From Nautilus pompilius (taxonomy: Eukaryota > Mollusca > Cephalopoda > Nautilida > Nautilidae): 64,000 nt of DNA. The stretch lies in NCBI GenBank assembly GCA_018389105.1, contig JACATO010000304.1:1054001-1118000 (forward strand). The letters run 5' to 3'. How positions within the stretch are numbered: the first letter of the stretch is position 1; each line of letters starts with the position of its first letter. A program made the translations under genes and the position numbers. The notes below the pieces were generated by a model, which was given only the letters and a program-made list of their open reading frames with translations, did no database searches and had not been told where the DNA came from. This document shows, piece by piece, positions 1 to 64,000 of the stretch.

Positions 1-184
1 TTTTTATTGAAGTAAAGATGTTAATTCTAATATCTGTCTTTGCATTTTAATGCACCACCCAGGTTTTTATAGTAGTTTAGACAAAAATGTTCAATTAATT
101 TTGAATCTTTAAATTACAATTTGATTTCATTAAAATGAAATAAATACAAAATTTAAGTGAGTAGTTTGCAATACATGTTTTAGG
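1..184. other. AT-rich flank, nothing recognised
   Basis: AT-rich unique-looking sequence with no open frame of note, up to the start of a SINE relic. Confidence 0.4.
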
Positions 185-350
185 TTTAATTGTTAGTGTT
201 TGAGAGTCCAAGTTCGAATCCCGGTCGAGACCGGCTCGTTTTGGCCTCTCTCTGGCACGCATTCTTCTCGATTTTCTTCTTCACATGCCGGCTGCAATGG
301 GGGGTTTCCCCGGGTACTCCTGTTTCCTTCCTCATCTAAAAATGAAGAAT
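185..350 (+). repeat. tRNA-derived SINE relic (copy A)
   Basis: A Pol III box B match (AGTTCGAATCCC, from 211) is followed at 229 by ACCGGCTCGTTTTGGCC. This is the hinge seen in several other relics of this window. At 300-335 comes GGGGTTTCCCCGGGTACTCC, a central core that recurs in reverse orientation at 36031-36060. Box A is not clear, so the head is decayed or truncated. Assignment to a named SINE superfamily (for example one of the core-sharing metazoan families) is inference. The orientation is plus, from head to core. Confidence 0.6.
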
Positions 351-1625
351 TCTAGAAGGGTTTTCCAGGTACACGCGATAGGCGTTTTTCGTTTAAGTCA
401 TGATCAGGAGTCTCAAACCATACCTAGGTAACTACTTGAATCTAGTGCTGCATACCAAGCCCCCCTTCTATCTTTCCGCCGTGAGGTGTCTTTAGACACA
501 GGACAGAGGGTTCCCCTAGAAGAAGAATTGTTGGTATTTATTTAACAAGTAAAAATGTTTGCCTCCTATTTAAATCATTGATTGTGTTCACTTCTTTCCG
601 TATGCTGTAAGCGATAAACCTTGGCCGTTTTAATCCGCACGAAGTGTCAAAGAATGTCATATCACGGAGAATCAGTATGTCTACTTGCAACCATGGAACT
701 TAATCATTGGTAGTCGAAGTTAATAACTGAACTGATTTTAATTAGATCATTTGTTTGATATTAGTTTTTACGGTTGAGGAAATGGTATACTCAGAAAAAA
801 AGGGAGAGAACTGCTGTTTGTCGGAGCTATGAGAGAGAACCATCCTCTTATTCGCATTGTCAGTCAGTGATGCTCGTAAAGTGTCAATGCAATTTAAAGA
901 TGTCCTTTAAACCCAAATTTTAAAATCTTCCCTTTTTGTTAAGTTTAGGGAAATACGGTGTAAATTTATAAGAAATACAATTTAATATATAGGTGGTTAC
1001 CAACAGGGTTTTATCTTTATTTCCTTGTTCATATAATTACTTGATATTTTAGTTAGGAAAACAAAAAGAATAAAGGAGGCAAATATGAAGGTGATTGTTT
1101 TAAAAAAGTAAGGCTCAAAACTCGATTAAATCTGGCTGAAAATGGTAGGAGGTTCGTAGTAAAATAGCTCCATATAATTTTAGGGGACAGGTAAGTGTTG
1201 GGAGCAGTCGCTTCGAGATAAATACGTCAGCGTATTTTTAAACAATTTTCCTAAGATACCATTCGATATAATTCACGAAAAGAAAATGAATAAAGGAATA
1301 AGTGAATAAATAATAGAAAATAAATAGATGCCAGCTCGCTGAGAAGTAAATTAAATATTTTAATAGCAACAACAGCATCAACAAAAGATGTCCATGCATT
1401 AAAGATTAGTTATATTTTTCGAATAAACTGAAAAAAAGAAACCCATATATAACGTTTTCTTTTGTAAATAGAGTACATTCTAGATCACCAAGCCTGACTA
1501 CACAAAAGGCTTATCTACAACACAAACAGGCGTATGTACTGCTTTAAGAACAAGTCCAGCAGTTGTTGCGCCACACAGCATCTGAACAATCTCTAGACTG
1601 CAGACAGCTCTGCTCGTGGACAGGA
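351..1625. other. anonymous AT-rich DNA
   Basis: No coding region, repeat array or recognisable element was seen. Only very short open frames are present. Confidence 0.4.
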
Positions 1626-1627
1626 GT

Positions 1628-1742
1628 GAAAAGAAACCATTCCAGCGAGAGATACGCTCAACCTCGACCGGAAATCGAATTCGTGCCTCAGCCTTGGCAG
1701 TCTAGTAGGCTAACCACTGAACCACCGCTAGAGCTCAAATAC
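1628..1742 (-). repeat. tRNA-derived SINE head (copy B)
   Basis: Read on the minus strand, GGTGGTTCAGTGGTTAGCC (about 1709-1727) is a good tRNA box A. GAATTCGATTTCC (about 1670-1682) is a box B at tRNA-like spacing. No complete cloverleaf is apparent, so a SINE head is preferred over a tRNA gene. The short open frames overlapping it on both strands are incidental. Confidence 0.55.
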
Positions 1743-2883
1743 CATGCACTGTTAAAATCATTTTCGTTCAGATGAATGGTAAGCAATCCAGAACATTCGC
1801 GAAATTCCCCACTGCACTTTATTCTGACTTCCCAAAATCTAGTATATGGATAAGGTTGAATCGTTTTGGTTAATGGCATTAATTGGTGGTTAAAACGATT
1901 AGAAGTTCCAATGTTTGTAGTCACAATAAAAACCACTTACGTATGTGCTAAATCTATGCATTAAATCATTATTTTAGACAGAATTTTCGAGACTTTGTGG
2001 AATTCGTTCAAGGATTAGTCGAAATTACTGACTTTAGATTTTTACTTTAATGCGCATGATTATATAATCAAATGGCGAACCGTTTTTCTTCAGCCCGGAC
2101 AGGGTTAACTGAATTTAAGTAAATTCGTTTGCTTTCATTAAATCGGCAGTCAGAGTTCCCATACGTGACTAAATGGAAAATCTATTAGAATATAAACAAC
2201 ATTTTGAGACAAACACGAAATTGTATATATTGATAATTAATGATGACTGCACCGCGATACTAATTAGACCATATTTCTTGCACGAGATGCTATTAAATGA
2301 GAGATAGCTTCCAAGTTTATGATGGTGTACGATCTTCTGATATTACGCCAGATTTTTTTAAAGGTACTTCTGGAAAAAAGTATATTTTCAAGAAGGATCA
2401 AATACGATGGGAGGGAAAAGACGATGGTTTAGCGAGAGAATCTTCTGTTTGTAGCTTCCACCTGCCTTCAGAAGATACTAGACAACCAGTCGCCGTTTTA
2501 ATATTTTTTCTAAAAGATTGTCTTTAATGTTTTATGTGATGTAGAAAGAAATAGGTTGCCAAGAGTTATAGAAAGAAGCATCAAATTTATTTCATGATTG
2601 TTTATTTGGAAATAATAGGCGAATCATTTAATTGTAGTTGGTATTACATCTAGAATAATCAAGAACATGATTTAAATCGTTCTCCATCAGAAATGTAGAG
2701 ACCGTCTAATACCTATTATATTTTCACCTTTCGCTAAAATAGCAGACATCCCGCATGCAAAATAAACGATCAGAGAAATGGACAGCATAACCTGAGAGAA
2801 GCAATGATGTGTAGAAGACTTCACAAAAGCGGTGTTCCAATTAGAGGTAAGGAAATTTGCGTACTTAGGGAAAAGGCACTTAA
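1743..2883. other. anonymous AT-rich DNA
   Basis: No recognisable gene. A 76-codon open frame at 2297-2527 (plus) has no family motif I know and is short enough to be chance. Confidence 0.4.
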
Positions 2884-2984
2884 GGAAAGCGGAGAGAGAG
2901 AGAGAGAGATGACGGAATTACAGAGAGAGAGAGATGATGGAGAGAGAGACACAGAGAGAGAGATGATGGAGAGAGAGATGACGG

Positions 2985-3015
<31 letters not shown>

Positions 3016-3018
3016 TGA

Positions 3019-3054
<36 letters not shown>

Positions 3055-3078
3055 TGACGTTAGTAGAGAGAGAGGGAA
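2884..3078. repeat. GA-rich array with GATGACG inserts
   Basis: Runs of (GA)n are interrupted by GATGATGG, GATGACGGCATTACA and GATGACGTTAGTA. The same theme of GAGAGAGATGACGT spaced by TACAGAGAGAG recurs on a larger scale at 45.8-46.95 kb. A 111-codon plus-strand frame crosses it (2804-3139), but its product is a low-complexity run of R, E and D created by the repeat. I do not call a gene. Confidence 0.8.
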
Positions 3079-3261
3079 GAAAAAACGGGCCCTAAGAAAA
3101 GGAAATCCATTACGATTTGAACCTCGAATGCAGCTGTAGTAAGCACAGGTAACTTACACTACATTGTTATTTTACTACTGAAATCACTAGATGGTAGCTA
3201 ATTCAATAAAGTGTTACGACATTTGATTTTTTGCTAAAACGCCTTTTTTAGCGTACAAATA

Positions 3262-4110
3262 TACACTGACGCTCAAAATTATGAGCTCATCACACGAAAA
3301 CAGTTGTTTGTGTTTACAACTATTTTAATAAAACGCATCACCCAAGCAAAAAAATTAATTAATAAAAACTCCAATAAACTATTTATTAGAATATATAAAC
3401 CCTTAATCGAGGTTTGAATCATGACATTTAGAAACAAACAAGCAACGAGGAGACGGTTTACTGTTTCGAAAGTCTACAGCAAACCATTTCTTGACATATC
3501 CAATTGAGTATTTTTACTCGAATTCTTCTGCGTTAGTCAGAATCTTTGCTTTGACATTAAAAAAAAAAAAACAGTTAAGAGAAAAAAGAGATTTCATTGA
3601 TTGGCAGTGTTGCAGCCAGAAAGAGACTGGACTGAACTAAACAACATCAGCATTACATTTTGGTTCAATGATGTAATGTTTTGCGGTCGGATGAGAGCAG
3701 GTTTGAAATATTCAACTCTATGCAACGACAGTACATGAGAAGTTCAGAGAAAATTAAAAGGAGAGCTGCGCTTGGCATATAATTAGGCATAGTGGCGGAA
3801 GTGTGAAACCGTAGGGTTATTTTGCTGGTTATTCAGATGGTGACTTTTTGAAAATTAATGGGATTCTGAAAAAAAAAAAAAAAGATATCACAAAATTCTA
3901 TATCGTTCTGTAATTCCGTCAGGGCGTCGTTTGGTAAGTGATGGGTTGATGCTGCAACAAGGTAATGATTTGAAGTACACTGTAATCCGCACTTTGGTAA
4001 AAAAGAAGAATCGAGAGGACTTCTGAAAACCATGGTTCACCCCTCTTTTCATTCTGTAGAACTGAACCTCATTGAACTTCGGTAAGATTAACTAAGTCGA
4101 AGATTCAAGG
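3262..4110 (+). pseudogene. decayed Tc1/mariner transposase copy
   Basis: Translating around indels gives blocks in Tc1 order. RQYMRS (3726-3743) corresponds to RQYVRR. HSGGSV followed by GYFAGYSDGDFLKINGIL (3788-3868) corresponds to the HGGGSVMVWG region and its DLHKIDGIL continuation. LQQGNDLKYT (3952-3981) corresponds to the QQDNDPKHT block. ELNLIE (4059-4076) corresponds to DLNPIE. The blocks lie in three frames with stops and a poly-A run at 3870-3884. The second catalytic Asp (QQD) is Gly here, so the copy is dead. At 3263 a TA is followed by CACTGACGCTCAAAATTATG, which resembles a Tc1-type end; no matching right end was found. The 66-codon minus-strand frame inside is a shadow. Confidence 0.8.
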
Positions 4111-4474
4111 GGAAAAAACATCTTTAAGTGATAAAAAAAAGTGACTGTTAATGATTTATATGTTTAGATGTATGGTTCAAATAAACGTTTCATTCTTGTT
4201 GTAATGCATTTGTATTAACAATAAATATTGAAAAAGCAGGTAACCTTTCTTGTTGTTGTTGTTGTTTTAGTTTTTCGCTTTCAAGCGCAAGAGATGACGT
4301 ATAAGTTAGAAACCAAGGCGGGGACCATCCTGGTGTTCAACATGTGCAGCACCGACTACTAAACAAAGGTGCAGCAGGCGGCTAGGCACAAAGTCCATTC
4401 TTATCAGGTTTTAGGGATAAAATCATGCAGCCGTCTGAGAAGGAAAAGCAAAACGGAATGACGATAGAAAAATT
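4111..4474. other. spacer with (GTT)n tract
   Basis: AT-rich sequence with a (TTG)n tract at about 4250-4266, possibly the tail of a minus-strand retroposed element. Its body was not recognised. Confidence 0.35.
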
Positions 4475-4552
4475 TGCTAAACCGAGCCATTCCGAGTACA
4501 GTGGCCAACCGCTGGGTCCCTGCGCTGCCCGCCGCCTCCGTGTGGTTGGCTT
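4475..4552 (-). repeat. partial SINE relic (copy C)
   Basis: GCTAAACCGAGCC at 4476-4488 is the reverse complement of the GGCTCGGTTTGGC hinge shared by relics at 32.4 and 44.0 kb. The flanks are strongly diverged, so the ends are uncertain. Confidence 0.35.
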
Positions 4553-5282
4553 TCTAAAATATTAAAAAAACAAAATACTAATAAATTTTAGCTTAACAGC
4601 CAAAGGTCTCGTTAACAATACCTTATTAAAGATGAGAACCAACAAATGTCTCCGTTTTTAATAAATCCAATAAAGCGCGGCGTCTGCACACTTATCTATG
4701 CTTTCATAGCAAATCAAATTATTGCTGCGTTTCAAATTATCCCAGATCCCCTAAGGGCCACTTTTCGAGTGGTTTCCCTTTTATTTGCTTTGCTTCGGTA
4801 TCGTTTGTTTCGTTTCCGATCGGTAAATCCAAGAACTATAAAATTAACATCAAAATAAATTAAACTTTCATTCGGAAATGGACCTTTCCGTGTTAGATGT
4901 AGAGAGAACTTCAACATCTGACGCAGACAAGGCGATGTTCGCCATTATTAAGGTTTCCAGCTAATTTGATTAGTTCCGCCAAATTGTATACTAGCTTGGA
5001 GTCTCCCAATGTAGCGTTAAAAGAGAGGTGCGCGGAGTGAATAGGGGGCGGGGAACTAGGGGTTTTGGAGCGTGCATTATCGAATTAAGGATAGCTTTGT
5101 CATGCGTAGTCACTGAGACACTTAGAAGTAAGGGGGGTTACAAACAAAATTGTCTTGCATATAAATGTATTAATTCCCTTGAAAACCGTTTAAAACCAAC
5201 GAGCTTAATTCGAAATAAAATTATGGTTACAAATTGAATACAATCCAAAATCAAATTTTAAAGGTTTCCTCTTTTTTTTTCA
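4553..5282. other. anonymous AT-rich DNA
   Basis: No recognisable gene. Overlapping 60-70 codon frames on both strands have no family signature. Confidence 0.4.
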
Positions 5283-6130
5283 GATTATAGGTGAAAGACT
5301 ATAGGTAAGAATTGTCTTCGTGGAAGGAACAGATAATGCGAACCATAGGTGAAAACTATCTTCGTGGAAGGAACCGATAGAGCGAACCATAAATAAGAAC
5401 TGTTTTCGTGGAAAGAACCGATAATGCGAACCATAAATAAGAACTGTTTTCGTGGAAGGAACTGATAGAGCGAACTATAAATGAGAATATTCGTGGAAGG
5501 AACTGATAGAGCGAACCATAAATGAGAACTATCTTCGTGGAAGGAACCGATAGAGCGAACTATAAATGAGAACTGTCTTCGTGGAAGGAACTGATAGAGC
5601 GAACCATAAATGAGAACTGTCTTCGTGGAAGGAACCGATAGTGCGAACCATAAATGAGAACTATCTTCGTGGAAGGAACCGATAGAGCGAACTATAAATG
5701 AGAACTGTCTTCGTGGAAGGAACTGATAGAGCGAACCATAAATTAGAACTGTCTTCGTGGAAGGAACCGATAGTGCGAACCATAAATAAGAACTGTTTTC
5801 GTGGAAGGAACTGATAGAGCGAACCATAAATGAGAACTATCTTCGTGGAAGGAACTGATAGTGCGAACCATAAATAAGAACTGTTTTCGTGGAAGGAACT
5901 GATAGAGCGAACCATAAATGAGAACTATCTTCGTGGAAGGAACCGATAGAGCGAACTATAAATAAGAACTGTCTTCGTGGAAAGAACTGATAGAGCGAAC
6001 CATAAATGAGAACTGTCTTCGTGGAAGGAACCGATAGAACGAACCATAAATGAGAACTATCTTCGTGGAAGGAACCGATAGAGCGAACAATAAATGAGCA
6101 CTGTCTTCGTGGAAGGAGCGGACAGAGAGA
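5283..6130. repeat. 44-bp minisatellite, about 19 copies
   Basis: A unit such as CTTCGTGGAAGGAACCGATA plus GAGCGAACCATAAATGAGAACT repeats every 44 bases (for example AATGAG at 5521 and again at 5565). Variants switch GAACC/GAACT, GAGCG/GTGCG and ATGAG/ATAAG. Because 44 is not a multiple of 3, each minus-strand frame (180, 84 and 60 codons) reads all three phases of the unit in turn (FALSVPSTK, YGSLYQFLPR, IVRSIGSFHE). The open frames exist only because the unit has no stop in any phase on that strand. I do not call them genes. Confidence 0.9.
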
Positions 6131-8280
6131 AATACCAAAATAATGAGGATAATAAGTTTATAACTGAACTGGTCTACATTAATATAACTGAGCCTTTAAT
6201 TTTAAAATTTTACCCCTTTGATTAGTCGCCATAGTTAACGAAAGCTATTTTTATTTGCGTATCGAAGGAATCCGTTTCCTTCCATAAGTTTTATTTGACC
6301 TAACGGCAATTTCTCAAACGCTGTTCGTCTAAAATATAGACTCTCGATCCTGTGCAAAAGAGGTTGAACAATTTTACTTATTCTGTGATCGGCATACATT
6401 TGAAAAGGTTCCATTCAAGAGAGCAAAAACACCTTCCCATTAACAAGATTTATGGGCTCAATTACCTACATTTTCAAGAGCTTTTTTTCCCCACTTTTTT
6501 ATTATTTGCATGCTTTAGAAATCTTTTACTTGACAAAAGTTTGGTTGTTTGTTGACAAGTTTTGATATCCGGAAGACAGATCTAAGATTTGGTAAACACA
6601 ATAGGCACGATACTGTGGGAACTCTTTGTAACTTTTAAATAACTTTTATTTAGGAATCTTTTGTTTTTAACATCGCGCGCGCACGTGTGTAGAAAATGTT
6701 CTGTTCTCCTTTTGTTGTTGCCCATCTCTGAAACTAAACGGTTTCACTCTTTTTCTCACTTATATTCAACTCTCCCGGCTTGGACCCGCTAGTTAGAGGC
6801 CGTATATTTAGTCAGCAGTCGTAAGCAAAACACGTGAGATTGCATAGGTAATCGAGTTTGTCGCCAGATGGTATATTAACGACTGACGGGGAAGGTATTC
6901 AGTGCCACAGCTCTTAGACCTGGGTGCTGCGAATTACAGCTTTCAAGGGTAGATGGCAACAAATGCACCCAAGATGGCATGCAGAGAATTAAGAAAAACT
7001 AAATACAGTTAGTAGATTCAATGAAATGGAATCATGTTTTGTAATAACTGACCTATGTCTGTAATATCAAAGAATTTTAAGCATTTTTATTTTCGACGTC
7101 TGGCGAATGCCTATCAGTGACGCCATAGCTCTTCTGTCAAAGAAAACAAAAAAGAGCGGGCAGAGTAGAGCATGGAGTTTGGATGGGTTTAAGTTTTTAT
7201 TTAAAAAAAAGAAGGATAAATGACACGAAATGTCTGTTTGTAAAATACCGATATGAAAATATTTGGTTAATTATTTCTGATAAACATTTGAAAAAATTAT
7301 AATCAGTGATCATCTATCTGTTCGACGCACGAATCGTGTGCGCACTCAAGCGACCTGTTGCGAATATTGAAACAGTTCTTTTAAGAAAGTTGGCATTTAA
7401 CCAGGAATGGATTCTGATCGTGAAAAGGACCCCTGGTTTTACTGGCTGAATCCGTCGTTCCGTTTCGAATTCAGTGCGACGCCAGAACTTATCTCGATCG
7501 TCGAGAGAGTTGGGATCATAGGAACGTTCTTCTAAATCGCCGATAAAGAGGTTAACGGAGTCCGTTCCGTATGTCAGCGGGGTCGGGTTCAGTTTTATCC
7601 GCATCTCTACCACTCAAAAGAAAAAGGGAGAAAGCTATGCATTTCTTCTACTCTTCTCTTTATGTTCGCAGAAGCCGGCAGAAAGAGGTTTTCATTCTCG
7701 GGGAGTCAGAAGCGGAACGAGAGAGATTCTCTCGGCGGGTAACGCACGTGAGTCATGGCTAAGTGTTTCTTTACGCGGTGGCATCCACCCTTTCAATGAC
7801 TGCACATGGCGAGAATATATCAGAAGCGCATCGAAGAAGCCGACGGAATCCGAAATGCGTTTCTTTCCGCCGATGATTAAGAAAACGTTCTGACGGCGAT
7901 CGGATGTACTATTAAAGCACGACGGCGTGTTCATTTAGTTTTCCAACACACGCTAACGTGAGAGGTCGTTACTGAAGTCTTCTTCATCAAATCTCTGGAA
8001 TCTGTCCCTGACTTAGAATTTCTTTGGATAATAACACTTATCTTGGAATTCTAAGATTTTGTCGATACCTGCGCATCTCAATTATGCAATACTTTGTAGT
8101 AACAATGTTTACCGTCCTGTTTTTCATTATTAATCAGAATGATACAATTTCTTTCTTTTTTTAAATTCATGACGATACCTTATTAATTACTTTCAATGGT
8201 TTCACAGCCACGAGTCGGTGTATAATTTGCTGTGAATGATATAATTTATTCAGAACTATTTCCTGATGGTTATTCAGGAG
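6131..8280. other. anonymous DNA with locally GC-richer part
   Basis: Mostly AT-rich. From about 7310 to 7940 the base content rises and open frames occur on both strands, including a 99-codon minus-strand frame at 7314-7613 with no recognised motif. It could be an exon remnant or chance. No splice or polyadenylation context supports a gene. Confidence 0.4.
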
Positions 8281-8545
8281 GTTGGTGGCGTAACTGAGGT
8301 ATACGACAGGTACCTTGTGAGCTTGCTGTCATAATTAACGGCCAGGGTTCCAATCGGCCTGGACGAGCGATATTTCGCGAAACACGGTTTCTCCTCGGGT
8401 TTTTTTAATCACCAGCTGACTGCGAGGGTATCCTCCCACATCTGACGATGGCGAATTATAGTATGGTTTCTCTGCTACATGACGATTCGCTGGTAACACC
8501 GCCTAGCAGCAACCAGTCGTGCCTGGGAAACTACTAGCTGGATCA
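8278..8545 (+). repeat. diverged tRNA-related SINE relic (copy D)
   Basis: GGTTGGTGGCGTAACTGAGG (8280-8299) resembles a box A region, and AGGGTTCCAATCGGCC (about 8345-8360) resembles box B. GGTTTCTCCTCGGGTTTTTT (about 8386-8405) looks like a damaged version of the core seen at 300 and 36040. The boundaries are approximate. Confidence 0.4.
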
Positions 8546-10940
8546 CCTTTCTCTTCTAGCTCACGGGTGTTCTTACACCTCTGGAATCGGGACAAGGGCG
8601 TGCACCGAGATCGCTGCCATCTCTGTCTTATGACGACCTTTGTGAAAGACGGCGGCAGGAAATGTTTGATGCCTGAAACGTCAGTAATTTTAGAACCTTT
8701 TGTTACGGCGATGTTTCATTTTCCTGATCGATTCCCAGAATCAGAGAAAATAGCCATTTATTCTGAGTACAAAGTACTGCGTGGAAGTATTAACATCTTT
8801 TGATTTGATTTTTTTAAAAAGAAAAGTGTGATCTAGGATATTAAATAGTAATTTATATTAACTTGATCCAAATATTTTTGTACACTAATCGAACTAAATA
8901 TAAGTATAACTCCTATGTAATCAGGAATACTTAGCGCTTTGTACTTTTAACTATGGCAACGCGGCTTTAAAAATGTATACCAAAAAAAAGGGTTTCACGA
9001 AAAAAGTATTTATTTCTAAAAATATATTTCCAATATGTTTTTTTTTTACACGTAAAAAAATATATATATAGAAACATGTTTCTGATACTTAACTGTGACT
9101 TCTCTAATTGAAGAGATTTTCATGGGAGACAACTCTATCTTTCCTTATAATTTGTTAATGCGCTCTAAAATTCTGCACAGATTTTCCTCGAGGTGCAAGG
9201 ACCAAAATGGAGCTTATAGTCAAAAGAAATAAATTTAGAATAAAACATTGCCTGTATTTTAGAAAATTTACCCGAATTTTGAGAAATCATTTACACATTA
9301 AATCTCCATCGCGATAGGTTGTTGGTCTTACGAGAGAAATCGGCATTAAGTTAAAGAAAAACAAAAAACAAATTTCATTTCCTTTTTATTTGTAATTTTC
9401 GAAATTAGAAAATCGATTAATTTTTTCTTTTTATTTCTTAAAAGCTTAACTTTCTCTGGAAACACCAGGCTAACTGAATCTTTGAGCACCAAAAATCAAA
9501 TTAAGCAAGAGCATATCTTAAAGAAGAGTTCAAATTGAGTGCGAATAGGGAATTTAGATTTTTTTGGTGATTTTCACAGCAAAATATCAGGTTTCCATTA
9601 GAATTTATTTGAAAACAACATGATCAGCTTTCAATAAATTGATAGCACTTTGATTCGCTATAAAGAATTTCAAGGGCTTTTTCTGTAGCGAAATCTTAAA
9701 ACTGAATCTCTTTAATAAAAACAAGCTGAATAAGAAACACAATAAGAGGTTAAAGGTGAATGCTATTTTATCATTTTAAGTCTTGTTCCACCACTAAGCA
9801 TTTTCCCCTGATTATTTTACTTGACAGATATTAAAAATTGCGTGCGCACTATCATTGAAGCATTAGTGATTTAAGCGAACTGATAATTCACAAATTTCAT
9901 TTCGGTGCGACCTTCTTGCATTCCAACTGGTTTCAGCTTTAAAATTAAACATTTAATTAAAGCTGACTATTTATTGAAATAATTTCTAAATTTGATACTG
10001 GCAAGATCGACTTAAATCATTTCGTCATCTTATGTTGAAACACTGAGCTTAAGATTATTACCGCCATAATTATTTGACACACACATATATATATAGTCAA
10101 AAATAATTCTAAACTTTTCTTTTAAATGTTACAGCAGATACATTTCACACTTTGAATGGTGGTAGATATTAGAAGCCTTTAGTAGCTAAGAATCATAAGT
10201 AATATATTTTTAACAAGTATCTTAATTAATATCAATAAAATACTTTAACGGTACCAGTATAATTTTAATTTAAAAAACAATGATATTTTTGTAAATAAAA
10301 ATAGAAGTTAGCATTTTAAACCAGAAATATACACGTGTGGTTACAGTTTTCGCTTTTAAGGATAGGTTTAAATTACATTTAAGCTGTGCAGGTAAGACAA
10401 TGATTAGATGAAAGCAGAAAACTAAGGATGAGAATTTGAGTTATCTAGACTGAAAATTAAGTTTAGAACGGAAAAAAAATTAATCATACATTGGTTAAAA
10501 TGTAAAACTATGAATAGGACTATAAATTATATTAAAGAGAAGTTAGAACTGGCATCGGCTATTGCAGAAAATTCAGGATAATGTTGCTACTAAATAAGGG
10601 TTTACTTGCGAGCAGGCTTAGAATCAGTTTGGCTAAGGCTTACAGTAATAGTGAAAGTTGCTGGATGTTAGATTTACAGGTACAATAAAAGCTCGACATG
10701 AGATTATGGTTGCGGTGCCGATTCAGACTTTGGATTAATGTGGATAATAAAGTTTGCGTTCTTCGGTAGGTTAGCGCTGATCGACTTGACAATCAAGCTG
10801 TTGATTGGAGAAATTAGTCTGGCATAAAATGGTTAAAAGAACATTTGGTTCCGTCGTATTTGCTTTAAAAACGAGGGCATGAGACAATAATCAGAAATTA
10901 AAATCACTCTCGCGGCATTTTTAGTCAACAACGTTCAAGG
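8546..10940. other. AT-rich desert
   Basis: About 2.4 kb of AT-rich sequence with short AT microsatellites (about 9058-9070 and 10081-10096) and no open frame of note. Confidence 0.45.
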
Positions 10941-11540
10941 ACAATAAGAGACGTTGTGTATGTATCATTCGCGGTTCCCTGAACCTGGGTGCTTCTTATT
11001 GGAAACAGTCTGATCGACGAAACTGAACCACATCTGCTCGATGGTGCGCTTTAAAACGGGACACCGACAGAAAATAGATATCGGTGGCGAGTTAATACAG
11101 GACTCGTTTTTTGTTCTCTCCCCATTCCGCCACCAACAACCAGACACGTGGTACGGCGAGACTTTTCCACGCTGGAACACGAGCCGAGACATTTCTGTGC
11201 TTGTTTCACGGGGATGCAAAGGACGGGATTAATCCAAAATCGGAGAGAGGCGGAGGCAGAACGCGTAACGTTAGACGTGCGAGGCAAATGGGTTTGATTA
11301 TTACGACCAACAAAGCCCACGTGCTCGATACAGCGGTAAACGGGTTACCGCCCTCTGGTGATGGTGTACGTGTACAAATAAACAGCTTAACCGCCCGGCC
11401 CCGGCAGCCGCAAGATGCGTTCTTTCCGACCCACAGACTCTCCTCCCCCCCGTGCCTTCTCGAATCGTTCACCACCCGACCCTGATCGAAACCACTCTCC
11501 CTCTGGAATTCGTCAATGCATTCCTTCACGGCGAAATAAT
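10941..11540. other. GC- and CpG-richer patch, no gene recognised
   Basis: This stretch stands out from AT-rich surroundings and has overlapping open frames of 63-124 codons on both strands (for example 11111-11485 plus and 11206-11529 minus). None shows a known motif, and the mutual overlap suggests base composition, not coding. It might be a decayed element or a CpG-rich regulatory patch; the sequence does not decide. Confidence 0.35.
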
Positions 11541-12570
11541 AAAAAAATGTCGTTCTTTGACATTTTCAGATAAATTCAGCTCTCTTCTTTATTTTCTTTT
11601 TTCTGGAAAAAAATTCGAACGCGTCATCGCCTCCAATTCTTGCCAGCATCTATTCAACAAATGATCTACATATTTAAATCTAGTTACCAATTTCTCGGTC
11701 GGTCCCGTTTTTCTGACCACGTGTTCCTTATATTGAAATATGTCCGACGGATGATATGAAATAAGAAAAGATTTTACCGCCATAAATAACCATGAAAAAC
11801 GACTGATTCGTGCTATGTCTGCTTTTAGATAAAGATTTATTTAGTTATAAAGAAATAGAACAAAACCAATTTTTCAGAAACTAAAGGTATTTCGCATGAA
11901 CACGTAATCAGAATAGATTTTGAATATTATATTTAGATTTTATCTTTATGATTTAAAAAATACGTCTCCTAATCTTTTCTGTTAGCAGAGAAAATCAGCA
12001 ATTGTACACTGCTGGTATCTGCAGATATCTTTCACTGATAACGTGAATGCAGACAACAGGGAAAAAAGAACAATGCCTCGGTTTAAAATAAACGGAAGAC
12101 AAAAGATCTCCACCGAAAGAAACCAATTAAGGTAAATTAATTGATGCAGTTCAAAACAAAGAATTTTGAAGTATAGGTACTACAGCTGCAGTTCAGTATG
12201 GTTTTTATAGCTGAACTAAATCGAGTGGAAGTTCACTGACAGTATTATTAGTAACAGGGTTATGGATGAATGAAACAAACTACCATCGATATCTATTGAA
12301 AGTTTCACTAATGAGTATCTTATTGTCTTCGGATCCCTTTTAAAAGTCATATGGCTTATTGACAACTTGTATCGATTAAAAAAACAGGCACGACAGTACG
12401 TTATCCTTCACTATTTCTGTCTCATGAGTCGCACGTGAGTTTGCCCGCGGATTTTCTCATTTCACTAATGTTTAAATTTGAAAAAATGTAACGCTTTTAG
12501 CATTATCTTTTTAAAGTTTAATTTTTACGAGTTCAGCCGCAATATCATTGTAAGAAGAATAAATCATAAA
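11541..12570. other. AT-rich flank of the DNA transposon
   Basis: No features seen up to the TTA duplication at 12571. Confidence 0.4.
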
Positions 12571-12573
12571 TTA

Positions 12574-12698
12574 CACTGGGGAACACTCATTTTGTTGCAT
12601 TTAAAAAAATACTTTTTTCTAGTCAATTTGAATATGTAGATTTTAATTTTAAAGTCGGTTTTTGTCTGCAAGCTACAGATTTCATGCAATTTGACATT
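12574..12698. repeat. left terminal inverted repeat
   Basis: It starts CACTGGGGAACA and ends just after ATGCAATTTGA (to 12694). It pairs with the repeat at 14745-14881. Confidence 0.75.
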
Positions 12699-12791
12699 TT
12701 TTATTTTTCTTTATTTTAACAAATTCCAACATTAATCAAAATTATTCTGTTCACTTTAATCTTAAAACGGCAAAAAAGTCATTTAAAAATA

Positions 12792-12797
12792 TTTATT
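12792..12797 (-). promoter_or_regulatory. polyadenylation signal AATAAA
   Basis: TTTATT on the plus strand gives AATAAA on the minus strand, about 100 bases past the stop of the transposase-like frame and inside the element. Position and orientation fit that gene. The motif is common in AT-rich DNA. Confidence 0.45.
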
Positions 12798-12898
12798 GAA
12801 GCAAAAGATAGAGAATTAAAAAATTTTATGAGTAAATTAAATTATTATCTAGTGTTGATCGTGCCATATTTTCATTAGTTTTTATCTGAATGTGTATT

Positions 12899-14624
12899 TT
12901 ATCCAGGAAGGAATTTGCGTTTGTAACTTTTGCGTTTGTACACTTTATCTTGGCAATCTCGTTTAATGCTCCAGCAGTAGTCAGCCATCATGCTTTTGTT
13001 CCAGCGCCCTTGGTAACGTTCTTCCATGATCTTTAGGTCTTGGTGGAATCGTTCTCCTTGTTCGTCACTTACAGCTCCCAGATTGTCAGGGAATTTATCA
13101 AGGTGGCTGTTCAAAAAATGAAGCTTGATGCTCATGTTGCACCCGAGATCACGAAAAGCGAGGAGCATTGTGTTCACAAGATCACAGTAGTTTTCCGCTT
13201 TATAGTTTCCGAGAAAGTTCTGAACAACTGCCACAAAAGATAACCATGCTGCTTTTTCCAAAGCATTCATCTTAGCAACAAACTGATTATCACGAAATAG
13301 TGTTCTAATTTGTGGGCCATCAAACACACCTGCTTTGATTTTTTCAAATGATAACCCTGGTAAAGCTGTGATGATGTGTTGAAAACATTCACCTTCGGTT
13401 TTTAGGGCTTTAACAAATTGCTTTATCAAACCTAATTTTATGTGAAGAGGAGGAAAGATGATCTTATCTCTGTTTACAATTGGCTCTTTTATGATATTTG
13501 GCATGCCAGCTTTAAGAGTTTCACGGATAGGCCAGTTCTTTTGGACCCAATGTTTGTCTCGTGCTCGGCTGTCCCACATACAAAGGAAACATGGAAACTT
13601 GGTAAAACCTTTCTGTTGTCCAAGAAGAAAATTGACTATTTTTAAGTCCACACAAATGATCCAATTGTGCTCATGATATTTTAATAAGTCCATGACTATT
13701 CTCACATCATCATAGTCTTCTCGCAAATGCACAGAATGACCGATAGGTACCGCGCTCCATAAACATTGCCATTATGTAAAAGAACACACTTTAGACTACG
13801 TTTTGAACTGTCCAAAAAGAGTCTCCATTCGGCAGGATTATAGTAAGATACACCCAGTTCTTTAAGAAGCCCTGGAATGTCATGGCAGTAAACAAAATGT
13901 TTGTCTTCTGAAAAGAAAGCTACAAAAATTTGGTCACGATTTCTAAAATATGAAACTTTAACAGAGTGATCAACAAGAATTCTACTTTGTAATCTTGATG
14001 CCAAAACCTCTGCTGCTTTTTTTGAAAGGCCCAAATCTCGCACTAAATCATTTAATTCAACTTGCAGAAGAGGCTTAGGGGTGGGAAAAGGTTCAGAGTC
14101 TGAAGAACAATTCTCCGACGACGAACATTTTTCTGCCACTTCACTGTCACTACTATTTTGTTTGTTTGTATCATCTTCAATGTCTTTATCGTCTAATGAA
14201 GGTAAGCCTTTAAATATTGGAACAGGAACTTCTCTAGAGTGGGGAGTAGGCCGAATAGCTGAGGGAATGTTTGGATACGTAATTTTATGTCGGTTTTTTT
14301 TCCAACTCCCGATGTGTTTACCATGCAGAAATAACAGTCAGTTAAATGATTGGTTGTTTCACGCCAAACCATCGGAACTCCAAAAGGTAGACTTTTACGT
14401 TTTCCTTTGGTCCAGTCTCGAAGCATTTCTTCGCAATTGTGACACACAACATGAGGCGCCCATTGCTTGTCTTGGTCACCAAGATGAACTTCAAAATATG
14501 CCTTGTAAGCACGCTTGACAAAGGAGGATACATTACGTTTTTGACGATTTAGTGTGTACCATCCACATATGTAGCAGAAGGCATTAGGCTTGTTTCTGCA
14601 ATGATTTCTCTTAATAGAAGTCAT
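12899..14624 (-). pseudogene. conserved CxxC protein of unknown family, probable transposase, two frameshifts
   Basis: This intronless frame of about 575 codons starts at ATG 14624 and ends KRKFLPG before the stop at 12899. Near the N-terminus lie CYIC (residues 17-20), CHNC (61-64) and CYFC (97-100), probably zinc-binding. The last part (12899-13732) has ICVDLK, then CFLCMWDSR, FDGPQIR and SDEQGERFHQD, an Asp-Asp-Glu layout with CxxC after the first Asp, as in several cut-and-paste transposases. Two indels break it: one in a run of eight A (14294-14301), after which RHKITYPNIPSAIRP continues in the next frame, and one in CGCGC (13751-13755), after which VPIGHSVHLREDYDD continues. I know this family from many invertebrate genomes as uncharacterized proteins. 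The transposase role is inferred from the flanking inverted repeats. The good conservation implies a young copy. Confidence 0.8.
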
Positions 14625-14744
14625 GTTTAAACTGAAACAAATGATAAATTATAATTTAATTATAAAAATACAAAAAGTTATAAATTTATATGGACATGAA
14701 AATGCTTATATATGGTTTACGTAAGTTCACATTGTAAAATTTCA

Positions 14745-14881
14745 CTAACCTCAAATTGCATGCAAACTAAAGCTTGTAGAGAAAAACTAATTTCAGATTT
14801 GAAATCAGCGCCTAAAGTTCTATCAAAATTTGTTAAAATATTCCATGCAACTGAAAATTATTTAAAATTTGTTCCCCTGTG
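14745..14881. repeat. right terminal inverted repeat
   Basis: Inverted counterpart of 12574-12698, with outer end CACAGGGGAACA on the minus strand. It lies upstream of the transposase-like start codon, so it probably contains the promoter. A TTTGTTTCAG acceptor-like string just before the ATG (about 14632-14641, complement) leaves room for a 5-prime UTR intron. Confidence 0.75.
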
Positions 14882-14884
14882 TTA

Positions 14885-17800
14885 TCTTCCCCTTATCCAC
14901 ATGCACCTTCACAAGCCTGCAAAAAATGAATCCCAAATCAACATAATATAAAAACCAACAAAACTTTTGTAACGACCTGATGTTATATTAAATAAGAAAT
15001 CCATAAATAACTTTCCACTCGCACCGGACAAACTTTCATATTTAAAGTCAGTAAAAATGAGTAAACTCCGTTGTCTGACATTAATTATGAAGATATTCTC
15101 TGTATTTCAGTTGCAAACACATTAAAAACATTTTTATAGAATTTCTTAAGCCAAGGATGTGGTTTATTCCGAAAAAAATCTCCAGTTGTTTGTAGCTTAA
15201 TTTTCCATTAACCAGTCTGTTATACAACACCCTGATATAATAAAAAAATAGTGGTGAAGATGTAGAGATTTTATGGAAACAGATTAAAAAAACTAATGAA
15301 AACAAACAGTTTTTATAGGGTTAATTTTTTCAGCAGCTCATAAAAGAAAATAAGGAAGTGGAAGAATTCTACAATATTTGGAAATTTTGGTGCAGTTGTC
15401 CGCAACTGCGCAGAAAACCCACAGTCTGAGAGAGATCTTGATGCATCTATTTGAAACATCGATGCCAAACATTATTTCTCGAAAGGTTTTGATTTCTGGT
15501 GATTGTGAGACGCGTGTAGGTGTGTGTTTCCATATCTACAAAGTTGGTTTCGTCAGGTGTGGATCAACCATTAGACATGGAAGCCGCATGTTCGGATTAG
15601 TGCTGCTCAGGTTCCTTAAGTAAGTCATTAAAGGTAAAGTTTACCTGACGTGTTTTTCTAATGGTGGGGAAGAGAAAAAGAACAATGTGTAAATTAAACT
15701 GTTTATTGCGCTTTTATTTTTAGTTTGTCTTCTGTCTTGAAAATCGAACATTAAAGATACGATAACTTATTATTAAAAGAAACTAAGCAGCTTAGTGCGA
15801 CATTGAGTCGATAAATAATATCTAAAAGACGGTGTTATTTACCTCACGCCTTTCTAGTTCTAGAATTGTCTACAACTTAGTTTAGGGGAGTGGTTGTATA
15901 ATTTATTTTTGATATTAAAAACGTTTGCAGTTGCAAAATAATCATCTTTTATTTGATGAATTATAGATTAAAGAACAGTCCTTATTTCTAATATTTATAA
16001 AGAATGTAAAGTTCAATCAAAATGAATGTTTCAGTAAATATTTTAAACGAGAAACGGATCTAACAATAAATGATGTGTACAGAATAATATTGGAAGCTAT
16101 CCACGTATGAGGGGTAAAACGAGGAACCCTCATCTATTTATTGTCAGAATAAATTAAATCTCTAAACTTAAAGCGAAAGGTTATAGAAGAGACAGGACGT
16201 TATCGGACAACAGCCAAGAAGGCGGGCCCAACGTCAAAGCTACAAAAATTGGTAAAGTTCACCACCTCTGGAACCAAGCTAAACGTTGTTCGAGGAAACT
16301 CGGTCTTTATTCGCTGACATCAAGGTCGTTATATATATGATGCTAAATGTGAAAGATAGAAAATGCCGTGTAAAGATGGATTTTATGTCAGTCATTCATT
16401 GTCAGCTGGTGCAGAAATTCTCTTAGGAATAACAAACTAAATCGCTTTATTAATAGAGTTTATTGCTTCTATTCAACATAGTCTGCTTAAATATTATTGT
16501 TATAATTTTTATATTATTTAATAAAAATCCTAGACAAAAGAATCAAATGTCATATAAAAATATCGCTTGTTACCTATTTAATTCCAGATTATAAAGAATT
16601 ATTTGGATTCTTCAACATAGGGAAAAAAGTGTAAAGTAAGACATAATAGGTAATAGATTTAAATTTAAAAAACAAAAACATTTTTGAATGTTGCAACGGT
16701 TAACATTAAAAGTAATCTCGTGAAATATTAATTTAAAGTCTACGCGTAGCCGGAGAGAAACACCGAAAGCCACACAACTTAAGTATGCATTTCTAATTAT
16801 GACTCGGTTTCCAGGTAAAACTGCCACAAAATAACAATTCTTATAAGATATAGTTAAATAAATTTGATCGAATTGAAAACACCATGTTGTGATCAGAGCT
16901 CTTTTGCACTGAGACTGGAACGATGTGACGACAAAATTCATACTATCGCACACAGCACATATCAGTTTCATCTCGCACAACAATAACGTATACGAAGGCG
17001 TTTGTGCTCTTTCCGACAGAATTCTGGCATCTATCAAGTGATTTCAAAGTGTCTAAAATTTCAATCAATTGCATTTTTTTTTTCAAAATGAACGATGCAA
17101 GTACATTTTTATCAAAATCTGTTTCAGTTATGCAGTAAATAACTCGCCCTTATTAATAGACTGATATTCCTTTAACTTTTAGAAACGTGGTTTCTCTTGC
17201 GAGAAGCCGAAAGTTATTTACGTACTTCACACAATCTTCACGGAACTGTACCCTTTCTATCCTTATAAATAGATGTTATGCTGTTCGTCAGCGTAAAAAT
17301 AAATATGCTAGGTATTTCATGGTCATTTATTCCTAGTACATTTATATTCTCTGTCGGTAACCCGAACGGATCAGATAATAACCACCAACGGTCAAGCCTT
17401 AGAGTAGGCAGGGTTAGGATAAAACATCCCACTTCATTTGCTATGCGTTCTTAAGACTGACACGGGCTATATGTGGAAAGGGCGTTAATCGCACCTGAAG
17501 TGGCTAAACCAAGTTGTTTCTTTTGGAAAGCCCAGCTAACACGTTCCCGCAAAATTTCGCATTACTAAGCGGTATTCACTCTAACATCCTTTGAAACACA
17601 GTCTGTGTAAACGATGCCTTTCTTGTTTCAAAACACAGGGCATTACACTAGCAGATGAGCGCTGAGAATTAATTTTCCTCGGAGCCTGAAGCCGGAATTA
17701 TTTCATTATTTAGATCTTTATGAAGTGAAGTGTCTGGCCCTTAATTCTCTATAGAGAAAGGTCTTTTTCACTCTTCACTGTTTTTCTGCAAGAGTTCAAT

Positions 17801-17923
17801 GCAAATACTAAGGCAATTGTGCTTTTAAATCATGGTTTATTACTTCTGGAGCCTATTTCGCATTCAACTAATGGTAAATGATTTTTCACCATTGCTGAAA
17901 GCGACTTCACGCCTCTACTTCGG
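14885..17923. other. AT-rich DNA, no gene recognised
   Basis: No element recognised. A 141-codon minus-strand frame (16612-17037) is long for this composition, but it is rich in F, L, C and I and shows no family motif. I regard it as chance or an unknown relic. Confidence 0.4.
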
Positions 17924-18258
17924 ATCACCAGCCTCAAGCCGGCCCGGTGGGGCAGGTGGTAGCGGGTTAGCTCCGTAAGGGGACCGTTGCTCCTGTACCG
18001 GAGGAGAGTTGTCGCTGATGATCGCCATAGCGTGAAACAGCTGTACGACATCTCCTTGGTGTCCGACGTGAGAGAGACCTCCCGGGTCCTTGGGGCCCAC
18101 GGTGTCGGGGGAACGGCCCGACGAACATCTCTCAGTAACGAGGAGGACTCGACAGAGAACAGGCCATTTGTCTTTACGGGATGCGATGCCATTGCAAGAA
18201 CCTCGTTCGGAAGTCCAACTCGCTCAACAACAACAACAACAACAATCACCAGCCTCAA
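17924..18258 (+). mobile_element. retroposed element with (CAA)n tail and 14-bp target duplication
   Basis: ATCACCAGCCTCAA occurs at 17924-17937 and again, identical, at 18245-18258. Between them lies a 307-bp GC-rich insert starting GCCGGCCCGGTGGGGCAGG and ending in a (CAA)n tail (about 18226-18244). A long perfect duplication with a short simple-repeat tail is the signature of LINE-mediated retroposition. The insert is of SINE length; GGTGGGGCAGGTGGTAGCG could be a degenerate box A, but no convincing box B follows, so a SINE of other origin or a truncated LINE 3-prime end is possible. Open frames of 142 and 99 codons on opposite strands lie across it and are incidental. The intact duplication implies a fairly recent insertion. 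Confidence 0.8.
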
Positions 18259-19084
18259 AATGTTACCATTGCTGATGCCAGTCTAACATGGCTCCGGGTT
18301 TCCATTATCTTTTAGACGTACACATCCTTCTCTAAATCACACCCTCTTCGTAATCTAAAACTGTCACCCAGCAGTAATTTGGCATGTAAATATTCCAGTG
18401 ATAATATATGAAATTTAGAAGTCTTCATAAAGTGTCTATTAAACCTACAATAATACAAAGATTAAATTTAAATCAGAACTTGTGTTCACCGTCTATAAAA
18501 GCATCAGTTTGTCTGTCAATTTGTTTAACTGAAGGAATATAAAAAAAATTCGGCCAACAAAAACAAAATCTGGGATTTCAAGAAAATAAAGACTTCTCTG
18601 TTAACGATAATTTAAAGAAATGATGACAAACTTTCTTAACTACACGATGGATGGATACTGTGGTTGATTTTAAGATAAAACTGTTTATCCTGCAAAAATC
18701 TCCACATAAACCTACCATAATATATATGCTCGCTTACAGCTACTAAGTTTAGAGAAAAATTCATAATCAACGTATATTTTGCTTGAAAGAGTTTAAGGTT
18801 AAACGCACAACGTTGCAAATCTTGGAGTCTCAATGTCTGCGACAAATTCCACACATAGCTCTTTTCTGTTTTGTAGCCAAGCCGGTGCTTGCCGTGTTGA
18901 TATGTAAATTGGTGTTTAGATTTGCCGACATACCTCTGGGGGTGTGATTACATCTCAAACGTTCTGAATAGTGTAAACTGTTCCCTTCGTCTCTTATGCT
19001 TACGTGCTAAAACCGGTCGGACAAGAACACAAGCGAAAGTACCTACAAGAACTCTTCTGTTTTTAGGCGAGGGGGGGGGAATCT
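18259..19084. other. AT-rich DNA
   Basis: No recognisable feature. A short G run ends the block near 19070-19079. Confidence 0.4.
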
Positions 19085-19160
19085 AGCCAGGCTGGTGAAG
19101 AAAAGCGAGAGGCCCGACCGAGCCGGTTTCAGCCGAAATTCCATGTCACTGTTCTGCTTA
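19085..19160 (-). repeat. partial SINE relic (copy F)
   Basis: On the minus strand GAATTTCGGCTGAAACCGG is followed by CTCGGTCGGGCCTCTCGC (complement of about 19101-19140). This parallels the box B, hinge and CCTCTC order of copy A. The head is missing or unrecognisable. Confidence 0.5.
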
Positions 19161-20300
19161 AAGTCTTTGTTATCTTTAATTAATTATAGAAGTGAAGTCG
19201 GCATACGCCAGAACTCCGATCCTACCAAAACAATGACACAGCCTTCACCTGAAACAACAAAGGCTACACAACAGCAACAGCGACATCGAAAGCAAATTAA
19301 AAGAAAGTAAAATAAGGAGAGGTAGTTTAAATAAAGAGGAAATAAGTTATTCAAGACAAGCATGCGTGTACAATTTAGTATTTCTTTTAACTACCAGGCT
19401 GTACAAAAATATACACCGTGAATATCAGCAAATTTTTTCCTTTGTTCTTTGGTTAATGAAGATGATGCAGCTGACAGACGGGAATAACCATTGGAGGCTG
19501 GTATGTTAAATCACACGCTCCTAATCAGCTCGCTGTTTTGACAGGTATGCATGCTCCACTTTAATTAAAGTGAGAAGCTGAGATATCAGATTGCGGGAAA
19601 TATTTTCCATGTAAAGGGGTGGCGTGATTTTAGGCGTCCGACGAGGAAAGTTCATCCTCTGTCTATGTACTGGAAGCCACGAGAGCATTTCGCCCCGACA
19701 AGAGCGGCAGGCTGAGACCTTCCGGTACGGGGCGCTCACATTTCATGGACTTCCGTCCGTCCGTCCGTCCGTATCGGCGAAAGCAGACACACAGACAGAC
19801 CCAAGCTTCCGTAATGGCGCTTTCTGACGTATTGACTGGCTTTGGGTCTCCAAGTTTCTAGATGTGTGCTCTATGTCGCTGAGTACGGATACGGATGCCA
19901 TATTGTCTGCATAGGGGGAAAGTTTAGCTAACTGAACTGCACGATAAGAGGTAACGCGATGGATCCACGATGTGTATATAGTTAGTTACCAGCATCGTTT
20001 CTCTATTTTCTGTACTTGATCGGTCCACGATGGTTTTCTCTGGGTACCATGAATATTTATTAAGATTTTACTTTAAGAAGTCCCTTATAGAACAGTTTTC
20101 TTATAAAGTGCACGATTAGCGTCATCCAACCAGCATAACATGACATTTCACTCAAAATGCTAATACTGTGAACTCCTTATATATAGTTGTTACTTGTTTC
20201 TTATAATTTAAATGTATTAAAACAACCAAAATGATATATCAGACTAATTATTTATTTGTCAGTTTTGTCCAACTTTTTAAGAGTGCTTGTTTGGAAATAG
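19161..20300. other. AT-rich DNA with a (CCGT)n tract
   Basis: No gene seen. GTCCGTCCGTCCGTCCGT occurs at about 19756-19773, a short tetranucleotide tract next to ACACACAGACAGAC. Confidence 0.4.
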
Positions 20301-20565
20301 AATGGGAAACTTGCGGGGTATCAGCCTAGCGAGTTACACGGGTAACGATGAGCGGTGGCTGGTTAAGAGTTATCAGCAAAACATTCACAAGCCCCACTGG
20401 AAGTCTTCACTTCCAGATGCCGGAGAAAACTGGGAAGCTCCCTCAAAAAGAAAACCGGGAACTTCCTTCCGGTGAGTCGCGTCAAAACGAGCAGATGTCC
20501 GACTGGGATTCGAACTCGGATCCCTCCCCCTTCCCAGTCCGGACACCGAGCGCCCAATTTGTATT
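20301..20565 (-). repeat. tRNA-derived SINE relic (copy G)
   Basis: On the minus strand, CCGAGTTCGAATCCCAGTCG (about 20502-20521) is a very good box B. It is followed by CTGCTCGTTTTGACG, which corresponds to the CGGCTCGTTTTGGCC hinge of copy A. A region resembling the core follows towards 20400. The 98- and 92-codon frames overlapping it are artefacts of the repeat. Confidence 0.6.
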
Positions 20566-22296
20566 TGGCATAAACGACTCCTTAAGAATATGGAAAGAAA
20601 CAATGGAAACAGCAGCAAACATTTCCAACTTACAGACGGCCTAATAATTTTGAAAAAAAACATTTTTTCCTAATTATCACTTATAATTGTGTGCGTATTA
20701 AACCAAAGCAAGATCGACGTCTTTCTGGAGCCAAGTTACCAACAACCTATCTGGTTATAGAAATTAATAAGTTATTTCATATTTCCTGTGGTGACGTAAA
20801 TCAATGTATTCTTTACGCTTGGTTACTGGGCGTATGAATAATTGATTGTCAACGACTCATCGGTCATTCTGTTGGAAGCTGGTGCTTAGTCACGGACTCA
20901 GACCGGCGTCTGGTAGACAGAGGACCGGTTTACTGCAACAGGCGTCCAGTTTATGAAACCTGTATAATTGTGAAGCATCGGAGAATAGCCATAAAATCTT
21001 TGTGAAACGTCTTTATGGCGGCGCATTCGGGATCCTTCGTTGCAGCCAATTTTACAACGAGTGGAGTAGTGTTCGCGCTATGATTAAATCGCGTTGCTCG
21101 GAGATGGGAGAGGCGAGAGAGGCGAGAGTGTTAGGTGCCGTACAGGCAGCAACACGTCGAGGAATTGCATCGCGCCCTTCTGCAGCGAAGAATCCAGGCG
21201 CCAGCGAGACCGCGTATCTGACGGAAGATCTCAGTGATACAAAGCTTCCCCGCCGCTGCCCCCCCCCACACACACACACCACCCCGGTGATGCTCTACCA
21301 CAAACGCCTGGCATCGACGGCTTATACAGACTTTCCGCGGACTATTTCCTCGAGGAAGAGATGCCATCACGGCCAGCGACGCGGATTTAAAGAAGAAAAA
21401 AATATCTGGGGTGGGGATGAGAACATTAGATAGCAGTAAACAATTCAAAAAAGATTGCAAGTAGGAAAAGCATGTTTCAAACGATACAACTGATCAAGTT
21501 TATTCGTTACAGACAAAAAAAGTTCGGTAAGAATTTTCCTTTTAAAAAGAAGGAAGTAAAAAAAAAAAAAATCCGACAAAGATAGATATTCCATCTATGA
21601 AGAAAGCAGTAATTTGCTTTTATAAAAGAAACAAACCATCGGATTGTCTCTCCCCCCCCCACAACATCAATATAAAAAAAGTAGTTAACTTCACTATCCT
21701 AGACAGCAAACGGATTTTGCGAGCTACTACATCAGAAACCTACTGGACGTTCGGCGTGGACATGTAATTACTTTCCTTGGTTAGCGGTCCGCTGAAGGCG
21801 AGTTCGACTCTTGCTTTAACTCAATAAATACTGACTATAATTCTGCACTCCCGCGGTCAGCAGAAGTCAGGAAAACTTGGCGTTAGTTAACCTATTTCGT
21901 TTGAAGTCCATAGGAAAGCTAATGAACTCTTTAGGGTTTTTTTGTTGTTGTTGTTGTAATTTAGCCGTTTTAAATTACGTTTAGAATTCTATGACAAAAT
22001 CCACCTTTCTTAGATGCGTAATTCCAGTAAACAATAAAGTATATAAAAATATAAAACGGTAAAATCTGACAATAATTTGAAGCTCAATTTAATAAGGTGA
22101 CAAAATGGCAAAAGCCGTTCTACTATCACTACACAACTCGCACCACGTGCTGTGCGTCTAATCTTCGTGCGTGACGAAATAGACATGAAATAAAATGAAG
22201 GGAGAGCAGTTTCTGCCTATTTTCATGGTTCGATCTGTTACCGAACATTATTTGCATTACTTTGTGATTTGAAACAGATTCGCTGATCGCGCACAT
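20566..22296. other. anonymous DNA with GC-richer 21.0-21.4 kb
   Basis: Between 21002 and 21460 overlapping frames (143 codons plus; 109 and 76 minus) occur in a GC-richer patch with C8(CA)n at about 21260-21280. No family motif was recognised. The rest is AT-rich with (TTG)n at 21943-21957 and short homopolymers. Confidence 0.35.
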
Positions 22297-22600
22297 ACAC
22301 TACCGACCATAATTGTGGACACACCGCGAAAGTAATTCGTCAAACATAGAAGGAACCTTTTGAAATAAAAATGTCGTGTTCGACAAAAGTTCCAAAATAT
22401 ACTCTTTATTTTGTTTGTTTACAATCTGGAATTATTTCTTACTATCTATTAACTATATGCAAACAGTATATTGATTGTGTATAAAATGAGATGCTTGTTC
22501 GGTGAGTCCACTGCATTTAAGAATACAGGTGCCTTCACGAAATTCTTTCCCCGAAAGGTGAAGATCAAATGGTGGACAAAAGTAATTCATGGTATTTCTG
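22297..22600 (+). mobile_element. Tc1-like terminal fragment
   Basis: TA followed by CACTACCGACCATAATTGTG (22298-22319) resembles the inverted-repeat end of Tc1-type transposons. No transposase blocks and no opposite end were found, so this is a solo end, a deletion derivative or a chance match. Confidence 0.35.
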
Positions 22601-25600
22601 AGAATCATTAATTACGTAGTTGAAGTTAATGATATTAAATTCACAAACATGTCAACGATCATTCAAAATAAAAGCTGAAAATTTGAGTTCAGAATCCATT
22701 TTCGGAAAAAGAAAACAAACCCGTGACGATCTTTTGACGATACCTTTCTGAATATACTTCGATTTACTACCTGGATTTAGTATCCACAAGTCGTGTTTTG
22801 AAAAAGACACGACGTTGCTTCTTTAAGACAACTTATACACATTGCTAAAAGCTTTATCTGATAAATCTAAAAAGAGAGGTAACTAATCAATTATAAAATC
22901 AGACAGAATGGATTCCAGATTTGTTGAAAAACGATAATCGCTTTTATTCCTATTAGAAAGAAAGATTTTATTATTAAAAGCCACTTTATTTACGAAGAAA
23001 TCGCTTGCTTACTAGTGGTATCTCAACGTTTCAGAGTATTCCGCTCTTGGTCTTTCAAAAAGAGGGCGATTAAATCTTAGAAACCGGATTTTTTTGTTGT
23101 TTAATGCTTTTAAAACGCATTTCAGCAGTGCTGGCAACAGAAGATTTGTCTGTCTTGGGTGTATTTTTAACATTCCCTGAGATAGTGATGAACAGCTTCA
23201 ACCATATTACAATGGGGCCTGTCCTTGATATGCCCATTCGTATCCTATAAACATTGGAAATCAGGAGAAAATGACCACTACTTAATCTAGTCTACAAATA
23301 AACGTGTGCACATTTTTCGATTCTAATTCTTTCACATTAAGATATCCAATTTTCTTTTTCAGACTTAACTCTACAGAAAACCTCTGTTTTCTGTTTGAAA
23401 TTTTCTTTCATTCTCGAGGAGTCAACGCCAGCTTGATTCCGAGGCAATTTCCTTTGTTGATGTCGCCACATGGATTGTAATTGATATTTGGCTTCGTTGA
23501 GCTGAACAATTACCAGGATGCAAGTAGTTAACCTCTCTCCTGCAGGCCTTGTGATCATGACAGGTGCACTCTGACCTGCCCTTCTTATATCCCCCAATAA
23601 AACAGTTCCTTATGTGTTGGTTTTATCTTCTTTTTTTCGCTGAGGGTGTTTTAAACTTCTGATGAAGCAAACAAAAACAAAACAGTTTTACCTTGATACT
23701 CTTTAATTATAGACGAATAATCCATTCATGCGATACTTATTAATGAAAAATAATCGATTAACTCGCCTGATATGCACAGTTTATCTAAGGTGGCCTATCG
23801 AGTCAGCACGACTTCCGCTGCCGGACAAAAGAGTATGGTTAAGGATGCCTGACTGGAGCTACTCGATGATTTAGTTTCTCTAGGAGAGCGCAGAATAAAA
23901 AAATTACAATAGAAAAGTATACTCAGCGACCTTAATTAAAGTTTCAAAATTTTTTAATCTTTTAAATAATAATTTCTAACTAGTCCACGCCACAATACTG
24001 TCGTAGGTATAGAATCGACTGAAGGTAAGCGTTTTGTTCGCTGTACATTTGTGAGAATCACGTGCTATCCCAATCGCGGTGACCCGCCTCAAATTAATTA
24101 TTATTCATTATATTTTTGTAAAATTTGTTTAGAAATCTTTAAATTATTGGTGCATTTCATTTAAACCCGATTTATATATATTTAGATTTCTGCATATTCT
24201 GAACAGCATGATCCAGCATCAAGTTCTAGTTTTGATTCTTGAAATCTAGAAGTTAAGGAACTAATAACGACGCCATAAAGAAATTGAAAGTTTTGCCAAC
24301 TAACTACACCTTGTTTACTGAATAATGTAATTTCATAGAAGATCCTTTTTGAAGAACTGGAAAAAATAAAAGATGCTACATGTACATAGGAGAAAAATAC
24401 GCAAAGACATCGTAGATCACAGGATCACCTATCGATAACTACAGAGATAAATTTCACTTTGTTTTCGGTCTGAAATGTTATTTAATAAAGAAGACAAAAA
24501 ATCCAGAAACTGGAGTTACTACTACAGAAAACGTTTTGCAGACAAAGGATATCCAGTGTAACTGTTGAGAAGTTATATTTAATTTAAATATATTAACATT
24601 CTAATCAATTATGATTACCTGCTTTAAAAGATCTAAATTACTTCGAGTATGTTTCGACACATCAGTATAGACTATTTATTAGCTTTTTCGACTTTGTCTC
24701 TCTATATATATATAGATAACACGTGCGTGTATTTATGGGGACTTGTTAAAAATAAGAAAAGCACTTCCAATCTCAAAAAAGATGTTTTCTATATCAAATT
24801 TAAAGATATTTGTATAAAGAAGATGCATTAATATAAAGAAATGTCATTAAATAATTTTTATCCATATGAACATTGTATTAGCTGATTCCTTTACAAGGAT
24901 ATTTCTGTAAAATTTTAATGTTAAATTTCATCGTTTGGCGCGCTCTGGTAATGGGGAAAAATCGAACTGAAGATTACGTAAAAATATAAAGATTACTATT
25001 TGAATAGCTGTATCAAAAGTTAAAACTGAAAATCAATTACATTTACGAATTAACAACAAAAAGCAAAACATCTTTTAGAAGCGGAATATGGTAGAATGAA
25101 AACGATTGTTAACTGGATGCACTTTAATAAATATGGTAGAAACCAATATCATCAAAATATTTTGAAATACCTGTGACCAGCAGCTATTTAATTTTTGTCC
25201 TGCATTCGCAGTGGTTTTGATTTTCTTGCGATACATCAGCTGACAGTGGGAGCAAGCGAAACTGACAGTAGCTCAACGTATTAGCTTAATGCACCGGGGA
25301 ACCTTAATTGACAGGGGCTGCCTATAGAGCTGTCTTAAATTAAACAACCTACTTTTGTAGTTTAAAAACAATCTGAAGCATGGAGACTGGTTTTGTCTAT
25401 TTCTTTTTAAAAAAAACAATACAGTTATAATGATCAAATTTTTCGGGAATCTGTCAGATAATTTTAGATCCTTAATACTATCAAAATGGTAGCTTATAAA
25501 AGCAACATGATTACTTTAATAAAACATAATTAACGCATTATTATAAGAATCTGTGATTATTTAAGCTTGTTTATCCATTTCGATTCTTTCTTTTTCTGTA

Positions 25601-26953
25601 CAATATTTCAGGAAGCGTCACTTACTTTTAGGGTCTAACGTAAAATAGTATCAAGGAATCTCGCCAGGGAAACAAACGACTGCTTTCAGTAGAAAATCTT
25701 ATATGTTTAAGAAAACTTCTGTGTGGCCCTAAAATCATGGATATTTCCGCTTTAATGACCAACATTAAAAAAAAAGTCAAAAGACCTTTATCTGGTGAAT
25801 GACATTAAATGTTAAGGATAGTGAATACGTGACGTTTTTGGTTCATTATGCCGTTTATTAAAGATGGCGTAAAGACATATTTCTGCCAGCGTACTGTCTT
25901 AAAATGATATGGGTCGTAACTTTGTGTACATTGAGGCCAAAACGTTCGACAATTAATCTTTTCGCTGAGTGACGAACGTGGACGACAAGAGAATTTTTTT
26001 GAAGTAGCGAGGCAGGACTTTAAATCAAACAGATGAGGATGACCGAAGCTTCCATTAACCCCGAACGGTGCCGAATAGACATCTGAAGAATCGGAGAGCA
26101 GAGAAAATATGCAAAACCAACAACAACAACAACAAAACAACCTCTGGCATGTGGCAAACAAAATGTCTAAAAAATAAAACAGGGGGTAAGAGAAACGCAA
26201 GAAGCGAGTCTCGATAAATCAGGAAGCCATGTTGTTTTGCTCTCCGGCATTGGTTGAAATTTCTAAATAAAGGAAGCGTAGCGTAGTATTAAATGAAACT
26301 GATTGTTGCAATCGACATTTGAGAAACGTGGTTGAGAGACACACGAGTCTAATGAAGTTGTAATTGCTCATTCGATTGGTGTTGTTGTTTTGTCCCACGT
26401 AAAAAGCAACAAGCTCACATGGCATTGCTTAGTATCTAATTTACTACTTAGCTGGAACTGCAGGTACAGAACTGGTAGTGATGGAGGAGCGAAATCCGAT
26501 CGAATGATGCCAGCTCATTGATCTCGAAAACCTCCAGGGGTCTTTCCTTGCTGTCTTGATTATAGACCTGCTAATGTGCGGTGCGTTAAGTACGATTTAT
26601 ATACGTGACACTTAAAACCTTCGGGGCACACTTTCAAAAGACCCGCGTCTGTAGCCCCTAACGATATTTAGGAGGAACAGTGTCGCTTGATTCTGACAAT
26701 GCCAAAATGGAAGAAAACCTACTAATGTTTTCAGTCGAAATACAGCCACGTGGAAACCGTTGCGTACCTCGCCAATATCATTACATGGTTGTTGATTTCG
26801 TTGAATGTAAAGCAACGACAAATAGAAAATCTTCTATGATAGTTTCCCAATTGAAATAATTTACCTACTAGCGGTCTGGTAAACAATTTGCCAAACCTGC
26901 GATTGTTCTTTTTCTTTCCTATTGTAACTATTGCTACTGTGTTTAAAAAGTTT
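22601..26953. other. AT-rich desert
   Basis: No recognised element over about 4.3 kb. A minus-strand 86-codon frame (23337-23597) and a 131-codon frame (25805-26200, crossing a (CAA)n tract at 26120-26137) show no family motifs. Confidence 0.4.
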
Positions 26954-26957
26954 ATAT

Positions 26958-27001
<44 letters not shown>

Positions 27002-27012
27002 CAGCCAAACAA

Positions 27013-27046
<34 letters not shown>
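26954..27046. repeat. (TA)n microsatellite in two blocks
   Basis: TA runs at about 26954-26998 and 27018-27046 are separated by about 20 bases. The short frames of alternating Y and I over it are artefacts. Confidence 0.9.
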
Positions 27047-27050
<4 letters not shown>

Positions 27051-29325
27051 GCTGCACAGTGTTGGTAAAAACTAATCATTCACCTCATGTTGTTTGTTTG
27101 TTTAGCATTGAGTGTTCATTATGTTTGTTGCAGTGTAAAGGTGAACTTTAAACACGGAAATGATTAAAATAGTCCGATGGGGGCCGGGAATTATCTGGGA
27201 GCCGTCTCTTTTTATCACCAGTTTCTACGGTGCTTATGCCTCCAACGGAAAATGGACGAGAGACCAGCTGCCATTGCAACGGGTAGCAGCAAAGCATACC
27301 AACCTTCTACCGCTAGCTATTCGAACTTCATCAGTCCTCTACCATGAACGCCTCGGCTGCTGATGTTGCAAGAGGCTGCCATCTTCATTTTTTATCAGTT
27401 GCACACTTGCTTCTTTGGAGCGGTAGTGCTGTATTTTCATGTCATTAAGTCGACGATGGATGGTGTTATTTTGTTGCAGCCTCTCCGGGGGAAAACGATC
27501 ACTTACCTGTCTCCATTCTTAATCTTTTGCAAACTTTAAAGTTATTAAAACCCGGACTGCTCACATACTTTAATTTAGCAGTATCCTGTGTAGACCCACT
27601 AATTCTTAGAAGCACGAGTTTTAGAGTATAATCGAAAAAGAAAAAAAATGACAAAAGTAAAGTAATAGAATTCTAGCTGCTCTCTATATTGTTTTCATTA
27701 TCGCCTGATGAAGTCTTCGGGTTTGGAAGCTGTCCTACTTCCTTGTGATTGGTTTCTTGTCAATATTACATGGCTGATTTTATTATAATTATTGCCACAA
27801 CTATTATCGTTATTATTTTATCTTTATGGTTTGTGTTATTACCTTGGTTTGTGTTTCTCAAACTTTTGGCAGTAGCATCAGCGAATTAATCAAAGGCTTC
27901 AGAGCTCCGCCGGCAAGCGAGAGAATCCGTTCGCTTTTTAAAAGAACGATTGATGGTTACGGATGAAATACAGACACCCGGATGCGAGGCTGTTTTTACT
28001 CACAATCGCGGACCAACAATTCTGACCTGGGTGTTCAATGTCTAGAACTGCCGCCGTATCCAGCTAGCATGGTGCGGAAATACTACACAGAAGCCCGGAG
28101 ATGGCAGATAATTGGAACGAAAAAATCTGCGTTTTCCTGCGGAGTGAATGGGGAGGCGACTTGGCTCTCACCACTCAGTTGCCCAGTCATTTTAGTGCTA
28201 AGCAATGTGTCCACAACACCGTTGTGGAGGCGGGGGGGGAGCGGGTACTGAAAAATCTCTGTCAAACAACGACGGGCAGTTATGTCTTCCATTGCCCCCT
28301 GACCTGAACCAACACGTTCATCGTTGTCCAGACAGGGAGACCATCCGAACAATTTCTAAAAAATCTAATTGTCTTTCATGGTGCTGTCGATGGTCGGACG
28401 GCACTCTGGCGACGCGAGACCGATGTGACTGTTGCTCTGGATATGGTAAATCTGTCACGGCCTCAATAATGCGCTTGATATTAAATACCACAAGCGAGCT
28501 TTCAAGCCATTATGTGACATTTCCATTGTAAAACACTAATGATGCATCAACCAAATCGCCCTTTACAGAACACTTTCATCAGTAGTCAGTATCTACGTTT
28601 TGCCTGCCATTTTTAAAAGCTCCGCATAAAACCGGAAAGCAAACAAATGTCATCATTTAATCTTCTGTTCCTTTCCAAAAATATCGGCACTTTTTTGGGG
28701 TTAGGCCATTTTTTTCCAGAGAGGAATGTATCCCTATTATACAGTAGTTCAGCAGGAATATTATTGATACATATCTGCTCACCATATAGCGAGGTGTATG
28801 ATAAAGTATTTCATTTAAATTTTAAGAAGCCGGTCGTAATTGCTTCTTTTGTGGATATTTAAACCTTGACATTTTGCATTGTTACAGCGAGGCGACTAAA
28901 CGGGCTTCATCATATGTACAGAGGATTTTAAATAGATTCCTTTCAGCAATGGGACGAACGCACGCGTGAATACTCATAACAAGCTTGGAAGGGGACAGCG
29001 TTTTTCTTGAATTATATTAAACTCCTTCGCCAAAAGATCATTGTTTTTAATAAGGTTTTGCTCCAACTACTCGATTTGCCAAAATATTTCTAAGCAAATA
29101 ACAGGCAAAAATATTTACGGTTAGTCTATAATAACTTTTGTATTTTATACTTGGCTTGGCTGGTGGATTATGTAGGGATGTAAATCAGTATTCGCTCGAG
29201 ATGTACAGTATTGGAAATAATTATGAAGGCATTGTAACTGAGAGACTTAGATACCACAAGCACAGTGCAATATTAGAGAAAAAGTACAAAAGCAAAAGGA
29301 ATATGTTCTTCATCAAGGGTGTTTA
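27047..29325. other. anonymous DNA
   Basis: No gene recognised. A GC-richer patch at 27980-28530 has overlapping frames on both strands without motifs. At 27337-27353 a short string matches one at 21293-21309 (see findings), hinting at an unidentified dispersed repeat. Confidence 0.35.
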
Positions 29326-29870
29326 GTTGCTGTTTAACTTTCTCATTAGCCATATAACCACGTATAACCTCTGATGTTCATAGCAGATCTCTGCGCAACC
29401 TAAGGAATCTCTGTGATTTGTTTCACCTGCCTCTTTACGTTTCACATATTTTTCTAACCACATTGAATTTATGCTTGGCGTCATCTTCATGCCGAGAGAT
29501 AAATCCCCTCCCAATTATTTTCTTTCCTGAGGGAATTGCATAATGAATGAGTACTTAGCTGCCTGCTCGTGTCGGTAGTCAATATACGCTCGATTTTATG
29601 CAAATATCTAACACCCTTGGTTGATATGCAGTCCTACACCTGTACTGATCCACCATCCAATAATTTACTGTAGCTGTTGTGCCATTTCTAGGTCTATCTT
29701 CGGACAAAATGCCATTGATTATTTCCAAACAGTCGAAACTTTGAGTTATGTGTAGTGAGCACCTTTTTTCTACGGGTTGGGTGGGTGATCTTACTGTTTA
29801 ATTTCTCTGCCTGTTTCAACCTTTCTGTTTGGTTGTCTTTCTCCAGCAAATACACATCAAATGAGAGATC
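29326..29870 (-). pseudogene. decayed Tc1/mariner transposase copy
   Basis: Minus-strand translation around stops gives, in order, RLKQAEKLNSK and NSKFRLFGNN then FVRR (about 29694-29820), matching the Tc1 DESKFxLFGSN-RVFVRR region. DGGSVQV then DCISTKGVRYLHKIERIL (about 29578-29658) matches GGGSVMVWGCIS and its continuation. RHEDDAKHKFNVVRK (about 29450-29495) matches QHDNDPKHxxNVVRK. The first catalytic Asp (SDES) and the second (QHD) are both altered, and several stops and shifts interrupt the frame. The C-terminal NPIE block was not found. Both ends are unrecognised; the upstream side runs into hAT-like sequence at 29951. Confidence 0.75.
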
Positions 29871-29950
29871 ACTTCGTGCTAATGGGTATCTTATTGTTCG
29901 CAAGATCTTCATTGGTCCGTTGTCTATCACGCACAGGCCATACTCTATGG

Positions 29951-31007
29951 CAGTGGTTCCCAACCATGGGGGTCGCGGAACCCTGGAAGTTTCAATCGTA
30001 TGACTGAGTCAAGAAACTGTTCACGGGTATGTATCTGTTTTGTGTATATGAACCGTATTTGCCGGCTTATAAGACGCACTTTTTTCCAGAAAGAAGTATA
30101 AAAAAATTACCCTGCGTCCAATACACCGGTATCACCGATGGGAGGCCGAGCACCGAAGGTGTAAGGCTTGTCTCCCACGGTAGGCATTCCCAGTTCCATC
30201 ACGCCCCCCCCCCGCGGCTTCCCGTCGCTCTGCCACCTTCATAGTAACACGGACAATACACGCTGGCGACAAAAGCCGGAACTCGAACTGTTACCAAAGT
30301 AGGAATGATGCAATCGAGCCGCGATCCCATTGGCTGACGCCTTTGGGGCCCGCAGCTAAAAGACTCGGACCCACGACACCTAGGGCAGAGCTCGCTACGA
30401 GGACTGAGCTGTGACTTCGGCCGAACGCGCACTAGCCATTTCGATTTTAGGCAAACTTGGACACCAACACAACAGCTGTTCTGATCAGAGGTAGAGGTCA
30501 CTGATACCAGTCGATTTATGTTTAGCTGTTGTGAATTTACTATATGTGCAGATGTTGTTCCCCGAAAAATCACTAAAATAATTTTCAATAAATGTATGAT
30601 GAACTGTACTAAAATTCCTTTTTCTGATATAATATACAATATATTGATTCTGTTGCTTTTTAGTTCAGGGAACATTTACATTGATTTTTCTCCAATAATA
30701 TCCATTTGAATTTGCATTGGTTAAACTTTTTTTGTAGTTCTAGATTTCAATTTTGCTTTAATGGTCCTTCATGCTTTAAGTTCCAGCTTTAGTAACTAGA
30801 AATTAAGTTTATTCTTATTCTTTCCTTTTAGTCTAAGGATAGACAAAGCTGTCAATATATTCAAATAAAACTCTTATTTATGTGATTTTTTTTGCTAAAT
30901 TTATTCTTTGATTTTTTTTTCAATTATGGAAGTGTAGCAGGGGGTGGCAGGTCTTTTGAGTATTAGAAAAAGGTCCACGAGTCCAAAAAGGTTTGGAACC
31001 CACCACT
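29951..31007. mobile_element. hAT-like non-autonomous element (ends only)
   Basis: The left end CAGTGGTTCCCAACCATGGG continues GGTCGCGGAACC. The right end read inward is AGTGGTGGGTTCCAAACC, then TTTTTGGACTCGTGGACC. Both fit the CAGTGGTTCCCAACC style of many hAT elements, and the similarity continues about 35 bases inward. No 8-bp duplication is clear outside, and no hAT transposase is seen inside. A tRNA-like SINE is nested at 30110-30350. The boundaries are therefore tentative. Confidence 0.5.
30110..30350 (-). repeat. tRNA-derived SINE relic (copy H)
   Basis: On the minus strand GTCAGCCAATGGGATCGCGG (about 30315-30334) resembles box A. ACAGTTCGAGTTCCGG (about 30277-30292) is a good box B at tRNA-like distance. 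A G/C homopolymer lies at about 30205-30214. The hinge GGCTCGGTTTGGC is not evident, so this may be a different SINE family from copies A and K. Confidence 0.45.
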
Positions 31008-32335
31008 TTTGGAGAGTTTCCGCTTTCTCCCTCAACCGCGACTATTGTCAACGGTACTAATTTGCCAAAACCTTTCCAGAGTCTTGCGCACAACAGCTTC
31101 TTCTGAAACATAAAGTCGGGCTGCAATCTTCTGCACGCAGTAGACTTTACTGGCTGATCTTTGTTTACTATACGATTCTCATGTGACATTTCCATCCCAG
31201 GCCCAAAGTATTCATCTGCTATTACTTTTACAATTCTTTTGTAGGGGTGACACTTTCTGATTACCTGCATGACAACCAATCACAGTGTAATGTATCAGCA
31301 CGTGACTTGGATCTTAGCTTTTACGCGTACATTGCCATTCTGTCACGTGTTATTTGAATTTCATACTCAGCTTTTCTTTTGTTCACATATTTATTTCCAA
31401 TACTGTAAGTATACCAAACCTGAGGCCTGATATCATTAACTGTTACAAAACGGCAAGGAAAGTTTTGCTAATCGAATTAACAATCCCATGGAAAAGAAAA
31501 ATAAAAGAGAAAACAACAAAAAAAAAAGAAACACGTCAAAGTAAAGAAGAAATCAAGGTGATGGGATGGAAAGTTTTTTTCCCATTGTGGTTGGCAAAGA
31601 ATTACAGGAATATCGGTAAAAAAAAAGCCTACTGAAAACCATTGGTTTCTTATCTAGGCAGTGCAAAACAGAATCATATTGCACGAGTGAGAGTGCTAGA
31701 AGGGAAACAAAGTGGCCATGGCTTAGAAGTTCGTAAATGCAGTGGGCAGTGCTTGGCTAAGGGGACAAGATTTGGGTGTAACTGATTACCCTTGCTTGAC
31801 TCACTGTCCCGAGAGTCCAGTGGATAACTGACCAAAACTCGTTGAAGAATGGCAAACAGCAGAGTTCACTAGAAGCCCCTTTAGTATATTTGAAAGCCAG
31901 TGATATAGATGTAAGGCAAGTATTTAAAGCCCTACATATCATTAAGTAATTTTTTGCAGAAAAGCTTTTAGAAACTTCAGTCATGAAAGACAGATATTTC
32001 CTTAGTGCCTAGACAATATGAGAACTCTTGTAGTCTTTTTCCAAATCTGAGATAATATATATTACTATCCCAGAAAATCATCTTCAGAACTTTTAATGAC
32101 AGCGACTGGTCTTCATTCGATAACGTCATACTCGAAAAGGGGTCTGATGATTTCTACATGGAAACCCAAACTAGTAGTTCTGCTATGAATTGTACGGTTT
32201 AAAATTCGATCGAGCTCTAAGATACACATTCTAATTGCTTCAATAATATCCCTTTGTATTTTTTTTTTCATTCTCCTGTTCTCTCTGTTGGGCCTGTTTG
32301 CCAGTGCCGACATGTATGTGTGCGTGTACCTACCA
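31008..32335. other. anonymous AT-rich DNA
   Basis: A minus-strand 119-codon frame (30920-31279) begins in this block and runs into the hAT-like end. It has no recognised motif. Otherwise nothing is seen. Confidence 0.35.
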
Positions 32336-32500
32336 AAATCTTTCCTTTTTTAACGAGGGAAGAGACCAAAGCGGCCTGCTACTGAAAATAAACCATCTCA
32401 GAAAGGTACGCCAAACCGAGCCATTTTTACGGGAATCGAAGTTGGCTTTTCGACCTTAGCATTCCGGTAGTTTAACCATTTGACTACCGCGTTGCATTAA
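32336..32500 (-). repeat. tRNA-derived SINE relic (copy I)
   Basis: On the minus strand the order is complete: box A TAGTCAAATGGTTAA (about 32471-32486), box B ACTTCGATTCCCG (about 32430-32442), and hinge GGCTCGGTTTGGCG (32410-32423). This is the clearest head in the window and defines the family used for the other copies. Confidence 0.65.
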
Positions 32501-35500
32501 TTAAGGTAATGAACGTTGATGAAAAAAACATAAGAAACAGCTAGCGATAAAACAACAGAACGGATCGAAATGCCGTCCAAAATCGAAGGAAAAGTATAGT
32601 TCAAAAGGCATTTTTACCTAGCAGAGAAATAGTAAAAAATCCTGCTGTCCACTTTCAGTAAAATGTTTTAGCAAAACCAGATCGCCAAAGTTGTAGAAAT
32701 GTTTGTTTTTTTATTGTTCGTCTCGTTCGTTGCAAAGAAAGAGACTTTAATTAACGCGACTTTAACTCTTTGCCCAGAGATGTGCACAACAGGAACTGTT
32801 TTGAGGGTATTTAAGGGGGATAAGGGGCAGGGCTCTACTTTAGAACTTCTGGAAGGTCGCCAAACAATTTCAGAATCGTCAGGTCTACGCTTGGATCAGG
32901 TAATGAACCAGGCGTATCTAATTTGTCGAGCAGGATAAAGTGCATTCTCCCGAAGAATCCGATGAGTTTCGAAGACGGTGTGCCGCCCCAGCGGTCTATT
33001 TAGTGACAAACAGCGAACAGCTCTTGAAAACTAGAAAGCGCACCCGATCCAGTTAACAGCCTAAGAAGATGCGCTGCTTTGCATGGAAAGATCAGCTGAA
33101 AGACTTCGTTGCGAGGAAGACACAAAAGGTAGATTTCAACTGGGAAATCATGAATAATAATAATCATTTAAGAAATAGACGACGATGACTACGCACAGAA
33201 CGACGAAAGATCTGTAAAGATGAAAGATAATGGGGATTCAGGTGTGGGCGTGAATAGATTGATTTTCTAAACGAATAAGTGGGCGCTAACCGCCCCCCCC
33301 CCTGCTGGCGATCCCTGTAAACCAAACTTTCAACTCTGATAGATGGAAAAATGTTCTGACTGTTGTAAAACGAGAAGTTGAGTGATTCGACGCACAGATC
33401 GATTTTCTTAAAATATTTTTAGAATTATGCACTGGAAGAAACTGTTTACTTCACTTTGAACATTTTTAACGGGAGATTTACCCAATAAAATCACCACAAG
33501 TCAATCTACTACGTGTGGGGCCATTCATTCATTCGTATCCAAAAGAACCTGTTCTCACCCATGATGTCATTATTAAAAAACGTCTTTCATATATGGGGAA
33601 AGACAGCCGACTGCGCATAGAGAGATACAGAAAATAGAAAGGCTTGTCGAAGAGTGATAAGAGTTGATTTGTTGCGTGCCAGTGCGCACAGCAGAACCAC
33701 ACTATGTTACCGAGCTGACACGTGACCGTCCAGTTATTTAAATTGCTGCAGATGATGCGGTGCAAAAGAGTTTGGCATTGTTGCAGTAGGTTGTAGTAGG
33801 CTAATTGTGCCAAAAGACTGATTACATGCATGTTAAGTACACGCTCGTTAAGCATGGCATTTAAACTGTATGCAAATTAGTTATCCCAACAAGTTGTCTA
33901 ACTTGGCAAATACTTAGATAACTCAAAATATGTGCAGAAATGCTTTCGGTCAGATATAACTATGAGGTGTTAACTTACCATATAAGCAAAACAAAACACC
34001 AAAACCAACAACAAAGTAAGACGATCGATTGATAAGTTAGATTGTTTTTTTTTTCCTAATACGTCCACAATCTTTATTTTTTAATAATTTGCATAATCAT
34101 TGTAAATGCCATTTACTTGTGGTTCATCATATTTGTAAAAAAAAGTTACATATAAACGCCAAATGCATTAATTTCAGGTTGTCATAGGAATGGTCGTAAT
34201 CCTGTTTCATTCCATAATTCTTGTAGAACGAAAGTGCATAATTCAGAATTTTTCGTGCATAAATTATGAGATAACAACGCAAAAGTACAGCGCTGTATAA
34301 CTAAACTTATTCGGACAAAGGCGATAGTAGCAAACCATTAATTGCTGCCGCAATCGGTATCTCTGTCTTCTATTCTGGAAATTGTTTTGCATCGATTTCT
34401 ATGGACAAAAAAATAAAAATATGTATTTATAAATGGCTCAAATGCAAAAAAAGATTAAAAAAAATATCTGTGCTAAACAAAGCTGGGTTGTATATATCTT
34501 CGAGTGTCCATACTCCATTATTATAATTATAATGTGGAAGAAGGTAATAATATGCTGTTGTAATTGACCGGGACAAATATATCAGTTAATGATTACGCCA
34601 TAGGGTATTTTCATAGCTATTTAACAAAGAAGCCAGAAATTACCCCGCAATGAGTTACGATATTCTAACTAAAAGATCAAAGAATAAGCCGGTTTTCACC
34701 TAAAGATATCTAGCCATCATTATTCCTTGTGTAATGTCATGACACAGCATCTCAGCTTGCATCTGAACTCTTCTCGCCCATAGGCTCTCACTCTTTTTTA
34801 CTTTCGCTGGAGCGGATAAAAAAATCTGAAGTTTCTATGAAACTGAAATTCGTTTAAAACTTGTTTGGGTTTTCATAGCGTTATAATAAAAGCTGGCGAA
34901 AGATATCGCATACACTATCAGACTTGTACACACACGGTTTTCTCAATAAAATAAACATCGCCATTCACTGGGTTTTTTTTTGCTAAGAAGAATCTTTTTT
35001 TGAAAATAGCGAAAGACGTACAAACTACGACATCCATTACTAACGGATTATCAGAATATTTTTTTCATGGAAAAATAAAATTCTTTAGAAAAGGCGGTTC
35101 GAATAGCAGGCTAATGTATCACGGGACATTTTGATTTTATACATTTGTAAGAAAGAAAAGAAGAAAAAAGTCAAAAGGTTTTCCTTGGATTCCACTCTAG
35201 AATTCTACCGCGGAGCATGGTTTCTTAAACAAACTGAGAAACTTTGCGTTAGGAGTTTCGATATTTGTTTCCATAGCAACGAACAAGCAAAGAGGCAATT
35301 TAATCATTAGGAATCAGATAGGGTTTTACACACATCGAGAACAAAGCAAACAACCGACTTGGTCATCTATAAATTTTGGAGTGATGAAGGCAGACAGTTA
35401 TTTTAGACAAGATTTTAACGAAACAGCGCTAATGGAAATCATGCGTATCTTTCTATAGTGGAATTTATTTTAATTATAAGATTCACAGTAAATCCGGATT

Positions 35501-35985
35501 AATGCGAATACTTAGTGCTCTTAGATAAGGGTGAAGATGGATTCCAGGTGGTGTAGGCGAGGTTTGAAGTGACGCGGGATACAAAGTGTTAAGGACAATC
35601 AAAGCAGTATATGCAAAGAAAGAAGATATCACCGGACATCTGTAAATGTACGGTAAACTTTGCTGGCGTAAGAATCTGCCGGCTCTTCGAAATTGCAAAA
35701 CGGTTAAAAGCTTGCATCTTACAGTCAAGAATAAACTGTTCTACCGAAATATCTAGAGATAACAGATATCATTACTTCACATTTACTCTGCATTATGCGG
35801 CTTTCTATAGAAGTTCTGAGGAAGAGAAGCAGAATACAGATTTGGACATTTTTAGTAATCGTTTACTTCGGAAGTAAAAATTGATTATAAATGTAGACAT
35901 ATCCGATTGGGTTTCGCAGTGCCATGATTACCAATAAAAATCATTGCCATTCCTACCCTTTTGGGGACATGGCACGTCCGTCTTC
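32501..35985. other. AT-rich DNA, no gene recognised
   Basis: A 79-codon plus-strand frame (32699-32938) starts with a hydrophobic stretch like a signal peptide, but it has no further support. A 108-codon minus-strand frame (33529-33855) has no motif. A C run sits at 33293-33302. Confidence 0.35.
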
Positions 35986-36170
35986 GGTTGGAAATTTAGA
36001 ATCACTAGTGGACGCCGTTTAACTGTAAGAGGGGAAACCGGAGTACCCGGAGAAACCCAACTCAAACCAGCCGGAGAAAAATGCTATGGGAGGCTCGCTG
36101 AAACAAGTCGGTTATCAAAGGGAGGTCGATTTCGGACCCCTAACCACAACGTAGGCTGTCCGTTAGTTCT
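35986..36170 (-). repeat. SINE relic with conserved core (copy J)
   Basis: On the minus strand, GGGGTCCGAAATCGACC (about 36124-36140) is a box B-like string. GGGTTTCTCCGGGTACTCCG (about 36038-36057) is the same core as GGGGTTTCCCCGGGTACTCC of copy A, in opposite orientation. The 92-codon plus-strand frame across it is incidental. Confidence 0.6.
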
Positions 36171-39100
36171 TTTAATATTCAAGATAAGAGAATGCAGCAC
36201 CGAGAAAGCTCAAACAGTTTGAAAAAGAAAAACATCAGGACTGAATATAAATCCCCAAAACGTAAAAAAAAGATTTTGAAAAGCATTCTTTAATTTTAAG
36301 TTCATCATTGCGGGAAAAACACTCTTTTAAAACAGCATTACATTGTTCAGATTCAGGAATAATGTTTTCGCTAATTATTCCAAAGCAACATATTTCTTTC
36401 GTATCATTACCTTAGCGTTCATTAACATCGTATAATTCCCTTTCTAATGAATAACGTCATCCAAAACAGACATCAGATAGCTGACCGAGACAGCAAGAAG
36501 CAGCAGAGACAGCTGTGGAAGATATCGTTGAGACAGTGGGCGCCCATAGTCTGACACGGTAAAATGTTCAAAACTTTTTTTATTTTGAGGCGGGTGGGAG
36601 AAGGGAAGCAATTATCAGACCAACTGCACTAAGATTATGTTCAAGACCGTCTGTATGAAGTGTAGGTAAGACAAGAAGAAAACAGGTGCCTATGTCGTAA
36701 ACTCCGTGAACAGCGCTAACTGGGATTGGAGAAGACAGCTGTAAATCATATTGCCCAGAACAACGGATGTCGTAAAATAAGAGAATTATCGAATTGTGCC
36801 GTTGCTATAGTAGGCGGCGCCGATTGGACACAGGCGGGAAAACAACTTTAGCCGAAGCGGCAGTACTGGAGTGAAAAATGCAATGGCTGTCTTTCTAACA
36901 ACTGACAAATTAGTTAATGTTGTTGTTGTTGTTGTTTCTCTCTCTTTTCTGACGTTGTCCGGAAATTGGTCGGGACAAACAATGAATAATACACAATAAA
37001 GATAAAAAAAAAAAAAGAAGGGGAGAAAATCGTGGGTTAGCGGCTTAAAACTTTAAGAAGAAAAATTTATACACAGCAAATAATTTAAATAAACTTAAAT
37101 TTACAGTTTTCTTTATTTTTCGTCATATGCCGCAAACCGATTTAAAGAAGCTTTTATCTGGGGATATAAAGTAATTTTACGCGCATATTTTTTTACTTTT
37201 AGACGCTTAAATTTATATAATCACCTCTAGCCCGTTCATATTATTGATTATCAAATTCTGATGGGTTTGGTCCAGCACGTGACGTGATCAGTGCTACTAA
37301 AAAAAAAAGAGAAATAATAGAGAGTTCTAGTAGAACCTTTTCTGTCGAATTCTGGGTGCCGGTTCCCTAGCGGACAACCGCGGTACTACGCTCGCTCTCC
37401 AGAGTTCCCCCTATCTTATAGACACCGGTGTAGAACACAAAACGTTTTCCTTTAAAGTTATTCCAGCAAAGTTAAGAACAAGTTCCTTCACGTTTCTCTA
37501 CAGCGTCGTTTCCGTTAATCACGTTGAGGTAACCTCCCTTTATGTTCGCGTGTATTTTCCGGCAGCTGATAGAAGGCGGGGAAGTCGGTTCTGCATTTGT
37601 AATATCTTCTAGCGTGCCATTCACCAATCTGACACCATCCGTGGCTTCTCTTTTGTTTTTGTGTTTTTGATGACGCAGCTTGGATATCTCGGAGACTCGG
37701 CGGCAGTCTCTTGTCGTTAAATACCAATTACTTCATTAGCTAGCTCTTAAAAGACTAGAAACATAATTGACACGGCCGCTAAAACTGTCAAATGTTACGG
37801 TTGCATGGCGCCACCACTACGAAAATCTCAAACGAGTACTGTCGGAAATTAGACACAAAGAAAACCAAAACTGCTTGGTGCTAGAATTTGTAAAATAGAT
37901 TTTATACTCGTGGGTGCCATAGAAGAAACAAATGATGTTGCATTTTCTTAAGAGATTGTTTACACAGAAATTACAATTTGCTTCAAATATATAAAAGTGC
38001 ATATTAACAAAAATAATTGTGGAAAAGATTTACTGAAACGCGAATTGAGCTTTATATCTAAAGAAAAAGAATAAGATTTTCAAAAAAAAATACTTCGATA
38101 TTTACGTGTATACAGAGACGGGAAATTAAATATAAGGCTAATCAATAAAATCTAAAGACAACCAAACAAACAAACGAGAAATGCTAACATAGTGAATAAA
38201 GTAAAATGATAAAAGTGATCATTTTAAAGAAGCACTAAAGTTTGTGCTATTTTATCATCAGCGACCACTATGGACTCCGCACAACTATGACGTACAGATG
38301 ACGCGTGGTCGTTTTGACAGGTGATCTGTGACATCACCGCATCAAGGTTGGATGTCATCTGAGTTTAGAGTAAACGGAAATTTTCTTGAAACTGTGACTA
38401 TAGATAATTTTTGGAACAATTTTTTTTTTTTTTTGGCTATAGTGTATATTAAGTCTGTTTTAAGTATTTATTGTATAAACAAAATAGAAATTACTGAGGT
38501 GAAAACAAGAAAAAGGAAAGAAAAAATGTAAAGTCAAACTTTTAAGCAGAAAAGTTTGAAAATATTTTTTTTTTTAAAAACTGCACAAATCGAATAATTG
38601 TGCGTAATAAAATAGGAAACTTTGAATTGAAATAAAGTCGTCATTTGTTTGCATGATTTTTTTAAAAAAAATTTTCAAATTTGTAAGTGTGCAAAACGCA
38701 CAAATAAAATATTTAAAATTACAAGCTAACAATAACCAGAATTTTAAATTAGTCAATCATTTATCTGTAAGTAAACCAAAAACAGCAGATGGATTAACTT
38801 GTAAGAATCATTTGTATTGTGTGGAACGTGTTACTGCACCTATAAAAGCCGAATATCAGCATCACTGAGGGAGAGAACAGAAGCGGAGCTGGTTGACAGC
38901 CTATAAAATCGAGAAGAAAGTAATTACGAAATCTTTTAATAGCTCCCTTTTATCTCGCCATCTATTAATTTAAGCAATCTCGCATTCCAACATTGTATTT
39001 TGTTTTATTTCTTTCCAGAACATAGAAGTGCAATTTATGCTACTTGGATCTTTTATGCATCGCATTTTAAAAATTCATCTACAAAGTTTTTTTTTTTCTA

Positions 39101-39359
39101 TTTCGCTGGGTTTCCTTGTGTTGTTGATGGAATGAGAGATTAATTCAAAAACTTCGATTTTTCGTTTCTCATTCCTCTTTATATTCCGTTGGTGTTGTTG
39201 ATTGCGGTTGGAATTATTTTAACTATGCCTTTGTTTCGGAGTTTCTCTTTATAGTTTTAATTCGAAAATAAAATATATTGATTTTTTTTTAATATCTTTT
39301 TTTTTCAAAACAAAACAAAATTCTAAAAATATAATGGTGTTCGGTTTAAATGATAAATA

Positions 39360-39360
<1 letters not shown>
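36171..39360. other. AT-rich DNA, no gene recognised
   Basis: It contains (TTG)n at about 36920-36938 and several poly-A or poly-T runs. A small region with clustered short frames at 37515-37727 has no motif. Confidence 0.4.

Positions 39361-39400
<40 letters not shown>
39361..39400. repeat. (CA)n then (TA)n microsatellite
   Basis: A run of about 28 bases of AC alternation is followed by ATATATATAT. Confidence 0.9.
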
Positions 39401-40852
39401 GACATTATTTAAATCGAATCCATTTCAGTAAATGTATCAGTAACAGCAGCAGTTATCTGCCCAAAAGATAAGTAGTTGGAGTGCGTGAATTCCCGTGATT
39501 TTGGGTGATCTATTAGAACTCTTCATGGGTAGATGTGGGAAGTAAACTGGAGTGCCAGGCCAATCTCGAATAAATTACTTGAGACTGACAGCATGTGAAA
39601 AGGATAACAATGAAAGCTGAAATTAGTAAGTTTACTAAAGTTGCGGAATGCTTCTAAAAAACGTGCAGATTGAGGTACATCGCCAAATATTTTTTCCATA
39701 TTCGGATAAAACATTACCGAAGATTTTCTTAAAAATAGATTAATATTCTTTTCATAAAAGCAAAACATAAAACCGCTAAAGATACTAATTAATCGTATTA
39801 ATATAAAATGCCACATTAAATCAGTTCCTTGCATTTTTGCATCGGATCTATTAAATTTTGAGATTTAAAAATTTTAATAAAATCCTTGTGCTTTTATTTT
39901 AAATAGAGGACATTTAATTTAACTAAATATTACAAGTGTAAATTTATTGTTGTTTATGACTTTAGCGATGGCGAATAGTTTACAATCAGGTAGAACGAAG
40001 GCCGCGAGACGAAAAGAGAACCGTTTGTTGGTCGTGTGTAGGCTCCTCCTAAGTGTACTGAAATCACCTGTCACACGAAATAACTCAAATCAACACCTGT
40101 ACTGTAAAGCCATGTCTTGTATATTAAAAATGATTAAAAAAAATTTTTTAAATAAACAGTAGTAGCTTTTAAAGAACTTATTTTAAAGAACCGAAAGTCG
40201 GACAGTTTCTCTTATCGCTTAATCACAGTTTTGCAATTCTAATGTTTGCCATAGGAAATCATTTTGATATTTAAGACTGGCACCGCGTCCCACTCAGCCG
40301 CTTGGCTGATATCGAAAGAGATCAACAGCAGCAGGTAACTCTGTCAGTTTCAGGCTCCTGGAGTGGGACGATTTTTTGAACCTCTTGTGCCTGAGTTGAG
40401 AAAGATATTGTTTATTCGTTAAACCGCACACAAACTATTGCATTGTATACAGTGCAGAACTATAGAAAACAAATAAAGAAGGCAAGGAAATGTTCTTTTA
40501 TTTTACGCTTAAAAATAAAATTATATGTAACTTTTTCTTCTCTTTTATTGCATTCACTTACGTAGATTTATCAACAGAAAGCAGTCAATGTTACCGCATA
40601 ATATCTTTGATTAATTTATCCCGGATAATAGCTTTATAGAAGCACCGAACGTTCCTGAACATTATCTACAAATAGACCTCTCGCACTTCTACGTCACTGA
40701 TAAGAATCAGCATCTGAGAAATACTTTTATTTCGTCAATTTCAGTCTTAAAAGAATGAACCATTTTTTTGGGAGGGACAACAGAAAATCTAGTAAGCTTC
40801 AGTGTATTCGACTTTTCTAAAATATACAAATGACATGACAGTGAATATTGGC

Positions 40853-40855
<3 letters not shown>
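39401..40855. other. AT-rich DNA
   Basis: A 103-codon minus-strand frame (39523-39834) without family motif is the only notable item. Confidence 0.35.
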
Positions 40856-41073
<218 letters not shown>

Positions 41074-41076
<3 letters not shown>

Positions 41077-43228
41077 CGTTTAACTATTACGGATGGAGTA
41101 GAGTAGTTAATGTTTACAGTAATTATCAAAAATGATAGATGTCATCTTGTAAACGCATAAAAGTCATCACTTTGAGTCTCAATGGCATCGTTCTATATTT
41201 CATTTCGTTTAGCTAAATTTACTAAAATGTTTCACAAGAAGTTAGACCCTCTCTCTGGACTGACTGACATTTTTCTGCTAAGACCGGGCTGCCAGGATCG
41301 AGACACTGTTTCACTTATAGATATGGCGTCTCGGTTCTTAGGGTAAAAAGGTTTCCGCACTTTTGTGTTAGTGCCCACTTACAAAGAACTGACACAAGCG
41401 GAATACACAATGAAGCCGGATCGAAGATGTGGGGTAACAAACGCGAAGATTCCAACAAAACCAGTTGATGACTACGCGGTTAGCGATGTATGGTTTTAGA
41501 CTTTATTCTAGGTGGCGCCCCAGTGTCCGCCACATGCACGGTTCCGGGATAGCTTCTCGACAATGCACATACTGCGAAAATGTAATAGATCTGACAATAT
41601 CGCGGCAGGTGTAGACATAATCATTGTGACAGTTTCCGATTATTATTCATTGCAGGTTTAGAAACTTTTATATACAAAATGCCATATTTTTGTTGACGAT
41701 ATGAGATTTCCCTAAGTAAACACCCTTTGAGAATATTTATAAGAGACTTCCTGTAAAGAAAACAATTGCTGTACACGTTTATAGAAAGCCCCTTAATGAA
41801 TTAATTAAAATTTACAGTATCTTCTTACATTTTAAACTCATTCCCGATTGACTGCTTCGTGAATATCAAACTACGCCTTTTTCTAAAGTGAAACTTTGTC
41901 GTTGTCTTTTTGCCACCTTAGATAACGACGATTTTTCATCGGAACTGTTTTTATTTGAGGTTGTTGTCGTTGCTCCGTCTTTCCTCAGTCTCTGTGCTCC
42001 AGTGGCGGGCAAGAGGATAGCAGAGTAGAGCGTCAGTAAGCAGCACCGTCAGTCTACAACAGGCAATACCCAAACAAGACGTATCTTGGCATTCTTGTAA
42101 AATAAAATGTCATCAGAAAAGCCTACTCTTATAAGATGTTCTTGAATTTTACATTTATATAAATATCAACGATCGTTTGTATCCACTGTAATAAATAATT
42201 GAGAATTTTTATAATGGAAAGAAACAAACTTCAATATATATTCGAAATGCAAAAGACCGTCTGTCCAACATACTTCATTCGAAAGAAAAAACACAAAAAA
42301 ATCGGAAAGAAGCATACGTCGAAGGCTGGTTGCCTTTGGAAACCGAGCCCACTCTTTAACAATCCATTAATCTTTGAGACACAAAGAATTTAGAATAAGT
42401 ATTAAAATCTAACAAGACTGTTTTCTCTCTTCCACAGTTCATTAGCAGTCATATACGGTAGATATTAAAGATAGTCAACTTTCACGTGAATACTGCGCTA
42501 GAGGCGGTCTCTTTAGTATCGAGAAAAGGATTAAAATTGGCTGTATTTAGTGCATATCTAAGGAACGAAACTACTTATAAAACATCTTTAAAATAATACA
42601 ATTAATTTTGCGTTCTATCAACTTGAAGCACAACTTTTTTAAAACAAACAAAAAAAAACATTAACTGACACCAGAAATTCAATCATTTTAATTAAGCGTT
42701 TGTCAGAAATTAAATAATATTCCAGCTCAACGTATATATGTATGTACCTAAAAGCTGATAAATGCGATATATTTTCCTGTCGCCTACGTTATTATTCAAT
42801 CAAAATGCACTTCAAAGAACCATAGCGAATGACATGAAATAAAAAAATAACTATTTTATTCTCGCAAGTCTAATTGTGGCCACACGAAAAGTACTTCCTG
42901 GAAAACCTCAAAATTAAAAGCATAGTTGGTCTTTAAAATATCAATGTACCCGGGGGGAAAAAAATAAATAAGACGTCCTTCGACAAACACCAATTCTGTC
43001 TTCCCACCATATACCACTAAAGAATTTTCTTTGGTTCGTTTGCCACCCGCTGATTCACATTCTTATCAGATGGAGAAAGAAAAACTGAAGCATAATTGAA
43101 AATGATTCAGCACAACGAGTAGATCTGGAATCTTATATTTGTGACAAACAGTTTAGCGACATTAGAACGTTTCTCTAATCAGGAGTTCTATCACGGATTA
43201 TCTTTTTTATTCTTGTATTCTAAGTATT

Positions 43229-43232
<4 letters not shown>
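41074..43232. other. anonymous AT-rich DNA
   Basis: No gene or element recognised. Confidence 0.4.
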
Positions 43233-43261
<29 letters not shown>

Positions 43262-43270
43262 CCCCCCCCA
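43233..43270. repeat. (TA)n microsatellite followed by C run
   Basis: About 26 bases of TA alternation are followed closely by a run of nine C. Confidence 0.85.
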
Positions 43271-43850
43271 GTTGTTAGGGACATAGCTCAGCCTTACAGA
43301 ATGTTCCAACTTAATTTCAACTAACTGGTCCATGATCGCACTTATTTTAATTACGACTATTGATGAAGATGCTTCTTCAAAGGAAATTTGCTTTATAAAG
43401 AAGATCGACTTCAGAAGATTGTTAGGGGAGATTTTATTAACAAAAAGAAATAAAGAAAAATATTGGTATCTTTGATTATTCGCTCTGTGAGTTGAACAGG
43501 TTGCTAATGTCTTAGGGAAGAGAATTATTAATAATTGTGCGAATAGCTGCAGTAACTGATTTTGGGTTTTTCCTTATGTTTTGATAACGTTGGTGAAATT
43601 TATAAATTTTAAATGAATCGCGAGACCCTTCCTATTTACCAATTTAATTAGTTTAACGCAATTAAAAGAAAATTGGGCAGATGACTGAATTTTCACTTTT
43701 TAAAAAAAAGGAGGGAGCTGTTTGCTCATTATAAAAGGAAACATAAAACCTACTTCTTCTTGTGTCAGGAGATCACTGGTTTTGTCAGCTGCCCGGATGT
43801 TCGTTCCTTCCAACAGCAACTCGAGTAGGTCGCACGAGCTACTCAGTCCA
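43271..43850. other. AT-rich DNA
   Basis: Nothing recognised apart from the edge of the minus-strand frame that overlaps SINE copy K. Confidence 0.4.
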
Positions 43851-44110
43851 CTGCAACATTTGTGTAGATGGGTGACGTAGTAAGACTTCCTGGTAGAGCT
43901 CTTTATTTTTAGATGTGGCAGGAAAGCAGAGTGCTGGAGAGAAAACCCTTGCGGCCGGTTTGTTAAGAAAAACGAGAGGAAACAGTGACAGAGAGGTACG
44001 TAAGCCAAACCGAGCCGGTCCCCACCGAGATTCGAACGGCAGCTTTCAACCATGACAGTCCAGTAGTGGTCTGGGTTACCGCAATACCGCAAACAGTTTA
44101 CCGGCTGAAC
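43851..44110 (-). repeat. tRNA-derived SINE relic (copy K)
   Basis: On the minus strand GCCGTTCGAATCTCGGTGG (about 44022-44040) is box B. It is followed by ACCGGCTCGGTTTGGCTTAC (about 44001-44020), the full hinge. GGCCGCAAGGGTTTTCTCTC (about 43938-43957) may be a damaged core. The 169-codon minus-strand frame (43700-44209) overlaps it and is not supported as a gene. Confidence 0.6.
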
Positions 44111-45825
44111 TATTGGATTTCTTGCAAATGCAGGAAGTTCATTTAGGATCAGTAAATTATGTAGAAAGGCTAAAGTGGAAACTTCAGAATTTCCCCTGAT
44201 TGGTGGCAAGATCTACCGGATTGGACATACTCGGGACGTAAGGCTGTCAAGTGGCAATAAATTGATCCGAATCAGTGTCCGAAGCAATTTTACCGGAGAA
44301 ACACAAGATTTCTACCTATCTGTAGCAGTTAAGACAGGAATAATGCGAAAGGATTAAAAGTTTGATGCAGTATTTTCTGCGATCCGAGCCAATAAAAGGC
44401 GTCCATGCTGCATCACTTGGAAAGGTTTCAGTGCTCTTGAATCAGTTCATCGTGAAGTAATTCATCGAGCATCACACCGTGAGCGACAGCTCTGAGACAC
44501 CACTTTACAATCTATATTCAAATGGCGAAACCGGTATTTAGTAAATTTATGACAAAACAACGTTGTGATTATATCATTTATCGCGTAATTCGGATCTGTT
44601 TGAAAGGTCATTCCACTTTATCTTCAGTGGCTGCCATCGAAAACAAAAGACTATCTTCTGCTACGCGCCATTTTTATGATGCTCAGCATTTTTTTTCTTG
44701 CATTAACCCTTTGCATACCACCACGTGGGGCGCATTTTGGACTTAAACGTTTTGCGTTACTCGGCGCCGGTTGAGCCACAGAGGTTGTGATAAGCCAGTA
44801 CCTTTCTCGTCAATGTAATCCAGGAATGACTCCTCAACAACTAAAGTCTGATTCCCCTCCCCTTTTATTTTCACCGGAAACTTTAAATCCCTACCTCGCA
44901 ACAATCTCTCAACAGAAATTACATTTACATTTTACAAGACGCGTGCCTATTGGTATTGGAATATTCATTAGATTTTCTTTTCTTTTCGAGTGTGTATCTC
45001 ACGGGCGATGTCAGTCAATGTCAGTCTTTACCAACTGCAAACTAAAGTTACACAATTATGTCACTGACACAGCCAATTGTCGCTTATTCTAATTTTAAAT
45101 TAGTTTTCCTTTTGCGTGTCTAAAAGGACAAAAAATAAATCCAAACATCATTGCGATACAGTGGTAAATAGAAAATACGTAATATTAAGTTTATTAAGCG
45201 GAATTATTAGACCGTTTTTCGTCCTCTATTTAAAGTTTCGTTTAGACCTCAAAAGCGGGACACATACAGGCGGGATTCTGTATCCTCATCTTGTTAAAGG
45301 AACTGAAAGGTTGAGGGTACGAAGACGTTTTACACAATGATCTTCGGAGAGGCGGAAGGTCTTAGTCAGTGGCGTGGGGTAGATTATTGTTAAGCTGCAA
45401 AATTCTAGGCACCGATTCTATTTCACGTACCTCTGCTGGTTTGTTTTCTTTCTTGTCCTTCTCCTCTCGAGCTGATGGCCTGGGTTTCTTTCATGTTTTT
45501 TTTTTTTTTAAATTATTAAATGAGAAATTTAAGTGGGGATTTCCCTGCCCTGAAGTCCAGGACCATGTGATGCAGGGTTGACAACTTTTTCTCCTGGGAA
45601 TAATCAGGGAAGTATGCTTCCTATCCAGGATTGTCTTTCTTGTAGACATCGATGCACGAAACCTACCAATGGGAAATACAAATCTTTGTTTAGACAAAGG
45701 ATAACCTTACTTATTGGGGATTACAGAGACATTTAATAGTTATAGCCAATAAAACAAACAGAAAAAATGTGCCTGCTCACATGCTTCTATACATGTATCA
45801 ATATACAATTTTTTCTCTTTATTGA
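44111..45825. other. anonymous DNA with a TTAA-CCCTTTG string
   Basis: At 44704-44718 TTAACCCTTTGCATACC resembles a piggyBac-type end at its TTAA target, but no partner end or transposase was seen. Small frames at 44522-44746 and 44787-45092 show no motifs. Confidence 0.3.
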
Positions 45826-46952
45826 GAGGGAGAGAGATGACGTCAGTACAGAGAGAGAGAAATGACGTCAATACAGAGAGAGATGACGATGACATCAGTA
45901 AGAGAGAGATGACGTCAATACAGAGAGAGAGAAATGACGTCAATACAGAGAGAGATGACGATGACATCAGTACAGAGAGAGATAACGCCAATACAGAGAG
46001 AGAGATGACGTCAATACAGAGAGAGATGACGATGACATCAGTACAGAGAGAGAGATGACGTCAATACAGAGAGAGATGACGTCAGTACAGAGAGAGAAAA
46101 ATGACGTCAATACAGAGAGAGATGACGATGACATCAGTACAGAGAGAGAGATGACGTCAATACAGAGAAAGAGAGATGACGTCAGTACAGAGAGAGAAAA
46201 TGACGTCAATACAGAGAGAGATGACGATGACATCAGTAAGAGAGAGATGACGTCAATACAGAGAGAGAGAAATGACGTCAATACAGAGAGAGATGACGAT
46301 GACATCAGTACAGAGAGAGATAACGCCAATACAGAGAGAGAGATGACGTCAATACAGAGAGAGATGACGATGACATCAGTACAGAGAGAGAGATGACGTC
46401 AATACAGAGAGAGATGACGTCAGTACAGAGAGAGAAAAATGACGTCAATACAGAGAGAGATGACGATGACATCAGTACAGAGAGAGAGATGACGTCAATA
46501 CAGAGAAAGAGAGATGACGTCAGTACAGAGAGAGAAAAATGACGTCAATACAGAGAGAGATGACGATGACATCAGTACAGAGAGAGAGATGACGTCAATA
46601 CAGAGAAAGAGAGATGACGTCAGTACAGAGAGAGAAAAATTACGTCAGTACAGAGATAGAGAAATGACATTAATACAGAGAGAGAAAAATGACGTCAGTA
46701 CAGAGAGATGACGTCAGTACAGAGAGGGATGGCGTCAGTACAGAGAGAGAGAAATGACGTCAATACAGAGAGAGATGACGATGACATCAGTACAGAGAGA
46801 GATGACGTCAGTACAGAGAGAGAAAAATGACGTCAATACAGAGAGAGATGACGATGACATCAGTACAGAGAGAAATGACGTCAATACAGAGAGAGAGATG
46901 ACGTCAGTACAGAGAGAGAAAAATGACGTCAGTACAGAGAGAGAGAGAGAGC
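45826..46952. repeat. GA array with about 30 TGACGTCA palindromes
   Basis: Units of roughly 21 bases, such as ATGACGTCAATACAGAGAGAG, alternate with GATGACGATGACATCAGTAC. I counted 30 exact TGACGTCA octamers by eye, plus variants (TGACATCA, TACGTCA, GGCGTCA). TAACGCCAA recurs at 45983 and 46321, and TACAGAGAAA at 46161, 46499 and 46599, giving a 338-bp higher-order period and a 100-bp one. Frames of 65-122 codons on both strands are repeat artefacts, since the units are near multiples of 3 and lack stops. Confidence 0.95.
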
Positions 46953-48257
46953 CTTTTCGGATTTTCGATTTAAAACATCATAATCATTATATAAAACTTG
47001 AGAACAGCAAGTGGTTCTTCAGTCACAGTCGACCTAGCAAATCTTTATACTCTATCTTCGGTAATTCGCGTGTAAATCTTCCGGATGGATGCACTGAAAG
47101 AAGAAGGGAATATCTGAGTTGAAAAAGGTCTTCTTTGAATCAGTGTAACCATCAGCTCTACCGATGTTTTCCTTTAAATTACAGAGCTGATCTCACGTTA
47201 CTGAATTTTGTTTAACTTGGTAACCAGACAACTCAGCAGGTGTATGGAGATTATTAATGTTTTTCTGTCGAGTCCGTCCATAATATTCTTCTAATAAATG
47301 TCAAAACAGGACTATATAGAAAATATAAATGAGTATATATTTTATTTCTTTCTTTGAATTATGTTGCTAGTAAAATTTAATTGGCACATTTGAAAAAATC
47401 TATGGCTCAATCTCTCACAGCTGTTTTCCCCAGTCTTGTTGTGTCCAGTTGTCGATTTAATTCCAACTTCTCTGTTTAATATATATTTGATCTTCCTTAA
47501 GTACAATTGTGGTTTGGTCACTTTATCCATTTCTTCATAGTTTTATATCGACATACATAATTTGATAAAGAAAAACACATCAAAAACTATCTTTTAATGG
47601 TGTTGTTTATGATAAAAATCACTTATATATGTATTCTTAATTAGGTTCTAAGAACTTACTAATGTAATAACTTATAGTAACAGTATAATGTACTAGTTGG
47701 AATATTTATGAAAAAAAAAGATCATTAATGGTTTCCGGAAATTCAGAGAAAATTCGTTATTATTTTAACAATTTCAAAGTTATATTTATGTTCCAGATGT
47801 CTATGAAAACTTGATTAAAAGTAATAACATTAGCACCTGGAGTAATCGTGCATTAAAATTTATTGGGGCTGCAATTACTTTTCTCTGAAAGGGTACAGCG
47901 ACGTATTTATTTATTTTATTTACTTTAAATAGCATGTCAAACAGTAAATATTTATATTCTGAAGAAGTGACTGAAATTCAGGCCATCAATTATTCATAAA
48001 CAGTGCAATAATTGTTTTCACACAAGTAAACGCCTTTTTAAAAATTGTCTAAACTACTTTTTCATTTAAATATTTTCAAAAATCCCTTTGTGTTAATTGA
48101 AGTTTGTTCCCAAAAAATGAACCATCGTATTAACAGCTCATTTGTCGTAAAAAGTAGTTTTTGTTGGCAGACTCAATAAATTTTAAAAGATTAAAATGTA
48201 TCTATTTATATATGACACGATCATCAACTTTAATGAGTGGAATCGGTAGCCTAAAGG
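46953..48257. other. AT-rich DNA
   Basis: No recognisable gene or element. Confidence 0.45.
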
Positions 48258-49215
48258 GGCAATACCTCGCGTACAGTTCACACGTACAGAGATATACAGA
48301 CAGACGCCTCGCGCACAGTTCACGCGTACAGAGATATACAGACAGACGCCTCGCGAACAGTACACACGTACAGGGATATGCAGACAGACGCCTCGCGAAC
48401 AGTTCACACGTACAGAGATATACAGACAGACGCCTCGCGAACAGTTCACACGTACAGGGATATACAGACAGACGCCTCGCGAACAGTTCACACGTACAGG
48501 GATATACAGACAGACGCCTCGCGCACAGTTCACACGTACACAAATATACAGACAGACGCCTCGGGAACAGTTCACACGTACACAAATATACAGACAGACG
48601 CCTCGCGCACAGTTCACACGTACACAAATATACAGACAGACGCCTCGCGCACAGTTCACGCGTACAGGGATATACAGACAGACGCCTCGCGTACAGGTCA
48701 CACGTACAGAGATATACCGACAGACGCCTCGCGAACAGTACACACGTACAGGGATATGCAGACAGACGCCTCGCGAACAGTTCACACGTACAGAGATATA
48801 CAGACAGACGCCTCGCGAACAGTTCACACGTACAGGGATATACAGACAGACGCCTCGCGAACAGTTCACACGTACAGGGATATACAGACAGACGCCTCGC
48901 GTACAGGTCACACGTACAGAGATATACAGACAGACGCCTCGCAAACAGTTCACGCGTATAGAGATATACAGACAGACGCCTCGCGAACAGTTCACACGTA
49001 CTGGGATATACAGACAGACGCCTCGCGAACAGTTCACACGTACAGGGATATACAATACAGACAGACGCCTCGCGTACAGGTCACACGTACACAAATATAC
49101 AGACAGACGCCTCGGGAACAGTTCACACGTACACAAATATACAGACAGACGCCTCGCGCACAGTTCACGCGTATAGAGATATACATATAGACGCCTCGCA
49201 CAAAATTCACATGTA
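48258..49215. repeat. 42-bp minisatellite, about 22 copies
   Basis: The unit is about CAGACAGACGCCTCGCGAAC followed by AGTTCACACGTACAGRGATATA, repeated every 42 bases. Variants are GCGCAC, GCGTAC or GGGAAC after CCTC, and CACAAATA for CAGGGATA. As 42 is a multiple of 3 and the unit lacks stops in several frames, long frames exist on both strands (266 and 270 codons plus; 317 and 141 minus). The plus frame repeats RRLANSSHVQGYTD, and the minus one repeats CLYIPVRVNCSRGV. No signal peptide or consistent start precedes the repeats, and opposite strands are equally open. I call a minisatellite, not a protein. Confidence 0.9.
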
Positions 49216-51268
49216 CAAAATATCTGTACTGTTAAAAACAGTACAGAAATAGAGATGTATATGAAAATGGTGCTAACAAGCTGACAAGTAGAGGGTTGTG
49301 CCTAAACTCCGGCTAGACACCGCTGCCCCAAAAGATAGAAATCAGTAGAACATAAAACAGAAGTATTTACCATCAAGTGGATGGCCCATCTGAGGCACCA
49401 GATAATTCTGAATCGGCGAACCCGATTCGTTCTTGCCACTCTGCGATGCACAACATGCATGTGCCAGCTGAAATAGTACCCATGCTCAAACCGAATGTGA
49501 AAGCTCACTTGTGGTGCTGCTGAATGATGCGAGTGCACAAAACAGAGCAACTGTTCTTCCAGAAGCTCTGTAACAACTGACAGCCAAAGTAGCGCAGAAC
49601 TCACGTGACGGCCGCAGTCTACACTAACGTCAAAACAGAAGATGGACGGGGAAGTGAGCGATCAGTGTAGCAGTCTGTTAACAGAGTGCCAGACAGGGAC
49701 CTAAACCGAACAGCTGGACACTCGATGGTTTCTATTTAGTTACCGTATAAACGACAGAAGTTAGCATGTGTTAGCCAGCCCTCAGAACACGATACAAACA
49801 CCATACCGATGTTTAACAGGACTCCGAGGCTGAGCAAAAACAAACTGTCGCAAGTAGTCGTCGATTCAATTTAATATCATAATTTGGTTGGGCAGTTCTG
49901 CTCTGGAAAAGAAGTTACTCGGCCGGGAGTCCGTCCATACCGGAACATGTGCTCGTTTGTGACGAGCGAGCAAACAGCCCTCATAATTTCTCGAAACTTA
50001 AAGGGACAGTCACAGCTCCCGCACAACGGAAGGCAGATATGAGTCTATAGCGGCGCTGGACTGAAAATCAATATCTTCAGAAGTAAACAGCAGCTGGCAG
50101 GAATTTCTGCCAAATCCTCCGTGGAAGACGTCCGATGGTCATCCTGTAGCCGAGAGAAGTATTTAGTGAGCTTCTTTCCTACTATGTGCCAGGTTATCGT
50201 CGAAGAATCACTAGAACCTTCAAATTCAGAATTAATTCTCTTGCAGTTTGACAATGGCGACGATCCACGAAGGTGAGAAATCACGAACGTTGTAGAGAAA
50301 ATGTCTAAAACCAGGCTCAGGAATTGCGACTTCGAAACCCCTCGTCACGGTACCACCTGGAAAGAAAGCTTTTCTTTAAGATATGATTCTTTCCTCCGTC
50401 ACGCCTCCGCTCGAATATTTTTTAAAACGCGGATTTTGTTGTCGCTAATATCGCCAGAACTGGGCAAAAACCGATAACAAAACGAGTCATTTAAGATCCA
50501 GATATTGAATTTCTATCACTAACTCGGTTCCAAGAAAAGCCAGTCATCGGCAACGTCAAAGTTATCGAGAGCGTATTTGGTTTGCTGTACGATAGCGGAA
50601 ATAACAAACACTCGAGGACCGTCGTCATTGTAGATCGATCCAGCCTACCAAGAGATTTTCCAGAGGAAACGCATTAAAAATATCCTTCAGTAGGATGCAG
50701 CTGGCATAAGGCATGACACTGGGAAGTTAGGCCGGCTAACAGGACGAGCAGCTAAAGTCACCTTTAAGGATGACAGTTTACGGGGCACAAGTCCTTCGGG
50801 TAAGGAATGGTGGGGGGGAATTGAAGGAAGGGCTCACGCAGGGCCCACAAGTGAAGGTGTAAAACCTATGCGAGGATAAACGGAAGGTCGGAATGGTATA
50901 AGCATAAGCATTAGAATGGGAAGAGAAAGCTGATTTCATTGTGTTGGATGTAAGACGTATCACAAGATAGATACAATTTTCTTACCTTTGTTTAGAACAG
51001 ATTTATGAATTAGTAAAAAAAATACAAAAGCAGACAAAAATAAGGAGAATTGTTCATTTACATGTAACATAAATGGTGTCCTGCTAGCCACGGTATTTAT
51101 AATTTGTGTTGTTGTATCACTGAGTTCCATATAAACTAAAAAAAAACGGTCTAGCTTTTGTCTGATTAACCAGAAAAAACAAAAATTTACGAAATCAGGG
51201 TGTTTAACCTATGCTGCAAAATATAGAATCCAAATACTGAGAAATTAAATTTTTATTTTTTAAACAGA
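49216..51268. other. anonymous DNA, moderately GC-richer
   Basis: Contains a 100-codon minus-strand frame (49302-49604) and a 79-codon one (50045-50284) with no recognised family. No repeats or elements were identified. Confidence 0.35.
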
Positions 51269-51491
51269 AATGACGTCATCTCTCTCTCCCTCCCTCTCTG
51301 TAATGACGTCATATCTCTCTCTCCCTCTCTGTACTGACGTCAAGTCTCTCTCTCCCTCCCTCTCTGTAATGACGTCATATCTCTCTATGTAATGACGTCA
51401 AGTCTCTCTCTCCCTCCCTCTCTGTAATGACGTCGTCTCTCTTCCTCACTCTCTGTAATGACGTCAAGTCTCTCTCTGTAATGACGTCAAG

Positions 51492-51523
<32 letters not shown>

Positions 51524-52002
51524 CTCCCTCTCTGTACTGACGTCAAGTCTCTCTCTCCCTCACTCTTTCTGTACTGACGTCAAGTCTCTCTCTCCCTCCC
51601 TCTCTGTAATGACGTCAAGTCTCTCTCTCCCTTCCTCTCCGTAATGACGTCATCTCTCTCTCCCTCCCTCTCTGTAATGACGTCAAGTCTCTCTCTCCCT
51701 CCCTCTCTGTAATGACGTCAAGTCTCTCTCTCCCTCCCTCTCTGTAATGACGTCAAGTCTCTCTCTCCCTCCCTCTCTGTAATGACGTCAAGTCTCTCTC
51801 TCCCTTCCTCTCCGTAATGACGTCATCTCTCTCTCCCTCCCTCTCTGTAATGACGTCATATCTCTCTATGTAATGACGTCAAGTCTCTCTCTCCCTCTCT
51901 CTGTAATGACGTCATCTCTCTGTAATGACGTCAAGTCTCTCTCTCCCTCCCTCTCTGTAATGACGTCATCTCTCTCTGTAATGACGTCAAGTCTGTCCCC
52001 CA

Positions 52003-52038
<36 letters not shown>

Positions 52039-52045
52039 TTTTATA
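51269..52045. repeat. CT array with about 22 TGACGTCA palindromes
   Basis: The unit TCTGTAATGACGTCAAGTCT followed by CTCTCTCCCTCCCTC has a 35-base period (for example starts at 51671 and 51706). I counted 22 exact TGACGTCA octamers. The purine strand is the minus strand here, so the array is inverted relative to 45.8-46.95 kb. It ends in (CT)n at 52005-52038. Small frames on both strands are artefacts. Confidence 0.95.
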
Positions 52046-52445
52046 TACCAGGTTTTCGCTCGTCAATTTTTGCGAGAAGCAGGAAACATCGATCGAAAAC
52101 TCTACGAATCCAGATTTTCTGCAGACTACTGTAAGTTTGGCTGATATGACTGCACCATATTTTGACTCTACATTTTAGTGGCATCGTCCGTAACGTTTTC
52201 TGAAAGCTTCTGCGACAAAAACGAGTAGATCAGGACTTGGTAAACTAACAAAATTTTTTAATTTTAATTTTACACAAATCATGTGAGATTGTTTTATTTT
52301 CTAAAATATTTAATCAGCGACATTATGCCATATTACAGCAGGAAAAAAATATTCATACGTTTGTTAGCGGACGTTACTATAAGCAGCGGTGGGTAATTCT
52401 GTGGTAAACTCAAATAGCGTGCTTTCGTAAGCAGTACCCATATGT
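52046..52445. other. AT-rich spacer
   Basis: Nothing recognised between the two arrays. Confidence 0.4.
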
Positions 52446-52795
52446 GCATTCGCTCACACACTCACACACTCACACACACTCACTCACACACACACTCACA
52501 GTCACTCACACACACTCACACATACATTCACTCACACACTCACACACACTCACACATTCACTCACACACACTCACACTTACTCACACACATTCACTCACA
52601 CTCACTCACACACATTCATTCACACAAACTCACACACATTTACTCACACACACTCACACTTACTCACACTCACACACTCACTCACACATTCATTCACACA
52701 CACTCACACTCACACACACTCACACTTACTCACACTCACTCACACACATTCATTCACACAAACTCACACTCTCACACACACACTCACGCGCTTGA
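52446..52795. repeat. (CACTCA/CACACA)n array
   Basis: Irregular repeats of CACTCACA, CACACACT and CATTCA run for about 350 bases. Two plus-strand frames of 117 and 187 codons rich in H, T, S and L arise from it and are not supported as genes. Confidence 0.9.
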
Positions 52796-53119
52796 ACATT
52801 AATTCCGAGCACGGAAGCAATAATGCGACCGCCGAAGTAACCTTCACAACACAGGTCACCTCTTTTCGACTTGTCGCCGACGCCGAAGTCCGCTCATCTC
52901 ATTTGATAACTTTTACTGATTATTTTGATTCATTAACCACTGTTCCGGCTCATCCCTTCCGTAATAATTACGAAAACAGATCAAGATGCACAATATCAAG
53001 AAAATAAAGAAGGAAATGGAAAAAAAGAAACAAAAAACAACAAAAGAAAAACGCGGTCTTTGACAGTTCGGACTGAGAGAAGAAGGTTTTATGTACGTTT
53101 AAAAATATTTGCGCATTGT
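52796..53119. other. anonymous DNA
   Basis: The tail of the 187-codon frame enters here but shows no motif. Confidence 0.35.
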
Positions 53120-53190
53120 CCCTTCCTCTCCTCCTCTCTCTCTCTCTCTCTCCGTCTTTCTTCCCGCCCCCTCTCCTTCCCTCCTTCTCT
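53120..53190. repeat. polypyrimidine (CT)n tract
   Basis: CTCTCCTCC then (CT)n then CCGCCCCCTCTCC. It is homopyrimidine-rich and carries no TGACGTCA. Confidence 0.8.
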
Positions 53191-56100
53191 AAAGCTGCGA
53201 GCAGAGTTTCTTTCATTTCTGACTCATTGCCAAATGACTGTAATTTCTTGACATAAAATCCGCTAACATTTTCTTACGATTTAAAGGCACCAAGGAAAAT
53301 TTGTTCACACACTAGTGCATCCTGGATTAGTGACTGAAGGCACTTTATGAAAGAGTAAAAAATCCAAACACTCCTTTAAATGCAGACCAACCTGATTTTT
53401 TAAAATTACTTCAATAAATGCTTGGTCACGAAAAAGTTTAACACCATAAAGTTTTCAATCGTCTTTAAATAATTTAATGAAAAAGAAAAGTAAATGAAAT
53501 TGAATTTATAAACTTTGTTTTTTCATGACATAATATAAGAAATCACGGGTTAAAAGATTGTATTTAGTTACCAATATTTTTATACTCACAAAATACGGCA
53601 GCGGACCAGTTCATCGGTACCTTTCATAATGGTGCTCAAACCCTATGAACATTTGCAGAATGTCTTTGAAAGAATTAACAGAACACAGATTACGGAAACT
53701 CGCATTGTAATTTAACTTATACCGAAAGATATGCAGTGCAAAAAAATGTTAAACTATGAATAAATATTTGCTTTGCTGAATTCAATGAAAAGTAATAACA
53801 TCGGTCAGTTGTCCTTGCACATTAATAACTTTACCAACTACGTTATTTTATGCTCCTGACCGTGAACTGATAGTTACGTGTCCATCCGGAACTGCTTATG
53901 CGACACTGGTATTGACTCTAATGTGTCCACGACTCATGATTTAGCCTTAGATACGATGCATGGCATCAGTGGTCGGTAATGAATGCCGATTTCTTTTACA
54001 ACTGGTGGTTGACAAAGTTCATCTCATAAATTAACGTCACGCAGGTAACTACTTACATACCATTTACCTTGGTGAAAAAGTGTAATTGTAAGAGGTGGAA
54101 TGTTTTACAACCGTCGCACCGATCTTGAACAGGTAAAATCTTATAGGAATTACGTACAAAGATGATGTCTTACAGCGCTTCGTCGTCTCCTTCATCTTGG
54201 ATATTAGTGGAACATCTCAACAAGGCCTAGCTTGGCCTTACAGCATCCTGGGATTTATTTCTGCACACTGCCAGCACCGATGTGTTGCCCTGGTCATCTC
54301 TTTTCCTAGATTTGAACCTGTTGAACTCGATCGTTGGTAGTCGGCGCCTAAAACAAACCAGATAAGTTTCCGGGTCTTACAGAAAGCGAGAACTTCCCAC
54401 AAGTGTTGTGCGATGGTTGGAATGTCCTCGGGCCGAGGGTGTCAGGCTGTGATCGACTGTCGTTGTGTGCGTGCGCCTCGATCCATCAACTTTGCGTTCT
54501 TATCGCTATAGCGGTGCACTGATGAGATCAGCTGTGATTTCTTTCGTGACTAATGACGCCGGACACGAGCTGTAACATCTGTGAACATTTATAAAGGCAG
54601 GTATCAGTTAATGAGTTTATGATGACGCTAACTTACATTTTTCGTTGCAAGCTTTCATAAGCTTTGATAAATCGGATCATTGTAACGGCATACTTACCAT
54701 TCCAGAACTAAACAAAAGCAACAGCGAAAACCAAGGCATGGATTCCTAAACTGAAGTTGACGACGGAACGTTCGGTTTCTCCGAAAAAATGCTGATCTGT
54801 AACGCCGTAGTATTCTCGGTAAGAGAAACAGATGAGATTGGCGGAGTGCTTATTTCAACGTATCTGCTACCTTCCGGTTTACCAAAAAAAGACTTTACAG
54901 ATGTTTTCGCTGCCAGTAAAATCGTGCTCAAAAGCAGATCTTTGTTCAGCGGCCGAGGTTTTCAAATCGAAAAGGGGCATTGAGGAGTTTCCAGCGATTC
55001 TTAAAAAAGCTTCGTCACTACTGCAAAATTCATCGTCTAAAATAGATAATTTAGTAGCCAGGTCTTTCTTTTCGGTAGGGTTCATAACCAGTCGGTGTAA
55101 CTTTGAGAAAGGCTTTGATCATCCATGGGTGTGAATCGTATCGGTCATCTTTGTTATTACGAGGAAGATTACGATCATCCACTGTTGTTTTAAGCGGGGG
55201 TTCTGATATACCATCAGCCTAGCTTTGGAAAACTAACTCATTAGTGGGCCGTCCCCTTTACTACCGTGAGTGCAGTTGGAAAAGCAAGGGGAGTGTCTAT
55301 TCCATACCCGAAAGAGACTGTAAGCATCTTCATCTTACACGTCCTCGTATCGCGCAGTTCGTTTACTTTATCCAGGTAATTCTAGAAAGATTTATATGTT
55401 CGGCATCGTGTTTTTGCCACGAAGATTCGCCTCACCGAGTTGTTGTGGTTTTAGAGCCATCGTTTGTGATGTAGGGCGCTTCTCTGAAGAAAAATACCAC
55501 TCGCCGAGAGCCAATGATACCCTGGATTAATTTATTTTGTGCAACACAAATTGAAATATATATTTATTTATTTAAAGTTATTTTAAAATGATTCTGCTAA
55601 AGTTCCTGATTCTTGTCTTGGCGTAGTTTTCTTAGCTTTATCAGCTACTTGAGACTGAAAGTTGACAAATCAAAGAGATGAAATGCAGATATAAAAGAAA
55701 TATTAGAAGACAACTGGTGCCATCAGTCTTGGCAGAGGTAGCGCGTAAGGCAGAAACTGTACTGGTTCCACTTCCATAAGCAGGTGCACCGTCTGAAAAC
55801 CTCCTATGGTAAACCCTTCATTTTAGACATTGAGGGAAACTGGAACTGTCGTTAATACTAAAACAAAATACAAAAGGCAAGAAAAGTAATTGTAATGTAG
55901 AGACTGAACTAACGAAAAACAGCAAAACTCCCACCCAAGGAAAGTTAAACAGAATGATGGTAAATCAAGCGTAACTCTTAATGTCACTATCTGGGAGTCA
56001 ACTCTCGAGAAAGGACGGAAGGTGGCGTAGCGCGCTTGCTAGCCCTGGTGGCTGGCTTCCTTGATTCGTTCACCAGTGAGGCGCGACCGACAGCAGCATA

Positions 56101-59100
56101 GGGTTTCTCTCGCTTTACTGTGCCGCCCCTTTTTGCGTCGAATTTTCTCAAGAATGGCGCGGTACCCCCCATCAAAAATTAGAAGAATTATAGAAAGTTT
56201 CTCTTCTTTCGTCGTCATTAGGCAGAGACCTATGAGGAAGACTTTGGTTTATTGTATAGAGTAATGTATGCCTACAGACATCTGATTACAACTGTTCGCA
56301 TGTCCTAGATACGTTACCCATACTTCATGGGCTCTTTATTAAGGACAATAACGGTAAGTACTGCTGACATCTCAGTAAAATCGCTGTACTTTTATAGAGT
56401 AGGCTTGGGGGCTGATTGATCAAATAAAACTTTCACGAATTTCTAACCAGTTTCTTACGATCCTTTATCTTTTTTGATAAATGTATGTAATAAATCCCGC
56501 TAAACGCCAATAGCGTACGAGTAAAGACAAAGAAAAGACAAATTTATATGTAGTGTATAAAGAATCCCTGCGAATCCGATTATCTTCGAATCATTTATCT
56601 ATATTTGTACGATTTCACTATCTCGTAAATCATCGGAAGCATAATTACTGTGTCCAGCCAAGAAACAATGCTGTTGCGGCGTCGATGAAGGGTATAATAG
56701 AATTTGAAGTTCTAACGATGTGCAGAACCATTCAAAGAGCATTAGCAGTTATCTGAGACTTGATGTAGTGGATACAGTGTTGAGAAATGACAGGAATGCG
56801 GCTAAAGAGAAAGACAAAGTAATAGACATCGGATTTCATTTGCTTAAGTATTTGTCATGCGAATAAAAATTCTTGTCAGAATTCTGCATATAGACATTAA
56901 AGGTCAATACACCGACATTTTCTGCTAAGTATTAAATAATAAAGATGGGTTGTCAATGCCTGTCTGTTGGTATATTGAGTCTCAATTAGTATAAACCATT
57001 TTGAAGTATGCAAAGCTTATTCTTTTCCTTAGTTTTTTCATGTCTTTAATTAGTTTAACAAATGCTATTAGAAATGAAAAAGAAACGAAACTATTACAAT
57101 TGGTTATTTTTTTAATTTTTACACTGAAAAGGTTTCTGTTTTCTGCTTAAGCAGATTTATCGTAGAGTATCTACAAAAAATAGACTCATGCGCAAAAAAA
57201 GAATACTGCGAGATACATGTCGAGTTACCTTCCTTGTTGTTAACCCCTTTAAAAGTAAACCATCTAAAATAACTGGCTTATTTTCCGGTGGAATACTTGT
57301 GAAGTTCTCCACTTTACCAGAAGCATTTTTTTTTTTTGCATGACGAGACTAAAAAGCTTAGTATGTCCAGTTTGATACATGTGGAAGTAATTAAAACTGT
57401 GCAACAGACCAAGCGAAACGTTCAAGTTTGACAGATTCCTTGTCTGTGAGAACAAAGTATCCTCGCTGTTTCAAGAATGGTAATACTCGACACATCCAAG
57501 ACGTACTGATGTTAGCAAAGTAGCAATAGGTGCTTCATTATTTTTCACTACGTTTCTGCTCGATGATGACGCTTGTGCACTGCTCAAAAGAATGACACAG
57601 AAATGACATTTAGTGTCGAATGTAAACGGGTGGACTTCTTGCGTCAGGCGTTAGTCGTTTGAGCATCCACAAGCGTCAGTCCAGCCGAAGTGACAAGCTT
57701 GAAGAGAGTGTTTGCCAAATCACAATATATATAAATTTATTTTATTTGTAATTTAAGTTTAAACTAAAATAATTTTAAAACTCTCGAGTCTTGGTATTTT
57801 CTAAACTCTTGTTTAAAATGGAAAAGGAACAAAAGAGTAAACTCTGAAAGGTAAAGATTTAGTAAAAAAAAAACACAAAGATTTTTGTTTTAGATTTTGC
57901 TAAAAAATTTTAATTTTTTAAAAGAAAATTATGCATGATGTATTAAATGTCCCTTTAAACCTTACTGTGACAATTTTGATAATTTAAATATGTAACTTGC
58001 ATTTCATTTTGGCAACTGTTTCATCATGATGTGAATTCGACCAATCATTAGCTTTATTAAAATGTCAAATTTAAATTGATTGGTAACGAAGCGACAGTTA
58101 ACACTTGACAAATTCTCGTATACGCTGCAAGACGGTCTGTATCTTCTGTCTCAAAAGTGGAAATTCTCGATATTTCTTACTTCAAATAAGTAGACCGCTT
58201 CCATCGTGACGGCAGATTTACGTTATCATATAATCTCGAACCGGAGTACGGTTTTAGCAAAAAAGACCATCCACAGAATTTGTAAAAAAAAACTGAAAAG
58301 TCGGAAATGAAATGTAAATTGTACACTGAGCCAAGCATAAGTCACATCCCAGTTTTAAACGAGGCTCTTTGGAAACTGATCTTTACATCGTGGCTTGGTT
58401 GAAAAAATTTCCGAGACAGATTCGAAAGCTTGCTGCCAAAAAAAACAACAAAACAGTGGGCGATGTCTCGTCAGGACGTCTCCTACGAAATATTTCATTT
58501 GAAGTCATTAAGGTAAAAGCATGTACGTTCAAAGGCCATCAGAGACGCCACGATCTGCTTTCATGATATCTACGTGTGACCTGCGAGACCGCATCTCTAT
58601 CCATTGTTAGTTCCATTTCCTAATCTGGTGCATTAGTCGGAATCGCCGAAGATACAGCAAAAAGAAATTAATTCGTCAGTTTTGACAGCCATGTCTCAGA
58701 GCAAAATATTCCGAATGCTCACATACTGCACTAAAGTTGTAAAAAAATAAGGATTTGTTTATTTCGATCTTAAAACTAAAAAAAAAAATGCATTTCATTA
58801 TTTTTATTTCCTTATGTAATAAACAAAATAATATTAAAATTACTAAAAGGATGCTATATATTTAGAGGATAAATAATGTAGGAACTAATAACATACTACT
58901 CAAACCACCGTTTGTTAACCATTAATTTGGATTTCAAACTAAATCAGATATTTTTAAAATTTTTATATTATTTTACTTTTCTGTTGGTCTGTGCAAATCA
59001 AATTTCGTTTTCACATACTTTCAGTTTAACATCATTTCTACAAAGTTTTCTTTTTAGCTCTCTGAAATTCCAAACCTTGGCATTCATGTAATGATTTATA

Positions 59101-59697
59101 TACTATTTTATACAGATACTTTAAGTATAATTTTAAAGACTTTATTAACCCTTTAGATCCTAATGCCATAAAGAAGAGTCTTTCCGTTAAATTTACTTTA
59201 TTCAGAACTTTAACTCACAGCCCAGAGATGCAGTTCTGTTTGACTATAGTATCCTTACAATCTCCAATTTTTTTAGAATGGAAAAACAAATATCCTAAAA
59301 CATGATAGAGTGAATAAGTCGCAAAGTAAGGTTAGACTTTCATACAACAAAATAAATAGTTTGGCACCATCTACGGTTTGATTTCCAAAAGAGTTTTAGA
59401 CTGTTTGACGCAAAAATAATATTTTATTTCTTTCCATTTATTTTGTTAATGGCCTTTTATGAGTGAGTTTGTTTTTTTTTCCCGGATACTCCGTTTTCCC
59501 TCCGGTATTAATCCGAAAAGATCCAGTAAGCTCTTTTTTCCCTGTGAGATCAGTGGTATTATATCGAATCCACTATAATTATTAAATTTAGCATTTAAGT
59601 TACTTATTTTGCCATTCACGCAACCATACATACTTTTTATTTATGTTCTAATGGTATTTCCCTGAACGTTATTGGTATCGTACTGTGTCGAGACCAT
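53191..59697. other. long anonymous stretch
   Basis: About 6.5 kb without a recognised gene. At 54746-55085 two minus-strand frames (68 and 61 codons) overlap and would join by one shift near 54880, where both read ...FFG/W. This could be a decayed coding relic of unknown family. TTAACCCTTTAG occurs at about 59147. Nothing else was identified. Confidence 0.35.
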
Positions 59698-60006
59698 ATG
59701 TACGCTTCGAAGTGGGAAATCTGCCAATTGGTTTTGGTCAACAATGAAGTGCTTTTCTTCGCATTAGAGAATTTAGCGGTTGTCATATTTCCGGCCGTCA
59801 AGCTGACTACTGGCAGAAAGTTTACTAAATACTTTCACCCCTGGGTCAACATCTGCTTCGCACTTCCCGTGTACATGTCTTTGCTTCCGTTGTCAGCGCT
59901 CGAACAAATGCTAAAGGGATTTAAACTTGCCGAGAAATTTCTGCGTTCGGTTGGTGCATACAGAGATAAGTTAACCGTTGGTGCTAAAGATTGTTATTTA
60001 AGTTAA
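59698..60006 (+). CDS. unassigned 102-codon open frame
   Basis: An ATG-initiated frame, ending just before an AAT microsatellite. The composition looks protein-like, with mixed residues, a central hydrophobic stretch (about residues 45-65) and a Lys-rich end, but I recognise no family. There is no visible poly-A signal or splice partner. It may be a chance frame, an exon or a relic. I list it because it stands out from the surrounding frames, not because a function is visible. Confidence 0.15.
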   Translation: MYASKWEICQLVLVNNEVLFFALENLAVVIFPAVKLTTGRKFTKYFHPWVNICFALPVYMSLLPLSALEQMLKGFKLAEKFLRSVGAYRDKLTVGAKDCYLS

Positions 60007-60019
60007 CTCAGTACATTTC

Positions 60020-60228
<209 letters not shown>

Positions 60229-60246
60229 TAACCCGAAATTAATCTT

Positions 60247-60687
60247 TTGCCTAATATATATATAATTCTTTTAAATCCATCGGGAACCAAACTGTCATCT
60301 CGTTTATGTATTGAAATCATACGCCTTCAAAATTTCAAGATGTTGCTGTCTGTGAGAAAGAAAGACTCCAATGTTGTCAACACAACATCCAAGAAAGAAA
60401 CCATTACGACCTACACAACGCCCTCGAGAATTCTTTTCCTTTTTAATTCAAACAAATGCAAAATATTTGATGTAGGTAGGATCGTTCTAGACTCGCTGCT
60501 TTCACTTTCCGAACGCTTGCTTACCGAAGACGTAATACGGGACTCAACGAACTATAGAGAAGTCTGTTTCTTTTGTCCTCAAGTGTATCGTCCTTACGCT
60601 GAAGAATACGAAGTCATTAGTTATTGTCTACCAGCCGTTATCGTACAGTCTATCTTTAAAAGAAAATTTGAAGATGTACGTTATTAA
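60247..60687 (+). CDS. unassigned 146-codon open frame
   Basis: A stop-free stretch starting at TTG, so without a normal start. If real it would be an exon or relic. It is rich in mixed residues and has VCFFCPQVY near residue 107, but no family is recognised. It follows directly after the AAT microsatellite, which separates it from the frame at 59698-60006. Chance cannot be excluded. Confidence 0.15.
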   Translation: MPNIYIILLNPSGTKLSSRLCIEIIRLQNFKMLLSVRKKDSNVVNTTSKKETITTYTTPSRILFLFNSNKCKIFDVGRIVLDSLLSLSERLLTEDVIRDSTNYREVCFFCPQVYRPYAEEYEVISYCLPAVIVQSIFKRKFEDVRY

Positions 60688-62485
60688 TACATTTAGACTT
60701 CCTCCTGGTTGCATAATATTAGCTTTTAGACTTTTATTTTTTAAAAAAAAACAACAACAACAACAAACCCACGGGAATAAAAGAGAGTAAGTTCTGGAAA
60801 AGGCTGAGCTTTGGCTGACTTTGTATTTATCTTTGTTCAAACAATGAGAAAGAGTACAAGGTTTGCGAAAGCTCAGTTTTTCCATAACTCATGGTGTTTT
60901 ATACTAGCTTCAGCTAAAGTGTATTTCCCTGCTGGTAAAATGTTTAAAAATTCATCAGTCTTAAAAATATCAGCATAAATTAAACACCACAGGTCGACCT
61001 TCTCTCTGTGGTCTAAGAATTCGACTAGGTATTCCTATTTCTTCTGATTGCAAACTATCTAAATGTTTGTCCTCCTGAACACCATAGCAGACTGATTCTA
61101 CTCGGTCGTCAGGGCTCTTAGTATCGTGTTTCAGAAGTTACTGCTACCAGCCCCAAGAGAAAGGAGATTCTATTTCTCTTTCAGCTCGTAAGGGAACTTG
61201 CAGAGCGAACTGTTTCTGGAGCAAGCATCTGGACAAATCGCGCGGTCTTCCGCTTACGAAGAAAACTTGGATGGTCTTCTATTTAATATCATACTTTCAC
61301 AGGGATGAGGTAAACAACTACAACAGAAAATGGAACCCATCACCTAGCTATACCACACACAAACACCCACTAGCACGTTCTAGTATTCTGCAGCTAGACA
61401 CCTTTTAGTTCTGATTGATATTGGAACAGCACACCCGACAGTTGGGCCCAGATTCCTTTGCGCCCCCAAACAATTCTTTGTTTCATATTCCGTTTAACCA
61501 TTAATACTTCTACAACAGTAACATGGTAAAAATATTAATGCCTTTTCCACGTGACTGAAGTAAATTTGATTAAGCCATCATGATCTCATAACTGCAACCT
61601 ACCAATAGAATTAAAGCAGCATTGTTATATTGTGAATTGATAGAATATTTCTTCTTTTGAGCTGCTTTCAGGTTATCCTCGAAGTGTCAGAATTAATTGA
61701 GCCTTCTTATTTCCTTGTCATCCACTCAGATGGACGCTAACACCGGTTATTAAAGTAGAAAGTGCAGTGTAATTTTGCATCAACTATTTACGAGATTAAA
61801 CATTCTAGTTGCTTGGCTATAAATATCCCTCTTGTTTCAGGATTAATCTATAAATGACGAGCTTTTTATTAGAAAATGTAGGCCTGAATTATCGACAAAT
61901 TCGAAACCCATAATTAAAGCATTAATTTGGTTTTTAAAGTGTAATCGAATAAATAACAACATTTTTTTTCTTTTTGAAGGCGCACAAAATACCAATCACT
62001 AATTAAAATCTGTACTTTCGGTTTTTAAAACAATTAATTCAGATACCAAGCAGTGGCTAAAAAAAAATACGAGTTATCTTCTGTATATACTGCTTCCGGT
62101 GAAAAAAATGTAACGTTGATTATTTGGGGGGGGGAGGTAACTCGCCATGTACTCGTTTATCGTTTGTAAGTGATATTTTTGTAAAAAAATATGATCGTTT
62201 TTTAAAAAATAGACATGATGACTTCATTGCTTATAATATAAGAATTATTATTAAAAATTAATTAAACAGAGAAAATGAGAGAGCGCACGCAGTAAGAAGG
62301 GCTTTATAGACTGTTGGCTACATTCATGTCGACCAGCTGTGTGTACCGTGATTAATATATTAAGCCAGATAATATAAAAGTCTGGTAAATCTAAAAACAA
62401 CGTATAAAACCTTATATCACTTAAATGATACAGGGCGTTTGAGAAAGTACCCCCGACTGAATATGCCGGCGGTCGTCTTCAAAGA
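60688..62485. other. AT-rich DNA
   Basis: (CAA)n occurs at about 60750-60766 and a G run at about 62127-62135. No gene recognised. Confidence 0.4.
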
Positions 62486-63115
62486 GTTAACTAACTCTCT
62501 CTGCTCGCTCTCTCCTCTGAACTAACGTCATCTCTCTCTCTCTCTCTCTCTCTCGCTGTCTCTGAACTAACGTCAGCTCCTCTCTCTTCTCATCTCTCCT
62601 CTCTCTCTCTCGCTCTGAAATAACGTCATAGCTCTCTCTCCTCCTCTCGCTCTCTCTGAATAACGTCATAGCTCATCTCCTCTCTCTCTCCATCTCTCTC
62701 TCTCGCTCTCTCTCTCTGCTCGCTCTCTCTGTCTCTCTCGTCTCTCTCGCTCTTCTCGCTATCTCTGAAATAACGTCATATCTCTCTCGCTCTCGCTTCT
62801 CTCTCTCCTCTCTCTCATCTTTCTCTCTCTCTCTCTCCTCCTCCTCTCTCTCCTCTCTCTCGCTCTCCTCCCTCTCTCTCATCTTTCTCTCTCTCTCTCC
62901 TCCTCATCCTCTCTCCTCTCTCTCTCTCTCTCTCTCTGTATCGCTCTCTCTGAAATAACGTCATATCGCTCCTCTCTCTCTCCATCTCTCTCTCTCTGTC
63001 TCGCCCTCTCTCTCTCTGTCTCGCTCTCTCGCTGTCTCTGAAATAACGTCATATCTCTCTCGCTCTCTCTCGCTCTCTCTCTCCTCTCTCTCCTCCATCC
63101 TCTCTCTCTCGCTTT
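62486..63115. repeat. CT/CTCGCT array with TAACGTCA
   Basis: A (CT)n and CTCGCT pyrimidine array with seven inserts of TGAAATAACGTCATA or close forms (about 62522, 62570, 62618, 62660, 62770, 62956 and 63043). The octamer is TAACGTCA, one base from the TGACGTCA of the 45.8 and 51.3 kb arrays. Minus-strand frames of 60 and 69 codons (mostly R and E) are artefacts. Confidence 0.95.
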
Positions 63116-64000
63116 TGTTTTTTTTTGTCTTCTTTAAATACCTGTCACTGCTGCAATAACAATGGCTGTTGGGCGGTAGAAGGCAAAAGTGAAATCAGGT
63201 TTCGGATCGTAATTTTGTGTTGTTTTTTCCTGTCGCAATCTCCTCTCACTAGCTACTAAATTCTATTTCCCTTAGGTCAGCTCTCTGAACGGGTAATAAA
63301 CACACGGTCTACAAAAGGCATCTGCCGGAAACTACTTGGGTGTTGAACAAACAGTTCGGGTGTGACGCGAAAGCAAAGCAATACAAATCCCGGACACGAC
63401 ATAATTTCCGATCTCTGACGCACGACACGTGACTCTTGTAGATTACAGTACAAGTTAATAGGTTCTGCGAAGCGCACGCAGTTGAAACAGTTATACTTAC
63501 CTGGCCTATTGTTTCCCCAGCATCTTTTGCATGTATTTTCGTTATTGTATTTGCAAAAAAGAATCTGCCGTTAGAAATTCTACCCCACCACCCACCCCCC
63601 GACTTGAAGAAATGGAGAAACACGATCGGAGGGAGCATGATTGTACATACGGAAACAGCTTTGAGGCAGCCGTATAACGTGCTCGGTAAGCAAGGAATGA
63701 AGCCAGATCTATACAGCAGATCGGAACAAAGGCCGCGGGCAGAGAGGCCGCTCGGTTGATAATCAGCCTAACGGTTTCAAAATAAACACCCGGTGGCTTT
63801 ATTTACCTTCCGCGCTCCGATCCTCGTAGCCGCGATTTATACACCCTTATTAACGGGAAGCACGCGGGTTTTTTTACTTTCACGATATTGCACCTGCCTA
63901 ATAAATCAAAAGTATGATTATCACCAGCATCTTCTGCTGCCGATTGTTGTTATTAGTTTGAGTTTTCAGGTTATCATCTTCAGATCAGGGCAGAAACACT
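63116..64000. other. anonymous DNA with CpG-richer end
   Basis: From about 63660 to 63870 CpG and GC content rise (AAAGGCCGCGGGCAGAGAGG, AGCCGCGATTTATA). This could be the edge of a promoter beyond the window. No exon was identified. A 109-codon minus-strand frame (63309-63638) has no motif. Confidence 0.3.

Follow-up and report, generated by a model that had tools for sequence, protein, structure and literature searches.

Positions 12574 to 14881 of the window, the 64,000-nucleotide stretch of the Nautilus pompilius genome analysed here, are a complete and correctly bounded DNA transposon, which duplicates TWA on insertion, has multiplied recently and includes copies with an open transposase frame. 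From its ends, target and motifs, compared with published descriptions, it very probably belongs to Chapaev3, a group within the CMC DNA transposons. The element belongs to this known kind and not to a new class of mobile element; with it, an apparently unannotated multi-copy protein becomes the transposase of a described group.

The initial annotation had proposed a TIR-bounded cut-and-paste element with inverted ends and TTA directly outside both, and these features are borne out in the sequence (Table 1). The two 12-bp TIRs differ by one mismatch. Recomputing the 37-base inner inverted block that had been reported gave the same count, 31/37 ungapped matches, and the block could be extended to 56 bp at 77%. 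Neither its local score nor its 37-base count was equalled in any of 300 shuffles of both end regions. Among 296 random segment pairs of the repeat-rich window, one equalled the 37-base count and two the local score; taken alone, the in-window statistic for the inverted match is only fair. Both ends are exact because 37 of the 40 genome places scored cover the query from 1 to 2308 whole.

Table 1. Features of the transposon in window coordinates; residues are numbered on the open 574-aa copy L040
Feature	Position	Strand	Remarks
Whole transposon	12574..14881		2308 bp; gene on minus strand; 37 of 40 scored genome places match 1-2308 entire
Left TSD, TTA	12571..12573	.	Preceded by A at 12570
Right TSD, TTA	14882..14884	.	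T next at 14885
Left TIR, CACTGGGGAACA	12574..12585	+	Identical in 29/29 copies
Right TIR, CACAGGGGAACA	14870..14881	-	Of 29 copies, 1 differs at one base and 1 lacks the last three columns
Subterminal inverted block, left arm	12639..12694	+	56 bp, 77% to right arm
Subterminal inverted block, right arm	14751..14806	-	56 bp, 77% to left arm
Transposase gene	12899..14624	-	Three overlapping frames here; single 574-aa frame in 4/29 copies
N-terminal CxxC pairs C17/C20, C61/C64, C97/C100	14325..14576	-	Conserved in both families covering the region; candidate zinc-/DNA-binding
D272, proposed first catalytic Asp (LFLDSS)	13810..13812	-	Putative role
D326, proposed second catalytic Asp (ICVDLK)	13646..13648	-	Putative role
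C(2)C motif, C345-C348 (CFLC)	13580..13591	-	Motif alignment across families
LH motif, L393-H394 (PPLH)	13442..13447	-	Motif alignment across families
H(4)H motif, H502-H507 (HFLNSH)	13103..13120	-	Motif alignment across families
E524, proposed catalytic Glu (SDEQGE)	13052..13054	-	Putative role

Copies were sought in the 727.6-Mb assembly, which comprises 2558 contigs, the window lying on contig C295. Among 40 places scored of 1649 candidates, 37 were full-length copies including that of the window (98 to 100% identity; the other 36 at 98 to 99%), and the remaining three were partial matches only. With the 200-bp left terminus as query, 40 of 79 candidates were scored, and with the right terminus 40 of 100; the copy numbers of this family are therefore lower bounds. 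Pairing of these ends by eye led to further copies of about 2.2 to 2.3 kb, and no short derivative of the window family was found among the pairs formed from the scored candidates. For detailed comparison, 29 of the 37 full-length copies were chosen for distinct flanks; the copy on C557 (L027), whose match was split, was left out, and seven others were outside the sample. CAC...GTG termini were present in 28 of the 29, the exception being L029, in which the last bases are altered. The many copies ending exactly at CAC...GTG that the initial annotation had named as support for a mobile element are therefore present. Pairwise differences among the 29 copies ranged from 0.04 to 1.14% (mean, 0.55%), and the window copy lies 0.39% away from the majority base. 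Of 170 variable columns in the alignment, 158 were singletons, a star-like pattern that points to a recent burst.

Perfect 3-bp duplications, either TTA or TAA, flanked 27 of the 29 copies, and neighbouring offsets gave at most one match each. The two exceptions were L029, where the altered last bases are followed by TTA-T, and L038, with TTA against TAA. An A lies ahead of the left TWA in all 29 copies, and a T follows the right TWA in all 28 with an intact right end. Only two triplets occur, and 378 of 812 cross pairs between copies also match, which leaves empty sites as the best proof of the duplication. When the joined flanks of ten copies were used as queries, 20 of the 40 scored matches were the copies' own flanks and 20 spanned the join of a single site, L053 on C1091, at 76 to 83% identity; the other nine joined sites had no spanning empty site among these 40 matches. 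All six of the empty sites fetched carry a single TAA where the filled L053 site reads TAA-element-TAA. Both 3-bp duplications and empty sites, proposed at the outset as the check on transposition, were thus recovered.

The coding region proposed at 12899-14624 is real, though in the window it is not one open frame. A 574-aa open frame, the only long gene in the 2308-bp element, is kept by L040, L041, L043 and L045, and a stop-free frame of 582 residues was listed at C557 in the protein search. There are 11 substitutions between the window copy and L040, and the window copy has in addition gained 2 bp near 13751 and lost 1 bp near 14293; these two indels break the frame and split its coding region into three overlapping frames. 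No full-length protein can come from this copy, and its movement would depend on transposase supplied by an open one.

Open frames of another origin were also seen in the window. Tandem arrays with a 44-bp unit (5308-6131; 18.8 copies) and a 42-bp unit (48265-49217; 22.6 copies) are open in several frames and hence produce long spurious ORFs. Arrays of AG/CT-rich units at 45825-46948 and 51383-51994 share the word TGACGTCA in opposite orientation.

Alignment of the motifs suggested a putative D-D-E triad, assigned by motif position only, of D272, D326 and E524, each kept in the families covering it. The first catalytic Asp is most likely D272 in LFLDSS. The layout in the initial annotation had included the Asp of ICVDLK and the Glu of SDEQGE, and both are retained here, the former as the second Asp; D272 had been overlooked because LFLDSS sits in another frame of the broken window copy. 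The Asp of FDGPQ, also put forward in that layout, is not needed as a catalytic residue once D272, D326 and E524 fill the D-D-E positions. D326 and C345 are 19 residues apart, the same spacing as that from D708 to C727 in RAG1. Three CxxC pairs lie within residues 17 to 100 and are Chapa-like by position only, the Chapa zinc-finger domain having been named for Chapaev3 (PMC4411706).

A second family, Chapaev3-like as well, was found in the same genome. Its copy L059 (C131:971392-973907) measures 2516 bp, has perfect 12-bp ends (CACTGGTCAACA) and carries a 562-aa frame, the protein of which is 58% identical to that of L040, with the same architecture and target. The CxxC pairs, D272, D326, C345/C348, H394, H502/H507 and E524 are all identical between the two. 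Identity between the families is 62% over the N-terminal 110 residues, 64% in the catalytic part and 38% in the linker; dN is 0.35, and dS is saturated, so that no ratio is given. Two further relatives carry internal stops, namely L060 (C1807:3055351-3056208; about 73% protein identity), in which the key residues after position 290 are also identical, and L061 (C663:1115237-1116097; about 84 to 85%), in which they are kept except C348, which falls in a frame-shifted stretch. These relatives point to several generations of one group in one genome.

A copy at another site, on C643 (1063086-1065602), matches the C131 copy at every one of its 2516 bp, and the 562-aa frame is present in each. Among 40 second-family places scored of 1082 candidates, six were full-length (99 to 100%) and 34 were internally deleted. 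The deleted copies comprise 27 that keep 1-228 plus 990-2517, four that keep 1-212 plus 989-2517 and three with junctions of their own, giving at least five different junctions in all. Copies with the main deletion lack the first 210 codons; their longest remaining ATG frame encodes 319 aa and retains the catalytic half from D to E. A single score, 439.5 bits, recurs at 72 of the 135 places scored in the protein search. The second family, having two identical intact copies and internal deletions in 34 of its 40 scored copies, looks very recently mobile.

From this family 20 sites were fetched, 18 deleted and two full-length. A TWA duplication was present at 19 of them. Of the 20 sites, 18 have A before and 16 have T after; both bases were found at 14, so the A/T rule is looser here, in contrast to the 'always' given for Chapaev3 in the description of PMC4079192. 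Using the joined flanks of one site as a query, all 40 scored matches spanned the join at 87 to 91%, and the three empty sites inspected carry a single TTA each. Segmental duplication was considered as the source of the copies and rejected: the left flanks were distinct at all 20 second-family sites, and the 29 window-family copies had been selected for distinct flanks. One deleted derivative (C79:788602-790654; L106-L108) sits in a repeat that by eye only has a hAT/ZBED-type look; all 40 scored matches to it elsewhere are without the derivative.

While the window element is ordinary in kind, the second family with its identical copies is the better side result. A tentative reading, plausible but somewhat short of probable, is that the genome holds a Chapaev3-type system moving now or until very recently. 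Its deleted derivatives may be passive riders, or they may act as the KP element of the P-element system does and code for a shortened protein that dampens transposition.

In the libraries searched, the protein family is uncharacterized, as the initial annotation had put it. In Pfam, neither the pieces of the window gene nor the intact proteins matched a curated family, with weak unrelated matches at most, and NCBIfam, PHROGs and PDB sequences gave none or weak unrelated matches; no match to the transposase was found in collections of viral, prokaryote-genome and phage sequences. None of these searches led to a direct match with a named Chapaev3. With no Pfam, NCBIfam or PHROGs model at the curated cut-off or a significant E value, pipelines resting on those would leave the gene uncharacterized. 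That description no longer holds in the wider sense, given that the ends, target site and motifs fit the already described Chapaev3. Pfam DUF1280 (PF06918) has been linked with Chapaev, in one clade with RAG1 (PMC3985635). The two open proteins did not match DUF1280 in Pfam, and genome searches with the DUF1280 and RAG1 models found no match; the controls for both models were silent too, so these results are no proof of absence. A literature search for the exact left-end string matched two papers, neither of them on transposons by title. Among the titles listed in literature searches there was no biochemical study of a Chapaev3 transposase, and none is known to us. Young copies with open frames occur in both the window family and the second family and could serve to test the function of a Chapaev3 transposase.

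In the Chapaev3 reading, the 574-aa protein may bind the terminal 12 bp and the subterminal block via its N-terminal CxxC region. Excision would be carried out by the RNase H-like D-D-E site (D272-D326-E524) predicted from the motifs, and C(2)C and H(4)H presumably coordinate the zinc around which its insert folds. The ends could then be joined across a 3-bp stagger in ATWAT, and host repair of the gaps would make the TWA duplication.

The alternative with the most in its favour is that the element is not Chapaev3 but an animal EnSpm/CACTA-like element, or another CMCT one, whose ends and target are held in common with Chapaev3 or are alike by convergence. EnSpm elements differ from short one-gene elements in length and gene content, and their targets are not known to be TWA-restricted; the window element, in contrast, is short, TWA-restricted and carries one gene. 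EnSpm too has 5'-CAC..GTG-3' ends, 3-bp duplications and C(2)C plus H(3-4)H between the second D and E, the latter set being described as common to EnSpm, Mirage, Chapaev, Transib and RAG1 (PMC12730594), and these features do not separate it from the window element. Against it, the strict A-TWA-T target and the short single-gene element fit published Chapaev3, and LH together with H(4)H has been described for Chapaev (PMC4079192), making an EnSpm origin unlikely.

It was also considered that the protein is a passenger or a domesticated host gene and that the element is mobilised by something else, given that no library match marks the protein as a transposase. This is highly improbable, as the protein is the sole long gene of the 2308-bp element, its 58%-identical counterpart is likewise the lone protein of another element whose ends and target are of the same type, and the D, D, CxxC, H, H(4)H and E positions are conserved in the families covering them, one Cys in L061 excepted. 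PIF elements duplicate TWA on insertion, as does the window family, and have a layout of two genes, the second one Myb/SANT. A PIF/Harbinger-like element, suggested by the TWA duplication and by the 3-bp duplications canonical for Harbinger (PMC12730594), is scarcely credible, since the CAC...GTG ends, C(2)C, LH and H(4)H fit CMC instead, the 2308-bp element has no second, Myb/SANT gene, and neither the pieces of the window gene nor the intact proteins matched a PIF/Harbinger model of Pfam at E values up to 10. Of the two superfamily options left by the initial annotation, CACTA/CMC-like or PIF-like, only the CMC-like one is thus retained.

The preferred placement, in Chapaev3, agrees with what has been described for that group. 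Chapaev3 is one of the branches of CMC and is related to Transib/RAG1. Its description goes back to Kapitonov and Jurka, 2007-2008 (cited in PMC4079192 and PMC4411706). Transib/RAG1 resemble the window element in the metal-binding motif set (PMC12730594) and in CA...TG ends, but have 5-bp duplications (PMC4411706) rather than the 3 bp found here. In the account of Zhang et al. (2014, PMC4079192), Chapaev3 elements, including Merrow, Garfield and Conan, have CAC/GTG ends, C(2)C, LH and H(4)H motifs and a TWA duplication always with A before and T after; the window family has each of these features, in 2308 bp and with a protein of 574 aa, compared with 2,289 bp and 556 aa for the silkworm Chapaev3. 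The window family is single-exon, like most other Chapaev3 described there, whereas Merrow and Garfield have two exons. Lengths of 2.3 to 2.5 kb, proteins of about 560 aa, internal-deletion derivatives and paralogous empty sites, all reported for Chapaev3 in the same account (PMC4079192), are also found among the elements of N. pompilius.
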